Positions 1 to 64,000 of a DNA stretch of 64,000 bases are shown piece by piece. The position numbers were made by a program, and so were the translations under genes. Within the stretch, counting starts at the first letter, position 1; every line of letters starts with the position of its first letter. Source of the DNA: Candidatus Ruthia endofausta (GTDB lineage Bacteria > Pseudomonadota > Gammaproteobacteria > PS1 > Pseudothioglobaceae); NCBI RefSeq assembly GCF_013342985.1, contig NZ_CP054490.1, positions 992,001-1,056,000 of the forward strand. The letters run 5' to 3'. The notes under the pieces were generated by a model. That model saw only the letters and a program-made list of their open reading frames with translations. It was not told the DNA's origin and ran no database searches.

Positions 1-244
1 TTATCAAAATAATAATTCAGTTTACTCATCAATCTACCAAGTCTGGTATGCAATTATCCAAAGGATTGAGAAGGTCTGTTATGCAAATAAAATCTGACTT
101 TCCCCAAATAATAATTTGTCTGCCAATTTTAAATCAAATTTATGCTTAATACTACCTCAAGGGTTAATTCATTTAAATTCAATTCGTGCTTATAGCCCCT
201 TTGGGCACAGTAGTGTATTTGCTCAAATTAACGCCATAAACAAA

Positions 245-409
245 ATCATGATAGGCTTAAAGATTGCCTTGACTTTATTACTATTACACTAACACCATCG
301 TCTCTGGCATCAATTTTTTCCATAATGTTCTAGCCTTATCGTCAGAAAATTCTGATTAATATATATAATCAGGCAGTGCAATAAACGCTGTTAATATAGT
401 TTTTTTCAC
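245..409 (-). pseudogene. Relic of LolA-like outer-membrane lipoprotein-sorting protein
   Basis: A GTG at 409-407 overlaps the stop of the upstream RND relic (TAGTG) and opens a frame that looks like a signal-peptide start (VKKTILTAFIALP). It hits a TAA after 17 codons and then continues in frame with ARTLWKKIDARDDG before another stop. The KIDARDDG segment resembles the start of the mature domain of LolA-like proteins that accompany RND/MMPL exporters. This gene order and overlap are what is seen next to such exporters, so I read it as a decayed partner gene. The rest of the protein (1-245) is not readable; one short stretch on the minus strand near 90-140 might come from a third gene, but I cannot support that. 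Confidence 0.5.
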
Positions 410-537
410 TATAAATCTCCTTTATTATGGATGATGAGTTTCATAATCGCAGGCACTAAGAAAAAATCAGCCAATAGCGCAACAAAAATCGCACTGGCAG
501 GCTGTACACCAAAATTAAAAAGTCTTCGCTTTTTATA
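409..537 (-). pseudogene. C-terminal relic of RND/MMPL-family exporter
   Basis: The open minus-strand frame reads NFGVQPASAIFVALLADFF and then LVPAIMKLIIHNK before TAG. That is the typical last transmembrane helix and tail of RND-superfamily predicted exporters (ALLADF-L-PA motif). Everything upstream of about residue -43 is missing: a TAA closes the frame at 538-540 and tRNA-Leu follows, so the gene is a truncated remnant. Its stop overlaps the start of the LolA-like relic, which suggests that both belonged to one operon. Identity rests on the motif only. Confidence 0.55.
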
Positions 538-575
538 TTACACCCTATTCAGATTTTAAATAAGATTATCAAAAG

Positions 576-661
576 TGGTGCCGATGGCCGGAGTCGAACC
601 GGCACAAGCGTAGCTTACCACCCCCTCAAGGTAGCGCGTCTACCAATTCCGCCACATCGGC
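576..661 (-). tRNA. tRNA-Leu(GAG)
   Basis: On the minus strand the acceptor GCCGATG pairs with CATCGGC and CCA is encoded. The D arm is AATTGGTAGACGC, the anticodon loop TTGAGGG gives GAG, a long variable arm is present and the T loop is TTCGACT. The length of about 86 nt fits a class II leucine tRNA. It lies just upstream of secG on the same strand direction's far side, in the tpiA-secG-tRNA-Leu order common in gammaproteobacteria. Confidence 0.95.
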
Positions 662-687
662 ATATAAGGTTGGAATTTGAAATATTA

Positions 688-1047
688 CTAGTTTGGAATA
701 TCACTAATATCTGACCCAGTTGAAATGGGCATAACAACCATAGGCACGTCAGATGGAACTGTCTCACCTGTTACTTGTTCCATAATACTTGTTGGTTCGC
801 TATTAACATCACTGTCATTGGTTGCTAAATAAGCCAATGTCAAACTGGTTAAAAAGAAGCCAAAAGCCAAACTAGCAGTTAACTTGTAAAGAAATGAATT
901 TGCACCTCGTGCACCAAAAACTGACCCAGAAGCACCTGCACCAAAAGCAGCACCTGCATCAGCACCCTTGCCATGTTGCATTAAAATTAAAGCAATTAAA
1001 CCTAGTGCCAATAATATATGAACAATTAAAATAACTTGAAACGACAT
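688..1047 (-). CDS. secG: Preprotein translocase subunit SecG
   Basis: This 119-aa inner-membrane protein is the SecG subunit of the SecYEG channel, which assists SecA-driven export. The sequence shows the SecG pattern: a first TM helix (about 3-22, ending LALGLIALILMQHGKGAD), a glycine/alanine-rich cytoplasmic loop (GAAFGAGASGSVFGARGAN) and a second TM helix (about 55-75). The C-terminal tail is acidic and low in complexity, as in other SecG proteins. It lies 2 nt downstream of tpiA on the same strand and is followed by tRNA-Leu(GAG), so tpiA-secG-tRNA is probably one transcript. Confidence 0.95.
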   Translation of the reverse strand: MSFQVILIVHILLALGLIALILMQHGKGADAGAAFGAGASGSVFGARGANSFLYKLTASLAFGFFLTSLTLAYLATNDSDVNSEPTSIMEQVTGETVPSDVPMVVMPISTGSDISDIPN

Positions 1048-1049
1048 TA

Positions 1050-1796
1050 TTAACCCGCTTTACAAATTTGTAAGAAATCTTGTGCTTTAAGTGAAGCGCC
1101 ACCAATTAGACCGCCATCAATATCTTTACAATTAAGTAATTCAGCTGCGTTACTAAGGTTCATACTACCACCATAAAGAATCGGGGTGGTTTGTGCAATA
1201 TCAGCGTCGTGTTCAGCTAACATTGAGCGAATAAAAACATGTGTGTCCTGTGCTTGCTGTGGCGTTGCGGTAACACCTGTGCCAATTGCCCAAACAGGCT
1301 CATAAGCCACAATAATATTTTTAAACGCGTCAATACCAACCTGATCAATCACTGCTTGAATTTGTTTTGAAACGATCACTTGCGTATTGCCAGATTCTCT
1401 GTCTTCTAACAATTCACCGATACAAAAAAGTGGGGTTAAATTATTATCCAGTGCAACTTGTACTTTTTGTGCAACAATCTCATCGGTTTCACCATAAAGA
1501 CTTCTGCGCTCTGAATGACCGACAATAACATACTGTACACCAAAATCTTTAATCATATCGGCACTGATTTCGCCCGTAAAAGCGCCTGATGCGTTGATAT
1601 TTAAGTTCTGCGCGCCTAAATTAAGTTGTGAATGTACAATCAATGCCTCAACCTGTGACATATAAGGTGAAGGCACACAAACGATGACCTTAGATTTAAC
1701 ATCTGCCATACCTGAAAGAATACCCATAACCAATGTATCCGCCTCTTCTTTTGAGGTATTCATTTTCCAGTTGCCCGCTATGATTACTTGACGCAT
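1050..1796 (-). CDS. tpiA: Triosephosphate isomerase
   Basis: This 248-aa cytosolic TIM barrel interconverts glyceraldehyde-3-phosphate and dihydroxyacetone phosphate in glycolysis, gluconeogenesis and the Calvin cycle. Visible motifs are AGNWKMN with the phosphate-binding Asn and Lys11, the electrophilic His94 in VGHSERR, the catalytic base Glu166 in VAYEPVWAIGTG, and the phosphate loop YGGSMN. Length is normal for the family. It is the first gene of the tpiA-secG-tRNA-Leu unit. In an autotroph with phosphoribulokinase it also serves RuBP regeneration. Confidence 0.98.
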   Translation of the reverse strand: MRQVIIAGNWKMNTSKEEADTLVMGILSGMADVKSKVIVCVPSPYMSQVEALIVHSQLNLGAQNLNINASGAFTGEISADMIKDFGVQYVIVGHSERRSLYGETDEIVAQKVQVALDNNLTPLFCIGELLEDRESGNTQVIVSKQIQAVIDQVGIDAFKNIIVAYEPVWAIGTGVTATPQQAQDTHVFIRSMLAEHDADIAQTTPILYGGSMNLSNAAELLNCKDIDGGLIGGASLKAQDFLQICKAG

Positions 1797-1867
1797 AATA
1801 ATTATCTTTTTTTAAAAAAGAGGTAATGTTACGCTATTTGATTGTAAAAATCAATCCTGTTAGAGTC

Positions 1868-2386
1868 TTAGTGTGAAGATTTCGAGCTAAAATATAAGGC
1901 CAAAGAGACCATTAAAATACCCAAAGAAAAATACATTAAATCTAATGCTGAATTAAATAACATTGACAAAGACACCTCAAAAAAAGTCACCACTAAAATC
2001 ATAAGTATTACTTTAGCAAGTTTAGATTTCAAATCATCCAGTGAATTAATCACCAAAACTTTAGACGACTGGCCGCTTTTTTTAGCCTCATCAATGTCAC
2101 TAATAAAAAGCTCGTACAAGCCCAATGAGAAAATTAACAAAATAGTTGCTAACAAAAATCCATCAATTGAACCTACTGTATGCGCAACCAATTCAATCCT
2201 TAACACCTTTCTAACTTCTGTTGTGGCTGAAATATAATCAAAAGCGTGCATCAATAAAGCAGCCACATCAACTGCAGTGATAACAAATAGTAATAACGAC
2301 AACAATAACGACGAAATAACAGCCGCAAAAACCATGTGGCGAGAACTCCACAATAATTTTTCAAAATACTTTTCTAAACCACTCAT
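1868..2386 (-). CDS. YqhA-type membrane protein (UPF0114)
   Basis: This 172-aa integral membrane protein resembles the UPF0114/YqhA family. It starts with an amphipathic segment (EKYFEKLLWSSRHMVFAAV) followed by a hydrophobic helix (about 18-42), a second helix (about 75-95) preceding the polar stretch ISDIDEAKKSGQSSKVLV, and two closely spaced C-terminal helices (about 125-165). Its function is not established. It stands alone, convergent to nothing and divergent from dnaA, with a 65-bp gap that must carry both promoters. Confidence 0.75.
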   Translation of the reverse strand: MSGLEKYFEKLLWSSRHMVFAAVISSLLLSLLLFVITAVDVAALLMHAFDYISATTEVRKVLRIELVAHTVGSIDGFLLATILLIFSLGLYELFISDIDEAKKSGQSSKVLVINSLDDLKSKLAKVILMILVVTFFEVSLSMLFNSALDLMYFSLGILMVSLALYFSSKSSH

Positions 2387-2451
2387 TGATTAACTCCACG
2401 TGCATAATATAATATTTTAGTATATCATTACTTAATTTTAATTTAGCTTTT

Positions 2452-3753
2452 ATGTCGCAAATCTGGTCAGAATGTTTAAACACTCTTAGAGACAGTATCC
2501 CTCTTTCTCAATATAGTGTATGGATACAGCCCTTAAAAGCATTTGAAAATAACAATACTTTATCTTTATTAGCACCTAATTTTCAAGTGCTTAACTATAT
2601 CAATAAGAACCTGAAAGCACAAATCAAAAATGCAGTTGCACAACACAACAAAAATCTAAAAATTTTTATCAGTATCGCAACCAATCAAAATTCACAAAAC
2701 ACCCAACAACACACCACGCCTTTATTTGAAGACTACACATTTGATAATTTAGTACTGGGCAATGCCAACCAAATGGCCTATGGCGCAACCAAACAAATTG
2801 CTGAAAATATAAAAACCTCGCCCTACAATCCTTTTATTATTTATGGTGGTTCAGGCCTTGGAAAGACGCACTTAATGCAAGCTTCTGGACACTTAGCAAA
2901 AGAAAAAAATCCAAATATTAAAATAATCTATGTACCTTTAATGGACTTTGTTAGGAACATTACCTCCAGCCTGAGACACAACACCATTGAGAATATTAAA
3001 ACTTTTTATCAATCTGCTGATTTATTATTGGTCGATGATGTCCATTTAATTGCAGGCAAAGAAAAATCTCAAGAAGAATTTTTTCATATTTTTAATTTTC
3101 TATTCAGTGGTAAAAAGCAAATTATTTTTACCTGTGACCAACCACCTAAAAACATCAAATCGCTAGAAAATCGCTTAAAAACCCGATTTTCCCAAGGTTT
3201 AAACCTACATCTAACCCCGCCAGAATTAGAAATGCGCGCTGCTATTTTGCTTAAAAAAGCACAAAATAAAAGAATTAACATCAACTTAACAGAAGATACT
3301 GCTTTGTTTATTGCTGGTCATATTTCTTCTAATGTTAGAGACCTTGAAGGTGCACTTCTTAAACTTAAAGCCTTTATTGATTTTTCAAAAATCAATCATG
3401 ATTTTATCTCTAAAGAAATTATTGAAACAGCTTTAGGTGATTTAATCAAACCCCAAGTTAAAAACATCGACATTAACGATATACAAAAAGAAGTGGCTAA
3501 ACATTACGCTTTAACTATCTCTGATTTAAGCTCAAAATCCCGTAAACAACACATGGTACTTGCCAGACAAATGGCAATATTTATTTGCCATGAATTGAGC
3601 TCTTTATCACTGAGCAAAATTGGAAAACATTTTGGAAATCGAGATCATTCCACTGTTTTACATGCGATTAAAAAAATCAAAAAAAAACACCTAGAGAGTA
3701 TTGAAATAAAGAATGATTACGAATTAATAAAATTAAAATTAGCTAACTTATAA
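2452..3753 (+). CDS. dnaA: Chromosomal replication initiator DnaA
   Basis: This 433-aa AAA+ initiator binds DnaA boxes at oriC and melts the origin. The N-terminal domain I (SECLNTLRDSIPLSQYSVWI) is followed by a short, Asn/Gln-rich linker, which explains why it is shorter than E. coli DnaA. The ATPase has Walker A GGSGLGKTHLMQA near residue 132 and Walker B LLLVDDVHLIAG near 190. Domain IV carries the DnaA signature NRDHSTVLHA near 397, which binds DNA. The chosen ATG gives a full domain I. It leads dnaA-dnaN-gyrB, the classical origin cluster. Confidence 0.98.
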   Translation: MSQIWSECLNTLRDSIPLSQYSVWIQPLKAFENNNTLSLLAPNFQVLNYINKNLKAQIKNAVAQHNKNLKIFISIATNQNSQNTQQHTTPLFEDYTFDNLVLGNANQMAYGATKQIAENIKTSPYNPFIIYGGSGLGKTHLMQASGHLAKEKNPNIKIIYVPLMDFVRNITSSLRHNTIENIKTFYQSADLLLVDDVHLIAGKEKSQEEFFHIFNFLFSGKKQIIFTCDQPPKNIKSLENRLKTRFSQGLNLHLTPPELEMRAAILLKKAQNKRININLTEDTALFIAGHISSNVRDLEGALLKLKAFIDFSKINHDFISKEIIETALGDLIKPQVKNIDINDIQKEVAKHYALTISDLSSKSRKQHMVLARQMAIFICHELSSLSLSKIGKHFGNRDHSTVLHAIKKIKKKHLESIEIKNDYELIKLKLANL

Positions 3754-3966
3754 ACATACCCACACCTAACTTATCCAACCAGGTGTTAACAACATTAACA
3801 ACCTAAACACTTTATAAAATTTATACACATATCCATATTTTTTTACATAAAATACTTAAATGTTATCAACAGACTAAAACTTTATTTTTTAAAGAAAAAT
3901 AACCATTATTAACATAAGATAACCATACTAATAATAATAATAACTTTTTGATAAAAGGATTTTCTA
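3754..3966 (+). other. oriC: Candidate oriC (dnaA-dnaN intergenic region)
   Basis: This is a very AT-rich 213-bp spacer. TTATACACA at 3821-3829 is an exact match to the relaxed DnaA box TTWTNCACA. TTATCAACA at 3863-3871 differs from TTATCCACA by one base, and TTATCCAAC at 3771-3779 is a weaker match. Repeats of ATAATA and A/T runs (3890-3950) could be the unwinding element. The only strong box is one, so origin activity is an inference from position and composition; the dnaN ribosome site AAAGGA also lies here (about 3954-3960). Confidence 0.45.
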
Positions 3967-5070
3967 ATGGACACACAACTCACTGTTAAAGAACTACTTG
4001 AACCCCTACAAACAGTTATTAGTGTAGTTGAGAAAAAACAAACATTGCCCATCCTTTCTCATGTTCTTATCCAACTTAAAAATAATTTGTTAACTTTAAC
4101 CACAACAGACATGGAAATTGAGATAAGAGCTTCTCAAGTTATAAAAACCCAAGAAGAAGCTTTTTTTACAATTTATGCAAAAAATTTAATTGATATCATC
4201 AAAAAATTATCAGAAGACACTATAATTGAATTTATTATTGAAAGTTCTAAAATTTACATTAAAACTAATAAAAATTCATTTGAGCTTAATACCTTTAATC
4301 ATCAAGATTTTCCATCATTACCAAAAATAGAAAACAATAATATCATTAAAATTAAACAGCATATTTTAAAAGATTTAATTGAAAACACTAGTTTTTCAAT
4401 GGGTAACCAAGACATTAGAGCTTACTTAAACGGTTTATACTTTGAGTTTGATAAAAATAGTATCACCGTTGTTGCAACTGATGGTCATCGACTTGCTATT
4501 GGCGAAGTGAAACAAGTCAACAACTTATCTAATAAAAAAACAATTATTTTACCAAGAAAAGCGGTACTTGAATTAACCAAACTACTTAATAAAAATAGAC
4601 ACGAAGAAATTACCATCCATTTATCAGATAATTATTTTTATCTTATTAGCAATAATACGACTATTATTAGTCGATTAATTGATGGTAATTTCCCTAACTA
4701 TTTACAAGTATTACCCACAAATTTTAACAACACCATTATTATTGACCGCTTAGCTTTTTTAAATTCACTACAGCAAGCCTCAATTTTTGTTGAAGAACGA
4801 ACTAAAGGTGTTAAATTAATATTTAAGGATTCACAACTACACATTTTTTCACATTCTGAAAGAGGGCAAGCCAAAACACAAATCAGCACTAAAAATTTTG
4901 ATAAAGAAATTGAAATTGCATTTAACATTCACTACTTGATTTCAATTTTAGAAAAATTACACACCAACGAAATTAATATGGTGGTATCTGGTGAAGAAAA
5001 CCAATCTTGTTTACTAAGTAGTATGAATGACGACATTTATCAATATGTTGTTATGCCTATGCGTATTTAG
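3967..5070 (+). CDS. dnaN: DNA polymerase III beta subunit (sliding clamp)
   Basis: This 367-aa protein forms the ring-shaped clamp that tethers DNA polymerase III and other repair proteins to DNA. The sequence has three repeated clamp domains; typical signatures are VVEKKQTLPILSHVLI at the start, TDGHRLAI near residue 170-180 and the C-terminal hydrophobic-pocket ending YQYVVMPMRI. The length is normal. An AAAGGA ribosome site lies about 8 nt ahead of the ATG. The stop codon is the first three bases of a 16-bp perfect palindrome that probably ends the dnaA-dnaN transcript. Confidence 0.98.
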   Translation: MDTQLTVKELLEPLQTVISVVEKKQTLPILSHVLIQLKNNLLTLTTTDMEIEIRASQVIKTQEEAFFTIYAKNLIDIIKKLSEDTIIEFIIESSKIYIKTNKNSFELNTFNHQDFPSLPKIENNNIIKIKQHILKDLIENTSFSMGNQDIRAYLNGLYFEFDKNSITVVATDGHRLAIGEVKQVNNLSNKKTIILPRKAVLELTKLLNKNRHEEITIHLSDNYFYLISNNTTIISRLIDGNFPNYLQVLPTNFNNTIIIDRLAFLNSLQQASIFVEERTKGVKLIFKDSQLHIFSHSERGQAKTQISTKNFDKEIEIAFNIHYLISILEKLHTNEINMVVSGEENQSCLLSSMNDDIYQYVVMPMRI

Positions 5071-5102
5071 TATTATTAATAAATTGTTTATTAATAATAC
5101 TA
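5068..5102 (+). terminator. 16-bp AT-only palindrome at the dnaN stop
   Basis: The dnaN stop TAG begins a perfect inverted repeat: TAGTATTATTAATAAA, loop TTG, then its exact reverse complement. It is all A/T, so it is not a standard GC-rich terminator, but it is long and perfect and sits exactly at the gene end. It probably ends or protects the mRNA on that strand. Confidence 0.5.
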
Positions 5103-7917
<2,815 letters not shown>

Positions 7918-7946
7918 TAAAAACTAATATAAATAAGGAGATAAGT

Positions 7947-8834
7947 ATGTCAAATAAACATCCAGTTATTGTAGTGACAGGCTCATCAGGCGCTGGAACA
8001 ACCTTTGTTAAACGTGCTTTTGAGCATATTTTTAGAAAAGAAAATATTAATCCTTTAATTGTTGAAGGGGATAGTTTTCACAAATATGATCGTACCTCAA
8101 TGAAAGCAAATGTTAAAAAACAAGAGGATTTAGGCAATAATTTCTTTTCTCATTTTGGCCCTGATGCTAATTTATTTGACAAAATTGAACAAACTTTCAA
8201 AGATTATAGCGAAACAGGTAAATGTGATCGTCGTTATTATTTACACTCTGAGAAAGAGGCCGCTGAACACAACCAACGTCTAAACACCGATTTAAACCCA
8301 GGCGAGTTTACCCTTTGGGAAGAAGTAGGTGGTGGTACAGATTTATTATTTTATGAAGGTTTGCATGGCACAGTAGTTACAGGCGATATAAATATGGCAC
8401 AATATAGTGACTTAAAAATTGGCGTTGTTCCCAGTGTTAATCTTGAATGGATTCAAAAAATTCATCGTGATAATTCAGAAAGAGGTTATTCAGCAGAAGA
8501 AACAGTCGATACTATTTTGCGTAGAATGCCAGATTATATTAACTATATAACACCACAATTTTCACAAACAGATATTAATTTCCAACGTGTGGCAACAGTA
8601 GATACTTCCAACCCTTTTATTGCTCGAGATATTCCAACACCAGATGAAAGTTTTGTAGTGATTCGTTTTAATGATTTAGACAAAACACCTGTTGATTTTA
8701 TGTACTTATGCAATATGATTAATGGCTCGTTTATGTCCAGACGTAATACTATCGTTGTTCCAGGTGGAAAAATGAGCTTAACAATGGAAATTATTCTTTA
8801 TCCAATTATTAAAAAAATGATTGAAAATAAGTAA
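7947..8834 (+). CDS. prkB: Phosphoribulokinase
   Basis: This 295-aa enzyme phosphorylates ribulose-5-phosphate to RuBP, the CO2 acceptor of RubisCO. The P-loop GSSGAGTT is at about residues 12-19. The protein has the length and pattern (EGDSFHKYDR, FSHFGPDANLFD, LLFYEGLHG, PSVNLEWIQKIHRD) of the short proteobacterial class I PRK, which is an octamer and NADH-regulated in relatives. A strong AAGGAG ribosome site stands 6-7 nt upstream of the ATG. Its position directly after gyrB, away from other Calvin genes, is unusual among bacteria but fits sulfur-oxidiser symbiont genomes as I know them. Confidence 0.97.
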   Translation: MSNKHPVIVVTGSSGAGTTFVKRAFEHIFRKENINPLIVEGDSFHKYDRTSMKANVKKQEDLGNNFFSHFGPDANLFDKIEQTFKDYSETGKCDRRYYLHSEKEAAEHNQRLNTDLNPGEFTLWEEVGGGTDLLFYEGLHGTVVTGDINMAQYSDLKIGVVPSVNLEWIQKIHRDNSERGYSAEETVDTILRRMPDYINYITPQFSQTDINFQRVATVDTSNPFIARDIPTPDESFVVIRFNDLDKTPVDFMYLCNMINGSFMSRRNTIVVPGGKMSLTMEIILYPIIKKMIENK

Positions 8835-9238
8835 AATGAAAGTAACAAGCAATCCCTTTAAAGCCCAGTTTTTTATTTATTGGTATTATGAGTAATTGCC
8901 GTTAGTGGTATATAATTGGTTTCGGTATTTTAAAGTTTTTTTAGTAATGATATCTAAGTTGTACTTTTAATATTTTCTTACTCTTTATTTTTCTAATAAA
9001 AATAATCTTCCAAAGTATTTAAGGAGAAATTGTGCAATAGATTCAAGAAATCTACTTGCATTAGAACAGGGTATTTCAAATTCTGAAAAAATTATAACAG
9101 AATAATGTCACTTCTTAAGTTCTACTTTAGATTCTTTTATAAGTGTGTGTAGACTAAGAATTGGAGTAATTTGTTATACTACCTCTTATAATCCTTTACC
9201 AAAACTATAAAAAAGTATATTTTTTATACTAAAAAGGC
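8835..9238. other. prkB-leuS convergent spacer, no intact gene
   Basis: This is 404 bp between two convergent genes. I see no RNA gene. A short + strand reading near 9048-9104 (SRNLLALEQGISNSEKIITE, then stop) follows an AAGGAG but lacks a usable start, because GTG CAA is followed by TAG. It could be a relic of a small gene, but I do not recognise it. The inverted repeat AGTATA-TTTTT-TATACT at 9214-9230, flanked by A/T runs, could serve as a weak leuS terminator. Confidence 0.4.
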
Positions 9239-11689
9239 TTATTTGACAACAATATTAACCAATTTATTCGGTATAATGATCACTTTGACGATAGCTTTTC
9301 CTTTGGTGAATTTGGTAATATTTTCATTCGCTAATGCTTGTAGTTTAACTTGTGTTTTATCAGCATCAGTGTTGAGTATTAACTTAGCACGTAGTTTACC
9401 ATTTACTTGAACGATAATTTTCACTTCGTCTTGAGCTAGTGCTGATTCATCAATATTTGGCCATGGTTCGTTGATAATCGCCTTTGTATTGCCTAGTTTT
9501 TGCCACAAGTGATGGCATAGGTGCGGTGAAATTGGGCTTAGGGTTTTAAGTAAGATATGGATAGATTCTTGGCGGACTGCCATAGAGGTTTCGCTGATAT
9601 CATCAAATTTAGACAAGGTATTGCACAGTTCCATAAGTGCGGAAATAACAGTATTAAATAAATGCCTGCGACTTATATCATCGGTAATTTTGCTAAGTGT
9701 TTTATAGGTCTTAAGGCGGATGTCTTTTTGGGTTTTACTAAGATTGTCTAAAGTGCCAATGGCGTGATTTTCATGGTCTTGGATAAAGCCTTTAACTAGG
9801 CGATAAACTTTGTTAATAAAGCGGTATGCGCCTTCTAGACCTGAATCACTCCATTCTAGATCTTGGGTTGGTGGTGCGGCAAATAAGATGAATAGGCGCA
9901 CTGTATCAGCGCCATATTTTTCAATCATTTGTGTAGGGTCAACGGTATTGCCTTTGGATTTACTCATCTTAGCACCATCTTTAAGCACCATACCTTGGGT
10001 GAGTAAGTTTTTAAACGGCTCGTCGTTTTTAATAAAACCCTCATCACGCAATAATTTATTAAAAAATCTAGCATAAAGCAAGTGCAAAATTGCATGTTCA
10101 ATACCGCCAATATATTGGTCTACACCGCCATTGGCTAGCCAATAATTGGCGCGCTTGTCTAGCATTTTATCGTTATTATCTTTGCAAGTGTAGCGGGCAA
10201 AATACCAAGATGATTCAAAGAAAGTGTCGAAAGTGTCAGTTTCTCGCTTTGCTGCCTCGCCACATTTCGGACAAGTTGTTTGATAAAATTTAGGTATTTT
10301 TTTAATCGGCAAGCCAATACCATCAAAACTCACTTCCTTAGGTAAAACAACGGGTAAGTCGGCTTCAGGTACTGCCACTGCTCCGCAACCTGGACAGTTG
10401 ATGATGGGGATTGGGCAGCCCCAGTAGCGTTGGCGTGATATACTCCAATCACGCAAACGGTAGTTGATTTTTTTTCTGCCTAAGTTTTTGTCTGTTAAGG
10501 TCTTGGCAATGCTGTTAAAGGCTTGCTCGAAGTTCATGCCGTTAAATTCACCTGAGTTAAACAACACTCCTTTGTTAATCATGGCGTTTTCATCAATATT
10601 TGCGTTTTCATTAATGACTTGTTTGATAGTAATACCGTATTTTTTGGCAAATTCATAATCCCGTTCATCATGTGCAGGTACACTCATGATTACACCTGTA
10701 CCGTAGTCCATTAAGACAAAATTAGCAATCCAAATAGGTACATCCTCATTTGTCATTGGGTGTGTGCATTTTAGCCCAGAATTAATACCCTTTTTTTCCA
10801 TGGTTTCCATTGCCGCTTCGGTGGTTTTTAGGATTTTGCACTCGTCAATAACGGCTTGTACCTGTGGGTTATTTCTGCCCGCCTCAAGCGCAAGAGGATG
10901 TTCACTGGCGATGGCTAGATAGGTAACACCCATGAGTGTGTCTGGACGAGTAGTGTAAACTCTAAGAGAATCGGCATTACGTCTAGGAAAATCAACCTCT
11001 AGACCAATAGATCTACCAATCCAATTTTTTTGCATGGTTTTGACGGCATCTGGCCAGCCATTAAGTTTATCTAAATCATTGAGCAATTCATCGGCATAAT
11101 TAGTGATACGCATAAACCATTGTGAGATTTCTTTTTTCTCAATCAGGGCATTAGAGCGCCATCCACGCCCATCAATCACTTGTTCATTTGCCAACACGGT
11201 TTGATCAACAGGATCCCAATTAACAATGGCATTTTTCTTATATACCAAGCCTTTTTCAAACAACCTAATGAATAGCCATTGTTCCCAACGATAATATTTT
11301 GGGTGGCAAGTAGCAATTTCGCGCGACCAATCATAACCAAAACCTAGTTGGCTTAATTGGGCTCTCATATAATCGATATTTTTATAGGTCCACTTGGCTG
11401 GCGGGACTTTGTTCTTCAATGCGGCGTTTTCAGCTGGTAAGCCGAACCCATCCCAGCCAATCGGTTGCATGACATTTTTGCCCTGCATTTTTTGATAGCG
11501 TGAAATCACATCGCCAATACTATAATTACGTACATGTCCCATGTGTAAACGCCCAGACGGATAGGGGAACATACTCAAGCAGTAATATTTTTCTTTTGAA
11601 GTGTCTTCGCTGACTTCAAAAGATTTGTTTTCTTGCCAATATTTTTGCGCTTGCGCCTCAATTTGTTGAGCATTATATTCTGAATTCAT
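9239..11689 (-). CDS. leuS: Leucyl-tRNA synthetase
   Basis: This 816-aa class Ia synthetase charges tRNA-Leu. The HIGH box appears as HMGH in [17 protein letters not shown] near residue 48, the editing domain (CP1) spans about 225-420 with [13 protein letters not shown], and the KMSKS loop is at about 573 ([14 protein letters not shown]). The anticodon-binding helical domain and the C-terminal LeuRS tail ([17 protein letters not shown]) are intact. A zinc-knuckle-like [16 protein letters not shown] and CPKCGE are visible. Its start ATG overlaps the pyrD stop by 4 nt, so the two are translationally coupled. Confidence 0.98.
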
Positions 11690-12660
11690 AAGGTATTTTT
11701 GTTGGTGTTAGTGTCACAGGTTGATATAGCAGAATTAAGCTCTAATGTGCCCACTAAATCACCAATACTATCCAAATTATTTTCATTTAAATATTCACTA
11801 ATACCATCGTTGATTTTATGACACACTAATGGGTCATAAAACAGTGCTGTACCTATACCAACAGTGGCTGCACCTGCGATAATGAATTCTATTGCATCAT
11901 TAGCAGTGGTAATACCACCTTGACCAATAATGGGTACATTGTGACGTTTGCTGATTTGATAAACTTGATGTACTTTTAACAGAGCGATTGGTTTAATAGC
12001 AGAGCCAGATAGACCACCTTGATTGTTACCAATGATTGGTTTTTTAGTTTTAGTATCAATGGACATACCCATAAGTGTGTTAATCACTGACAAACTGTCA
12101 GTACCTGCATCAATGCAGCGCTGGGCGCTAAAAGCAATGTCAGTTTGGTTGGGTGATAATTTAGTGATGATAGGTTTAGTGGTATTTTTTCGGCAAATTT
12201 CTACGACTCGATAAGACATATCTGGGTCATTGCCAAAAGCCACGCCACCTTCTTTAACATTTGGACAAGAGATGTTAATTTCAATTGCGTCAATATCTGT
12301 ATTGTCAAAGCGTTTGGCAATTTCGCCATATTCTTCAACGGATAAGCCAGAAATATTAATGATAAAATAAGTTTCGGCTTTATCCAATTTTGGTAGGATA
12401 TTGTTAATTACCACATCAGTGCCAGGATTTTGCAATCCAATGGCATTAATCATACCACTAGGTGTTTCACATATTCGATGAGGGACATTACCTAAACATG
12501 GCTCTAGGGTTGTGCCTTTAAGACAAACTGCGCCCACATCAGCGTTAGAAAATCCATCAATACGTGTATATTCCTCACCAAAGCCAACACAGCCTGATAA
12601 AAGAACAATGGGTGAGTTTAGCGAAAGCCCGCAGAATTGAGTCTTTAAGTTATTATGCAT
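11686..12660 (-). CDS. pyrD: Dihydroorotate dehydrogenase, class 1-like
   Basis: This 324-aa FMN enzyme oxidises dihydroorotate to orotate in pyrimidine synthesis. The catalytic cysteine is Cys132 in [13 protein letters not shown], which is the class 1 (cytosolic) signature; class 2 quinone-linked enzymes use serine. FMN/phosphate-binding segments [27 protein letters not shown] and the C-terminal [13 protein letters not shown] are present. It resembles the NAD-linked 1B catalytic subunit; the partner PyrK is not in this window. The gene is upstream of and overlaps leuS and is divergent from bioD. Confidence 0.88.
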
Positions 12661-12699
12661 GGGTGGTATTATACATTTTTACTGTTAAAATTATTATTC

Positions 12700-13341
12700 A
12701 TGAAAGGATTATTCATTAGTGGTAGTGACACCAATGTTGGTAAAACATTTATTGCTCAGCATTTGATTAGGTTATTATCAAGCACTCTCAAGGTGAGTGT
12801 TAGAAAACCAGTTGAAAGTGACTGTGAAAATCAAAATGGACAGCTGATACCAAAAGATGCCTTATTATTATCCAAGGCTTGCAATATTAATGAACCAATT
12901 GACAAAGTATGCCGATATAAATTTGAGGCGTGTAGTAGTGCGCAGATGGCAAGCCAAGCCTTAGGGTTAAAACTTACCCTAGATGATTTGGTTGATGCTT
13001 GTATGGTAGATGAGTTTGTTGTTGTTGAAGGGGCGGGCGGGTTGCTTTCTCCAATAGCAATACAAGCATTAAACAGTGATTTAATTCAAGTGCTTGATAT
13101 GCCCGTAGTGCTGGTGGTTAAAGATGAACTAGGTGCGGTCAATCAGGCGTTGCTTAGTATTAACGCGGCTCAGCGTTATGGGCTTAATATAAGCATGTTG
13201 GTGTTGAATCAAATTCAACCTAATTTGTTAAAAAATGCACAAGAAATTGCTCAGTATACGGACATTAATATCAATGTGTTTAATCAAGATGATTTAGCAG
13301 CGTTTGAAAGCCAAGTTGAGAAAATTCTATTAGTGATTTAA
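12700..13341 (+). CDS. bioD: ATP-dependent dethiobiotin synthetase
   Basis: This 213-aa protein closes the ureido ring of dethiobiotin, the penultimate step of biotin synthesis. It begins MKGLFISGSDTNVGKTFIAQ, with the BioD P-loop SDTNVGKT near residues 8-15, and continues with KPVESDC and the EGAGGLLSPI motif near 125. The ATG at 12700 is chosen because an upstream in-frame ATG (12655) would add a 15-residue hydrophobic stretch not seen in the family. It stands alone among non-biotin genes and ends convergent with sspB, the two stop codons overlapping at 13339-13340. Confidence 0.93.
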   Translation: MKGLFISGSDTNVGKTFIAQHLIRLLSSTLKVSVRKPVESDCENQNGQLIPKDALLLSKACNINEPIDKVCRYKFEACSSAQMASQALGLKLTLDDLVDACMVDEFVVVEGAGGLLSPIAIQALNSDLIQVLDMPVVLVVKDELGAVNQALLSINAAQRYGLNISMLVLNQIQPNLLKNAQEIAQYTDININVFNQDDLAAFESQVEKILLVI

Positions 13342-13703
13342 TTAAGCAGCGTTAAGTTTGGTTTTTTTTCGGTTTTTTTAGTTTCAGTTTTAAAGAGCGT
13401 GCCTTCGCCATTTTCACCCGCATAAATGCTAGAAACCGCATTGATAGGCACAAAGATATCAACTAATTTATTAGAAAACCTTGCTTTAAAACTAAGACTG
13501 TTATTATTAATCACTAAGTCATGGGTTGTGTTGCTGGCAATATTTAGAACAATTTTGTTCTGTTGAATGAATTGCTTTGGTACAACTACGCCTGAATAAG
13601 TGCAATCGACCAATATGTGAGGGGTTAGCTCAGCATCTTCCATCCATGCGTGATAGGCTCTGATTAAGTAAGGTACTACAGAAGGCACAACCCATTGTTC
13701 CAT
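13338..13703 (-). CDS. sspB: ClpXP adaptor SspB
   Basis: This 121-aa protein belongs to the stringent starvation protein B family, which binds ssrA-tagged peptides and hands them to ClpXP. The conserved core PYLIRAYHAWMEDAELTPHI, then DCTYSGVVVPKQFIQ and FSARF-like KARFSNKLVDIFVPI are recognisable. A Lys/Glu-rich linker leads to a short tail (NLTLLN) where relatives carry the ClpX-binding motif. It follows sspA with a 6-nt gap, the standard sspAB operon order. Confidence 0.93.
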   Translation of the reverse strand: MEQWVVPSVVPYLIRAYHAWMEDAELTPHILVDCTYSGVVVPKQFIQQNKIVLNIASNTTHDLVINNNSLSFKARFSNKLVDIFVPINAVSSIYAGENGEGTLFKTETKKTEKKPNLTLLN

Positions 13704-13709
13704 TGTTTT

Positions 13710-14339
13710 TTAGTTATATTCTTTTTCGCAATCGGTTAGGCTTGCTTTAAAGCTGTCTCTAGCAGAAAGTCTATTTGCATAATCTGTAACGGCTTTTCCT
13801 GGTACACCTAACTCAATGTCAAGCTTTTTTAAACGCCATAATAAAGCGCCTAGGCAGGCATCAACAATGGTCATGTCGTCGCTTTTAAAGAAAGGTTTAT
13901 AAGCAAACAAAGGCACTAATTCAATCAGATTACTTTTTAGGATTTTGCGCGCCTCATTAGCACCTTTCTTGTTGCCTGATTCAATGGTATTTACCAATTC
14001 AAACCAACAACCAGGTGCTCTGGTAAATCTAAAGATAAGTAATCTTTTCTCCGATTTTTCAATCGGGTCCACAGGTAATAATGGCGGGAACGGGAAACGT
14101 TCATCAAGGTATTCCATCACCACCGAAAGGTCGTATAAAACAATCCCTCTATCAAATAAAGTAGGTAATGACTGACACGGGTTAAGCTCTAGAATTTCTT
14201 CAGGAATTTCCTCAAGTTTCAAATTTAACACCTCTCTTTCAATATTTTTCTCAGCCATGATGAAGCGCACTGCATGGGATTCCATCTCTTGTGGTGAAGA
14301 ATAAAGAGTTGTTGAAGCAGGGTTAGGTTTTGTTAACAT
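13710..14339 (-). CDS. sspA: Stringent starvation protein A (GST fold)
   Basis: This 209-aa glutathione-S-transferase-fold protein associates with RNA polymerase in enterobacteria and controls stationary-phase genes. The N-terminal thioredoxin-like half shows LYSSPQEMESHAVRFIMAEK and the conserved LNPCQSLPTLFDRGIVLYD; the C-terminal helical half follows. Glutathione-binding residues are not expected to be functional in SspA. It is the first gene of sspAB and lies downstream of a palindrome (14363-14390) that separates it from the bc1 genes, so it probably has its own promoter or depends on read-through. Confidence 0.92.
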   Translation of the reverse strand: MLTKPNPASTTLYSSPQEMESHAVRFIMAEKNIEREVLNLKLEEIPEEILELNPCQSLPTLFDRGIVLYDLSVVMEYLDERFPFPPLLPVDPIEKSEKRLLIFRFTRAPGCWFELVNTIESGNKKGANEARKILKSNLIELVPLFAYKPFFKSDDMTIVDACLGALLWRLKKLDIELGVPGKAVTDYANRLSARDSFKASLTDCEKEYN

Positions 14340-14362
14340 AATAATTACCTTTAAAAATAATA

Positions 14363-14390
14363 ATAACAGCGTTTTTAAAAACGCTGTTAT
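14363..14390 (-). terminator. Perfect 14-bp palindrome between petC and sspA
   Basis: ATAACAGCGTTTTT is followed directly by its reverse complement. On the minus strand a T-rich stretch follows, so the hairpin probably ends the petABC transcript before sspA. Confidence 0.7.
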
Positions 14391-14418
14391 GTAGAGTGAA
14401 CTTTACTTGTATTAGAAA

Positions 14419-15288
14419 TTAATCCTTAGCACGCCATTTTCCGTATTTAACATCTTTCCAATATTCTTTTTTCAGTAAATAGGCAAAAATGAATAAGACA
14501 AACAAAAAGCCCAATACTTTAATACCAAGGTCAAATCGTACCAGCTTAGCTGGCTCACCAACATAGTCTAGAAAGTTGGTAATATCTCTAATATCTTGGT
14601 TAAATTCTTTGCTGGATTTGTCTTGTTTTAACTGCCATAGAACATCTGGCATGGAGGCGTTTTCTAGTACATGATTGTTTACACCAAATACACGTGAATC
14701 GTCTTTATAAAACCCACGTAAGTAAGTGTATATCCAATCTGTGCCTTTTGAGCGCGACACCAAAGATAGGTCTGGATTGTTGCCAAACCATTGTTCAGCA
14801 TCAGAAACAGACATGGCTGAAGTGATTAATGAACCTACTTTTTCATCGGTAAATATTAGATTTTTTTCCACCTCTTTATCAGTGGCTTTTATTAAATTTT
14901 CTTCAATTTCTTCTTTAGAAATTTTTGCAAAAAAACTTTTAGCCTGCTCAAGACTAGTGATTTCATTATCAAATGCCTTTGAAAGAGCTGTAAGGTCGTT
15001 ATGTTCTAGCGATTGATTATTTAGCACAGCTACTTTTGCTTTCTCATAAGTAGCAATGACATCATCTAAGAATAAGTCCTTTCCAATGCGATTGTAGCGC
15101 ATAAATTGGATTGAATGACAGCCAGAACAATAATTCATAAATAATTTTGCACCTCTTTGCAATGATTTTTTATCATTAATGTCAGTATTAGCATGGTCTA
15201 GATGAACCTCAGTTGATGCAAAGACATTAAGAGAGAAAGTTAAAATTGCGACTGTTATTAGTGTTTCGTGTAATTGTTTTTTCATCAT
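14419..15288 (-). CDS. petC: Cytochrome c1 of the bc1 complex
   Basis: This 289-aa membrane-anchored periplasmic c-type cytochrome accepts electrons from the Rieske protein and passes them to soluble cytochrome c. There is an N-terminal signal peptide (cleavage near FA-STEVH), one haem motif CSGCH at 54-58, the distal axial-ligand region near MPDVLWQL, and a C-terminal TM anchor (VLGFLFVLFIFAYLL) ending in basic residues. A lysine/glutamate-rich stretch at about 110-145 looks like an insertion. It is the last gene of petA-petB-petC and starts at the petB stop without a gap. Confidence 0.95.
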   Translation of the reverse strand: MMKKQLHETLITVAILTFSLNVFASTEVHLDHANTDINDKKSLQRGAKLFMNYCSGCHSIQFMRYNRIGKDLFLDDVIATYEKAKVAVLNNQSLEHNDLTALSKAFDNEITSLEQAKSFFAKISKEEIEENLIKATDKEVEKNLIFTDEKVGSLITSAMSVSDAEQWFGNNPDLSLVSRSKGTDWIYTYLRGFYKDDSRVFGVNNHVLENASMPDVLWQLKQDKSSKEFNQDIRDITNFLDYVGEPAKLVRFDLGIKVLGFLFVLFIFAYLLKKEYWKDVKYGKWRAKD

Positions 15289-16512
15289 TTATCCCGTTAC
15301 TCTTGTTGGCACTGGTTTGGTTTTTCCAATGGAAGTAAACCAAGGCATTAAGATAAAGAACCCAAAATAAGTAACTGTAAATACTCTTGCTAATAGCGCA
15401 TTAATTGGTGTTACTGGCTGCATACCTAAGTAGCCAAGCACAACAAAACTGATAACAAAAACCCCTAGGGCAACTTTATAAGGCCATGAACGATGGCGGA
15501 TTGATTTCACGCTAGATCTGTCCAACCATGGTAGTGCAATTAAAATTAATAGTGCTGCAAACATACCAACAACGCCTGGGAATTGTGAACCAAACATAGG
15601 TGGAATGGCTCTTAATACTGAATAAAAAGGCGTTAAGTACCAAAGTGGTGCAATATGACTAGGTGTTTTAAGTGGATTTGCTTCAACAAAGTTGGCATTT
15701 TCTAAGAAATAACCATTCATTGCTGGGGCGAAGAATACAAAAACTGAGAAAATCATTAAAAATACCACTACGCCCACAATATCCTTAACACTGTAATATG
15801 GATGAAATGGAATGCCATCTTTAGGAATACCATTTTTATCTTTATTTTGCTTGATTTCTATCCCGTCTGGATTGTTTGAGCCCACTGTGTGTAATGCCAC
15901 AATGTGCAAAAACACCAAAATAACTAAAATCAACGGTAAAGCAATCACGTGTAATGAAAAGAAACGATTTAGAGCAGGATCGCCAACTGCATAGTCACCT
16001 AAAATGAAGGTTAGGATATCTGGACCAAATACAGGCACTGAACCAAATAGTGAGATAATAACTTGTGCGCCCCAATATGACATTTGCCCCCACGGTAATA
16101 CGTAGCCCATAAAAGCTTCTGCCATTAATGCAATATATAGTACCATGCCTAAAATCCAAATCAACTCACGCGGTGTTTTGTATGAGCCATAAAGCAAACC
16201 ACGATACATGTGCAAATAAATAACAATGAAAAAAGCAGAGGCACCTGTTGAGTGTAGATAGCGAATGAGCCAACCCCAGTCAACATCACGCATAATGTAT
16301 TCAACTGAGGCAAAGGCATGCGCTGCATCAGGTTTAAAGTGCATGGTTAAGAAAATGCCGGTTATAATTTGCATGACCAATACCAACATGGCTAATGAGC
16401 CAAAAAAATACCAGAAATTAAAATTTCTAGGGGTGTAATATTCTGCTAAATGTTCGTTCCAAACTTTGGTTAGTGGAAATCTTTGATCAATCCAGTTTTT
16501 GTTATTATCCAT
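15289..16512 (-). CDS. petB: Cytochrome b of the bc1 complex
   Basis: This protein of about 407 aa is the integral-membrane quinol oxidase subunit with two haems b. It starts MDNNKNWIDQRFPLTKVW, with GGAGAA-like AGGAGAA 5 nt ahead of the ATG at 16512; an in-frame upstream start would overlap petA and add unrelated residues. Helix B carries RYLHSTGASAFF and helix D FFSLHVIALP with the haem histidines, the Qo loop shows PWGQMSYWGAQVI, and the PEWY-type motif appears as APLWYLTPFYSVLRAIP. There are eight TM helices. Confidence 0.96.
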   Translation of the reverse strand: MDNNKNWIDQRFPLTKVWNEHLAEYYTPRNFNFWYFFGSLAMLVLVMQIITGIFLTMHFKPDAAHAFASVEYIMRDVDWGWLIRYLHSTGASAFFIVIYLHMYRGLLYGSYKTPRELIWILGMVLYIALMAEAFMGYVLPWGQMSYWGAQVIISLFGSVPVFGPDILTFILGDYAVGDPALNRFFSLHVIALPLILVILVFLHIVALHTVGSNNPDGIEIKQNKDKNGIPKDGIPFHPYYSVKDIVGVVVFLMIFSVFVFFAPAMNGYFLENANFVEANPLKTPSHIAPLWYLTPFYSVLRAIPPMFGSQFPGVVGMFAALLILIALPWLDRSSVKSIRHRSWPYKVALGVFVISFVVLGYLGMQPVTPINALLARVFTVTYFGFFILMPWFTSIGKTKPVPTRVTG

Positions 16513-16525
16513 CCTATTCTCCTGA

Positions 16526-17122
16526 TTATGCTTTTGGATCAATGCCAATTCGAATAAGATAATCGGCGATAAAATGATAAGGCGGAATGACCAAGTTTGT
16601 TGGTGCTGGAACGCCCGCATAAACTCTGCCTGCTAAGTCAAACTTAGAGCCATGGCAAGGACAATAAAAACCACCTTTCCATGAGGCTCCACCAAGATCG
16701 GCAGCGCCCAGTTCAGGTCGATAAGTTGGCGAGCAACCTAGGTGAGTGCAAACACCAACAATAACGGCAACATCAGGATTGATTGAGCGATAAAGATTTT
16801 TAGCGTATTCTGGTTGTTGAGAGAGCTCATTGCTACCAGGGTCGGTTAAGACGCTGTCCAACGTGCTTAAATTTTCAATGGTTGTTTTGTCACGCTTAAA
16901 AATCCAAACGGGCTTTTTCCGCCACAGAACCCTAACCAACTGCCCATTGTCTAACTTGCTAATATCAACGTCAACTGGTGCGCCAGCTGCTTTTACTCTT
17001 GCTGAAGGCATCCATGATGATAAAAATGGCACCAAGACAAAACCAACACCTACTGCACCAACTACGCTTGTAGCGCCTGTTAAAAAGTGCCTTTTCTTCA
17101 AGTCTATTTCTTGTTCTGACAT
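16526..17122 (-). CDS. petA: Rieske iron-sulfur protein of the bc1 complex
   Basis: This 198-aa protein has an N-terminal TM anchor that looks like a twin-arginine-type or retained signal (KKRHFLTGATSVVGAVGVGF) and a periplasmic Rieske domain. The cluster-binding motifs are CTHLGC (box 1) and CPCHGSKFD (box 2), with GRVYAGVPAPTNL closing the fold. It transfers electrons from ubiquinol to cytochrome c1. It is the first gene of petABC, 13 nt ahead of petB, so its promoter lies in 17123-17228. Confidence 0.96.
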   Translation of the reverse strand: MSEQEIDLKKRHFLTGATSVVGAVGVGFVLVPFLSSWMPSARVKAAGAPVDVDISKLDNGQLVRVLWRKKPVWIFKRDKTTIENLSTLDSVLTDPGSNELSQQPEYAKNLYRSINPDVAVIVGVCTHLGCSPTYRPELGAADLGGASWKGGFYCPCHGSKFDLAGRVYAGVPAPTNLVIPPYHFIADYLIRIGIDPKA

Positions 17123-17228
17123 AAGAGTTACAATCCTTTATTTTGAATGTTCGCAAATAAAATCTAATTTTAAACCCTAATCATTATAATGTATATTAGC
17201 TTTATGTAATAGATAATTGTTATGAGTG

Positions 17229-17534
17229 TTATTTGTTGATATTAATTTTGATTTCTACGTGTATTACAGACTCAAGCGCTGGTATTTGTGTCAAAAGTTC
17301 TAGCAATATCACTAATTGCTTTTGAGCTCTAAAAGCAATAGCTTGATTATGGGTTATTAATGTTGCTGTATTGTCTTTAATTAAGCACAATTCAAGTGAT
17401 TTTAGTGTGCTTGGTAAAAGCTTAGCAAGCTCAATGTTAATTTTGTTATAGGCCTTTGCTTGGGCAAATAGTTGCCCAAGTTGACCATTGGGCACAAAAC
17501 TTGCAAGATTTGTTAGGGTTTTATACTGACACAT
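17229..17534 (-). CDS. DUF721/DciA-like protein
   Basis: This 101-aa soluble protein fits the DUF721 family by size, by the pattern LPSTLKSLELCLIKDNTATLITHNQAIAFRAQKQLVILLELL, and by lying next to secA, where DUF721 genes occur in many gammaproteobacteria. DUF721 includes DciA, which loads or operates the replicative helicase DnaB in bacteria lacking DnaC. The domain is the short single KH-like form. It is divergent from secA with 53 bp between the starts. The family call is moderately sure; the DciA role is inferred. Confidence 0.65.
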   Translation of the reverse strand: MCQYKTLTNLASFVPNGQLGQLFAQAKAYNKINIELAKLLPSTLKSLELCLIKDNTATLITHNQAIAFRAQKQLVILLELLTQIPALESVIHVEIKININK

Positions 17535-17587
17535 TTATATATCTATGAGAAAATAGGTTTTTTAAATTAATTTAAAAATATTCTATT

Positions 17588-20266
17588 ATGAGTATTATAA
17601 ATAAAGTTTTATCAAAAATTGTTGGCTCTAGAAACGATCGACTCATCAAAGTATTATACAAAACTGTTGGTCAAATTACTGAATTAGAACCAAACATGCA
17701 AGCATTTAGTGATGAGCAACTTAAGTCCAAAACTCAAGAATTTAAAGACAGAATTAACAATCAAGAAGCTCTAGATTCAATCCTTGTTGAGGCATTTGCC
17801 GTGATTCGTGAAGCATCAACACGAGTGCTAGGCCTTAGGCACCATGATGTGCAACTCATTGGTGGCATGGTGCTTAATGATGACAACATTGCAGAGATGG
17901 GCACAGGCGAGGGCAAGACTTTGGTGGCAACTTTGCCTGCCTATCTTAATGCACTTAGTGGCAAAGGCGTACATATAGTCACTGTGAATGATTACTTGGC
18001 GACTCGTGATGCACAGTGGATGGGTAAAGTGTTTGATTTTTTAGGCATGAGTGTGGGTATTATTACCTCAAACATGGCACATGAAGACAAACAAGCCGCC
18101 TATTTGTGTGATATTGCTTATGCAACTAATAATGAGCTGGGCTTTGATTATCTTCGTGACAATATGGTATTTACTTCTGAGCAAAAAGTACAACGCGTGC
18201 TTAATTTTGCCATTGTGGATGAGGTGGATTCGATTTTAATTGACGAGGCTAGAACGCCTTTGATTATTTCTGGCCTGGCAGGTGATTATACACAGATTTA
18301 TCAGGCCATTAACCACATGATTCCTAATTTTACCAAGCAAACAGAAAGTGGCGAAGGCAAGGAAGTGGTTATTGAAGTGGTAGGTGATTACACCGTTGAT
18401 GAAAAGCACAAGCAGGTGTTTTTGACTGATGATGGCCATGGCAAAGCTGAGGATTTGTTGATTGATGCTGGCGCCTTGCCAGAGAGTGCTAGTCTTTATG
18501 ATGCGAGTAATATTTTATTAATGCAACATATTAACTCAGCATTACGTGCACATATTTTATTCCAAAAAGATGTGGACTATGTTGTGCAAGATGATGAAGT
18601 TGTGATTGTTGATGAATTTACTGGTAGGACTATGCCAGGTCGTCGTTGGTCAGAAGGGCTGCATCAGGCTATTGAAGCCAAAGAAGGGGTGAGCATTAAA
18701 AAGGAAAACCAAACGCTCGCCTCAATTACTTTTCAAAACTATTTTAGGCTTTATACAACGCTTTCAGGCATGACAGGTAGTGCTGATACTGAAGCAGTAG
18801 AATTTCAAGATATTTACGGGTTGGAAACTGTGGTTGTTCCACCTAACAAGCCGTCTGCACGTGTAGATAAACCAGACCAAATTTATCTAACAACTCAAGA
18901 AAAATTTGAAGCTATTGCGCTTGATGTTGCCGATTGTCAGCAAACTGGACAGCCAGTTTTGGTAGGTACTAGTAGTATTGAAAATTCAGAACTAATTTCT
19001 GCCCTATTAGAAAAAAATAATATCAAGCACGAAGTTCTAAACGCCAAACAGCACGAACGAGAGGCTATTATTATTGCCAATGCTGGCAGTATTGGCGCAG
19101 TGACCATTGCGACTAATATGGCAGGTCGAGGTACGGATATTGTACTCGGTGGAAAATTGCCTGAAGAGGCAACGGATAAACAAAAAGTTGATTGGCAAAT
19201 TCAGCACGACGACGTTATTAAAGCAGGAGGTTTGCATATTGTGGGCACAGAGCGTAATGAGTCACGTCGGGTAGATAATCAATTACGTGGTCGTGCTGCG
19301 CGTCAAGGTGATGTGGGTTCAACGCGTTTTTATTTGTCGTTAGAAGATAATTTAATGCGTATTTTTGCCAGCAAAAAAATGGCATCTATGATGCAAAGAT
19401 TGGGCATGGAAAAAGGCGAGGCAATTGAGCACAAAATGGTCAATCGAGCCATTGAAAATGCCCAAAAAAAGGTAGAAGGCATGAACTATGACGCACGTAA
19501 ACACCTTTTAGAATATGATGATGTTGCTAATGGCCAAAGAAAAGTCATCTATCAGTTGCGTGATGATTTGATGAGTGTCAATGATGTTCAAGACCGCTTT
19601 ATCAGAATTAGAGAGAAAGTCATTGAGCAGCTTTTTGCAGACTATATTTCAGTCGAATTGATGGAAGAAGATTGGGATGTTGAAGGCTTTCATAATGCGT
19701 TAAAAGCCGATTATTCAGCCGATTTTCCATTACAACAATGGCTTGATGAAGGTGTTGATATTGATGAATTACAATCAAGAATTATTCAAGGGCTTAGTAC
19801 CATTTGTAATCACAAAGAAGAAATGGTTGGCACTGAGCCTATGCGTGAATTTGAAAAAGCAGTCATGTTGCAAACCCTTGACCACTATTGGAAAGAGCAT
19901 TTGGCAGCTATGGATTATTTACGTCAAAGTGTTAATCTGCGTGGCTATGCGCAAAAAAATCCAACACAAGAATATAAGCGAGAATCGTTTACTATGTTTA
20001 CCTCGCTGTTAGACACTATTAATATTGAAATTGTTAAATCTCTATCAAGTGTCATCATTAATGAAAATACCAATGCCTCAGATGTTGAACAGCAAAACAA
20101 CGAGAGTGCACAGGCTCAGCATGAAAAAGTTGGAACATTGGGTGTTGATGATGTCGAAATAAAAGCCGTCCAACAAAACACATATCAAAGAGAAGAAAAA
20201 AAAGTAGGACGAAACGACCCCTGTCCTTGTGGCTCAGGTAAAAAATATAAAAAATGTCATGGCTAA
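17588..20266 (+). CDS. secA: Preprotein translocase ATPase SecA
   Basis: This 892-aa DEAD-like motor drives proteins through SecYEG. Nucleotide-binding fold 1 has [12 protein letters not shown] near 102 and the DEAD-box-like [20 protein letters not shown] near 207-225. The preprotein cross-linking domain and fold 2 ([13 protein letters not shown], then [23 protein letters not shown]) follow. The C-terminus keeps the SecB/zinc-binding tail [14 protein letters not shown]. The anmK start lies inside its last codons, so translation of the two is coupled. Confidence 0.98.
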
Positions 20267-21317
20267 CTATATTGGCTTAATGTCAGGCACCAGTCTTGAT
20301 GGTGTTGATGGCGTTATTATCAATGAAACGGGCAGGAAAATAATAACTCAAGCTTATCTGCCGTACCCTGAAAAACTAAAACAAAGCCTATTAGAACTTA
20401 CCCAAAGTTTAAAAACCTCATTAGAAAATCTGGCTAATATTGACATTCAAATAGCGAGTTGCTTTTCTGATACAGTGCATTTATTATTGCAACAAGGAGG
20501 GTTTGAGGCAAAGGGTATCAAAGCAATCGGCTCACACGGACAAAGCGTTTTCCACCAAGGTGGCAAGTACTCAATGCAAATTGGACACGGTGCATTGATT
20601 GCTGAGAAAACGAGCATTACCACAGTGGCTGATTTTCGTATGCAAGACGTGGCTGCTGGTGGTCAAGGTGCACCACTCACACCACTTTATCATCAGCATA
20701 TGCTTAACGGCAAAGATGGTGTGATTATCAATTTAGGTGGTATTGCTAATATTACCCACAGTTTTAATGGTGAAGTAATTGGATTTGATACAGGTCCTGC
20801 TAATACGTTATTAGATCATTGGATAAAAAAGAACAAGAACTTAGATTATGATCGAGACGGAATTTGGTCGCGTTCTGGATTGGTGAGTCAAGCCTTATTA
20901 AACTCAATGCTTTCAGATGATTATTTCCATAAAGACTACCCTAAAAGCACAGGCCCAGAATATTTTAATTTAGACTGGCTGTCGCAACATTTAAATGGCA
21001 CTGAGCCACCTGAAGATGTGCAAAGAACGCTAATAGAGCTCACAGCGATAAGCATTTCTGAAAATATTCCCTCAGGGGCAGATGTGTATTTTTGTGGTGG
21101 TGGTGTACACAATTTATTTTTATTTGAGCGTTTGTCTTATCAAAACCCTGATAGCAAAGTTACATTAACCAATGATTTGGGCGTATTTGTGGATTATGTA
21201 GAAGCTGCTGCATTTGGTTTTTTTGCCCAACGAACTTTAGAAGGTTTACCGTCAAATTTACCGTCGGTGACAGGCGCTAAGAGTGAAAGGGTATTAGGAG
21301 CAATTTATGCAATTTAA
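20259..21317 (+). CDS. anmK: Anhydro-N-acetylmuramic acid kinase
   Basis: This 352-aa kinase recycles cell-wall anhMurNAc to MurNAc-6-phosphate. It begins [20 protein letters not shown], the AnmK signature, and shows AVADFR-like [26 protein letters not shown] and [13 protein letters not shown]. The ATG at 20259 overlaps the secA stop region by 8 nt; a GTG at 20229 would add ten residues that are only the out-of-frame secA tail. Its own stop overlaps the pyrC start by 11 nt, giving a tightly packed secA-anmK-pyrC row. Confidence 0.95.
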
Positions 21318-22335
21318 AATGATTCAGCCAGACGACTGTCATTTACACGTGCGCTCAGGCGCAGCATTAAAATCAATTATTGGCATGACGGTGGCGCAAA
21401 TGGGCAGAGCGATTATTATGCCTAATTTAAACTCGCCTGTGACTAATGCTACTCAGGCGCGTATTTATAAAGAAGAAATCTTATCTGTTTTGCCAAAAGG
21501 CAGTAAATTTAACCCGTTGATGGTCTTATATTTAACGGATAACACCACGTCTAAAGACATTCAAGAAGCGATTGATAGTGGCGTTGTAGCAGCCAAGTTG
21601 TACCCTGTAGGGGTAACGACCAATTCAGATGGTGGCGTGACCAATATTACTAAACTTTACCCAACACTAGAGAGTATGCAAAAACTAGGCATGCTACTTT
21701 TGATGCACGGCGAAGTAACACGTAATGAGGTGGATATTTTCGACCGTGAGGCGGTGTTTATTGATGAGGTGCTGAACCAAGTGGTGAATAATTTTCCTGA
21801 GTTGAAAATCGTGTTTGAACACATTACCACTAAAGATGCCGTTGATTTTGTTTTAACAAGTCATCATAAAATAGCAGCAACCATTACACCACACCATCTC
21901 TTAGCCAATAGGAACGATATGTTAGTGGGTGGTATTAAGCCACATTATTTTTGCTTGCCAGTTTTAAAGCGCAAGAATCCACACCAATTAGCATTATTAT
22001 ACGCTGCAACCAGTGGTAATACTAAATTTTTCTTAGGTACAGATTCTGCGCCACATGCTAAGACGGATAAAGAATCTGCCTGTGGTTGTGCTGGTATTTT
22101 TACCGCACATTGCGCCATTGAACTTTATGCGACGGCTTTTGAACGTCAAAATGCATTAGATAAGTTAGAAGGGTTTGCCTCAAAATTCGGTGCAGATTTT
22201 TATAACTTGCCTCATAATACACAGACCATTACACTCAAAAAGCAAGATTGGGTTGTACCAGCAAGCTATCCTTTTGCGCATAGTGATATTGTGCCATTTA
22301 TGGCAACCAAAACACTTGGCTGGAAACTTATTTAA
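21307..22335 (+). CDS. pyrC: Dihydroorotase
   Basis: This 342-aa metallohydrolase converts carbamoyl-aspartate to dihydroorotate. The binuclear zinc ligands are visible: DDCHLHVR near residue 9, the carbamylated lysine in [18 protein letters not shown] near 97, His in [17 protein letters not shown] and the catalytic Asp in [15 protein letters not shown]. It is the E. coli-type class II dihydroorotase. The start overlaps anmK. Together with pyrB and pyrD in this window, three of the pyrimidine steps are present in separate operons. Confidence 0.97.
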
Positions 22336-22460
22336 AGTAAAACTAAGAGCAACAACTTCCTTTTAACACTCTTTATCTTTTCTGGCTTTTCCGGGTCGTA
22401 AATAATGCCAGCGCCAGACAGGCCAACAGCCATTAGTGGATTGTTCTTATGTGTTTTCAT
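22332..22460 (-). CDS. Possible small protein (42 aa), unrecognised
   Basis: The minus strand between pyrC and ribF holds one short open frame of 42 codons from the ATG at 22460: [20 protein letters not shown] then [22 protein letters not shown]. It extends upstream in frame to a TTG near 22484 (LHDGIANL). The amino-acid composition looks protein-like ([16 protein letters not shown]) and the stop overlaps the convergent pyrC stop. It has no clear ribosome site and matches no family I know. It may be a real small gene or the end of a decayed one. Confidence 0.25.
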
Positions 22461-22497
22461 TAAGTTGGCGATTCCATCGTGCAATTATACTGTTATC

Positions 22498-23415
22498 TTA
22501 AATAGTGCGAACATAATATTTAAAGAGTAGTTTAGCATCTTTAACATCTAATTTTATTTGTTGTTTTAATGCTGGAAAAGAGTCGAATTTTTGTTCATCA
22601 CGAATCTTGTATTTGAATATAACTTTGGCATTTTCGCCATAAACTTGGCTGTTAAAATCAAATAAAAAGACTTCTAATAAGATTGTTTCATCCTTAATTA
22701 TGGGGCGTTTTCCGAGATTGCACACACCGTTGTAAATCTTGTTATTTAATTCTACATTAACTGAAAACACGCCTAATAGTGGGCTAATTTTTCTTTTAAT
22801 GGGAATATTGATTGTGGGAAAGCCGATGGTTTTGCCTTGTTTTTGACCGTGAATGATTTTGCCTGAGATTGAAAATTCTCGTCCTAATAGCTGACTTGCT
22901 AAGTCAAAATTACCTTCTTTAAGTGATTGTCTGATTTTTGAGCTGCTGACTCTGTCAAAGTTGTGAAACACAGTAGGTGTTTTTTTTACCTCAAAATCAA
23001 AGGTTTGTAGTAAAGAAAAATCACCTGTTCGATTGGCGCCAAAACGAAAATCATCGCCAACTAGACAGTGCTTAACATTGAGTTTATCTAGCAATATCTG
23101 CTGAATAAAGGCATCAGCGGAGAGTTGTGAGAATGGCGTATTAAAGTTAATTAGCAAGTGTTCGTCTAGTCCAAGGCTTGTAAGCAAGGCGTGTTTTTGC
23201 TTAAAACTAGTCAGTGTGGCTTGCATGTGCCCAAAAAAGTGTTGTGGTGTTGGTGAAAATGAAACAAGTACTGATGGTAAATTCATAGCTTGTGCTTTAT
23301 TAACCAAAGTTTTGATAATTTTTTGATGTCCTATATGCACACCATCAAAGTTGCCAATGGTAACAACACTGCCTGAATGGGGTTTTAAGTTTTGTAAGCT
23401 ACGAATGAGTCTCAT
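22498..23415 (-). CDS. ribF: Bifunctional riboflavin kinase / FAD synthetase
   Basis: This 305-aa enzyme makes FMN and FAD from riboflavin. The N-terminal nucleotidyltransferase domain has VTIGNFDGVHIGHQKII (HxGH-like GHQK) near residues 18-34 and the ISS-x-x-R motif in SSSKIRQSLKEGNF near 160. The C-terminal flavokinase domain shows GQKQGKTIGFPTINI and NGVCNLGKRP. The length is normal. It lies 11 nt downstream of mutY on the same strand. Confidence 0.96.
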   Translation of the reverse strand: MRLIRSLQNLKPHSGSVVTIGNFDGVHIGHQKIIKTLVNKAQAMNLPSVLVSFSPTPQHFFGHMQATLTSFKQKHALLTSLGLDEHLLINFNTPFSQLSADAFIQQILLDKLNVKHCLVGDDFRFGANRTGDFSLLQTFDFEVKKTPTVFHNFDRVSSSKIRQSLKEGNFDLASQLLGREFSISGKIIHGQKQGKTIGFPTINIPIKRKISPLLGVFSVNVELNNKIYNGVCNLGKRPIIKDETILLEVFLFDFNSQVYGENAKVIFKYKIRDEQKFDSFPALKQQIKLDVKDAKLLFKYYVRTI

Positions 23416-23426
23416 AAATGTTTATT

Positions 23427-24452
23427 TTAGTCTAATTGGCAGATGATGTTATCAACTGGCTTTGGCAAGCCAATATTTAACTGAGATAAGGGTTTGAACT
23501 CACCCTTGACATCTGAGCAGTGAATGAGTATTGGGTGAATCAGCAAATGGTAGTGAGTGAAACTATGTTTAAAAATAGTTAGGCTTTTTTCTATTAAAGC
23601 TGATGGGTGAAAATAAGTTATGCTTTGCTGAATATCTTTCTCATTGTCTTCACATTCTATAAAGCTCCACAATCCACCCCAAATACCCTTGTTTGGGCGT
23701 TTTTGTAAGTAGATATTGTGTTTGTCGTCTCTAAAAATTAGCATGGCAATTGAGCGAGTGGGTTTGTTTTTTTTTGGTTTTGGATTGGGATATTGATTTT
23801 GGGTGTTGCTTTGCTGTGACAAACAATCAGATTGGATTGGGCACTGCTCACAATCTGGCTTACGTTGAGTACATAAGGTTGCACCTAGATCCATGATGGC
23901 TTGTGTATAGTCAGCGTTACGTTCATTAGGCGTGTGATATCTAGCCAAGCGCCATAGCTCTTTAAGTGTTTTGCTTTGTCCATAATGGCCCTTAACTTGA
24001 TGGTATCTTGAGAGTACGCGTCTAACATTGCCATCGAGTATGGCGTGGTTTTTATTAAAGCTAATGGCTAAAATAGCGCCTGCTGTGGATTCGCCTACAC
24101 CAGGCAAGTTAATCACCTGTTTAAACTCAGTTGGAAAATTGCCTTGGTATTGGTTCATGATGATATTGGCAGTTGTGTGTAGGTTTCTTGCTCTGGCGTA
24201 ATACCCCAAGCCTGCCCATTGAGCTAATATTGCATCTTCAGAAGCGTTGGATAAGGAAGCTAATGTGGGGAAATGCTGAATAAAATTATTAAAATAATCA
24301 ATAACCGTTGTTACTTGAGTTTGTTGCAGCATGACTTCACTCAGCCAGACATGATAAGGGTTGTTTGGTATATTTTGTTCTACTTGCCAAGGCAGGTAGT
24401 GACGACCAAACTGGTCAAACCACTTCAGTAGTGGCTTTGAGATTGAGCGCAC
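23427..24452 (-). CDS. mutY: A/G-specific adenine glycosylase MutY
   Basis: This 341-aa DNA repair glycosylase removes A opposite 8-oxoG. The catalytic Glu lies in WLSEVMLQQTQV, the HhH-GPD region is LPGVGESTAGAILAISF followed by the catalytic Asp in AILDGNVRRVLSRY, and the 4Fe-4S cluster ligands follow the C-x6-C-x2-C-x5-C spacing in CTQRKPDCEQCPIQSDC. A C-terminal NUDIX-like domain recognises 8-oxoG. Translation starts at a GTG that overlaps the metA stop (TAGTG). An intact mutY is notable, since repair genes are often lost in reduced symbiont genomes. Confidence 0.95.
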   Translation of the reverse strand: MRSISKPLLKWFDQFGRHYLPWQVEQNIPNNPYHVWLSEVMLQQTQVTTVIDYFNNFIQHFPTLASLSNASEDAILAQWAGLGYYARARNLHTTANIIMNQYQGNFPTEFKQVINLPGVGESTAGAILAISFNKNHAILDGNVRRVLSRYHQVKGHYGQSKTLKELWRLARYHTPNERNADYTQAIMDLGATLCTQRKPDCEQCPIQSDCLSQQSNTQNQYPNPKPKKNKPTRSIAMLIFRDDKHNIYLQKRPNKGIWGGLWSFIECEDNEKDIQQSITYFHPSALIEKSLTIFKHSFTHYHLLIHPILIHCSDVKGEFKPLSQLNIGLPKPVDNIICQLD

Positions 24453-25507
24453 TATTTTAAATTAAGCGGGTCATGTGGATTAATACCATCCATAAATGGC
24501 TTGTTAATGTCTTCATGAGTCGTTTGGTAAACACAGCCAATCCAGTTGTTGATGATGACATTAGTGGCGTTGCCCCAAGTGTTATTTAAGGTTTTGCTAA
24601 TTAGTTGTTCAGGGAGGTCTGTAATGCTAAGCTCTTTGGATAAAAGCTTGGTTTTATACTCATTAAGAATGGCTTTGCTTTGTTCGGTTAAATAATGTTT
24701 AGGGAAAGGCGGATAATCATCTCGTGTTTTTTCTAAATAGGCAATAATATCGCGCTTATATTCTTTTAATAAGCTAATAGTGTCGTATTCTGGATGGCCT
24801 TGGAAAAATACAATCCTTAATAAATCTTCACTAACGCCTAAGTGTATACCGATTTTGCTTTCAACCAAAATTTTAACCCCAGCAGCACTAAATTGCGCTT
24901 TTGAAATTTCATTAAAGCGGGAATGCGGTACATCAAAGCGTGTATTCACGCCATTCATTAAAGGGTGTTGTCGGTCTAGCATTTGGTGTGGAAATACACC
25001 CCAACATTTTTCACCAATGGCTTGGCGTTTTTGTCCATATCTAAATTCCAAGACGGCGTGCGTTGCTAAACATGAACATAGTGTTGAAGTAACGTGGTCA
25101 TATGACCAATCAACCACTTCTTTTAACTCTTTATAGAAAGGTGCTTTTTGCAAATCTGCTTGTTCAATGTGTGCACCTGTAATAATCAGTGCATCAAGCC
25201 CTTGAGCTTTAATGTCTGCGAAAGTTTGATAATGTTGTTTGACATGCTTGCTTGTTTTTTCGCCTCGCTTGATTGACGATAATGTAAATGGATGCAGATA
25301 AAATTGTGCAATTTGATTAGAATGTCCAACAAGGCGAAAAAATTGGCGCTCGGTTGCTTCAAGTGCGGCATCTGGCATCATGTTTAATAAGCCAATATGC
25401 AATTCACGAATGGCTTGATTGTTTGCTCTGTCTTTTGATAGAATGGTTTCACCCTCATCTTTAAGGCGTACAAAAGAAGGCAAGTTTGAATGTGCAATTA
25501 GTGGCAT
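24452..25507 (-). CDS. metA: Homoserine O-acyltransferase, MetA type
   Basis: This 351-aa enzyme activates homoserine for methionine synthesis. It is a glutamine-amidotransferase-like fold: acyl-enzyme Cys146 in STLCSCLATHAVLEF, with His and Glu of the triad in FFQGHPEYD near 240. The N-terminal IGLLNMMPDAALEATERQF is a MetA signature. Whether it uses succinyl-CoA or acetyl-CoA cannot be read safely from sequence. Its ATG overlaps the stop of the upstream ATPase (TAATG), so it belongs to the same minus-strand operon as mutY and ribF. Confidence 0.9.
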   Translation of the reverse strand: MPLIAHSNLPSFVRLKDEGETILSKDRANNQAIRELHIGLLNMMPDAALEATERQFFRLVGHSNQIAQFYLHPFTLSSIKRGEKTSKHVKQHYQTFADIKAQGLDALIITGAHIEQADLQKAPFYKELKEVVDWSYDHVTSTLCSCLATHAVLEFRYGQKRQAIGEKCWGVFPHQMLDRQHPLMNGVNTRFDVPHSRFNEISKAQFSAAGVKILVESKIGIHLGVSEDLLRIVFFQGHPEYDTISLLKEYKRDIIAYLEKTRDDYPPFPKHYLTEQSKAILNEYKTKLLSKELSITDLPEQLISKTLNNTWGNATNVIINNWIGCVYQTTHEDINKPFMDGINPHDPLNLK

Positions 25508-26323
25508 TAGTTCATGGCTCCATAGATAAGCTCAAAGACCTCATCGGCATTTTTGCACTGATACAAATCTTCACTGTCGATGGTGTAACCATATTTTTTG
25601 GCAATGGCTTTATATTTTGGCTTGCGGTGTTCAAGTAGGCGTGGAAACACCCAGCGTACAAATTCGTTTGGGTTGATTTGTGCGACATAAATTAGCTGAT
25701 TTTTTTGCAAGTAGATGTCTAATTGCTGTTTCAGAAAATCAGCCTGATAATACAAAGGCTTTGGATGTGTTTGTGCGCGTTCAATCAAAGCGGTTTCGTT
25801 AGTTTTACTGGCTCTAATGTAGAGAATCACAGTGTTGTCAGCCAGGGTTTGATATACTTGCTCATTGTCTAATTCACATAGGCTACCACCTGCACTTAAA
25901 AAATGTTAAACCCTTGTGTTTTGGTTTTTTGAAAAGGGCACGTCAAGCGGCTTTGGTTTCTGGGGTTTGGCACGTTTGAGGGGCAAAAAGTATAAAGGGG
26001 CGTGCCCCCCGTTCAGGGCCAGCCTTGCCCAAAAAAGCAGACACTGATGATAAATTATCAAAGGTAATGTGATTTTGGATGCTGATAGAGTCGTTATCCA
26101 CTAGGTTCTTAAGCCACTTGTCTTGTCTAACGTGGTTTTTGATGTTGTCTAAAATTTTATCATTCAAATATTCAGCGCCAATGCGATAGTCACCAGAATA
26201 ATGAAAGTATTTATCCTGACGGCTAAGGAGTTTTGCTAGGTGTGTTTTTCCCACGCCTGACATGCCTAATAGGGTTAGGCATTTGTGATTAGAGTTTTTG
26301 AATTCTCTGGCTGATAATTTCAT
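25507..26323 (-). pseudogene. Conserved P-loop ATPase, frame broken in the middle
   Basis: Two frames make one gene of a conserved gammaproteobacterial ATPase family. The N-terminal 105 residues (26323 down to about 26010) carry the P-loop TLLGMSGVGKTHLAKLLSRQ and end at SAFLGKAG. The C-terminal 107 residues (25830-25507) start ILYIRASKTNETALIERA and include KPLYYQADFLKQQLDIYL. Between them (about 25835-26010) fragments such as FKKTK and GGSLCELDN-like residues can be read only by switching frame several times. Either the gene has decayed locally or the sequence is unreliable there; the flanking halves look well preserved. Function unknown. Confidence 0.75.
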
Positions 26324-26350
26324 GATTTTGAGTTTGCATCAAATTCGTTT

Positions 26351-27517
26351 TTATAGCAAGCCATCTTGTTTAAACATCTCTCGAATGCCTCGGATTGCTT
26401 GACGGGTTCGGTGTTCATTTTCAATCAGACCAAAACGCACGTATTGATCGCCATAACTACCAAATCCAATGCCGGGCGACACGCCAACTTTTGCAATTTT
26501 TAGTAATTTTTTGGTAAATTCTAGCGAACCCATGTGCTGATAAAATTCAGGAATTTTTGCCCAAACAAACATTGTGGCTTTAGGTGGTGTAACCACCCAA
26601 CCAATTGAGTCCAAACCGTCACACAATACATCACGCCTGTCTTGGTACATATTAGATATTTCTTTCACACAACTTTGGTCGCCTTTTAGCGCCTCAATAG
26701 CGGCGACTTGAATGGGGGTGAACATACCATAATCCAGGTAAGATTTAATTTTGACAAGTGCACTTACTAAGGTTGGATTGCCCACCATAAACCCCACGCG
26801 CCAACCAGGCATGTTATAGCTTTTTGACAACGAGAAAAATTCGACAGCAATTTCTTTAGCGCCTTCTACTTGTAGAATACTGGGCGCTACGTAGCCATCA
26901 AATCTATCTGGGCCAAAATCCTGCCCCCCAAAATTTCATACTTTGAAGATGACTTTTCAAAAACCCAAACAGCGATTGCGGGTTGGATTAGACGGATAAT
27001 TTAAAACCAGCATCTTTGGTTTTGGCCAAGTGTTTTTAATAGAGCGTTCTAATTCTTCTAAGAAATCATCATCTGGACCACAAGGCACATGTTGAATATC
27101 TGCGCCTGCAATCACAAATCCATACGGATGAATAGGATAAGCAGGATTAGGCACCAATACCGTATCGCCACCACCCACAACAGCTTGTGCTAAATTAGAC
27201 AGCCCCTCTTTAGATCCAATGGTAACAATGGCCTCAGTTTCTGGGTCAATATCAACATCAAAGCGCCTTTTATACCAATTGGCAATTGCTTTACGTAACT
27301 GTGGAATACCGCGAGAAGTAGAATAGCGGTGTGTGTCTTTACGTCGCGCTGTTTCTACCAGTTTTTCAACAATATGATCAGGTGTTGGTTGGTCTGGATT
27401 GCCCATGCCAAAGTCAATAATATCTTCACCACGAGCACGTGCCTTGGCTTTTAGCTCGTTAGTAACTGCAAAAACATAAGCGGGTAGTCTTTTTATTCGT
27501 GGGAAGTCATCATTCAT
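26351..27517 (-). pseudogene. alaC: AlaC-type aminotransferase, frameshifted
   Basis: This PLP aminotransferase of the AspC/AlaC class (alanine or LL-diaminopimelate type) is split. The N-terminal half (27517 to about 26985) reads [30 protein letters not shown] and [10 protein letters not shown]. The C-terminal half from about 26880 reads [20 protein letters not shown] then [13 protein letters not shown], which contains the PLP lysine. In the 110 bp between, a frame change and a TGA interrupt residues that otherwise resemble the family ([20 protein letters not shown]). One functional gene would be about 390 aa. It may be a sequencing artefact; see findings. Confidence 0.8.
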
Positions 27518-27547
27518 TGTTGTTTGGTTTGTATTGGCTAGGGCGGA

Positions 27548-27874
27548 TTATTGAATGGCTAATAACTCAACTTCAAAAACCAGTGTGGCACTTGGTGGAA
27601 TAAGACCGCCTACACCTATTTCGTCATAAGCCAGTTTTGAAGGGATGGTGAGTTTGCGCTTACCACCAACGCACATGCCATCAATACCTTGGTCCCAGCC
27701 AGCAATGACTTGCCCAACGCCAAGTTTAAAATCAAAAGGCTCGTTTCTATCGACGCTAGAATCAAACTTTTTACCATTGGTAAGCCAGCCAGTATAATGC
27801 ATTGAGATAAAATCACCTACTTTGCAAGTGATGCCCGTGCCTGTTTCTAAATCTTGTATTTCTAAATCTGCCAT
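27548..27874 (-). CDS. FKBP-type peptidyl-prolyl isomerase
   Basis: This 108-aa single-domain FKBP catalyses proline isomerisation, probably in the cytosol because no signal peptide is present. Family residues are clear: [54 protein letters not shown] and [14 protein letters not shown]. Length equals the minimal FKBP12 domain. It lies between the frameshifted DUF2797 gene and the aminotransferase, all on the minus strand, and is itself intact. Confidence 0.94.
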
Positions 27875-27925
27875 GTTTATCTTCCTAATAAAAATGAAAT
27901 TTGATACAGAAAATTTTCTAATGTT

Positions 27926-28657
27926 TTACGCCTTACGCAACAAGTATTTTTTAAACCCTTTCAAAATGCCTTCAATTTTAGGGGTTTTGTCAAAGTTTAA
28001 TGAGTTAATTTTTCTAGGGTATTCTACCACAGAGTAGTTAATTACTAAGACCTTATTGTCTAGTACGATTACATCTAAGTCATCAATTAGATGAGGTATT
28101 TTTTTGAACAAATCATCGCGTGTTGTGCTTAGGTTGGCGTGCTTCACTTCGTTTTTGAGCATTTTTCGCCAGTTGATTTTATCATTGACATAATCTTTAA
28201 GTACCACTTCAATTTCCCCTTTTTTGACCGATTGTCACCCGTTCGGTAGTGGGGCATGCACCTTGATCAACCAACGGCTAGAATTTTCTTTTAAAAACCC
28301 AACCTTTATTCCAGATGAATTGGCCAAATAAATAACATGCGGATTAAAACAATTATCCTGTCCCCACTGTGGCTCGCGACAAGGGCCAAGGTGATGATGG
28401 CAGGTTTCAGGCTTCATAATGCACAAATCACACCGCGCCAAGCGCTGACAACAAGGATAACAAAACCCTTGAGAATAGCTTTTATTGGTACGTTTATTGC
28501 AATTTGAGCAAATAATTTCACCATTAAACTCAAGGCTGATTTGTTCGCCCACTAAATCATTTATAGTTAGCAATTTATCACCAATTGGCAGTTGATACTG
28601 TGCCACGCCACTATTTAAGTGGGCGTGCATTTTTGCAATAAGTCCATTAATTTGCAT
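27926..28657 (-). pseudogene. DUF2797 zinc-binding protein, frameshifted
   Basis: Two frames make one DUF2797 protein. The N-terminal part (28657-28235, 140 aa) has paired cysteine motifs CSNCNKRTNKSYSQGFCYPC, CDLCIMKPETCHHH and CREPQWGQDNCFNPHVIYLA, then NSSGIKVG. The C-terminal part (28207-27926) continues VLKDYVNDKINWRKMLKNEV and NSLNFDKTPKIEGILKG. Between 28205 and 28290 at least two single-base shifts are needed; reading a different frame there gives DQGACPTTERVTIGQ, the expected family sequence, so the DNA is nearly right. The family's function is unknown. Confidence 0.8.
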
Positions 28658-28662
28658 GGTTT

Positions 28663-29544
28663 TTAATCTTGCATTAATCGTTGTTGAACTTCTTTGTATT
28701 TGTCAGCGGTTTGTTGAATAATGGATTGGGGTAGTGTTGGGGCAGGCGGGGTCTTGTCCCAGTCTAGCGTTTCTAAATAGTCACGCACAATTTGCTTGTC
28801 AAAACTTTTTGGGCTGGTGCCTACTTTATAATCAGCGCTTGACCAAAATCGTGATGAATCGGGCGTTAGCACTTCGTCCATTAAGGTTAACTGGTTGTTT
28901 TCATCCAGTCCAAATTCAAATTTGGTATCAGCGATAATAATGCCACGCTCTAAGGCATAATCAGCAGAAAATTGATAAATTTTAAGGCTTGTTTGTTTGA
29001 CTTGTTCAGCCAGGTTTTGACCCAAGATTTCAACGGTTTTGTCAAAATCAATATTGACATCATGTTTACCTAAATCTGCCTTTATGGAAGGGGTGTAGAG
29101 TGTTTTGGGTAGCTCTTCGGCTAGTTGTAGGTTGGTGGGTAGTTGGATACCACAAACCTTACCTGTTTGTTGGTAGTCTTTCCAGCCAGAGCCGATAATA
29201 TAGCCACGAACAATAGCCTCAACAGCAAGGGATTTAAGTTTTTTGACAATAACGCCACGACCTTTGATTAGAGCTGCCTCTTTAGTATTTAGAACATTAT
29301 CAAGTGGCTCAAGGGTTAAGTGATTGGGAATGATGTGCTTGGTTTTTTCAAACCAAAAATTTGCCACCTCGGTTAAGATTGCACCTTTGTTGGCAATAGG
29401 CTCATCAAAAACAACATCAAAGGCGCTGAGTCGGTCTGTGGTGACAACCAACATACGTTTATCATCAATGTCATAAATGTCTCTAACCTTGCCTTTTTGA
29501 ATCAGTGGCAGGTTTAGGTTTGTGCTAAATAATGTTCCCTGAGT
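28663..29544 (-). CDS. purC: SAICAR synthase (PurC), start codon unclear
   Basis: This ligase converts CAIR plus aspartate to SAICAR in purine synthesis. Seen are SDRLSAFDVV-like TTDRLSAFDVVFDEP, VEAIVRGYIIGSGWKDYQ, IKADLGKHDVNIDF and DEVLTPDSSRFW. The first ATG (29454) would remove the conserved ATP-binding start; upstream in the same frame one reads TLFSTNLNLPLIQKGKVRDI then YDIDDKR, matching other PurC. That frame runs to an ACT at 29542-29544 preceded by TAA, with no ATG/GTG/TTG in the right place, so the true start codon is mutated or misread. Length about 293 aa. Confidence 0.85.
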   Translation of the reverse strand, partial: TQGTLFSTNLNLPLIQKGKVRDIYDIDDKRMLVVTTDRLSAFDVVFDEPIANKGAILTEVANFWFEKTKHIIPNHLTLEPLDNVLNTKEAALIKGRGVIVKKLKSLAVEAIVRGYIIGSGWKDYQQTGKVCGIQLPTNLQLAEELPKTLYTPSIKADLGKHDVNIDFDKTVEILGQNLAEQVKQTSLKIYQFSADYALERGIIIADTKFEFGLDENNQLTLMDEVLTPDSSRFWSSADYKVGTSPKSFDKQIVRDYLETLDWDKTPPAPTLPQSIIQQTADKYKEVQQRLMQD

Positions 29545-29646
29545 TTACGTGTATAAATTGTTTAATTTAGGTGTTATTTTAACCAATTGTGTGACTAGGC
29601 TTGCAAATTATGACAACTTAAGCCATGGTAAAATAATTGTTAAATT

Positions 29647-30235
29647 ATGATGCAAAAAAAACCTATTTTTTTCTACTTGTGGCATTCGGCAATTGCCTAA
29701 CGGTAAAGCCATTGCGGCAAAAAGGGCCAGAAAGGGTTTCGGGATGGGCTTTAAGGGGAATTTTTTTTAAAAGGGTTTTTTGGGTGATTTTGATGCCATG
29801 TATGAAGTTTCAAAACAAGTTAGAAAAGGCAGTAAATTGATGGGATATCTTCCTTTAGAGCTTGAAGCCAATGAAATTTTAATTAAATTGGTGAGAAAGA
29901 GTTATGATCCTGCTTTGTATGAGTATGCCTTAAATTTGCTTGATGGCAGTGGCGGCTTTATTAAGAATGAATTTTTGGCTCTAAATTTATTTGAAGAGTC
30001 TTTTTTAGTGCATGGCAATGCAAAATCTGCACTAATGGCAGCTATTATTCGCAATGAGTCGTTAGTGCCAGGCACTAAAAAAGTACGCTACATTGATGAG
30101 TTAATTACATTTGCAATATTAAACTATGTTGCAGGCGCACAGGCGTATCAAAAGCAATATATAAAGTTAGATTATTTATCTGATCTTAATCCGCCCAGTT
30201 GGCGTGTTTGGATTGATAATCAAGCTCTAAATTAG
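29647..30235 (+). pseudogene. Sel1/TPR-like repeat protein, damaged N-terminus
   Basis: The intact part (about 29780-30235, 151 aa) reads as Sel1-type helical repeats: ALYEYALNLLDGSGGF, then NEFLALNLFEESFLVHGNAK and SALMAAIIRNESLV. Upstream an ATG at 29647 opens MMQKKPIFF, a plausible secretion signal, and another frame gives NGKAIAAKRARKGFGMGFKG, which would join to GDFDAMYEVSKQ. A frame change near 29690 and a TAA near 29771 separate these pieces. The patch is rich in G and T runs. Its 3' end overlaps the convergent M23 peptidase gene by 50 bp. The function is unknown; Sel1 proteins usually mediate protein-protein contacts. Confidence 0.55.
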
Positions 30236-31349
30236 ATAAAACCTTGTTAACCCTGGTTTTAAAATTCTGCAAATTGGCACAGCTAATGTTCTTTTGTGCG
30301 GGTAGTTTATGAGTGAGCGGGTTTCTTCTTTTTCCTTTGTAATGCAGTTCATAATGTAGGTGCGGACCTGTTGAGCGACCTGTTGAGCCTACATAGCCAA
30401 TTATTTGGCCTTTTTTAACCTTTCTACCTTTGTACAAGTTGTTAGCATATCTTGATAAGTGTGCATAAACAGTAGTGTAATCAAAACTATGTTGGATGAT
30501 GATGACTTTGCCAAGTGCGCCTTTTCTGCCTTTGGTGGTGATTACGCCATTGGCAGTAGAATAAACAGGCGTGCCGTAGTTGGCTGCATAATCAACAGCC
30601 CGATGGGGACGCCAAGTTTTTAAAATTGGGTGATAGCGTCTGAGTTGAAATTTGGAGCTAATGCGCTTGTATTTCAAAGGTGCTCTTAAAAAAGAGGAGT
30701 TCAGAGAGTGTCCAAAACGATTAAAGTAATTAATATGCCCATGTTTGTTTTTGTAAGCAAATGCTTCAATGGATTTATTTTTGATAATGCTTTGGTAAAT
30801 AATAGCTACTGGCTTTTCACCAAAGCCATTAACAATGATAAATCGGTCGCCTTTTTTAAGGTCGGTATTAAAGTTTAGTTGCCATGAAAGCTCTTTAACA
30901 ACGAGGCTAATAGTGCTAAAACCGATTCCTGCTTTTTGCGCATCAGCACCAAAGGAGTGGTTAATGCTAACCACTGTTATGGACAAATCACTAGGTGTTT
31001 GTTTGGATTGTCTGTTGAGAATAGTGGAAAAATAATTACCGTTAAGAACAATGTTTAGGTTGGTTTTACGATTTAACTGATAAGTTAGAGATTTGAACCG
31101 TCGATTATTATGCAACCTAATGGTTAGCTTGTGGCCAATATTAAGTTGGTTGAGCTTTTTGTTGTTTTTGTTGGCAAAAAGTAGATTAGCAAGTAATCGA
31201 TTAGACAGTCCAAGCTTGGAAAAATATTGACTTAGTGAATCGCCACGTTTAACAGTAAAATGATATGTATTGTTATCAGTATAAGCGGGAGCAGATGCCA
31301 TGCTAAAAGACATTAATATTAGCAATATGCTTATATAGAACTTACCCAT
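30186..31349 (-). CDS. M23-family cell-wall peptidase with LysM-like domain
   Basis: This exported protein of about 387 aa probably cleaves peptidoglycan cross-links. It begins MGKFYISILLILMSFSMASA, a signal peptide; the ATG at 31349 overlaps the dxr stop (ATGGGTAA). An N-terminal OapA/LysM-like region follows (YHFTVKRGDSLSQYF). The zinc peptidase domain has the HxxxD ligands in RPHRAVDYAANYGTPVYSTA and the HxH motif in GPHLHYELHYKGKRRNPL. It resembles MepM/YebA. It sits directly after uppS-cdsA-dxr, where many gammaproteobacteria carry rseP. Confidence 0.9.
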   Translation of the reverse strand: MGKFYISILLILMSFSMASAPAYTDNNTYHFTVKRGDSLSQYFSKLGLSNRLLANLLFANKNNKKLNQLNIGHKLTIRLHNNRRFKSLTYQLNRKTNLNIVLNGNYFSTILNRQSKQTPSDLSITVVSINHSFGADAQKAGIGFSTISLVVKELSWQLNFNTDLKKGDRFIIVNGFGEKPVAIIYQSIIKNKSIEAFAYKNKHGHINYFNRFGHSLNSSFLRAPLKYKRISSKFQLRRYHPILKTWRPHRAVDYAANYGTPVYSTANGVITTKGRKGALGKVIIIQHSFDYTTVYAHLSRYANNLYKGRKVKKGQIIGYVGSTGRSTGPHLHYELHYKGKRRNPLTHKLPAQKNISCANLQNFKTRVNKVLSNLELDYQSKHANWAD

Positions 31350-32493
31350 ATCGCTTGATGGTTTCACGGGCCATTTCACGAGCAACAAAGTCGTTATTAA
31401 TCACCTCTTCTAAAGAGTTGAGCGTTGTGTGTTTCATGGTGCTTAGCGTTTGGTCAATAATTTTTGGTATGCCTAAGAAGTCGATTTTATGGTTAAGAAA
31501 ATGTTCAACTGCAATTTCATTGGCCGCATTTATGGTAATCATAGCATTACCACCCTTTTTTAGCGCCTCAAAGGCTAGTTTTAGGCAAGTAAATTTTCCA
31601 AAATCTGGTTGATAAAACTCTAAGGCAGGGGTGTTGCTCAAGTCAAGCGTAGCAACACCAGAGTTAATACGTTGTGGATAACTCATGGCATATGAGATGG
31701 CTGTACGCATATCTGGATTGCCTAATTGAGACAGGGTTGAGCCGTCTTCATAATAAACGGATGAATGCACAATGCTTTGCGGATGTACCACCACATCAAT
31801 TTGTTTTGGCGCGAGTGAAAATAAGTAATGCGCCTCAATCACCTCCAGCCCTTTGTTCATCATGGTGGCAGAATCAACAGAGATTTTTCGCCCCATTGAC
31901 CAATTTGGATGTGCACAAGCCTGATCTGGGGTGATGAATTTAAATTGGTTAATTGGCGTGTGTAAAAATGGCCCACCACTGGCAGTTAACTGGATTTTGC
32001 TTAAGCCTGATTTGCCACTTTGTAGGCACTGGAAAATTGCACTGTGTTCTGAGTCAACAGGGATTAGTTCAGCATTAAACGTTCCCACCGCCTTCATAAA
32101 AATATCACCCGCCAATACCAAGGATTCTTTATTTGCCAGCATAATTCGTTTGCCTGCTTTTGCAGCGCAAAGTGCTGAGGACATACCCGCAGCGCCAACA
32201 ATAGCAGCCATAACAAAGTCAGTATTTTGATGAGCGACAATCTCATCTAGTGCTTGAGCGCCACTAAGTACTTGGGTATCAGTTATAATGGCATTTGATA
32301 ATTTTTCAGCAGATTGCTCGTCTACCATGACTGCATAGTTAGGCTGGTACTTGTTGCACAACTCAAGCATTTGTTGCCAATTAGTATTAGCACTTAGCGC
32401 AAAAATATTAAATCTATCAGGATGTAAATCCACCACCAACAAAGTGCTTTTGCCGATAGAGCCAGTTGCACCTAACAAGGTTATATTTTTCAT
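31342..32493 (-). CDS. dxr: 1-deoxy-D-xylulose 5-phosphate reductoisomerase
   Basis: This 383-aa enzyme catalyses the first committed step of the MEP isoprenoid pathway. The NADPH fold starts LLGATGSIGKSTLLVVDLHP; LANKESLVLAG, VDSEHSAIFQCLQSG and TASGGPF carry substrate and metal ligands; NWSMGRKISVDSATMMNKGLE follows. Length is close to the family norm, slightly short at the C-terminus. It overlaps cdsA by 4 nt upstream and the M23 peptidase gene by 8 nt downstream, so the uppS-cdsA-dxr-M23 genes form one operon for lipid carriers and envelope. Confidence 0.97.
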   Translation of the reverse strand: MKNITLLGATGSIGKSTLLVVDLHPDRFNIFALSANTNWQQMLELCNKYQPNYAVMVDEQSAEKLSNAIITDTQVLSGAQALDEIVAHQNTDFVMAAIVGAAGMSSALCAAKAGKRIMLANKESLVLAGDIFMKAVGTFNAELIPVDSEHSAIFQCLQSGKSGLSKIQLTASGGPFLHTPINQFKFITPDQACAHPNWSMGRKISVDSATMMNKGLEVIEAHYLFSLAPKQIDVVVHPQSIVHSSVYYEDGSTLSQLGNPDMRTAISYAMSYPQRINSGVATLDLSNTPALEFYQPDFGKFTCLKLAFEALKKGGNAMITINAANEIAVEHFLNHKIDFLGIPKIIDQTLSTMKHTTLNSLEEVINNDFVAREMARETIKRYG

Positions 32494-33290
32494 ATCAAGT
32501 TAAGCCCTAGCAGAAAGAATGGTGCTGCCGCTGTTAGAGAGTCAATTCGGTCTAAGATGCCACCGTGACCAGGAAAAATTTGCCCACTGTCTTTAATATT
32601 TGAGACACGCTTGAACAAGCTTTCAAATAAATCACCCAATACTGCTACGCTAGCAACAACAATGGTTAATAGTAAATAACTCAAATATTGATTGGTCGCT
32701 ATATTTTGATATTGTAAGAACATAACCATTACCATCAAAGCAACGCCAATACCACCAATCACACCTTCAATTGATTTTCCTGGACTTACTTTTGGCGCCA
32801 ATTTTCGTTTGCCAATTGCCTTACCAGTAAAATAAGCACCAGAATCAGTACCCCAAATAATCAGCATGAGTAGTAAGAAATACTCAGCGCCGTATTGCTG
32901 TTGTAAAGTAATTAATGCAATCCACATAGGCACTAATAATAATACGCCACTTATGATACGAACAATAAGCGGATTAAACCACAGGTTGGTTTTATTGGGA
33001 TAGCTTAATACCCAGTATAAATTAACCACCCACCATAAAATGGACAAGTAAAACACAAACGAAATAACTTGAGTATTGTTTTGGATGGTGAGTGCACACG
33101 CAACAATACCAGCCACTAATAATAGTCTAACAACTAAGCGCTTAAATTTAATTAAACGTGAGAATTCCCATGCGCCGAGCACAACAAAAACCAAAAGTAA
33201 TTGCGCGAAGTAATGATTAGGCATGGTGAATATTGCCCAAACAAATAGTGGCGCTAAAATGAGTGCAGTGATGACTCTTTCTATGAGCAT
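32490..33290 (-). CDS. cdsA: Phosphatidate cytidylyltransferase
   Basis: This 266-aa inner-membrane enzyme makes CDP-diacylglycerol, the precursor of membrane phospholipids. Several hydrophobic helices are visible, and the C-terminal signature is GTDSGAYFTGKAIGKRKLAP with SPGKSIEGVIGG, then GDLFESLFKRVSNIKDSGQI and FPGHGGILDRIDSL. The order after uppS and before dxr is conserved in proteobacteria. It is 9 nt downstream of uppS. Confidence 0.96.
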   Translation of the reverse strand: MLIERVITALILAPLFVWAIFTMPNHYFAQLLLVFVVLGAWEFSRLIKFKRLVVRLLLVAGIVACALTIQNNTQVISFVFYLSILWWVVNLYWVLSYPNKTNLWFNPLIVRIISGVLLLVPMWIALITLQQQYGAEYFLLLMLIIWGTDSGAYFTGKAIGKRKLAPKVSPGKSIEGVIGGIGVALMVMVMFLQYQNIATNQYLSYLLLTIVVASVAVLGDLFESLFKRVSNIKDSGQIFPGHGGILDRIDSLTAAAPFFLLGLNLI

Positions 33291-33299
33291 GGTTTTTCC

Positions 33300-34001
33300 T
33301 TAAAGCCTTGCGCCAAAACGCCGATTACGATTATTAAAGTTGTTGATGGCTTTAATTAATTCAGACTCGTCAAAATCTGGCCATAACGTTTCTGTGAAAT
33401 AAAACTCACTATAAGCAATATCCCATAGTAAAAAATTACTAATCCTAAGTTCGCCACTGGTTCGGATTAACAAATCAACATCTGGTTCATTGGCTAATGA
33501 TAGATATTGTGAAAAACTTTTCACATTAGTGTTACTGGCTTCTATGTCACCAGCGATGGCTGCTTTGGCTATTTTAGCTGCTGCTTGAGCAATGTCCCAT
33601 TGACCGCCATAATTAGCTGCAATCACTAAAGTTAAACCAGTATTGCCAGCGAGTAATGCCTGTGCATCAAGTGCTGTTTGTTGGATTTTGGCAGAAAATA
33701 AGGACATATCACCAATTATTTTTAGCCTGATATTGTGCTTATTGAGTTTTTTAACTTCTTGTTTAAGCACGCTAAAAAATAGTTTAAATAACAAAGAGAC
33801 TTCTTCAGTTGAGCGGTTTTTATTCTCGCTGCTAAAAGCAAACAAGGTAAGTGTTTTAATACCGCGTATTGCACAAGCTTTAACAACACCATGCACCGCT
33901 TTAATCCCTTGTTGGTGCCCTAAAATACGGGGCAAAGAGCGTTTTGATGCCCAACGACCATTGCCGTCCATGATAATTGCGATGTGTTTAAGCGTGTCCA
34001 T
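33300..34001 (-). CDS. uppS: Undecaprenyl diphosphate synthase
   Basis: This 233-aa cis-prenyltransferase extends FPP to the C55 carrier lipid for peptidoglycan and surface polysaccharides. It starts MDTLKHIAIIMDGNGRWA with the catalytic Asp in IMDGNGRWA, and then shows GHQQGIKAVHGVVKAC, LTLFAFSSENKNR and the C-terminal DLLIRTSGELRISNFLLWD. It heads the uppS-cdsA-dxr-M23 operon and is divergent from hisF; the 87-bp gap must hold both promoters. Confidence 0.97.
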   Translation of the reverse strand: MDTLKHIAIIMDGNGRWASKRSLPRILGHQQGIKAVHGVVKACAIRGIKTLTLFAFSSENKNRSTEEVSLLFKLFFSVLKQEVKKLNKHNIRLKIIGDMSLFSAKIQQTALDAQALLAGNTGLTLVIAANYGGQWDIAQAAAKIAKAAIAGDIEASNTNVKSFSQYLSLANEPDVDLLIRTSGELRISNFLLWDIAYSEFYFTETLWPDFDESELIKAINNFNNRNRRFGARL

Positions 34002-34088
34002 AACAAAGTTGGATTATACCCATAGCATTACGAGCAATCAGCAAACACGGTTAATACAGAACTGGCGTGTGCGGTAAAATTCATCATT

Positions 34089-34856
34089 ATGAGTTTAGCA
34101 AAAAGAATTATTCCTTGTCTTGATGTGCGTGATGGTCGTGTGGTTAAAGGCACTAAGTTTGTTGATATCAAGGATGCAGGCGACCCGGTTGAGGTGGCTA
34201 GGCGTTATGATCTTGAAGGCGCTGATGAGATTACTTTTTTAGACATTACTGCATCAATTGAAGGTAGAGATACCATGATACATATGGTTGAGGCGATTGC
34301 CAATCAAGTGTTTATTCCACTGACTGTGGGTGGCGGTATTCGTAAGACGGCTGATGTGCGCGCGATGTTAAATGCAGGTGCAGATAAAGTTGCTGTTAAT
34401 TCTGCTGCTATTTTTAACCCCAATCTAATCAATCAGTTGAGTAAAGAGTTTGGTTCACAATGTGTTGTAATTGCTATTGATGCAAAGAAAGTTGCTGACA
34501 ATAAATGGGAAATATTCACTCACGGCGGGCGAAAGCCTACAGGTATTGATGTTATTGAGTGGGCAGTTAAAATGACCCAAGGTGATAATGGTGCTGGCGA
34601 AGTACTACTTACCTCAATGGATTGTGATGGCGTTAAGACAGGCTTTGATTTGCTACTCACTAAGGTAGTTTCTGATGCGGTGGATGTGCCTGTTATTGCT
34701 TCTGGTGGTGTGGGTAATTTAGAGCATTTATCTGAAGGTGTATTACAAGGTGGTGCTGATGCGGTATTAGCAGCCAGTATTTTTCATTTTGGTGAATACA
34801 CGATACAACAAGCCAAACAAGCTATGCAAGAAAACGGTATAGAAGTCAGACTATAA
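34089..34856 (+). CDS. hisF: Imidazole glycerol phosphate synthase, cyclase subunit
   Basis: This 255-aa TIM barrel, with HisH, forms IGP and AICAR in histidine synthesis. It begins [20 protein letters not shown], with the catalytic Asp of [28 protein letters not shown], then [20 protein letters not shown] and [13 protein letters not shown] follow, with the second catalytic Asp in [13 protein letters not shown]. The length is standard. It is separated here from other his genes. Confidence 0.97.
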
Positions 34857-34926
34857 TGCTTGGTTTTTTAATTTCTTGGTTTTTTTTAAGTGTATTATTA
34901 AGTGTTTTAATAAGCATCAAATTTTT

Positions 34927-35457
34927 ATGAACTCTAAGAAAGAATTATGGATATTATTGGTATTCTTTGTACTACCGATTGCTTTTGGAACGGCTTTCTT
35001 TTACTTAAGTCCCACTTATTTTACCCAGCATACGGTTAATTATGGACAGTTTGTTAATCCTATTATTACCACTACAAAACAAGACGTTAGTTTTATTGAC
35101 ACTCAAAGCGGTTTGCAAGGTTTATGGACATTGGCCTATGCAACCAAGCAATGTGACAGTGTTTGTATAAAAGCACTACAAGATATGAAGATTGTTCGCA
35201 TTTTGATGAATGAAGACATGCGTCGTATTCAAAGTTTATTGTTAATGACAAGTAAAGCCAAAGCGCAACAAGCAGACGTATTAGTTGGACATGCCAGCGA
35301 GGCGCTTAATCGACAACTTAATCAGTTCCCAAAAAGCAGTTTATTTTTGATTGACCCACTTGGCAATCTGATGCTGCGTTACGATTCAAAAAATTTAGAG
35401 ATTAAGCGTGTTACTAAAGATTTAAAACGCTTATTGAAGTATTCACGCATTGGCTAA
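34927..35457 (+). CDS. SCO-like cytochrome-oxidase-associated membrane protein
   Basis: This protein of about 176 aa has one N-terminal TM helix (LWILLVFFVLPIAFGTAFFY) and a periplasmic thioredoxin-like domain. The segment GLWTLAYATKQCDSVCIKAL carries a CxxxC pair, as in SCO proteins, and the tail SSLFLIDPLGNLMLRYD then RVTKDLKRLLKYSRIG is typical of the cytochrome-oxidase-associated family found with SURF1 and ctaA. The ATG at 34927 is chosen so that the TM helix is near the N-terminus. It lies 12 nt ahead of cyoE, supporting a role in oxidase assembly. Copper binding is inferred. Confidence 0.75.
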   Translation: MNSKKELWILLVFFVLPIAFGTAFFYLSPTYFTQHTVNYGQFVNPIITTTKQDVSFIDTQSGLQGLWTLAYATKQCDSVCIKALQDMKIVRILMNEDMRRIQSLLLMTSKAKAQQADVLVGHASEALNRQLNQFPKSSLFLIDPLGNLMLRYDSKNLEIKRVTKDLKRLLKYSRIG

Positions 35458-35469
35458 TAGGAGATAATA

Positions 35470-36351
35470 ATGCCTTCAATTAGTGACTTGCTAGCTTTGT
35501 GCAAACTTAAAGTGGTGGCACTGATATTGCTTACGGCAGTGGTGGGCATGTTTTTGGCCGTGCCTGCGCCTTATTTACCTAATGGGTTTTTGGTACTGAA
35601 CGCCTCAATTGGTATTAGTATGGCCGCCGCTTCAGCTTCAGTGTTTAATCATGTGGTTGATGAAGAGATTGATGCTCAAATGTCTCGCACTAACAAACGC
35701 CCTTTACCACAAGGGAAAGTAAGCCGAAACCAAGCATTGGTGTGGGGCGTATTTTTAGGGCTTGTTGGTCTTGGCACTTTGCAGTTATTTGTTAATACCA
35801 TTACCATGGTGCTTACGTTTGTTTCACTGATTGGCTATGCCATCATCTATACCTTGTATCTTAAACGTGCAACACCGCAAAATATTGTTATCGGTGGCGC
35901 AGCAGGCGCAGCACCTCCGGTGCTAGGTTGGACGGCAGTGTCTGGCACTCAAGGTATTGAGTATGCTTGTTTGTTGTTTTTAATTGTTTTTATCTGGACG
36001 CCACCACACTTTTGGGCACTGGCTATTCATCGGGTTAAGGAGTATAAAAAGGTTGATGTGCCAATGTTGCCAGTAACACATGGGCTGGCCTATACCAGAA
36101 CACAGATTTTGTTATACACAGTATTGTTGTTGCTGGTTAGTTTGTTGCCTTATTTAGCGGGTATGTCAGGACTTATTTATTTAGCAGTAACAACAGTGTT
36201 GGGTATTAGATTTTTGATGTGTGCGATTAAAATCTATAACAATCCAGATGATAAAAGGATTGCTTGGCGTACCTTTATGTATTCGATTAATTATTTAATG
36301 TTGTTATTTGTTGCACTATTATTTGATCATTATTGGCTAATATTGCCCTAG
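35470..36351 (+). CDS. cyoE: Protohaem IX farnesyltransferase (haem O synthase)
   Basis: This 293-aa polytopic enzyme attaches a farnesyl group to haem B, giving haem O for haem-copper oxidases. The prenyltransferase Asp-rich motif appears in NHVVDEEIDAQMSRTNKRPL near residue 60, with the second motif region around HRVKEYKKVDVPMLPVTHG. About nine TM helices are visible. It is followed after 13 nt by the DUF2970 gene. With ctaA nearby it supplies haem A for the aa3 oxidase. Confidence 0.96.
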   Translation: MPSISDLLALCKLKVVALILLTAVVGMFLAVPAPYLPNGFLVLNASIGISMAAASASVFNHVVDEEIDAQMSRTNKRPLPQGKVSRNQALVWGVFLGLVGLGTLQLFVNTITMVLTFVSLIGYAIIYTLYLKRATPQNIVIGGAAGAAPPVLGWTAVSGTQGIEYACLLFLIVFIWTPPHFWALAIHRVKEYKKVDVPMLPVTHGLAYTRTQILLYTVLLLLVSLLPYLAGMSGLIYLAVTTVLGIRFLMCAIKIYNNPDDKRIAWRTFMYSINYLMLLFVALLFDHYWLILP

Positions 36352-36364
36352 GAGGTTTTTTTAA

Positions 36365-36553
36365 ATGAAAGGATTGGGGCAAGTATTTAAAGCGGTAACG
36401 TCCGCCATGATTGGTGTGGGCAAAAAAGAAGATTTAGCTAAGGACTTTGCGCGCACTGAGAAACAACCGTGGGACTACATTATTGTTGGACTGATTATGA
36501 CCTTTGCCTTTATTGGTTTAATAATAGTGGCTGTTAAGTTGATATTGCCCTAG
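36365..36553 (+). CDS. DUF2970 small membrane protein
   Basis: This 62-aa protein has a basic/acidic N-terminal region (GVGKKEDLAKDFARTEKQPW) and one C-terminal TM helix (YIIVGLIMTFAFIGLIIVAV), the pattern of DUF2970 proteins found among cytochrome c oxidase genes. A GGAGG ribosome site precedes it (36350-36355). It is the last gene of the SCO-like/cyoE unit, and a hairpin terminator follows at once. Function unknown. Confidence 0.8.
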   Translation: MKGLGQVFKAVTSAMIGVGKKEDLAKDFARTEKQPWDYIIVGLIMTFAFIGLIIVAVKLILP

Positions 36554-36563
36554 TCAAGCATTT

Positions 36564-36596
36564 CAATAATGGCATCAAGCGCAACTGCCATTATTG
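36564..36596 (+). terminator. Rho-independent terminator after DUF2970
   Basis: An 11-bp perfect stem (CAATAATGGCA and its complement) with an 11-nt loop is followed by CTTTTTGTTATTTTT. It ends the SCO-like-cyoE-DUF2970 transcript. Confidence 0.8.
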
Positions 36597-36862
36597 CTTT
36601 TGTTATTTTTACTTACCTCAGAAAGTATTATTTTGTTATTATCATCAATTAATGGAAATTTATCCTTTAGAGATTTTGGACTTGTAAAAAAGAAACACTA
36701 AGCTTTTTTCTCAACGCGTTTGTTGGTATTAGGTGATTGTGAAAAGAAAGCATAACAATACTTAGCCCAAGGAGAAAATTGCGTGTTTTTTTAATTTTCG
36801 CGCAGTCCTTGTTGTTGCTGCGCTTTATTAAGTTTTTCATAACTATACCTGTTGACGGTTGT
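36597..36862. other. Spacer with no supported gene
   Basis: This is 266 bp between the convergent DUF2970 and ctaA genes. Minus-strand fragments such as KDKFPLIDDNNKIILSEVSK and YEKLNKAQQQQGLREN (each ending at a stop) look protein-like and could be scraps of a decayed gene, but no family is recognisable. Confidence 0.3.
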
Positions 36863-37833
36863 TTATGTTAGCACTTTAAAGGCTCTATGCACGAGTTTAA
36901 CAATGCTAAGTAACAATAATAACGCCACTATATTATGCAAAACTGCTATTATTATTGGCAATGAAAGCACGAGATTAAGAATACCAAGTGTGACTTGTGT
37001 TGTTAATAAAATAGCAATCAATATTAAATTTGACCTGAAGTAGGTATAATTTCTAAATAAATAAATAAGTAGCAGTATGAGCAGGGTTGTTATTAAGGCG
37101 CCAATACGGTGAATCATTTGAATGGCAGAACGTGTAGGGTTTTCTAATATGCCGTATTCATAATCAGCACCCAATGATCCCCAATATAGTGCGTCAGAAA
37201 AATTCATATCGGGCCACCAATCATCCAAGATTTTGGAAAGTATTCGCCACAAGATAGTGCTGCATAGTTGGTGCTAGTCCAACCGCCCAGAACAATTTGC
37301 AAACTCAGCGCGCCCAGAACAATTAATAATATAAATTTATGTTTTTTTAGGGTGTGCTGGTAGATTGCTGGTGGCTTGCTTTGGTTAAGTAGCATCCAAA
37401 TCAGCAATGCAGTCGTCACAAAGCCACCTATTAAATGCAAAGTGACAATGCCAGGATGTACCAGTAGAGTAACTGTCCACATGCCAAATGCGCCTTGTAG
37501 CATGACAAAAAAGGCGCTAAATCCAGGTAGTTTTAATGACTGATAGTGTTGTGGTTTGCCTTTTAGTGCTAAAAAAAATAAAATAAGTATTGTCAACCCA
37601 AGTGTGGAAGCGGCATAACGATGTAGCATTTCTTTCCAGCCTTTTGCAGCCTCTAGTGGACGTGAAAACCCCTGAATGGTAGTACCATCTTTAACATTAG
37701 GAACACTTAATTGGCCATAGCACCCTGGCCAGTCTGGGCAACCTAATCCAGCATCGCTTAGACGTGTGTAGGCGCCTAGAATAACAACAATAAATGCTAA
37801 GATAATTGAAATTTGTAGTATTTTTCTAAACAT
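36863..37833 (-). pseudogene. ctaA: Haem A synthase CtaA/Cox15, single frameshift
   Basis: This gene converts haem O to haem A. The first frame (37833 to about 37225) covers five helices with GAYTRLSDAGLGCPDWPGCY, the conserved EMLHRYAAS and HPGIVTLHLIGGF, and ends in GGWTSTNYAALSCGEYFPKS. The second frame (from about 37225 down to 36863) resumes WWPDMNFSDALYWGSLGADY and NPTRSAIQMIHRIGALITTL, including the last haem-ligand His. Removing one base near 37225 would give SCGEYFPK-LDDWWPDMNF, a normal family sequence. So only one indel separates it from an intact 320-aa gene; a real loss would disable the aa3 oxidase encoded next door. Confidence 0.85.
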
Positions 37834-37927
37834 TTATTACCGTCACCCCCGCGTGCAAAACACACAAAAAAAAGGGGGGTGAAAAAAGTCTTTCTAAAAA
37901 AGAAAACCGAACGTTTTTAATTGGTTG

Positions 37928-38752
37928 TTATTTCATCTCACCAATCATAGATTTATAAGCATGCCAAGTAGCGTGAGCCAATATTGGGACAGCAACTACC
38001 ATGCCTATAAAATATGGCGTTAATAAACTGGCTAAAACAATAACACCAACAATTGGGATCCATATTAGCATTACAATTTTATTGGCTAATGCAGTCCTAA
38101 TACTGGTATTAGCAGCTGTAAATGGGTCAACATCTTGGTCCAATACCATAGGAAAAGAAAACCAACTAATCATAAAAGATATCCAAGCAATAGTAGCAGT
38201 GAAAACACCATAAATAATTAAAAATAACGGATTATTAAAGCTGGTAATATCAGCCAAGATAGCCTCTATAATTGTTTGATTTTGGTTAACAAAAGTGTCG
38301 GTGTTAAGCACCGCATAAATAAGTGGTGTAAATACCATCCACATAATTGCCAACACAATCAAAATAACAGATAAAAATAATGAAGGACAAGAGCCATTGG
38401 CTTTGAAAGCGGATTTAATCACCATTAGTATAGATCCAAGAGAAAGATTTTCCCCAGCAGATAAACGCTTTGAGGCGTCATACATGGCCATGGCGGAAAT
38501 AGGGCCAAATATAATAACTACAATGGCTAATAAAGGCGCTGAAAGGTCACTGAGTGACGGTGAGTTTGATAAAAAATCCCAGTAAAAATAGGAAAATGAA
38601 GTAAATAGTGCGCCATAAAATAATGCTAATGTTGGGCACTTTATAAAATCTTCTACACCTTGTTTTAGCCACATAAAAGGCGCACCATAACTAACTTGTT
38701 TAATACGGGCTTTTTTATTTAGGCCTTTGGCCATCCGCTGTGTTTGTAGCAT
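37928..38752 (-). CDS. DUF2189 integral membrane protein
   Basis: This 274-aa protein has about six TM helices and the DUF2189 pattern: APFMWLKQGVEDFIKCPTLA, then LALFYGALFTSFSYFYW and ISAMAMYDASKRLSAGENLS, ending HATWHAYKSMIG. Such genes are often found beside cytochrome c oxidase genes, as here; the function is unknown. An ATG at residue 7 is an alternative start. It is divergent from ctaC. Between it and ctaA lies a CACCCCC...GGGGGTG inverted repeat (37844-37881). Confidence 0.8.
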   Translation of the reverse strand: MLQTQRMAKGLNKKARIKQVSYGAPFMWLKQGVEDFIKCPTLALFYGALFTSFSYFYWDFLSNSPSLSDLSAPLLAIVVIIFGPISAMAMYDASKRLSAGENLSLGSILMVIKSAFKANGSCPSLFLSVILIVLAIMWMVFTPLIYAVLNTDTFVNQNQTIIEAILADITSFNNPLFLIIYGVFTATIAWISFMISWFSFPMVLDQDVDPFTAANTSIRTALANKIVMLIWIPIVGVIVLASLLTPYFIGMVVAVPILAHATWHAYKSMIGEMK

Positions 38753-38833
38753 TTTTTAAACTCCTTCAATAGATGTAATGTCATCTACATTAAAACAGAC
38801 CTCTTTATACCTGTCAAGAAAATAGTTGAATAA

Positions 38834-38847
38834 TTGACTCAAATCAA
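38834..38847 (+). promoter_or_regulatory. FNR/ANR-like box upstream of ctaC
   Basis: TTGACTCAAATCAA matches the FNR consensus TTGAT-N4-ATCAA at 9 of 10 positions. It lies about 120 bp ahead of the ctaC start, in the DUF2189-ctaC divergent region, and could make the oxidase genes oxygen-responsive. No experimental support; one such site can occur by chance in AT-rich DNA. Confidence 0.35.
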
Positions 38848-38964
38848 GAAAGTGTGTTATATGTTTGTGAATGAGAAAAATAATTGTGTATCATGGTGGC
38901 AGTTTTCAGAACTAATGTTATTGAAAACCTATGATATTTTTTATATTTTTTAGAGGAAAGGTTT

Positions 38965-40074
38965 ATGAGCAAGTTGATGCCTCTCTTGGGTGGTTTGGTT
39001 GTAATAGTGTCAGCAAATGTATTCGCTAAGTATGGTTTTAACATGACGCAAGGGGTTACTTCAATCAGTCGTGATATTTATGGCTTACACATGATGGTGT
39101 TTTGGCTTTGTGTTGCCATTGCCATTATCGTGTTTGGCGTTATGATTTATTCGCTGGTTGTGCATCGTAAATCTCAAGGTGCAGTGGCCGCAAATTTTCA
39201 CGAAAGTACAAAGGCCGAATTACTTTGGACAGCTATTCCTATTATCATTCTAGTATTAATGGCAGTCCCTGCTTCAATTGTACTGATTGATTTAGAGGAT
39301 ACTTCTAAAGCAGAAATGACCATTAAGATTACAGGACATCAGTGGAAATGGCAATATGACTATCCTAAAGAAGGTATTAGTTTTATTTCTAACCTTAAAC
39401 AAGACTCTAAAGATTTGATTTATTCTGGAAATAGGCATGAGAATTATTTGTTAGAAGTAGACAACAACCTGGTGTTACCAGTAGATACGCCTATTCGTCT
39501 TTTAATTACTTCAAATGATGTTATTCACAATTGGTGGGTGCCTGATTTTGGTGTGAAACAGGATGCTAACCCAGGCTTTATTAATGATGCATGGGTGCAG
39601 ATTGATGAGATTGGCACCTATCGTGGTCAGTGTGCTGAGCTTTGTGGTAAAGACCACGGCTTTATGCCAATTGTGGTTGATGTGGTCTCCAAGGCAGACT
39701 ACGCTAAGTGGGTATTACAGCAACAGGCAGCTAAAGCGGCAACATTTGCTAAGTCGAGTAAAACTTGGCGCGAAGAAGAATTAATAAGCCTAGGTCAAAA
39801 AGTTTATAATACGAATTGTTCTAGTTGTCATGGTATTACCGGCAAAGGTATTTCTGGTGTTTTTCCAGCACTTAAAGGCAGTCCTATTGCAACTGGTGAT
39901 ATCAAAAAACATATTAGTATTGTTTTGCATGGAAAAGCTGGAACAGCAATGGCTAGTTATAAAAACATACTAGGAGATGCTGATATTGCGGCGGTAATTA
40001 CTTTTGAAAGGACTGCTTTTGGCAATCAAATGGGCGATTTAATCCAGCCAGTACAAATTAAAGCGGCACGATAA
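38965..40074 (+). CDS. ctaC: Cytochrome c oxidase subunit II with fused cytochrome c domain
   Basis: This 369-aa subunit takes electrons from cytochrome c through the CuA centre. A signal peptide and two TM helices (about 30-55, 75-95) precede the cupredoxin domain, whose CuA ligands are in GQCAELCGKDHGFMPIVV near 218-235. The C-terminus adds a cytochrome c domain with CSSCHGITGKG near 284, so it is a caa3-type subunit. The ribosome site GAGGAAAGG is 5 nt ahead of the ATG. It opens ctaC-ctaD-small ORF-ctaG-ctaE. Confidence 0.96.
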   Translation: MSKLMPLLGGLVVIVSANVFAKYGFNMTQGVTSISRDIYGLHMMVFWLCVAIAIIVFGVMIYSLVVHRKSQGAVAANFHESTKAELLWTAIPIIILVLMAVPASIVLIDLEDTSKAEMTIKITGHQWKWQYDYPKEGISFISNLKQDSKDLIYSGNRHENYLLEVDNNLVLPVDTPIRLLITSNDVIHNWWVPDFGVKQDANPGFINDAWVQIDEIGTYRGQCAELCGKDHGFMPIVVDVVSKADYAKWVLQQQAAKAATFAKSSKTWREEELISLGQKVYNTNCSSCHGITGKGISGVFPALKGSPIATGDIKKHISIVLHGKAGTAMASYKNILGDADIAAVITFERTAFGNQMGDLIQPVQIKAAR

Positions 40075-40096
40075 TTAAAGGACATAGGAGAATATC

Positions 40097-41716
40097 ATGA
40101 CAACAGCAACAGCAACAACAGTAACAACTCACACCGACGACTATCATGGCCCTGAAAAAGGCTTAATGAGGTGGATTAAAACGACGAACCATAAGGATAT
40201 TGGTTCACTATATTTATGGTTTGCATTTACTATGGTGCTCATTGGTGGTGCAATGGCAATGGTTATTCGTATGGAGTTATTCCAACCAGGTATGCAACTG
40301 ATTGAGCCACAATTTTTTAATCAGATGACAACTATGCACGGTTTGATTATGGTATTTGGTGCAATTATGCCAGCGTTTGTTGGTTTGGGTAATTGGCTTA
40401 TTCCAATGATGATTGGTGCGCCTGATATGGCATTGCCACGGATGAATAATTGGTCTTTTTGGATTCTACCATTTGCTGGTGGTATTTTATTAAGCACGTT
40501 TTTTATGGAAGGTGGCGCACCTGCATTTGGCTGGACGTTTTATGCGCCATTATCAACAACGTTTGCACCAGACAGTACTGATTTCTTTATTTTTGCAGTG
40601 CATTTATTAGGCTTTTCATCCATCATGGGTGCGATTAATATTATTGCAACTGTGCTTAATATGCGTGCACCAGAGATGAAACTTATGGACATGCCATTAT
40701 TTGTATGGACATGGTTAATTACCTCATTTTTACTGATTGGTGCGATGCCAGTACTTGCGGGTGCAGTCACTATGATGTTGACAGATCGTAACTTTGGCAC
40801 AACATTTTTTGATGCAACAGGTGGCGGTGACCCAGTGTTGTTTCAACATATCTTTTGGTTTTTTGGCCATCCTGAAGTTTATATTATGATTTTGCCAGCG
40901 TTTGGCGTGATTTCACACATCATCCCAACTTTTGCGCGTAAGCCTTTATTTGGTTATTCGTCGATGGTTTATGCCGCCGCGTCGATTGCATTTTTATCCT
41001 ACATTGTGTGGGCGCACCATATGTTTTTAACTGGCATGCCAGTTGCAGGCGAGTTGTATTTTATGTACGCCACCATGCTCATTGCTGTGCCAACGGGCGT
41101 TAAGGTGTTTAACTGGGTGTCAACTATGTGGAGAGGCTCTATGACCTTTGAAGCGCCAATGTTATGGGCGATTTCATTTGTGTTCTTATTCATGATTGGC
41201 GGCTTTTCTGGCTTAATGCTGGGCATTGCACCAGCAGATATTCAGTATCATGACACTTATTTCGTGGTCGCACATTTTCATTATGTATTGGTAACGGGCG
41301 CATTATGGTCTATCATTGCGGCAACGTTTTACTGGCTGCCTAAATGGACAGGTAAAATGTATAACGAAACTTTAGCAAAAGTACATTTTTGGTGGGCGGT
41401 TATTTCAGTGAATGTATTGTTCTTCCCTCAGCACTTTTTAGGGTTGGCAGGCATGCCTAGACGTATCCCTGATTATTCGTTGCAGTTTGCTGATTTTAAT
41501 ATGATTTCCTCTATCGGTGGTTTTGCGTTTGGTGCATCATTTATTTTATTCACTTATATTGTGATTGATTGTATTCGTAATGGCAAGCCAGCAGATGCTC
41601 GTCCTTGGGAGGGTGCTAAAGGTTTGGAATGGACTTTAGAGCCTAAGGCGCAGTATCATAGTTTTAATACGCCACCAACAAGAGTATTAATTGAGAAAGA
41701 ATCTCAGCACTCTTAA
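40097..41716 (+). CDS. ctaD: Cytochrome c oxidase subunit I
   Basis: This 539-aa catalytic subunit has 12 TM helices with haem a, haem a3 and CuB. Recognisable are the N-terminal [14 protein letters not shown], helix [17 protein letters not shown] (haem a His), the CuB/cross-linked Tyr site [30 protein letters not shown] (CuB His pair) and [14 protein letters not shown] (haem ligands). It reduces O2 to water and pumps protons. A GGAG ribosome site stands just ahead of the ATG. Its TAA overlaps the ATG of the next small gene. Confidence 0.98.
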
Positions 41717-41814
41717 TGGCAAATAAAAACAATCAAGACGTGATAATTACCGTGGTAATTACTAGTGCTATTGCAATAGGTGTGTTTGTAGCAACTATTG
41801 TATTGTATGGCTAA
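41716..41814 (+). CDS. Cytochrome oxidase small assembly protein-like (32 aa)
   Basis: A 32-codon frame starts in the ctaD stop (TAATG) and reads [20 protein letters not shown] then IGVFVATIVLYG: a short polar start and a single TM helix. The position between ctaD and ctaG, the size and the layout match the small assembly proteins found there in many proteobacteria. Coupling to ctaD by TAATG and an 8-nt overlap with ctaG support that it is translated. The exact role is unknown. Confidence 0.65.
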   Translation: MANKNNQDVIITVVITSAIAIGVFVATIVLYG

Positions 41815-42340
41815 AATGGAGAGCAGGCAAAAAATAACAAAGAAGTTTTGGACAAAGTTATTTCTAGCACCAATATTGATGTTTTTCTTTGCTTATGCAA
41901 TGGTGCCTATTTATGATGTGTTTTGTGAAATTACTGGATTTAATGGCACAACAGGCAGGGTGGATAGTGAACAGGCGTATGTTGTAGATGAGACACGCAA
42001 GATTGAGGTCAGTTTTTTTGCCATGACAATGGGTGGCTTCCCAGTCCAGTTTGGACCTAAAGTAAGTTCAATGGTGGTCATACCTGGTAAGTTCTATACC
42101 ACCAGCTATATTGCTAAGAACAATACTGATGAAATTGTTGTTGGACAAGCAGTTCCTAGTGTTGCACCGACAGATGCTGCTGCATATTTCAAAAAATTAG
42201 AATGTTTTTGTTTTAATAAACAAGTGTTTAAGCCACATGAGCAAGTTGAGATGACCTTAAGATTTGTGATTGAGCCAGAATTAGACGAACGTATTAAAGA
42301 CGTGAGTCTGTCTTATAATTTTTTTAAACTTAAGAGCTAA
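41807..42340 (+). CDS. ctaG: Cytochrome c oxidase copper-assembly protein CtaG/Cox11
   Basis: This protein of about 177 aa delivers copper to CuB of subunit I. It has one N-terminal TM helix (LFLAPILMFFFAYAMVPIYDVF, split by family residues MVPIYDVFCEITGFNG) and a periplasmic immunoglobulin-like domain ending with the copper motif ECFCFNKQVF, a CFCF site. The ATG at 41807 overlaps the small upstream gene by 8 nt; an ATG at 41816 is the alternative. Length is normal. Confidence 0.95.
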   Translation: MAKMESRQKITKKFWTKLFLAPILMFFFAYAMVPIYDVFCEITGFNGTTGRVDSEQAYVVDETRKIEVSFFAMTMGGFPVQFGPKVSSMVVIPGKFYTTSYIAKNNTDEIVVGQAVPSVAPTDAAAYFKKLECFCFNKQVFKPHEQVEMTLRFVIEPELDERIKDVSLSYNFFKLKS

Positions 42341-42355
42341 AAAAAGGGGAGAAAT

Positions 42356-43240
42356 ATGAACGAACAAGAATATTACGTGCCAAGTGGCACCTACTGGCCT
42401 ATTATCGGCTCAATTGGTGTCGCTACTCTATTTGTAGGTTTTGCTAACCAAATGCATGGTGCTAGTTGGGGTGGGCCAATCATGGCTTTGGGGTTTGCTA
42501 TTTTGGTGTTTATGATGTTTGGCTGGTTTGGTCAAGTAGTTAAGGAAAGCACTAGCGATATGTACAACAGCCAAGTTGATCGTTCATTTCGCTGGGGCAT
42601 GAGTTGGTTTATTTTTTCTGAGGTGATGTTTTTTGCCGCTTTTTTTGGTGCGTTGTTTTATGCAAGGCAATTATCAGTTCCGTGGCTGGGTGGTTCAGAT
42701 AATAATATGTTCACGCCAGAGTTATGGGACGGTTTTAGCGCAACATGGCAGCAAATTGCCTTTAATACACCAGGCGCAACGCTACAATCAGGCATAGCGG
42801 TTTCTGTACCAACACAATTGGTTGATGCTTGGGGCTTGCCAGCACTTAATACCGCATTATTATTATTATCAGGCGTTACTTTAACATTTGCACACCACGC
42901 ATTGCGCGCAGGTCATCGTAATAAAATCATTGGCTGGTTGATTGCCACCATTATTTTAGGAGTTTTATTTTTAGGTTTTCAAATTACCGAGTATGGACAT
43001 GCATATCATGATGGTCTAAAACTAACCTCTGGTATTTATGGATCAACGTTTTATATGTTAACTGGCTTCCATGGTTTTCATGTAACAGTGGGCGTGCTTA
43101 TGTTAACGGTTATTCTTTATCGTGTACAAAAAGGGCACTTTAGTGTAGACAATCATTTTGGCTTTGAAGGTGTTGCTTGGTATTGGCATTTTGTGGATGT
43201 GGTTTGGCTGGGTTTATTTATCTTTGTATACTGGCTGTAA
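42356..43240 (+). CDS. ctaE: Cytochrome c oxidase subunit III
   Basis: This 294-aa membrane protein is the third core subunit of the oxidase. Seven TM helices are present with subunit III signatures: YYVPSGTYWPIIGSIGVATL at the start, FSEVMFFAAFFGALFYAR, FAHHALRAGHRNKIIGWL, and the C-terminal HFVDVVWLGLFIFVYWL. A GGGGAG ribosome site precedes the ATG. It is the last gene of the ctaCDGE run, and a hairpin follows. Confidence 0.97.
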   Translation: MNEQEYYVPSGTYWPIIGSIGVATLFVGFANQMHGASWGGPIMALGFAILVFMMFGWFGQVVKESTSDMYNSQVDRSFRWGMSWFIFSEVMFFAAFFGALFYARQLSVPWLGGSDNNMFTPELWDGFSATWQQIAFNTPGATLQSGIAVSVPTQLVDAWGLPALNTALLLLSGVTLTFAHHALRAGHRNKIIGWLIATIILGVLFLGFQITEYGHAYHDGLKLTSGIYGSTFYMLTGFHGFHVTVGVLMLTVILYRVQKGHFSVDNHFGFEGVAWYWHFVDVVWLGLFIFVYWL

Positions 43241-43256
43241 TTAGTTATAAAATCGA

Positions 43257-43285
43257 AAACAAGACTCCGTTTGGGGTCTTTTGTT
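43257..43285 (+). terminator. Terminator after ctaE
   Basis: AAGACTCC, loop GTTT, GGGGTCTT (one G-U pair), extended by A/T pairing and followed by a T-rich TTGTTT. It separates ctaCDGE from the DUF2909-SURF1 genes. Confidence 0.65.
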
Positions 43286-43304
43286 TATCGCGTAGGAAGT
43301 ATTA

Positions 43305-43535
43305 ATGACACAAGTTATTATCATCGTTATTATTGTTGCTATTTTAATAGCACTAGGTTCAGGTTTATTGGGCATGCTTAGAGGTGGGTCAGCTGGCTCA
43401 GATAAAATGTTTAAATCATTAGTGATACGCGTAGTCTTGTCCTTATTCTTGTTTATCTTAGTTATGTTTGCTGCGTTTATGGGTTGGATAGAACCAAATA
43501 TGGTTATGATGGATGTGCCCTACTTAAGTGATTAA
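43305..43535 (+). CDS. DUF2909 twin-TM protein
   Basis: This 76-aa protein has two TM helices (about 3-27 and 40-62) separated by RGGSAGSDKMFKSLVIRV, the DUF2909 layout. It is usually found next to SURF1 and cytochrome oxidase genes, as here. It overlaps the start of the SURF1 gene by 8 nt. Function unknown; a helper role for the oxidase is inferred from context. Confidence 0.8.
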   Translation: MTQVIIIVIIVAILIALGSGLLGMLRGGSAGSDKMFKSLVIRVVLSLFLFILVMFAAFMGWIEPNMVMMDVPYLSD

Positions 43536-44217
43536 ACGCACTATTTTTATACCTGCAGTTTTAATACTTTTAAGTATTTATGGACTAGCATCGTTAGGAT
43601 TTTGGCAACTTGAGCGTGCTGATGAAAAACGAGCAATTGAGCATGGAATTATCTTGGCGCAACAAAACCCAACTCAATTGGTAACAAACATAGATGAGTT
43701 ATTAAATAAAGAGCATTATCAAGTTTTACTAAAAGGTCATTACGACACCAACAAACAATTTATTTATGATAATCAAATTGTTAAAGGCAATGCAGGTTAT
43801 TATGTGCTCACGCCATTCATTTTAAGTGATAAAACTGCTATTTTAGTAAATCGAGGTTTTGTACCTTGGTATGGAAAGCGTGAGCAATTGACTGATATCA
43901 AACTAGATAATTTGCCAAGAGTTATTAAAGTAGAGTTGATTAAGCCTGTTGAACGCATTAGACTTAAGCAACAACCAATCAAGCCAAATTTTCCGATATT
44001 AATTCAATCTTTGAATTTGGACGAATTATCCACGATATCTGATTATCAAATTATTACCATGTTGGCACGTCTTGATGTTAAAGCCAGTGATGGTTTTTTC
44101 AGACAATGGCAGCCTTTTTACGGCAGTATTGATAAGCATTTAGGCTATGCATTGCAATGGTTTTTAATGGCCTTGGTGTTAGGCATTATTGCCTTGAAAT
44201 TATTGATCAAAAATTGA
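43528..44217 (+). CDS. SURF1-family cytochrome oxidase assembly protein
   Basis: This 229-aa protein begins at a GTG (43528) inside the previous gene. It has the SURF1 layout: an N-terminal TM helix (FIPAVLILLSIYGLASLGFW with WQLERADEKRA), a periplasmic domain with GHYDTNKQFIYDN, GYYVLTPF and LVNRGFVPW, and a C-terminal TM helix after HLGYALQWFLMALVLG. SURF1 proteins bind haem A and assist its insertion into aa3 oxidases. Context next to ctaCDGE agrees. Confidence 0.92.
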   Translation: MIKRTIFIPAVLILLSIYGLASLGFWQLERADEKRAIEHGIILAQQNPTQLVTNIDELLNKEHYQVLLKGHYDTNKQFIYDNQIVKGNAGYYVLTPFILSDKTAILVNRGFVPWYGKREQLTDIKLDNLPRVIKVELIKPVERIRLKQQPIKPNFPILIQSLNLDELSTISDYQIITMLARLDVKASDGFFRQWQPFYGSIDKHLGYALQWFLMALVLGIIALKLLIKN

Positions 44218-44242
44218 TTTATACCAAGCAACCACGATGCAG

Positions 44243-44272
44243 TTGACTACAACATAAGCGTTAGTGTAGAAT
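44243..44272 (+). promoter_or_regulatory. Sigma70-like promoter for ccoNOQP
   Basis: TTGACT (44243-44248) and TAGAAT (44267-44272) are 18 bp apart, about 60 bp ahead of the ccoN ATG. GAGAGGA at about 44319 is the ribosome site. Confidence 0.5.
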
Positions 44273-44329
44273 CCGAGCCTATTTCTTGTATTGAAAGAAC
44301 TGGATATTAACTAAAAATAGAGAGGACTA

Positions 44330-45751
44330 TTGATGAATTTAACAAAAAAGTATGATTTGGATGTTGTTAAATGGTTTGCTATTATGGCATCTGTTTATTT
44401 AGTATTAGGCACATTGTTTGGGGTATATATTGCTTCTGAACTAGCCTTCCCGTTTCTTAATGATTTAGGTACAAATTTACCTTATTTCCAATTTGGTCGA
44501 TTGAGACCTTTGCACACTAACACTGTTATTTTTGCTTTTGGGGGTTCGGTGCTGATGGCATCCGCTTTTTATATTGTACAGCGTACTAATCAAACCCGCC
44601 TTTGGTCCAATAAAATGGCTTGGTTTACGTTCTGGTCATGGAATACTGTGATTGTTTTAGCGGTCATTACGCTGCCTTTAGGTTTGACCCAATCCAAGGA
44701 GTATGCAGAATTAGAATGGCCGGTTGATATTTTAATCACCTTGTCATGGGTTACTTATTTATATAACTTTATTATGACTATCCACATTCGTGATCGTAAT
44801 AAAGTGCCACACGTTTATGTGGCTAACTGGTTTTTTATGGGTATGATGATTATGGTTACTTATCTTCATGTGGTTAATAATTTATCCATTCCAGTGAGCG
44901 CGTTTAAATCCTATTCAATTTTTTCTGGTGTGCAAGATGCAATGATTCAGTGGTGGTGGGGCCATAATGCTGTTGGCTTTTTCTTGACAGCAGGTTTCTT
45001 AGGCATTATGTACTATTTTGTGCCAAAACAAGCTCAGCGTCCCGTATATTCTTATCGTTTGTCAGTGATTCATTTTTGGGCACTAATGTTTGGTTATGTT
45101 TGGTTAGGTGCGCACCATCTTCAATATACAGCATTGCCAGATTGGGCAGGCTCATTGGGTGCAACAATTTCACTAGCCATGATTATTCCATCATGGGGTG
45201 GCGCACTTAATGGTATCTTGACGTTATCAGGTTCTTGGGATCGTTTACGTGAAGATTACATCTTGCGTTTCTTGATTATGTCTTTAGCATTCTATGCCAT
45301 GAGTACATTTGAAGGACCAGTGATGGCGGCGAAGACAGTTAATGCCTTGTCGCATTACACGGATTGGACGATTGGTCATGTACATTCTGGTGCATTGGGT
45401 TGGAATATTATGGTGGCAGCAGGTGCGATGTATCATATGATTGAGAAAATCTATAACGTGAAAATGTCACAAAAACTCTTAGGCATCCACTTTTGGGTGC
45501 ATACGATTGGCACGGTGGTTTATATTGTGGCGATGTGGGTATCGGGCATTATGCAAGGCTTGATGTGGAGAGCATATGATGAGTACGGCACATTGGCTTA
45601 TACGTTTGCCGAGTCAGTATCAGCCATGCATCCTTATTATGCCATGAGGGCTGCAGGTGGTGCATTGGTATTAGTAGGCGCAATTATCATGTTAATTAAT
45701 ATTGTGACAACTATTCGTAGATCAGGCGTTGGTCAAACGGCTAATGCATAA
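44330..45751 (+). CDS. ccoN: cbb3-type cytochrome oxidase subunit I
   Basis: This 473-aa catalytic subunit carries haem b, haem b3 and CuB of the high-affinity cbb3 oxidase used at low oxygen. It shows [20 protein letters not shown] (low-spin haem His), [20 protein letters not shown] (CuB His and cross-linked Tyr region), [14 protein letters not shown] and [19 protein letters not shown]. Twelve TM helices. It is first in ccoNOQP and has its own promoter. The cell thus has two oxidases with different oxygen affinities. Confidence 0.97.
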
Positions 45752-45766
45752 AGAGGAAGCCGGACT

Positions 45767-46498
45767 ATGACAAATAAAAACGTAAAAGAAAGTTTACAAG
45801 TTAAGCTGGAAAAGAATATTTTTGGCATGTATTTGTTTATGGCACTATCGGTGTCATTAGCAGGTATTGTAGAAATTGTTCCTTTGTTTACTAATCCTGA
45901 AGCAGTTAAAGACGAAGTGATTACAACTGATGGCAGTATAAAAAGTTTATTATGGATTCGTTCTGAAGGTCAAGCATTGTCTGATTGGAAATCTGGTGAT
46001 GGTGTAAGGCCTTTAACTGCTTTAGAATTAGCAGGTCGTGATATTTATCAGCGTGAAGGTTGTTATTTATGTCATTCACAAATGATACGTCCATTTAGAG
46101 ATGAAAAAGAGCGCTATGGCCATTTCTCTCTAGCGGTGGAGTCAAAGTATGACCATCCGTTTCAGTGGGGTTCTAAAAGAACAGGCCCTGATTTAGCGCG
46201 CGTTGGCGGTAAATATTCTGATGAATGGCATATTTTGCATTTACGTCATCCACAAGCGGTTGTACCAGAGTCAGTCATGCCAAAATATCGTTTCTTAGAA
46301 AGTGCTTTGGTTGATGGCGAAACAATTGCTACACATATGAGTGGTTTGTCTAAAGTCGGTGTGCCTTATACGCAAGCAGATATTGCACAAGCGCCAGTTA
46401 GCGTTGAAGGCAAAAATGAGATGGATGCAATGGTGGCTTATTTACAATCATTAGGCAATATGATTAAATTTGAAGATGGCGTTACTTACAGAGAGTAA
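45767..46498 (+). CDS. ccoO: cbb3-type cytochrome oxidase subunit II (mono-haem c)
   Basis: This 243-aa subunit has an N-terminal TM anchor (about 20-42) and a periplasmic cytochrome c domain with [12 protein letters not shown] near 98. [19 protein letters not shown] and VMPKYRFLE (axial Met) are standard CcoO motifs. It passes electrons from CcoP to CcoN. Its TAA overlaps the ccoQ ATG. Confidence 0.97.
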
Positions 46499-46638
46499 TG
46501 ACCTTAGTTGACAAAATTGGTGTTATTACGACGATTGTTATATTTCTGTTATTAGCGATTGCTTATTTTTATGCTTTTAGACCAAAAAATAAACAAAAAT
46601 TTGAAGACTTACGCAACTTTGTGAACGACAAAGATTAA
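46498..46638 (+). CDS. ccoQ: cbb3-type oxidase subunit CcoQ-like (46 aa)
   Basis: A 46-codon frame starts in the ccoO stop (TAATG). It reads [20 protein letters not shown] then IAYFYAFRPKNKQKFEDLRN, one TM helix followed by a charged tail with the AFRPKNK segment typical of CcoQ. It stands between ccoO and ccoP as in other cco operons and stabilises the complex in relatives. It is too short for most gene callers but well supported by position and sequence. Confidence 0.85.
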   Translation: MTLVDKIGVITTIVIFLLLAIAYFYAFRPKNKQKFEDLRNFVNDKD

Positions 46639-46655
46639 GTTAGGAGGAAAAAACA

Positions 46656-47558
46656 ATGGGCGAACATAAAAATCCATTCCCAGGTGAGAACAATACAGGG
46701 CATTTTTGGGATGAAGAAAACGACATTAGAGAGCTAAATAATCGCCCACCAAGATGGTACATGCTGTCCTTATATATTGGCACACTTGCTATTGTGGTTT
46801 ACACACTCTATTATCCAACCATTCCTTGGTCTGGTGAGCACAACAAAGGCTTTGCCAATTGGACGCAAATTAGCGAAATGAACGAAAGTGTTGCTCAATT
46901 AGAGGCTTATCGTGAAAAAAGATTTGCCGATACTGAAAAAGCCATTACTGAAAAATCATTAAAAGAAATTGTGCTTGATGGTGAGTTAAGAACTTACGCC
47001 ATCAAAACAGCCAAGGTTCTATTTGGTGATAATTGTGCAGCTTGCCATGGCGCTGCTGGTCAGGGCAATGTAGGCTTTCCTGTTCTGGCTGATGATGATT
47101 GGCTATATGGTGGTAAGTTAGCACAAATTAGCACAACCATTGTTAATGGTCGTAAAGGCAATATGCCAGCGCGTATGCTGGACATTTCAGATGCTGATGC
47201 AAGCACATTGGCCACTTTTTTAGTTGAAACAGGCAAGGGTAAAAATGGTAATCCCAACCCAGCTTCTAAGGCCTTGTATATGAGTAAAGGTTGTATTGCT
47301 TGTCACGGCCCTGATATGAAAGGCAACCAACTCCTAGGTAGTGCTAATTTAAGTGACGGTATTTATCGTTTTAAAGCAGACGATCAACACGCATCAGTCG
47401 TGCGCACAATCTTACATGGCGTGGGTCAAGTGAATAATCCATTAACACAAGACGCTGTTATGCCAGCATTTGGACATTCAAGTGTTATTGACGCTGTGCA
47501 GATTAAAAAACTTATTGTTTATGTGCATCAGTTAGGTGGTGGTGTTGTTGTTAAATAA
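46656..47558 (+). CDS. ccoP: cbb3-type cytochrome oxidase subunit III (di-haem c)
   Basis: This 300-aa subunit starts with a cytoplasmic stretch containing DEENDIRELNNRPPRWY and one TM helix (LSLYIGTLAIVVYTLYYPTI), then two cytochrome c domains with CAACHGAAGQG near 126 and CIACHGPDMKG near 212. It receives electrons from soluble cytochrome c. A GGAGGA ribosome site is ahead of the ATG. A clear terminator follows. Confidence 0.97.
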   Translation: MGEHKNPFPGENNTGHFWDEENDIRELNNRPPRWYMLSLYIGTLAIVVYTLYYPTIPWSGEHNKGFANWTQISEMNESVAQLEAYREKRFADTEKAITEKSLKEIVLDGELRTYAIKTAKVLFGDNCAACHGAAGQGNVGFPVLADDDWLYGGKLAQISTTIVNGRKGNMPARMLDISDADASTLATFLVETGKGKNGNPNPASKALYMSKGCIACHGPDMKGNQLLGSANLSDGIYRFKADDQHASVVRTILHGVGQVNNPLTQDAVMPAFGHSSVIDAVQIKKLIVYVHQLGGGVVVK

Positions 47559-47565
47559 AGCATTT

Positions 47566-47593
47566 AACACCTCTACTATGAGGTGTTTTTTCC
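47566..47593 (+). terminator. Terminator after ccoP
   Basis: AACACCTC, loop TACTAT, GAGGTGTT, then TTTTTT. An 8-bp perfect stem with a T-tract. Confidence 0.85.
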
Positions 47594-47680
47594 AATTTAA
47601 AAAAACTGAGAAAGAATTATTTAAAAGCTAATTCTTTTCAAAATATTTATTAACTTTGTGGGTATAATTCTCACTTTAAT

Positions 47681-47756
47681 GCCGAAGTAGCACAGTTGGT
47701 AGTGCAACTGATTTGTAATCAGTAGGTCACCAGTTCGAGTCCGGTCTTCGGCACCA
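47681..47756 (+). tRNA. tRNA-Thr(UGU), integration target
   Basis: 76 nt with encoded CCA. The acceptor GCCGAAG pairs with CTTCGGC and the anticodon loop TTTGTAA gives UGU. The T stem has an A-C mismatch at 52:62, also known from other threonine tRNAs. TATAAT at 47663-47668 is a good -10 box. The 3' part from the anticodon stem onward is repeated at 56398-56449, marking it as the attachment site of the element. A hairpin with TAGTG/CACTA and AAAAGG/CCTTTT (47761-47799) follows as terminator. Confidence 0.96.
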
Positions 47757-47758
47757 TA
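47707..47758 (+). repeat. attL: attL (inside tRNA-Thr)
   Basis: 52-bp direct repeat matching 56398-56449 at 50 of 52 positions. It begins ACTGATTTGTAATCAGTAGG in the anticodon arm and ends past CCA. Confidence 0.9.
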
Positions 47759-47802
47759 TTTAAAAGGGTTTGTAGTGATCACACTATGAGCCTTTTTTTA
47801 TG

Positions 47803-47823
47803 CGTGTCGTAGTGGTGTCGTAA
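47803..47823 (+). repeat. Left 21-bp subterminal repeat (candidate Int arm site)
   Basis: Two copies of GTGTCGTA separated by GTG. The same 21 bp, with one central change, lies at 56264-56284 near the other end in the same orientation. Confidence 0.6.
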
Positions 47824-47964
47824 CTAGGTTGTTTTTCACCCTAAAATCGTTCAATTTAGCACCCCACCCCCCAAACACCGTCTTTCTCTCTATACATAAG
47901 GTTACCTTCCCACAGTGGAGGGGAAAATTATTTTTTAGGTTGTTTTTGAGATACAATTAGACCT

Positions 47965-48426
47965 ATGAAACTAAAAACACTACTACTATCTTCATTAGTA
48001 TCATTAGGGCTGGCTATCAGCTATCCAACTCTATCCAACGAATTAACTCAAGCCAAGAAAGACTATTTAAACAAAGTCTCTGAGAAATTTAAGAGTCAGT
48101 GGAGAATCCCAAAAGCAAAAGATGGCTGGACTTGTGAAGTGTATATCTTGCAAGATAGAGATGGCAATGTATTGAAGAGTAATGTTAGTAAATGCAATAC
48201 TGACGACAAGCGGTTTATTAGTCAAACTGAGAAAGCTGTCAAACTAGCATCGCCTTTTCCTAGAGCATCAGACGAAGTATTTACCAGTGAGTTGACTCTA
48301 AACCCGACAATAAAGGGTGACGTAGATGTTTCAAGGAGTCTACGAAAAAGAGCGTTAGACGGAGACCCAAAAGCTATAGAAATATATAACAATATAGGTG
48401 AACCATTAAGCAGTAATCATAAATAA
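47965..48426 (+). CDS. Secreted TolA C-terminal-domain-like protein
   Basis: This 153-aa protein has a signal peptide (MKLKTLLLSSLVSLGLAISY) and one domain like the C-terminal domain of TolA/TonB: YLNKVSEKFKSQWRIP, then CEVYILQDRDGNVLKSNVSK and a C in KCNTDD that could pair with the first Cys, then KAVKLASPFPRASDEVF. TolA-C normally binds Pal, TolB and phage minor coat proteins or colicins. Here no TM-linker part exists, so it would be free in the periplasm. It is the first cargo gene, 37 nt ahead of the helicase. Its role in the element is not known; decoy or receptor-like functions are speculation. Confidence 0.7.
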   Translation: MKLKTLLLSSLVSLGLAISYPTLSNELTQAKKDYLNKVSEKFKSQWRIPKAKDGWTCEVYILQDRDGNVLKSNVSKCNTDDKRFISQTEKAVKLASPFPRASDEVFTSELTLNPTIKGDVDVSRSLRKRALDGDPKAIEIYNNIGEPLSSNHK

Positions 48427-48463
48427 AATTTGCCTAGCTTAAATACTAATAAAGAATAATATT

Positions 48464-51400
48464 ATGGCGGAGACAAAACATCTTATACCTGGACCATTCT
48501 GGAGACTACTTGGATTCAAAGGTGGCTCTATTGATATTAGTGAAAAAGGAATAACACTACACAAAAGTGATAAAAGCTACTTTATTGATAACCATGCCTT
48601 TCTAAAGAAGGGGTTTGCTAAAGAAGGGTGGTTTAGTTTTGATCTAACATTTAATACCACAGAGGGTGAAATTAAGTTTGGCCCCCTATCCCACGCTAAA
48701 GCAACAGAAGCATACGAATGGTTGCAAAGTTATTGGTACAAAGAAATCTTCTCTGATATAAATACAACATTCAAGCAACTACAAAAAAGGCTTACGAGTC
48801 GATATATTAGAAGCTCTCAGTGGCCTGACATTGTAAGTGATGCACAATCTGCATTAAATAGATTTGTAGAGCCGCCTAACGAAGGCTTAGTAGATACTGA
48901 TACTAAACACCCCTTTGACAGAATATATTACTACGCCCACATGGGAAAGAAAGACTTAAAAAAGTATCGTGATAAATATATAGAAACAAAGAAGAGAAGT
49001 TTTAAGAAGTATTTTGAGAATATCGAAGCTCACCCATTAACCAAAGACCAGATTGAAGCCTGCATCATAGATGAAGACAACAACCTAGTATTAGCTGGAG
49101 CTGGAACAGGTAAGACCAGCACTATGGTTGGTAGAGCTGGATTTTTGTTGGAAAGTAAACAAGCAAAACCTGAAGATATGTTGATGCTTGCGTATGGTAA
49201 GGAAGCATCCAAAGAGATGCAAGACAGAATGAAAGAACGAATAAATAGAGAGGATGTTGATATTAGCACCTTTCATAAACTAGGCATGAATATCCTCTCT
49301 GAAGTTGAAGGCGGCCAGCCCAATATTAGTAAATATGCTGAAGACAACAAATCTAGAAATAGCGTATTCAAACAAGATGTTGGCAAGTGGATTGACGAGC
49401 TATTAGAGGAGGACAGTTATAAAGATAAAGTTATTAAGTATTTTGAAGATTGCTTGTTTGTAGAAAAAAGTCCTTTCGATTTTAAATCACACGGTGAATA
49501 TTATTCATATGTTGAAGATGATGACATACGCACCTTTAAAGGGGAAAAGGTCAAAGGTTATGGCGAAAGAGTTGTTGCAAATTTTCTTTTTGCTATGGGA
49601 ATTGAATATGAATATGAGACTGAATATAAGGAGTCCGATACTAGAACTAAAGACTATAGAAGATATGAGCCAGACTTCTATTTACCAGAGCATGGTATTT
49701 ATATAGAACACTTTGGCGTAGACAGAAATGGAAACACTGCACCTTATATTGACAGAGATACATACATTGAAGGCGCTAGATGGAAGCGTAAGCTTCATAA
49801 AGAGAATAAGACCAAACTTGTGGAAACTTACTTTTATGAACACATAGAGGGGATATTAAAAAACAGATTAACAGAGAGATTAAAAGCACATGGCGTTGAA
49901 TTAAACCCTATTCCTAATGATGCACTTATTGAAACTTTGCGGGACAACAAAGAGATAACCAAGTTTTCGGATTTAATGGCTGAAATCATCAAGAGATACA
50001 AAGCCAACTGGTTTGAGCAAGATAAATTAAATAGAAAGATAGATTCTTCCCCATATAAAGAGCATTTAAATATTGCAAAAGAATTAATGATGCCACTATG
50101 GGACAGATATGAAAAGATATTAAGTGATAGTCATAAAATTGACTTTGACGATATGATTGGCAAAGCTTTAGAATATGTAGAGAACGGAAGCTTTAAGCCG
50201 CATTGGAAATATATCATGGTTGATGAGTTCCAAGATATATCAGACCCTAGGGCTAGACTAGTCCAAGCATTAAAAGAGAAATCAAATAACTGTTCTTTGT
50301 TCTGTGTTGGAGATGATTGGCAGGCTATTTCCAGATTTACTGGAAGTGATATTAGTTTTACAACAGGATTCTCAGAATACTTTGGGGTAACGAAATTTAC
50401 CAAACTCAAGAAAACCTTTAGGTTCAATAATAGTATTGCAGAAGTGTCCTCACAATTTGTTCTAAAGAATCCTTTTCAAACCAAGAAATCAATAACCACC
50501 CTCAGCAAGGTTAAAAAGCCAGCCGTTTCTATACTTAGAGAAAGTAATAAAGTTGTTGCTGGAGACGACAAGGAACTACACTTACTATTAGGAAAACTCA
50601 CTAAAGAACCAGATAACAACAAGGCTCCTTATTTGCTTGGTAGCTACATACAGTTAGACAAAGTGCTGCAAGCTATCAATAAATTAGACCGAAAGGTTTC
50701 TGTGCTAATCTTAGGAAGATATACATATACAACACCTAGCCCTGCAGAAATGAAACTGCATAAGGAGAAATTTCCTAATTTAGAATTGGAGCAACACACG
50801 ATCCACAAATCAAAAGGTAAAGAGGCAGATTACGTTATTATTATGGGGCTACAGTCTGGAAAGCATGGATTTCCTTCAGAAAAAACAACTAATCCACTAC
50901 TAGATGCCCTGCTGCCAACTCCTGAAGATTTTGAATTTGCAGAGGAAAGAAGATTATTTTATGTGGCAATCACAAGATCTAGAAAGCGTTCTTATCTAGT
51001 TGCTGATATGAGTACTTCATCAAAGTTTGTAAATGAATTGATTGAAGGTGATTATGAGATTGAGTTAAACGAATTTGATATTACGGAGGAACAAAGAATT
51101 GTTCACACGTTTCATTGTGTCGAATGTGAAACTGGAGTTATGCAACGAAGGATTAACGCAAAGAAGAAAACAACATTTTATGGATGCTCACATTATTCAT
51201 TATGTAAATACACTGAAGATGGATGCCTGAAGTGTGGAGGTCGAATGAATCATCTAAATGATACAAATGGTAAGTATAAAATTTGCTCTGACTGTGACTA
51301 TTGGATTCCAATATGTGTCTCTTGTGGTGGAGATATGAAGATTCAAGAAAACAAAGCTAATGGCAATCAATTCTGGGCCTGTTCTCATTTTTATGGGAAA

Positions 51401-51679
51401 GAAAACGCCTTGTCATGTGATTATACAAAAGGCCTGTCTGCAGTAAAACCTCCTGCAGGCTACGAAAAGACTATGGAAGAGCCAATTAAACCTAAAATTT
51501 CAAATAAAAAAGGCAGTATTACCAAGGAAGAACTTGAAGACAAATGGAGTAATAAGACATTTTTATCTCAAAAAGAAGCCTATGCTTATGCCAGTGAATT
51601 GGCAAAGGTGAGAAGGTCGACAGTTGATTGTATAGAAAAGGATGGATATTGGTCAGTGGAATTAAAGGAGAAAAAATAA
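48464..51679 (+). CDS. HelD/UvrD-type helicase with inserted PD-(D/E)XK-like nuclease and C-terminal zinc fingers
   Basis: A 1071-aa superfamily I helicase resembling DNA helicase IV. The N-terminal domain (1-120) is HelD-like. Walker A VLAGAGTGKTSTMVGRAGFL is near 208-220, Walker B IMVDEFQDISDPRARLVQAL near 582, GDDWQAISRFTGSD near 616, HTIHKSKGKEADYVIIMGLQ near 777 and the arginine motif FYVAITRSRKRSYLV near 830. Between, at about 365-465, an insert reads GERVVANFLFAMGIEYEYE, EPDFYLPEHGIYIEHFG and later KRKLH, the E...D...ExH pattern of a restriction-endonuclease fold. The C-terminus (885-990) holds CxxC zinc fingers like topoisomerase C4 fingers. A likely DNA-processing nuclease of the island; target unknown. 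Confidence 0.88.
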   Translation: MAETKHLIPGPFWRLLGFKGGSIDISEKGITLHKSDKSYFIDNHAFLKKGFAKEGWFSFDLTFNTTEGEIKFGPLSHAKATEAYEWLQSYWYKEIFSDINTTFKQLQKRLTSRYIRSSQWPDIVSDAQSALNRFVEPPNEGLVDTDTKHPFDRIYYYAHMGKKDLKKYRDKYIETKKRSFKKYFENIEAHPLTKDQIEACIIDEDNNLVLAGAGTGKTSTMVGRAGFLLESKQAKPEDMLMLAYGKEASKEMQDRMKERINREDVDISTFHKLGMNILSEVEGGQPNISKYAEDNKSRNSVFKQDVGKWIDELLEEDSYKDKVIKYFEDCLFVEKSPFDFKSHGEYYSYVEDDDIRTFKGEKVKGYGERVVANFLFAMGIEYEYETEYKESDTRTKDYRRYEPDFYLPEHGIYIEHFGVDRNGNTAPYIDRDTYIEGARWKRKLHKENKTKLVETYFYEHIEGILKNRLTERLKAHGVELNPIPNDALIETLRDNKEITKFSDLMAEIIKRYKANWFEQDKLNRKIDSSPYKEHLNIAKELMMPLWDRYEKILSDSHKIDFDDMIGKALEYVENGSFKPHWKYIMVDEFQDISDPRARLVQALKEKSNNCSLFCVGDDWQAISRFTGSDISFTTGFSEYFGVTKFTKLKKTFRFNNSIAEVSSQFVLKNPFQTKKSITTLSKVKKPAVSILRESNKVVAGDDKELHLLLGKLTKEPDNNKAPYLLGSYIQLDKVLQAINKLDRKVSVLILGRYTYTTPSPAEMKLHKEKFPNLELEQHTIHKSKGKEADYVIIMGLQSGKHGFPSEKTTNPLLDALLPTPEDFEFAEERRLFYVAITRSRKRSYLVADMSTSSKFVNELIEGDYEIELNEFDITEEQRIVHTFHCVECETGVMQRRINAKKKTTFYGCSHYSLCKYTEDGCLKCGGRMNHLNDTNGKYKICSDCDYWIPICVSCGGDMKIQENKANGNQFWACSHFYGKENALSCDYTKGLSAVKPPAGYEKTMEEPIKPKISNKKGSITKEELEDKWSNKTFLSQKEAYAYASELAKVRRSTVDCIEKDGYWSVELKEKK

Positions 51680-51682
51680 TCG

Positions 51683-52912
51683 ATGAGTATGGGTGATATA
51701 GTTAAAAAGAGCAAGATATTAATAATTGACTGGGATTTTATTAGTGCCGACATGAAGGGTTGGTATGGTTTTCCCGTGCATGGGCATTTAGTAAAGAAGT
51801 GGCTAGATACGGGTACGTATGAAAGAAAAACTATGGATTTGTATAACAATATGCGTGCATCTTCCGTGTTTTCTACGCTACCAAGTGACAGTCCTATACG
51901 ATGGTTAATCAGCATGTTTCGATGGTTTTACTTTAAGCAGAAAGACTATCTTGGAGTAGATCAATATGGTGAAGGACTTGAGGATGTTTTTGCCTCTGAT
52001 CCAGAGTTGGTTGAACACTTATATAACGAATATTATCAATATTTTTTAGAGAACTCCAGTTTTACAATTAATGATCAAATTCAAAGACTGATTGATAGAA
52101 AACCAGACGATTGGGAGCTAGGTATTGTTTCATTGGATAGAACTAGAGAAGAAATTGAGTTAATTCTTTCAGATAAGTTTTCAGCTATCCAGGAATATAG
52201 AAAGATATTTGCCCATAGACTTTGCACAGACTCTCCAATTCGGTCTCACGCACCACCACCAATCCACGAAAGTGTTCAATTTGTATCTGAAGAGATAGAT
52301 GCCTATAGTCTTAGGGATGATTTAGACGTGTATATATTATCCAATATAGAATTTAAGAAGCATCTATATTTCCCCCAAAAGATCAGTGTTATAGAGATAT
52401 GGGGAGATAAGACTGTAGATGATTTTGATTTTAATAATCCTGACCAAGTTTTGGTTGAGCCGAACATTGAAAAAGTTTCAGAGAATACTGAGAATGGTCC
52501 AAAAAAGATTGCACACGCATATGATATTATTTTTAATAAATTTCCTTTTATACAGAAAACAAGAGATTTCTTTGAAGATACAGGAGAGATTATAGGTGGC
52601 GCACTTCTAGTGTACACATTGCTTGTGATTTTTATTTCATCAATATTAGACTGGTTTGGGTTGATAGATAGTTATTCAGATTCAATGATATATACAATAG
52701 GAATACCATTTTTTGTCATGCTAGCTGTATGGGTTGTTTTTTGGGGCTTGCTTTTAATATTTCTGATACTTACAGAAGTTCCTGTAGCTGTCATCAATCG
52801 TTTCTACGAAAATAAGGAGTTAGGTTTAGACACACGGGACGCCACCTGGAAAGCAGTAAAACCAGTTATTATATGGACACCAATATTGATATTGCTAGCC
52901 TATATTGTTTAA
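51683..52912 (+). CDS. Unrecognised membrane protein with large soluble N-terminal domain
   Basis: This 409-aa protein is coupled to the helicase gene (3-nt gap). Residues 1-295 are soluble; 8-17 read KSKILIIDWD, a hydrophobic strand ending in DWD as in HAD-type motif I, and later DLDVYILSN and IEIWGDKTVDDFDF resemble other HAD motifs, but the usual catalytic pattern is incomplete. Residues about 305-405 contain three TM helices (LLVYTLLVIFISSILDWF; IGIPFFVMLAVWVVFWGLLL; IWTPILILLAYIV). No family is recognised. A phosphatase-like or membrane-effector role is only an inference. An ATG at 51689 is an alternative start. Confidence 0.6.
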   Translation: MSMGDIVKKSKILIIDWDFISADMKGWYGFPVHGHLVKKWLDTGTYERKTMDLYNNMRASSVFSTLPSDSPIRWLISMFRWFYFKQKDYLGVDQYGEGLEDVFASDPELVEHLYNEYYQYFLENSSFTINDQIQRLIDRKPDDWELGIVSLDRTREEIELILSDKFSAIQEYRKIFAHRLCTDSPIRSHAPPPIHESVQFVSEEIDAYSLRDDLDVYILSNIEFKKHLYFPQKISVIEIWGDKTVDDFDFNNPDQVLVEPNIEKVSENTENGPKKIAHAYDIIFNKFPFIQKTRDFFEDTGEIIGGALLVYTLLVIFISSILDWFGLIDSYSDSMIYTIGIPFFVMLAVWVVFWGLLLIFLILTEVPVAVINRFYENKELGLDTRDATWKAVKPVIIWTPILILLAYIV

Positions 52913-52919
52913 ACATGAA

Positions 52920-53438
52920 ATGAGTAATTGTGTCGAAAATCAACTAAGAATCAGATCAACTCAGTTTAATAAACTAGAAGAGTATTTAGAAGTTAAAGGC
53001 ATTGTTGAGAAGTCTGGACAAACGTCAGATGGCCTAATCAGAATTTGTAAGTTTCCTAGCCAGGAATATGAAGATGTTGTGGGCGATGGAGTTGCTGAAA
53101 TATCTATTGTTGGTAAGTCGACTCACTATGTAGGATTGTCTTTAAAACAAAGCAAAGGTTGCGCCCCTGGAACAGATACATTCTTCATTTGCCCTGATTG
53201 CAGTAATCGATCTAGATACCTATATTCTGTGCCAAGAGGATTGATGTGTTCTTCATGTGCAGGACTATATTATGAGGCTTCTCCGCAGCGGGCAGCACGA
53301 GGCTTTTCAATAGCCAGACACTTGCGTGCTAGACACGGATTAGGACGAGATAATGTCAAACCTAAATGGATGCATTACAAAACCTATGATCGCCTCATAT
53401 CACGCTTGCACACGCTGGAAAGCAACCTGTTTACTTGA
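52920..53438 (+). CDS. Zinc-ribbon protein of the island
   Basis: This protein of about 172 aa begins at ATG 52920; a TTG at 52905 would overlap the previous gene by 8 nt. The N-terminal half (NQLRIRSTQFNKLEEYLEVK) is of unknown fold. The C-terminal half has a zinc ribbon, CPDCSNRSRYLYSVPRGLMC with CSSC, followed by AGLYYEASPQRAARGF and a basic stretch, a pattern seen in small nucleic-acid-binding proteins of mobile elements. It is the last gene of the helicase-membrane protein-zinc ribbon run. Function unknown. Confidence 0.6.
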   Translation: MSNCVENQLRIRSTQFNKLEEYLEVKGIVEKSGQTSDGLIRICKFPSQEYEDVVGDGVAEISIVGKSTHYVGLSLKQSKGCAPGTDTFFICPDCSNRSRYLYSVPRGLMCSSCAGLYYEASPQRAARGFSIARHLRARHGLGRDNVKPKWMHYKTYDRLISRLHTLESNLFT

Positions 53439-53624
53439 TAGCAGTCTAACGAATTCTTTGTGCATTCTACTGTGAGGGTTAAGGTTGTCTGCATTCATAC
53501 ACATCTGCATCTACTCTCTAACTAGGGTAGGTGTGGGTAAAGGTAAAGGTACAACCTTAGCCAAAGGAGTAACTACCGTGCCAGGTAAAGGAACAACTAT
53601 TGGCATAGGAACAAGTATGGGTAA

Positions 53625-54080
53625 TCATATCCAGTCAACTTCACTATTTATTTCACAATCAATTTCTTTAATTATGCGTTCTGCTTTTGAATAATAATTC
53701 ACCTTGCCTATATCTTGTTTCTTGCTGTCTTGTGTGACATCTGTAACTTGAATTAGGAAGCACTTATCATCAAACTTGGAATGAGGATAGTCTCCATCGT
53801 TGGCCTTTCCAAACAATCTTCTCCATTCTCTAATGTAAGCAGATTTAGTGCCGTTTTCCCATATAACCTCACCATCTGGATTAGGTTTTTTTGATGTTTT
53901 CAGATTGTAGTGACGAGTGAGATTTATATTGTTATATTCTCCAGATATGATCTCTAGGTGAAGTCTTGCTTTAAAACCCCATGGACTAGGCTTAACTTCT
54001 GATTTAATACACTTGGCCTTATATTCTCCTTCTGGGATTAACGGGTCATCATTGAGTTCACATTTGATATTGTTATTCAT
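53625..54080 (-). CDS. Phage/plasmid-type hypothetical protein
   Basis: This 151-aa acidic/basic soluble protein contains IPEGEYKAKCIKSEVKPSPW, then GFKARLHLEIISGEYNNINL and YIREWRRLFG, a pattern I know from small proteins in prophages and integrative elements whose fold recalls OB-like single-strand-binding proteins. The gene lies 3 nt from the alpA-like gene. A role in element replication or excision is inferred only. The 186 bp between it and the zinc-ribbon gene contain imperfect GGTAAAGGTACAAC-type repeats (about 53530-53600) but no supported gene. Confidence 0.6.
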   Translation of the reverse strand: MNNNIKCELNDDPLIPEGEYKAKCIKSEVKPSPWGFKARLHLEIISGEYNNINLTRHYNLKTSKKPNPDGEVIWENGTKSAYIREWRRLFGKANDGDYPHSKFDDKCFLIQVTDVTQDSKKQDIGKVNYYSKAERIIKEIDCEINSEVDWI

Positions 54081-54083
54081 TGA

Positions 54084-54281
54084 TTACGCCTCGCTGGTGG
54101 AATGAAATTTTTTACTGGTGAAGTATTCATCTAAGTCTGACACTTGATACCTAATAGACCTACTTCCTACCTTAATAAACAAAGGCCCATCACCTTCCCA
54201 TCTCTTTCTACGAAACCATGCTTTGCTCATTCCGTATAGTTTTGACGCTTCCTTTTCATCTATGATTTTTTTACACATCAC
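54084..54281 (-). CDS. alpA: AlpA-like excisionase/regulator
   Basis: This 65-aa protein has a winged-helix DNA-binding fold of the AlpA/excisionase type: IIDEKEASKLYGMSKAWFRR then KRWEGDGPLFIKVGSRSIRY and SDLDEYFTSKK. In relatives it activates the integrase gene or acts as a directionality factor. It is on the integrase strand, upstream of the 216-aa gene, consistent with control of excision. Confidence 0.85.
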   Translation of the reverse strand: MMCKKIIDEKEASKLYGMSKAWFRRKRWEGDGPLFIKVGSRSIRYQVSDLDEYFTSKKFHSTSEA

Positions 54282-54368
54282 TTTTCCCTTGGTTGTTATG
54301 ATGCGCTAAGTTTAGATACAGGTGGTCATTTGCCTATGGCGTAAATCTGTAGTTTTATAAAGAGGTTT

Positions 54369-55019
54369 TTAGCCACCTCTGCACCACCTTCTTATCTTTC
54401 CTTTTGTAAACTCTCCTTTTGAGTCATTAAATGCCGATGATATTAGTACTGACAGAGATTCCCAGTGCGGAGTTCCTGTTGCACCCCTTATTGTTTCTTC
54501 TAGTCTTCTGGCTAGGTATACAGCCCCTCTCAAGTATGTTGATTTTTCATTCATCCTATCAGCTAGAGTTGGAATGATTATAGATTTTGATATTGAATCT
54601 AAGTCTGATGTAATTTTTTTTAGTATTAAGTTATCGCCTGCTGAAAAATAACCATAATTGTACTTATATATTCTTTTAATATCTTTAGCGGTTTTTAATA
54701 AAGTGTCTTGCAATTCATCAGCATGTTGTTGTCTTTCCTTTCTTGTCATAAGGTGCTGTTGCTTTTCTGCATCTTCTACATAACCCCAAGCGCTAAGAGC
54801 CTCATCTATGATATTTGTAATGTCACCTGATTCTTCTACAGATTTATATAATTCCTCCCAAGCAAATTTTGATTGTTCATTTGTGATTGAAAAGAACATC
54901 TCTTCACCACGGTAATAAGACTCATAGTTTTTATGCTTAAAGTAGTTTTTAATTTCATCTGGCCACCAGTTTAGCAGCTTTGGATTTTGCAATATTTGTG
55001 GACGCAACATATCATTCAT
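54369..55019 (-). CDS. Unrecognised island protein
   Basis: This 216-aa soluble protein is rich in charged residues with helical, possibly coiled-coil stretches (EKQQHLMTRKERQQHADELQ; DNLILKKITSDLDSISKSII) and a basic C-terminus (KGKIRRWCRGG). No family is recognised. It lies between alpA and the integrase and its start overlaps the integrase stop region by 4 nt on the same strand, so it is downstream of and probably translated with the integrase. A role linked to integration or regulation is inferred from this. Confidence 0.55.
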   Translation of the reverse strand: MNDMLRPQILQNPKLLNWWPDEIKNYFKHKNYESYYRGEEMFFSITNEQSKFAWEELYKSVEESGDITNIIDEALSAWGYVEDAEKQQHLMTRKERQQHADELQDTLLKTAKDIKRIYKYNYGYFSAGDNLILKKITSDLDSISKSIIIPTLADRMNEKSTYLRGAVYLARRLEETIRGATGTPHWESLSVLISSAFNDSKGEFTKGKIRRWCRGG

Positions 55020-56248
55020 AATTTCACCTTGATATCAGCGGCTTCAATAATTGAATGTTCAATCTGTTGCATTGCTTTTCTAGGTCTTTCAATATCAAAA
55101 CTGATATAACCACCAGTTACATCTTCATCGATAGCATGATTGACCAGGTGTTTAATAATAAATGACGACAGGTCTAAGCCTTCTGCAATGGTAATAAAAG
55201 TTCGACGAAGGTCGTGGATCATAAACTCAATCCCGCTTGTATTCTTTATATGACTTATTGCTCTTCGTGCTTCGGTTAAGTGTCCAGACTTACCGCCACC
55301 TGGAAAGATGAACTGCGAGTCAGAAGAAGATAGCTTCCTTATAAGAACATTGCCAATATAGTTTCCTAAGGGAAGTATATGATCCTTGCCATTTTTTGTT
55401 AGTCTTCCTGGTATGTTAATAAGCCTTCCCTTCAGATCAAACATTGACCACTCTAACGCTGCGCATTCGCTTCTACGCATCCCAGTAAATAGTAATAACA
55501 TCAAGTAGTCTCTTGTCGTTTCATTACTGACAGTCTGTAGTGCTGACCACCAGTCTTGAAGTTGATACTTATGTATGACACTTTTACGTCTAGTCTTTTG
55601 ATTCCACCTCTTTCTTTCAGTTAAAGCCGAGACAGGGTTCTCTGGAAGGCTTTTATTTTCTGCTCTAGTATGATTCCATATACCTCTTAAGAGTCTTGCA
55701 GCAAGGTCTGCATAATAAGGTCCGTGTGTTTCAGATATATCTAGATGCCAACTTAAAACCGCATTTGGCGTAATCGATGACAACCTTTTGTTTTTCCATT
55801 TAGACAATGCTCCTGGGTGGCTTGAGTCACTCTTAACACCTTTACGCCCACCTTTGCTTACGAATAGTCTCCGATAGTCATAAACAGTTTTCTTGGATAG
55901 GGGGCCTTTAGATCTTGGAGCATTTATATAGTTTTCGAATGCCTCACCTAGTAGTATTTTTTCAGATAAAACTATTCGTTTTTGCTCTAATGGGTCCTTG
56001 CCAGTGGCAACCTCTCCGAGCATCTTCTGAGCTTCTCTTCTGGCTTGTTCTACAGTTAGGTTGGGGTACGGGCCTATAGTGATTCTAGATTGCTTCCCAT
56101 TGATTGTTTTCTCAATAATGAATGCCTTATAGCCACTTGAAGTTACCCTTATTCCAAAGCCTTTCAGGGTGTCATCCATGTAACGCCTCTGTGCAGACTT
56201 TCCTTCTGGAATAGGAAGAGAGTCAACCTTTCTTTTTGTGATATTCAT
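55016..56248 (-). CDS. int: Tyrosine-family site-specific integrase
   Basis: This 410-aa integrase of the P4/CP4 type begins with a DUF4102-like arm-binding domain (MDDTLKGFGIRVTSSGYKAF, IGPYPNLTVEQARREAQKML) and a SAM-like core-binding domain. The catalytic domain shows Arg in TGMRRSECAALEW near 252, His-x-x-Arg in HDLRRTFITIAE near 341, His in HLVNHAIDEDV near 363 and Tyr in TGGYISFD near 378. It lies beside attR with its start 150 bp from it, the usual arrangement for tRNA-targeting islands. It probably recombined the tRNA-Thr site. Confidence 0.95.
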   Translation of the reverse strand: MNITKRKVDSLPIPEGKSAQRRYMDDTLKGFGIRVTSSGYKAFIIEKTINGKQSRITIGPYPNLTVEQARREAQKMLGEVATGKDPLEQKRIVLSEKILLGEAFENYINAPRSKGPLSKKTVYDYRRLFVSKGGRKGVKSDSSHPGALSKWKNKRLSSITPNAVLSWHLDISETHGPYYADLAARLLRGIWNHTRAENKSLPENPVSALTERKRWNQKTRRKSVIHKYQLQDWWSALQTVSNETTRDYLMLLLFTGMRRSECAALEWSMFDLKGRLINIPGRLTKNGKDHILPLGNYIGNVLIRKLSSSDSQFIFPGGGKSGHLTEARRAISHIKNTSGIEFMIHDLRRTFITIAEGLDLSSFIIKHLVNHAIDEDVTGGYISFDIERPRKAMQQIEHSIIEAADIKVKL

Positions 56249-56263
56249 GGCATTAAAATCTCG

Positions 56264-56284
56264 TGTCGTACTGGTGTCGTAAAT
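56264..56284 (+). repeat. Right 21-bp subterminal repeat (candidate Int arm site)
   Basis: Matches 47803-47823 at 20 of 21 positions in the same orientation: GTGTCGTA, CTG, GTGTCGTA, with C instead of G in the centre. It lies just ahead of the integrase start. Confidence 0.6.
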
Positions 56285-56397
56285 AGAATTAATTACAGGT
56301 AGTAAACCTTCCTATTCAGTATAACACTTAAGCACCTATATATAAGGTATATTAGCACTCTGTAGCGCTTATTAACAAATGATATATATTGTTGTTC

Positions 56398-56449
56398 ACT
56401 GATTTGTAATCAGTAGGTCGCCAGTTCGAGTCCGGCCTTCGGCACCATA
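56398..56449 (+). repeat. attR: attR
   Basis: 52-bp copy of the tRNA-Thr 3' part including CCA. The two differences from attL are G for A and C for T at positions that pair with each other in the T stem. Confidence 0.9.
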
Positions 56450-56593
56450 CCAAGTCTGATTAATAATAATCTTAGTTTTTATATCGTGTAGGTTTGATGG
56501 TAACCTTACAAAAAGCAAGAATGACTACTTATGAAGACAATGACTACTTATGAAGACGAGGTGGCGGCGTACATTTGGTTATTTTAGAAAAGA

Positions 56594-56880
56594 GTAAAGA
56601 TAATATTAAGCATTGCTTTATTGTTGTCAAGTTATGGCGTGCTTGCAAAACTTAATGTTGATGGCGAGATAGAAAAGCTGTGCGTACAATATAAAAAAGA
56701 GTTAAAACAAAAAACATCATTAAAAAGCTCAATGCAGAACAAGAATTGATTAATGCTTATGTGGCTATTGTAGCGGTTCGTTGACAGTGCGATAAACTGG
56801 GTGTAGACTGTAAAATAGGAGAAGAAATAAAAAGCATCCAAAAAGAATTAATTAATATAGAGAAGAACTTTCTTTTCTAA
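56594..56880 (+). pseudogene. Broken gene for a small secreted protein
   Basis: The frame starts KIILSIALLLSSYGVLAKLN, a signal peptide, then DGEIEKLCVQYKKELKQ. A frame change near 56715 and a TGA near 56783 interrupt it; beyond these the rest reads KKLNAEQELINAYVAIVAVR, QCDKLGVDCKIGEEIKSIQK and ends at TAA 56878-56880. Two conserved-looking Cys remain. No family recognised. It is the first relic right of attR. Confidence 0.5.
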
Positions 56881-56939
56881 AGATTTTCCAAATGTGGTAT
56901 TGTCTTGCGCATGGTACGTAAAAACGAAGTAAGAGACTG

Positions 56940-57485
56940 TGTTGGTAGAGCTTAATTTATTACGTGATGATATTGACCCATTAACAGAATGGGGTGTAGT
57001 ATTCCAGCAGTAGATCCTGATACAGTTGCTTTAGGTGGTTTGGTGCTAATATGACAGCAAGAGTTGTACAGAAAAGTATTGTGCTTTTTGGTTACCCAAT
57101 GGAAGAGGTAGCAATTGAAGATAGACAAACCTTGCAAGATGACATCATTCACACCTTCAACTTCAACGTCGATGGTTATCGGGTCAAAAGATTTGCCCTT
57201 ATCTGTTTAAGAACTTATTTTGTCGTAAATTCGCGCTTTGGTTTATTCTGGTCAAACCGTTAATAGTGGAATTGAACATACGCTCAGTCGCATTGGTGCA
57301 CTGAAAAAAAATTACCTTTTTATTAGAATCCAGTGTGATGGCAGATATTAAGAAAGATAATATTGGTGAATCTTGGCGGTTTACGCTAACTTTTGCTGAT
57401 TTTGGCAGTATTGCTATGTTCAATGCTGCTTATACAAGTAGTAACTTGTCTGCTACCAATCATTTTGGCGATGAGGCTGAATAAT
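56940..57485 (+). pseudogene. Unidentified decayed coding sequence
   Basis: Protein-like stretches occur in changing frames: VELNLLRDDIDPLTEWGVV, MTARVVQKSIVLFGYPMEEV then DRQTLQDDIIHTFNFNVDG, and SGIEHTLSRIGALKK followed by ITFLLESSVMADIKKDNIGE and SWRFTLTFADFGSIAMFNAA. Stops and frame changes separate them. It looks like one former gene, possibly about 180 aa, but I cannot name a family. Confidence 0.4.
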
Positions 57486-57835
57486 AACTACACTTATATT
57501 GTATCACCAATAGTATCAATATCTACTCGTGTCCCCATTGCTGAGGCTGAATTTGTTGGGTTTATTGCTAGTAGTTTAGAGAATAGTAATGCCACTTCTA
57601 CTGTTTTGACGGTTTATCAATTTGGAATTAGCGCCCAAAGTGGGTTTTATCTATTGTTTGCTTATGTATTGATTGCACTTTTTTTGATTGATTTATAAAG
57701 CATCAATTATTGCCCGATATTATTACTTTATCATTGTTGTGGTTTTAATATTGATGGACATATTCATTTGCCTGATATGTTATTAATCGCTTCAGCACTT
57801 GGTATTTTATTCTTTTTTAGTATTATCTAGAATAA
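57486..57835 (+). pseudogene. pilD: Relic of prepilin peptidase PilD
   Basis: The frame reads SPIVSISTRVPIAEAEFVGF, then STVLTVYQFGISAQSGFYLL and FAYVLIALFLIDL; after a one- or two-base shift it continues KHQLLPDIITLSLLW. This matches the prepilin peptidase core (R-x-P-x-x-E-x-x-T-G ... LIALxxIDxxHQLLPDxxTLPLLW), including the aspartate of ID. Most of the N-terminal cysteine region and the C-terminal GxGD motif are gone. It implies that an ancestor had type IV pili or a type II secretion system. Confidence 0.65.
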
Positions 57836-58152
57836 TGCCATCCTTTTTAAGCTTTGCTAGCGCTCTTGAAAAGGACTCTGGCTTCATGGCTAAATAAGCA
57901 GCAGTTAAGGATTTTGAATAAGACAATTCAAATGTGTTGTTAATTTTGCTATGTACCAAGTACCAGCCTACTTTTTCTTTGGTGGTTTTTTAAACGAAAT
58001 CTACGAAATCTGCAGCCACATCATAGTTAGGAGAGAAATGCATTGGTAAAACGACGTCTGTTTTGTTAATAAATATGCAGTACAATTTTACACCCCTTTC
58101 GTCAATTTTGGTTAGTTTAAACACCCCTTCATAATTAATATAAAGTTTAGAA
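57807..58152 (-). pseudogene. Relic of CRP/FNR-family regulator
   Basis: On the minus strand the part before the TAA at 57809-57807 reads FELSYSKSLTAAYLAMKPES then FSRALAKLKKDGIILD, the helix-turn-helix of CRP/FNR-type regulators (K-x-x-x-A-x-x-L-x-M-x-P-E-S-F-S-R-A-L). Upstream, EGVFKLTKIDERGVKLYCIF resembles the effector-domain barrel, but an in-frame TAA after DFVDFV and missing residues break it. It sits beside the hemN relic, a common neighbour of FNR/ANR genes. Confidence 0.65.
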
Positions 58153-58156
58153 GGCA

Positions 58157-58429
58157 GTTAATCGTATTCAGAGCTTTGAACAAACCAAATCAGTGGTGGA
58201 TTTGATTTGCTATTTTGAGTTTAGTTTTACTAAAATTGGACAAACTTTTGATATTGTCTTTGCAGACAACTTGCTTGAGTTGAGTGAGATGGTTGAGGAT
58301 GGTTTGCTTGAAATAACAAACCACTAAATTAAGGTAATGGATAAAGGTCAGTTATTGATTCGTAATATTTGTATGGTGTTTAATGCGTACCTTGCTTTGA
58401 GCAAGACCCAGTTTTTAAAAATTATCTAA
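58157..58429 (+). pseudogene. hemN: C-terminal relic of oxygen-independent coproporphyrinogen oxidase HemN
   Basis: The frame reads VVDLICYFEFSFTKIGQTFD, then VFADNLLELSEMVEDGLLEI and, after an in-frame TAA, VMDKGQLLIRNICMVFNAYL. This matches the HemN C-terminus (DGLV... KGxLLIRNIxMxFDxYL). The radical-SAM part with CxxxCxxC is missing. Its 3' end overlaps the lolA stop region by 8 bp. The aerobic or anaerobic haem step must be met by another gene. Confidence 0.7.
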
Positions 58430-59003
58430 GCACATCAAATTCTGGTGCAAGGTTTAGCTCAAAAGCGTTTGCTTTGATGCTTGGATTGATGCTGACTGAA
58501 TCAAAGGTAACTAAAATTGTTTGATCCAGTTCATTGTTAAGCGAAATGGCTTGTAGCGTGTTATTTTTAAAACCAAAGCTCAATTGATTGGCTTGCTGGG
58601 TGCTATACCAATCAATCTTATCTTGTGTATGTGTATATTGTGGCGTACGGTTGATATCGCTAAGTCGATTAATAAGCCAATATAGTGGCGTTTGTGTTAA
58701 ATCGGTTGTTTGTATTAAACTGGCCTGTTCTAATTCAATATCGACCAGCCACAGTTTAGTATTATTTAACAGTAGTATTTGCTTGTTTGGTACTAGTGTG
58801 TGCCAAATGAGTTGTCGAGGGCGTTTAAATAACAAAGTGCCAGAAGAGCTGGCTAGCAGCACGCCTGTATTGCTATAGGTGCTTTGTGTAAAGTTGGCAC
58901 TTAAACGTTCAAATGAATTAAAAAAATTAGAAAACTCGTGATTACTGCTGGTAAAGCTAAAACTAGAAAATATAAGTATTAGAGTGCTTAAAAATTTAAT
59001 CAT
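58422..59003 (-). CDS. lolA: Outer-membrane lipoprotein carrier LolA
   Basis: This 193-aa periplasmic protein ferries lipoproteins from the LolCDE transporter to LolB. It has a signal peptide (IKFLSTLILIFSSFSFTSS) and the LolA barrel: LSANFTQSTYSNTGVLLASS, GTLLFKRPRQLIWHTLVPNK and LLLNNTKLWLVDIELEQASL. Length is normal. It overlaps the ftsK stop by 8 nt; trxB, ftsK and lolA keep the conserved gammaproteobacterial order. Confidence 0.93.
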   Translation of the reverse strand: MIKFLSTLILIFSSFSFTSSNHEFSNFFNSFERLSANFTQSTYSNTGVLLASSSGTLLFKRPRQLIWHTLVPNKQILLLNNTKLWLVDIELEQASLIQTTDLTQTPLYWLINRLSDINRTPQYTHTQDKIDWYSTQQANQLSFGFKNNTLQAISLNNELDQTILVTFDSVSINPSIKANAFELNLAPEFDVLR

Positions 59004-61281
59004 TAGTATTAATGGGTTCAGGTACTAACACTTGGCGATTTCCAGCACTGTTCATGCTGCTTACCACACCACTGGCCTCCATGTCTTCAATAATACGCGC
59101 TGCGCGGTTATAGCCAATACGCATGCGACGTTGTAGGCTAGAGATTGAAGCACGGCGTGATGAGGTTACAATTTGCACTGATTCGTCATACAAAGCATCA
59201 AGTTCACCTGAGGTGCTTGAAGTGCTGTTTGAGACTTGTGAATCATCTGACTCACTATGGGCGTTAAGAATACCATCTAGATAATTAGTTTTAGAATTTT
59301 CTTTTAAGAAACTAACCACACGTTCAATCTCACCATCATCAACAAAGGCACCGTGTACACGAGTAAGGTGTGACATGCCTGGTGTCATATATAGCATATC
59401 GCCCATACCGAGTAATTGTTCAGCACCACCTTGGTCAAGAATGGTACGCGAATCAACTTTTGAAGAAACTTTAAAAGCAATGCGTGTGGGTATGTTGGAT
59501 TTAATCAGACCAGTAATAACATCCACACTTGGACGTTGCGTGGCAATGATAATGTGAACGCCTGCAGCTCGAGCTTTTTGTGCTAAGCGCACAATGAGTG
59601 CCTCAACACGTTTGGCCTTAGCGCGATCTTCTTGGGCGAGTGCACCAAGCATATCGGCGTATTCATCAATCACCAGCATAATCAGCGGTAGCGCTTCTAA
59701 CTCAGGCGCTGTCTCATCTTTATCGGCAGTGTTTGGATTGAATGATGGGTCAAGCAAAGACTCGCCTTTATTCTTAGATTGTTTGAGTTTCTCATTAAAG
59801 CCTTCAATATTACGTACGCTAAACTTAGCCAATAACGAATAACGACGTTCCATTTCATTAACACACCACCACAAGGCAGAAGCAGCTTGGTTCATATCTG
59901 TTACAACAGGCGTAAGTAAGTGTGGAATATCAGCATAACAAGCCAGTTCAACAATCTTAGGGTCAATCATAATAATGCGCACTTCTTCTGGCTTGGCTTT
60001 GAGAAGCACACTTAGAATCATTGCATTTAGTCCGACTGATTTACCCATGCCAGTTGCACCAGCAACAAGCAAGTGTGGCATTCTTGCTAGATTGGCAATA
60101 ATAGGAATGCCATTAATATCCTTGCCCAGACCCATAGTTAAAGCAGAGCTAGATTTAATAAAATTTTCAGAAGCAAGGATTTCTTTAAGACTAATTATTT
60201 CACACTGTGCATTCGGAATTTCCAAACCAATAACGGGCTTACCAGGGATAACATCAACAATACGCACACTTTCAACCAACAGAGCACGAGCTAAGTCTTT
60301 GTTAAGGTTTATAATTTGACTGACCTTAACACCAGGTGCAAGTGATATCTCAAATTGAGTAACCACAGGGCCAGGCGTAATTGTAGTGACTGACACATCA
60401 AAGCCAAAATCTTTAAGTTTGATTTCAACTTGGCGCGACATGTCTTCTAACGCTTGCTTAGAATAACCTGTGGTATGTTCAGTTGGTTCGTCAAGTAAAT
60501 CTAGGCTTGGTAAACCAGTAATGGTTGTTGTATTAAATGAGTTGGGAGAGGTAGCTTTTTTAATGCTCTTATTTGACCTTTCCTTTCCTTTCTTTATTTT
60601 AGTAAGTACACTTGGTTTGGCGTTTGATTGTTTGGGAGTGGTAGAAATCTTTATAGCTTTTTTGGTTTTAGCTTGTATTCTAATGTCACGTATTTTTGTA
60701 AAGAGACGATTCAACACGCTACCAGTAGAGGAGAAAATAGAAATCCATGAAGTGTTACTAGCAATACTAAAACTAATCATCATGATACTGAGATAAATAA
60801 TGAGTGCTGCCGAGCCAAATAAAATACCAAAATAACGATGCATGGTAATGCCAATATAGCCACCAGAAGCACCTGTGTCTGTGAAGTTTTGAGTTAAAAA
60901 TGCTGCACTAAAAGCAATCAATGTGATAAGCGCGATAAAACGAAAGGTGCTTACTGAGTATCTTGGCTTTTCTTGATTGGTGTGTTTGTGAATATTCCAA
61001 CCTAGCCATATGAATGAGATTGGTATTAAATAGGCGCTATAACCTAAGATGGATAAGGAAATATCACTTAAATAAGCGCCAAATACACCCGAAAGATTGG
61101 CAACCGGTGCAACTAGAGCAACATCACCCGACCAAGGATTTTCGTTAGCAGAGTAGGTAAATAAGGCGGATAAAAAAATAAGACCCATGGTACTTAAAAA
61201 GATAAACAGCATTTCACTGGCTATTTTGGTGCGAGGTTTTTGTGGGTATCTTTTTGTGCTTATTTTGTTATTCTTTTTCAA
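58996..61281 (-). CDS. ftsK: DNA translocase FtsK
   Basis: This 761-aa membrane-anchored motor moves chromosome dimers to dif and supports division. Four N-terminal TM helices (about 25-190) are followed by a rather short basic linker (190-260), an alpha domain, and the RecA-like motor with Walker A VAGATGMGKSVGLNAMILSV near 402 and Walker B-type LPLIMLVIDEYADML near 540. The C-terminal gamma winged helix (SISSLQRRMRIGYNRAARII) reads KOPS sequences. It is shorter than E. coli FtsK because of the short linker. Confidence 0.96.
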   Translation of the reverse strand: MKKNNKISTKRYPQKPRTKIASEMLFIFLSTMGLIFLSALFTYSANENPWSGDVALVAPVANLSGVFGAYLSDISLSILGYSAYLIPISFIWLGWNIHKHTNQEKPRYSVSTFRFIALITLIAFSAAFLTQNFTDTGASGGYIGITMHRYFGILFGSAALIIYLSIMMISFSIASNTSWISIFSSTGSVLNRLFTKIRDIRIQAKTKKAIKISTTPKQSNAKPSVLTKIKKGKERSNKSIKKATSPNSFNTTTITGLPSLDLLDEPTEHTTGYSKQALEDMSRQVEIKLKDFGFDVSVTTITPGPVVTQFEISLAPGVKVSQIINLNKDLARALLVESVRIVDVIPGKPVIGLEIPNAQCEIISLKEILASENFIKSSSALTMGLGKDINGIPIIANLARMPHLLVAGATGMGKSVGLNAMILSVLLKAKPEEVRIIMIDPKIVELACYADIPHLLTPVVTDMNQAASALWWCVNEMERRYSLLAKFSVRNIEGFNEKLKQSKNKGESLLDPSFNPNTADKDETAPELEALPLIMLVIDEYADMLGALAQEDRAKAKRVEALIVRLAQKARAAGVHIIIATQRPSVDVITGLIKSNIPTRIAFKVSSKVDSRTILDQGGAEQLLGMGDMLYMTPGMSHLTRVHGAFVDDGEIERVVSFLKENSKTNYLDGILNAHSESDDSQVSNSTSSTSGELDALYDESVQIVTSSRRASISSLQRRMRIGYNRAARIIEDMEASGVVSSMNSAGNRQVLVPEPINTND

Positions 61282-61320
61282 GGTGGTTTATAATGTTTCT
61301 GAAGTATCCATAAAGTATAA

Positions 61321-62274
<954 letters not shown>

Positions 62275-62275
62275 A

Positions 62276-62315
62276 CTTTTTTTAGGTATAATTCTAATTT
62301 TTTACCTAAAAAAAG
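62276..62315 (+). terminator. Terminator after trxB, also holds a -10-like box
   Basis: A 13-bp perfect stem (C, seven T, AGGTA and its complement) with a 14-nt loop; the right arm ends in seven A, so the signal works best on the minus strand, but the hairpin also follows trxB. TATAAT at 62287-62292 overlaps it and may start tRNA-Phe transcription. Confidence 0.55.
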
Positions 62316-62324
62316 GGTGTAAAT

Positions 62325-62400
62325 GGCTACATAGCTCAGTTGGTAGAGCAAGGGACTGAAAATCCCTGTGTCCCTAGTTCAATTCTAGGTGTGGCCACCA
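62325..62400 (+). tRNA. tRNA-Phe(GAA)
   Basis: 76 nt with encoded CCA. The acceptor GGCTACA pairs with TGTGGCC with one G-U pair, the D arm is AGCTCAGTTGGTAGAGC, and the anticodon loop CTGAAAA gives GAA. The T loop is TTCAATT. A hairpin with AGCGTACT/AGTGCGTT and a T run follows at 62410-62433. Confidence 0.96.
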
Positions 62401-63054
62401 TATTCAATTAAGCGTACTGAAGTGCGTTTTTTGTTAAGGTCATCAGTCAAAAAAATTCTATTTTACGAAACCATCATTTTATCGATTTATTATGCAGCCC
62501 TATAGGGTATTTAAGTTTAAAAGTAGCAGGTAATGATGATGTTTGGTGTATTATATAATAAATATTAGAGTTTTATTATATAATAAGTTTGCAATATTAT
62601 TATTATAATGATATAATACTCGCATGTCGCCACTCTCTCCCCCCCCTTCTTTATAGAGATAATGTGGTGACATGCTCATTTATTTAGAATACGTTATTAA
62701 AAATAAAACACATATTTTTTATCATTAGGCACACTCACACTCTTTGAAGTTTCTGGTTAATAAGTTGCGTTTTCCAACTAGTGTAGTATTTCAGGGCTAA
62801 TCTAGTTTTGAGCAATCTTCCTCATTGTCACAAGTAAGTCAGTATCAAGTTTTGATATTTCGTACAAACCTTTAATCATCTTTAGGGCGGTCTTTCATCT
62901 GTGGTTGAGATTTTTTGCAAGCTTAAGCCTACTAAATAACCCTGACACATTGTAATAGCTGCTAGGTTTTACGCAAGCAAAGCCGCATAAAATATCATGC
63001 GCACTAGTAGATGATGCAGTGTGGTTTCTAATTAATTAAAGTTAAGTTTATTAC
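62401..63054. other. Spacer between tRNA-Phe and pyrB, no intact gene
   Basis: This is 654 bp. It holds the tRNA terminator, a long inverted repeat at 62622-62675 (listed separately), and AT-rich DNA. On the minus strand between about 62800 and 62900 a short protein-like reading (KGLYEISKLDTDLLVTMRKI then AQN and stop) suggests a decayed gene, but no family can be named. Confidence 0.4.
62622..62675. repeat. Imperfect 12-bp inverted repeat with nested stem and C8 tract
   Basis: GCATGTCGCCAC and GTGGTGACATGC form a stem with one G-T pair; inside, TCTCT/AGAGA can form a second stem around a run of eight C. TATAAT lies at 62612-62617 just before it. It could be a small RNA, a terminator or a mini-element scar. 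Confidence 0.5.
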
Positions 63055-64000
63055 TTATAATTTGTTAGCAAGAATTTGCATGACTGCCATACGTACTGCA
63101 ATGCCATTAGTAACTTGTTGTAAGATGATTGATTGATTGCCATCAGCCACGCTTGAGTCAATCTCAACGCCACGATTAATTGGGCCTGGATGCATTACAA
63201 TGGCACCTGGTTTTGCCAATGCTAGGCGTTTTGGTGTGAGTCCAAAATTATCAAAGTATTCTTGTTCGTTGGGGATATCGGCTTCAATCATACGCTCTTT
63301 TTGTAATCTTAATACGATTACCACGTCGCAATTTTTAAGCCCTAGCTCAATGTTACCAAAACGTTTAATTGCTGAATAAGGCTTCAAATCATATTGTAAG
63401 ACTTTTGGAGCAATGAGGCGAATATCAGTTGTGCCTAGCGTTTTAAGTGCTTGAATATCAGAGTGAGCAACCCGTGAATGCGTGATATCACCCACAATAG
63501 CGACTGATAAATCCTCAAATGTTTTTTTGTATTGGCGAATACTGAGCATATCAAGCAGTGCTTGAGTTGGGTGGGCATTAATGCCATCGCCTGCGTTTAG
63601 AATGGAGACATCTTTTAAATATTGTGCCACGTGGTGTGGCAGGCCGTTTTGTTTGTGGCGAATCACAAACATATCAATTTGCATGGCTTTAAGTGTGCGC
63701 ATGGTGTCAAGCAAATCTTCATTTTTTTTGAGTGCTGAGTTGGCAAGATCAACGTTGATGATATTAGCACTACTGCGCATTGCAGCAATTTCAAACGTGT
63801 TACGTGTACGCGTTGATGGCTCAAAAAATAAATTAGCAATAGACATATCATCTAGTGCTTTGGATTTTCTTAAATTGCCAGAAGTATCAATTAGGCTATC
63901 GGCCTTATCGAGAATGTGCGTTAAGTGCTGTTTAGAAAGACCTTCAAGACCTAATAGATGAATTAATTGATCAGAGTCATCTAGTTGGATGTGGTTACTA
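63055..64000 (-). CDS. pyrB: Aspartate carbamoyltransferase catalytic chain (5' end outside window)
   Basis: The frame runs open to the window edge, giving 315 residues of a protein that usually has about 310-340. It reads HLLGLEGLSKQHLTHILDKA at the start, then the carbamoyl-phosphate motif FFEPSTRTRNTFEIA, HPTQALLDM and MHPGPINRGVEID. It makes carbamoyl-aspartate, the first step of pyrimidine synthesis, feeding PyrC and PyrD. An internal ATG at 63846 is not the start, because conserved residues precede it. Confidence 0.96.
   Translation of the reverse strand, partial: SNHIQLDDSDQLIHLLGLEGLSKQHLTHILDKADSLIDTSGNLRKSKALDDMSIANLFFEPSTRTRNTFEIAAMRSSANIINVDLANSALKKNEDLLDTMRTLKAMQIDMFVIRHKQNGLPHHVAQYLKDVSILNAGDGINAHPTQALLDMLSIRQYKKTFEDLSVAIVGDITHSRVAHSDIQALKTLGTTDIRLIAPKVLQYDLKPYSAIKRFGNIELGLKNCDVVIVLRLQKERMIEADIPNEQEYFDNFGLTPKRLALAKPGAIVMHPGPINRGVEIDSSVADGNQSIILQQVTNGIAVRMAVMQILANKL

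What the first reader, a model, noticed from the sequence alone, without database searches (positions are those of the whole stretch)
49557..49860. Nuclease-like insertion inside the HelD-type helicase
Between Walker A and Walker B a block of about 100 residues shows GERVVANFL, EPDFYLPEHG, IYIEHFG and a later KRKLH. The E...D...ExH/K order fits a restriction-endonuclease fold inserted in the helicase core rather than fused at an end.
Basis: partly seen in the sequence, partly recalled or inferred. Interest (0 to 1): 0.6.

Follow-up and report, generated by a model that had tools for sequence, protein, structure and literature searches.

The report
Helicase with a nuclease built inside
A DNA-unwinding enzyme related to E. 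coli helicase IV carries a DNA-cutting domain inside its motor; it rides on a mobile element, has hundreds of relatives in bacteria and archaea, and suggests that the textbook E. coli enzyme is a stripped version that lost its nuclease.

Summary
The finding is real. Window 48464-51679 (+) encodes an intact 1071-aa SF1 helicase homologous to E. coli DNA helicase IV along its length (33% over 653 columns), with about 130 extra residues in subdomain 1B, between Walker A and Walker B. A confident AlphaFold model (pLDDT 94) of this block has an alpha-beta core that best matches the Vsr-like homing endonuclease I-Bth0305I (Z 10.3). Its sequence profile hits only T7 endonuclease I in the PDB. The conserved set is E368, D404, E415, K441 and H445, each in at least 97% of 107 relatives. 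At least 369 relatives exist, annotated only as UvrD helicases. Insert-free helicase IV (E. coli, Vibrio) falls inside the nuclease-bearing family, beside members with decayed nucleases, so loss of the nuclease is the best reading; statistically this depends on archaeal or cyanobacterial rows. Here the gene is cargo of an 8.7-kb integrative element in tRNA-Thr, absent from sister genomes. Most likely it is a mobile helicase-nuclease that unwinds and cuts foreign or branched DNA. Cleavage and defence are inferred, not shown.

The parts
48464..51679 (+). helicase-nuclease gene, 1071 aa
   Evidence: intact ORF; UvrD-helicase Pfam E 3e-42; AF2 of whole protein pLDDT 88.5, pTM 0.82
48464..49003 (+). 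N-terminal domain (res 1-180), counterpart of the helicase IV N-terminal domain
   Evidence: hhalign to E. coli helicase IV starts at res 19; no PF12462 hit by sequence HMM
49094..49117 (+). Walker A (AGAGTGKT, res 211-218)
   Evidence: conserved in at least 95% of 107 relatives
49526..49906 (+). inserted Vsr/T7-endonuclease-I-like nuclease domain (res about 355-481) in subdomain 1B
   Evidence: AF2 pLDDT 94, VIA-align to I-Bth0305I Z 10.3, Vsr 8.7, profile hit to T7 endonuclease I E 7e-4
49565..49567 (+). E368, first acidic residue (helix alpha-1)
   Evidence: 105 of 107; aligns with E20 of T7 endonuclease I
49673..49675 (+). D404 of the PDF motif
   Evidence: 106 of 107 (the search pattern included PDF); aligns with D55 of T7 endonuclease I
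49706..49708 (+). E415 of IYIEHFG
   Evidence: 104 of 107; aligns with E65 of T7 endonuclease I
49784..49798 (+). K441-H445 (KRKLH), conserved basic residues on the following helix, proposed substitute for the missing ExK lysine
   Evidence: K441 106/107, H445 105/107
50222..50236 (+). Walker B/motif II DEFQD (res 587-591)
   Evidence: invariant or nearly so
51116..51418 (+). C-terminal zinc-ribbon region (Cys 885-985), topoisomerase-I-type C4
   Evidence: Pfam PF01396 weak here (E 8.5e-5, below cutoff), strong in L041 (7e-18); Cys conserved
47681..47756 (+). tRNA-Thr(tgt), integration site
   Evidence: ARAGORN
47707..47758 (+). 52-nt direct repeat, left attachment site
   Evidence: the repeat finder; single copy in sister genomes
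56398..56449 (+). 52-nt direct repeat, right attachment site, 96% identical
55016..56248 (-). tyrosine integrase of the element
   Evidence: Pfam Phage_integrase 3e-16 and Arm-DNA-bind_3 9e-18
47965..48426 (+). element gene with TonB_2 C-terminal match, upstream of the helicase
   Evidence: Pfam 1.3e-5; homologue also upstream of the helicase in G007

Best explanation
This is a single-protein helicase-nuclease: a 3'-5' SF1A motor of the E. coli helicase IV type with a Vsr/T7-endonuclease-I-like PD-(D/E)XK nuclease inserted in subdomain 1B, plus a C-terminal zinc ribbon. Shown by computation: fold, insertion site, conserved motor and nuclease residues, and mobility. Inferred: 1B contacts the duplex ahead of the motor in UvrD/PcrA (established knowledge), so the nuclease should cut at or near the single-strand/double-strand junction while the motor unwinds or remodels DNA, with E368, D404 and E415 binding metal and K441 (with H445) replacing the ExK lysine. 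The gene is probably mobile cargo acting on foreign or branched DNA (phage, plasmid or recombination intermediates). Insert-free helicase IV of E. coli and Vibrio is best read as a descendant that lost the nuclease.
For: Homology to E. coli helicase IV over 653 columns except the block. AF2 of the block pLDDT 94, pTM 0.87; I-Bth0305I Z 10.3, Vsr 8.7, Bax1 6.5, Hjc 6.0; viral structure library hits named Vsr, homing endonuclease, endonuclease I, Holliday junction resolvase, E down to 1e-5. Profile search hits only T7 endonuclease I in the PDB, and Pfam Phage_endo_I in 9 of 14 members. Motor and nuclease residues both conserved in 107 sequences. Full-length model closest to PcrA/Rep/UvrD, Z 28. 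At least 369 relatives from one search pattern, many phyla and archaea, 56 plasmids. Element with att repeats, integrase and empty sites in sisters. Within the genus, the G008 copy groups with Campylobacterota at 100. Neighbours include type I methyltransferases, LmuB and DUF262 pairs. Tree nests insert-free helicase IV beside decayed members L020, L176 and L041; AU test rejects one clade of insert-bearing rows (p 0.0045, 0.0034).
Against: No cleavage has been shown, and the substitution of the lysine is inferred without model coordinates. Foldseek alone gave no PDB match under E 0.001. Defence is only contextual: no neighbour recurs across the family, and the neighbour counts had no control set. 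The loss scenario rests on distant haloarchaeal or cyanobacterial rows; without them the AU test does not reject a single insert-bearing clade (p 0.165-0.28), the groups were named after seeing the tree, and the support joining insert-free helicase IV to L020/L176 is only 85-86.
Confidence: 0.72

Rival explanations
1. Housekeeping DNA repair or recombination enzyme: the nuclease resolves branched intermediates (Holliday junctions, flaps, R-loops) that the helicase IV motor migrates to, with no role against invaders.
For: Closest sequence match is a junction resolvase, T7 endonuclease I; Hjc and RecU appear in the fold list; some plasmid neighbours are translesion polymerase and SOS genes.
Against: Patchy: 17 of 398 Pseudomonadota genomes, 3 of 12 in the window's genus from two lineages; carried by an integrative element, plasmids and provirus-like contigs.
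Confidence: 0.3
2. The inserted domain keeps the nuclease fold but only binds DNA, as a duplex clamp of the helicase.
For: The canonical ExK lysine is missing (F/Y); several members have lost acidic residues yet keep the domain and an intact motor: L020, L041, L176, L198.
Against: In the window and in 104 of 111 non-redundant members the site is intact, and K441, H445, W440, Y434 are kept at 97-99%, more than binding would need.
Confidence: 0.2
3. The insert was gained once within a helicase IV family whose ancestor was insert-free; E. coli helicase IV keeps the ancestral state.
For: Without the distant archaeal and cyanobacterial rows the AU test cannot reject it (p 0.165-0.28).
Against: Homologous inserts sit at the same place in helicases branching outside (L209, L211, L206); AU rejects with these rows. 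Insert-free forms were found in only two of the sampled Pseudomonadota families. Nearest relatives of the insert-free forms have decayed nucleases.
Confidence: 0.15

Closest known systems
E. coli DNA helicase IV (helD, NP_415482.1)
   Same: same N-terminal domain, motor and order of motifs; 33% identity over 653 columns
   Different: 684 aa; no nuclease insert and no zinc ribbon
T7 endonuclease I (Pfam Phage_endo_I; 3cae, 2pfj)
   Same: E-D-E positions align in a profile match, E 7e-4
   Different: stand-alone junction resolvase with an ExK lysine; here that position is F/Y; 9 of 14 members hit the Pfam family weakly, the window's own block does not
I-Bth0305I and Vsr (EDxHD / very short patch repair endonucleases)
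   Same: best structural match, Z 10.3 and 8.7
   Different: stand-alone or tethered to DNA-binding repeats; different catalytic histidine arrangement; no helicase
UvrD-Cas4 helicase-nuclease fusions (PMC5704561)
   Same: UvrD-like SF1 helicase with a PD-(D/E)XK nuclease, sporadic, defence-type neighbours
   Different: nuclease is Cas4/RecB-like and fused, not inserted in 1B
Gram-positive HelD (PMC8655204)
   Same: SF1 core with an insertion at the equivalent 1B position
   Different: that insertion is the clamp-arm used on RNA polymerase, not a nuclease

Membership tests
PD-(D/E)XK (restriction-endonuclease-like) nucleases | alpha-beta core with central sheet | tested here: met
   AF2 model and VIA-align matches
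PD-(D/E)XK (restriction-endonuclease-like) nucleases | E, PD and (D/E) acidic residues in order | tested here: met
   E368, D404, E415 conserved 97-99%
PD-(D/E)XK (restriction-endonuclease-like) nucleases | lysine two residues after the second acidic residue (often migrated or replaced in this superfamily) | tested here: not met
   position is F (60%) or Y (33%); K441 on the next helix is the candidate substitute
PD-(D/E)XK (restriction-endonuclease-like) nucleases | metal-dependent DNA cleavage | not testable with these tools
   needs biochemistry
Phage endonuclease I (PF05367) | match at the curated cut-off | tested here: not met
   window block: no hit at E up to 10; 9 of 14 relatives hit, best E 2.9e-4
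Vsr / EDxHD endonucleases | fold match | tested here: met
   Z 8.7-10.3
Vsr / EDxHD endonucleases | family-specific catalytic His/Asp pattern | tested here: inconclusive
   H416 is H in 65% and Y in 29%; no residue-level superposition was available
DNA helicase IV (NF008276/PRK11054) | curated score cut-off of 543 bits | tested here: not met
   492 bits over the whole protein
DNA helicase IV (NF008276/PRK11054) | homology over N-terminal domain and motor | tested here: met
   hhalign E 2e-106, 653 columns
DNA helicase IV (NF008276/PRK11054) | PF12462 Helicase_IV_N | tested here: not met
   no hit in the window protein at E up to 1; E. coli protein hits at 5.6e-63
Known anti-phage systems (PADLOC) | match to a specific system beyond the shared UvrD motor | tested here: not met
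   only generic UvrD matches (RTasHel, GajB), best stretches in the motor
UvrD-Cas4 fusions | Cas4-like nuclease fused to a UvrD-like helicase | tested here: not met
   nuclease is Vsr/endonuclease-I-like and inserted

The most novel reading that the evidence does not exclude
A widespread, unnamed single-gene mobile defence enzyme in which the nuclease sits in the helicase's own duplex-contacting 1B subdomain, and from which E. coli helicase IV descends by inactivation and deletion of the nuclease together with the zinc ribbon, i.e. a defence enzyme domesticated into a housekeeping helicase.
Probability: 0.4. Interest if true: 0.8.

Novelty: new variant of a known kind. Interest (0 to 1): 0.62.

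Why it matters
Helicase-nuclease machines are usually built by fusion at an end or from separate subunits. Here the nuclease is built into the motor at the subdomain that meets the duplex, in hundreds of proteins now annotated only as UvrD helicases. Helicase IV of E. coli has had little functional and no structural work (PMC8655204); a nuclease-bearing ancestry gives a testable account of its odd 1B region and of what its substrates may be. The gene's spread on mobile elements makes it a candidate single-gene defence system.

Tried and rejected
Foldseek on the PDB gave nothing under E 0.001, with influenza PA first at very low TM-score; these were treated as noise and the VIA-align re-ranking used. 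T7 endonuclease I is not in the VIA list, which does not exclude it. Mutual exclusion of insert-free and insert-bearing forms was considered: none of 398 genomes has both, but only about one overlap is expected by chance and Vibrio sp. THAF190c has both, so it was dropped. A conserved partner gene was sought and not found. The nuclease as a general divergence hotspot was tested in 214 pairs and rejected. An L206-like viral relative was sought without result. Literature searches found no paper describing a nuclease inserted in 1B of a UvrD-like helicase; the library is partial.

Full report
What is there. The finding lies in one intact ORF, window 48464-51679 (+), 1071 aa. Pfam and NCBIfam place it with UvrD/REP helicases, best with DNA helicase IV (492 bits, below that model's cutoff of 543). 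Against E. coli helicase IV (P0001, 684 aa) a profile comparison aligns 653 columns at 33% identity, E 2e-106, from the N-terminal domain to the end of the motor, with one large gap in subdomain 1B. The quoted strings sit in that gap: GERVVANFL 367-375, EPDFYLPEHG 402-411, IYIEHFG 412-418, KRKLH 441-445.

What the block is. AlphaFold2 on the block (window 49481-49945) with 71 relatives gives pLDDT 94.2 and pTM 0.87, in the order helix 27-38, strand 66-68 (PDF), strand 73-78 (IYIEHF), helix 92-108 (WKRKLH), strand 112-117 (model numbering). VIA-align ranks the I-Bth0305I catalytic domain first (Z 10.3, rmsd 2.3, 96 of 97 residues, 19% identity), then two mitoribosomal chains (Z 9.4, 9.2), then Vsr (8.7, 7.6) and a putative Neisseria endonuclease (7.5), with Bax1, VRR-NUC and Hjc below. 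The viral structure library gives Vsr, homing endonuclease, endonuclease I and Holliday junction resolvase names. By sequence, a profile of 14 inserts hits only T7 endonuclease I among all PDB sequences (E 7e-4), and 9 of 14 members hit Pfam Phage_endo_I. The whole-protein model (pLDDT 88.5) aligns with PcrA, Rep and UvrD at Z 25-28.

Active site. In 107 full-length relatives E368 is kept in 105, D404 in 106, E415 in 104, K441 in 106 and H445 in 105. Most relatives were collected with a pattern that contains PDF, so D404 is partly built in; the others are not. The T7 endonuclease I alignment pairs E368, D404 and E415 with its E20, D55 and E65 (residue numbers from general knowledge), while the K67 position is F or Y. 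I infer that K441, with H445, supplies the basic residue from the following helix. Coordinates of the model were not available, so distances were not measured.

Spread. One pattern finds 369 relatives in the genome collection: mainly Gammaproteobacteria, also Latescibacterota, Acidobacteriota, Campylobacterota, Bacillota, Chlorobiota, Bacteroidota and an archaeon; 28 viral contigs, about half of them strong; 56 plasmids including haloarchaeal ones. The strong full-length hits share the same architecture. Annotated plasmid records call it 'UvrD-helicase domain-containing protein'; none that I saw names the nuclease. In an even sample, 17 of 398 Pseudomonadota genomes carry it.

Mobility. In the window the gene lies inside an 8.7-kb element: 52-nt repeats at 47707-47758 and 56398-56449 (96% identical), the first being the 3' end of tRNA-Thr, with a tyrosine integrase at 55016-56248. 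In sister genomes homology runs to about 47759 and resumes at 56398, the repeat present once: an empty site. Only 3 of 12 genomes of the genus have the gene. In G007 it lies elsewhere, near a methyltransferase, a DEAD-type helicase and an HTH gene (gene names read from the translations); the G008 copy groups with Campylobacterota (support 100). So the gene moves.

Evolution. A tree of the helicase core without the insert columns puts the insert-free helicase IV proteins (E. coli family and a second family that by its identity to plasmid records looks like Vibrio; one clade, 98-99) inside the insert-bearing family, beside L020 and L176, whose nuclease is decayed (PDF altered or lost, E415 to N or H) and whose zinc ribbon is gone, and then L041, which has E368A and E415A. 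L198, in another branch, has E368K and also lacks the zinc ribbon. Homologous inserts sit in more distant helicases: L209 and L211 (haloarchaea) and L206 (Anabaena plasmid). With these and closer insert-free outgroups the AU test rejects all insert-bearing rows as one clade (p 0.0045; p 0.0034 without L206). Without them it does not (p 0.165-0.28). I take loss as the better reading, probability about 0.8.

Zinc ribbon and nuclease. Of 111 non-redundant members, the three with no C-terminal CxxC motif (L020, L176, L198) are all among the seven with an altered active site; L020 and L176 are sisters, so this is two events. It hints that the two parts work together.

Function. Shown here: fold, place of insertion, joint conservation of motor and nuclease, and mobility. 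Inferred: cutting near the unwinding junction. Defence is suggested by mobility and by neighbours such as type I methyltransferases (5 of 131 neighbours), LmuB, DUF262 pairs, a reverse transcriptase and an ISP-type enzyme, but no partner recurs and there was no control. DNA repair remains open.

Comparison. UvrD-Cas4 fusions (PMC5704561) are the nearest described helicase-nucleases of similar distribution, with a different nuclease fused rather than inserted. Gram-positive HelD has an unrelated clamp-arm at the equivalent 1B position (PMC8655204), so 1B tolerates insertions. I found no description of this architecture in the held library.

Noticed in passing
window 47707-56449: 8.7-kb integrative element in tRNA-Thr(tgt) with 52-nt att repeats, a tyrosine integrase and several genes of unknown function (51683-52912 membrane protein, 52905-53438, 53625-54080, 54369-55019); empty sites in sister genomes.
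   Followed up: yes
window 49526-49906 and 51170-51679 against L228 8491-11721: Between the window gene and its homologue in G007, third-position identity at identical residues is about 0.8 along most of the gene but 0.45 in the nuclease and at the C-terminus: a mosaic, as if modules had been exchanged. Not seen family-wide.
   Followed up: partly
L198, L020, L176, L041: Members with altered nuclease residues but intact motor; three of them also lack the zinc ribbon.
   Followed up: partly
L197 and L022: In two genomes the gene is split into two overlapping ORFs close to or inside the nuclease block.
   Followed up: no
L206 (Anabaena sp. 90 plasmid) 3461-6538: A distant SF1 helicase without the zinc ribbon carries the same kind of nuclease at the same place, which hints at a wider family of 1B-inserted nucleases.
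   Followed up: partly
plasmid hits H10, H34, H36-H39 (Acinetobacter): Several Acinetobacter plasmids carry the gene in two pieces without annotation, probably broken copies.
   Followed up: no
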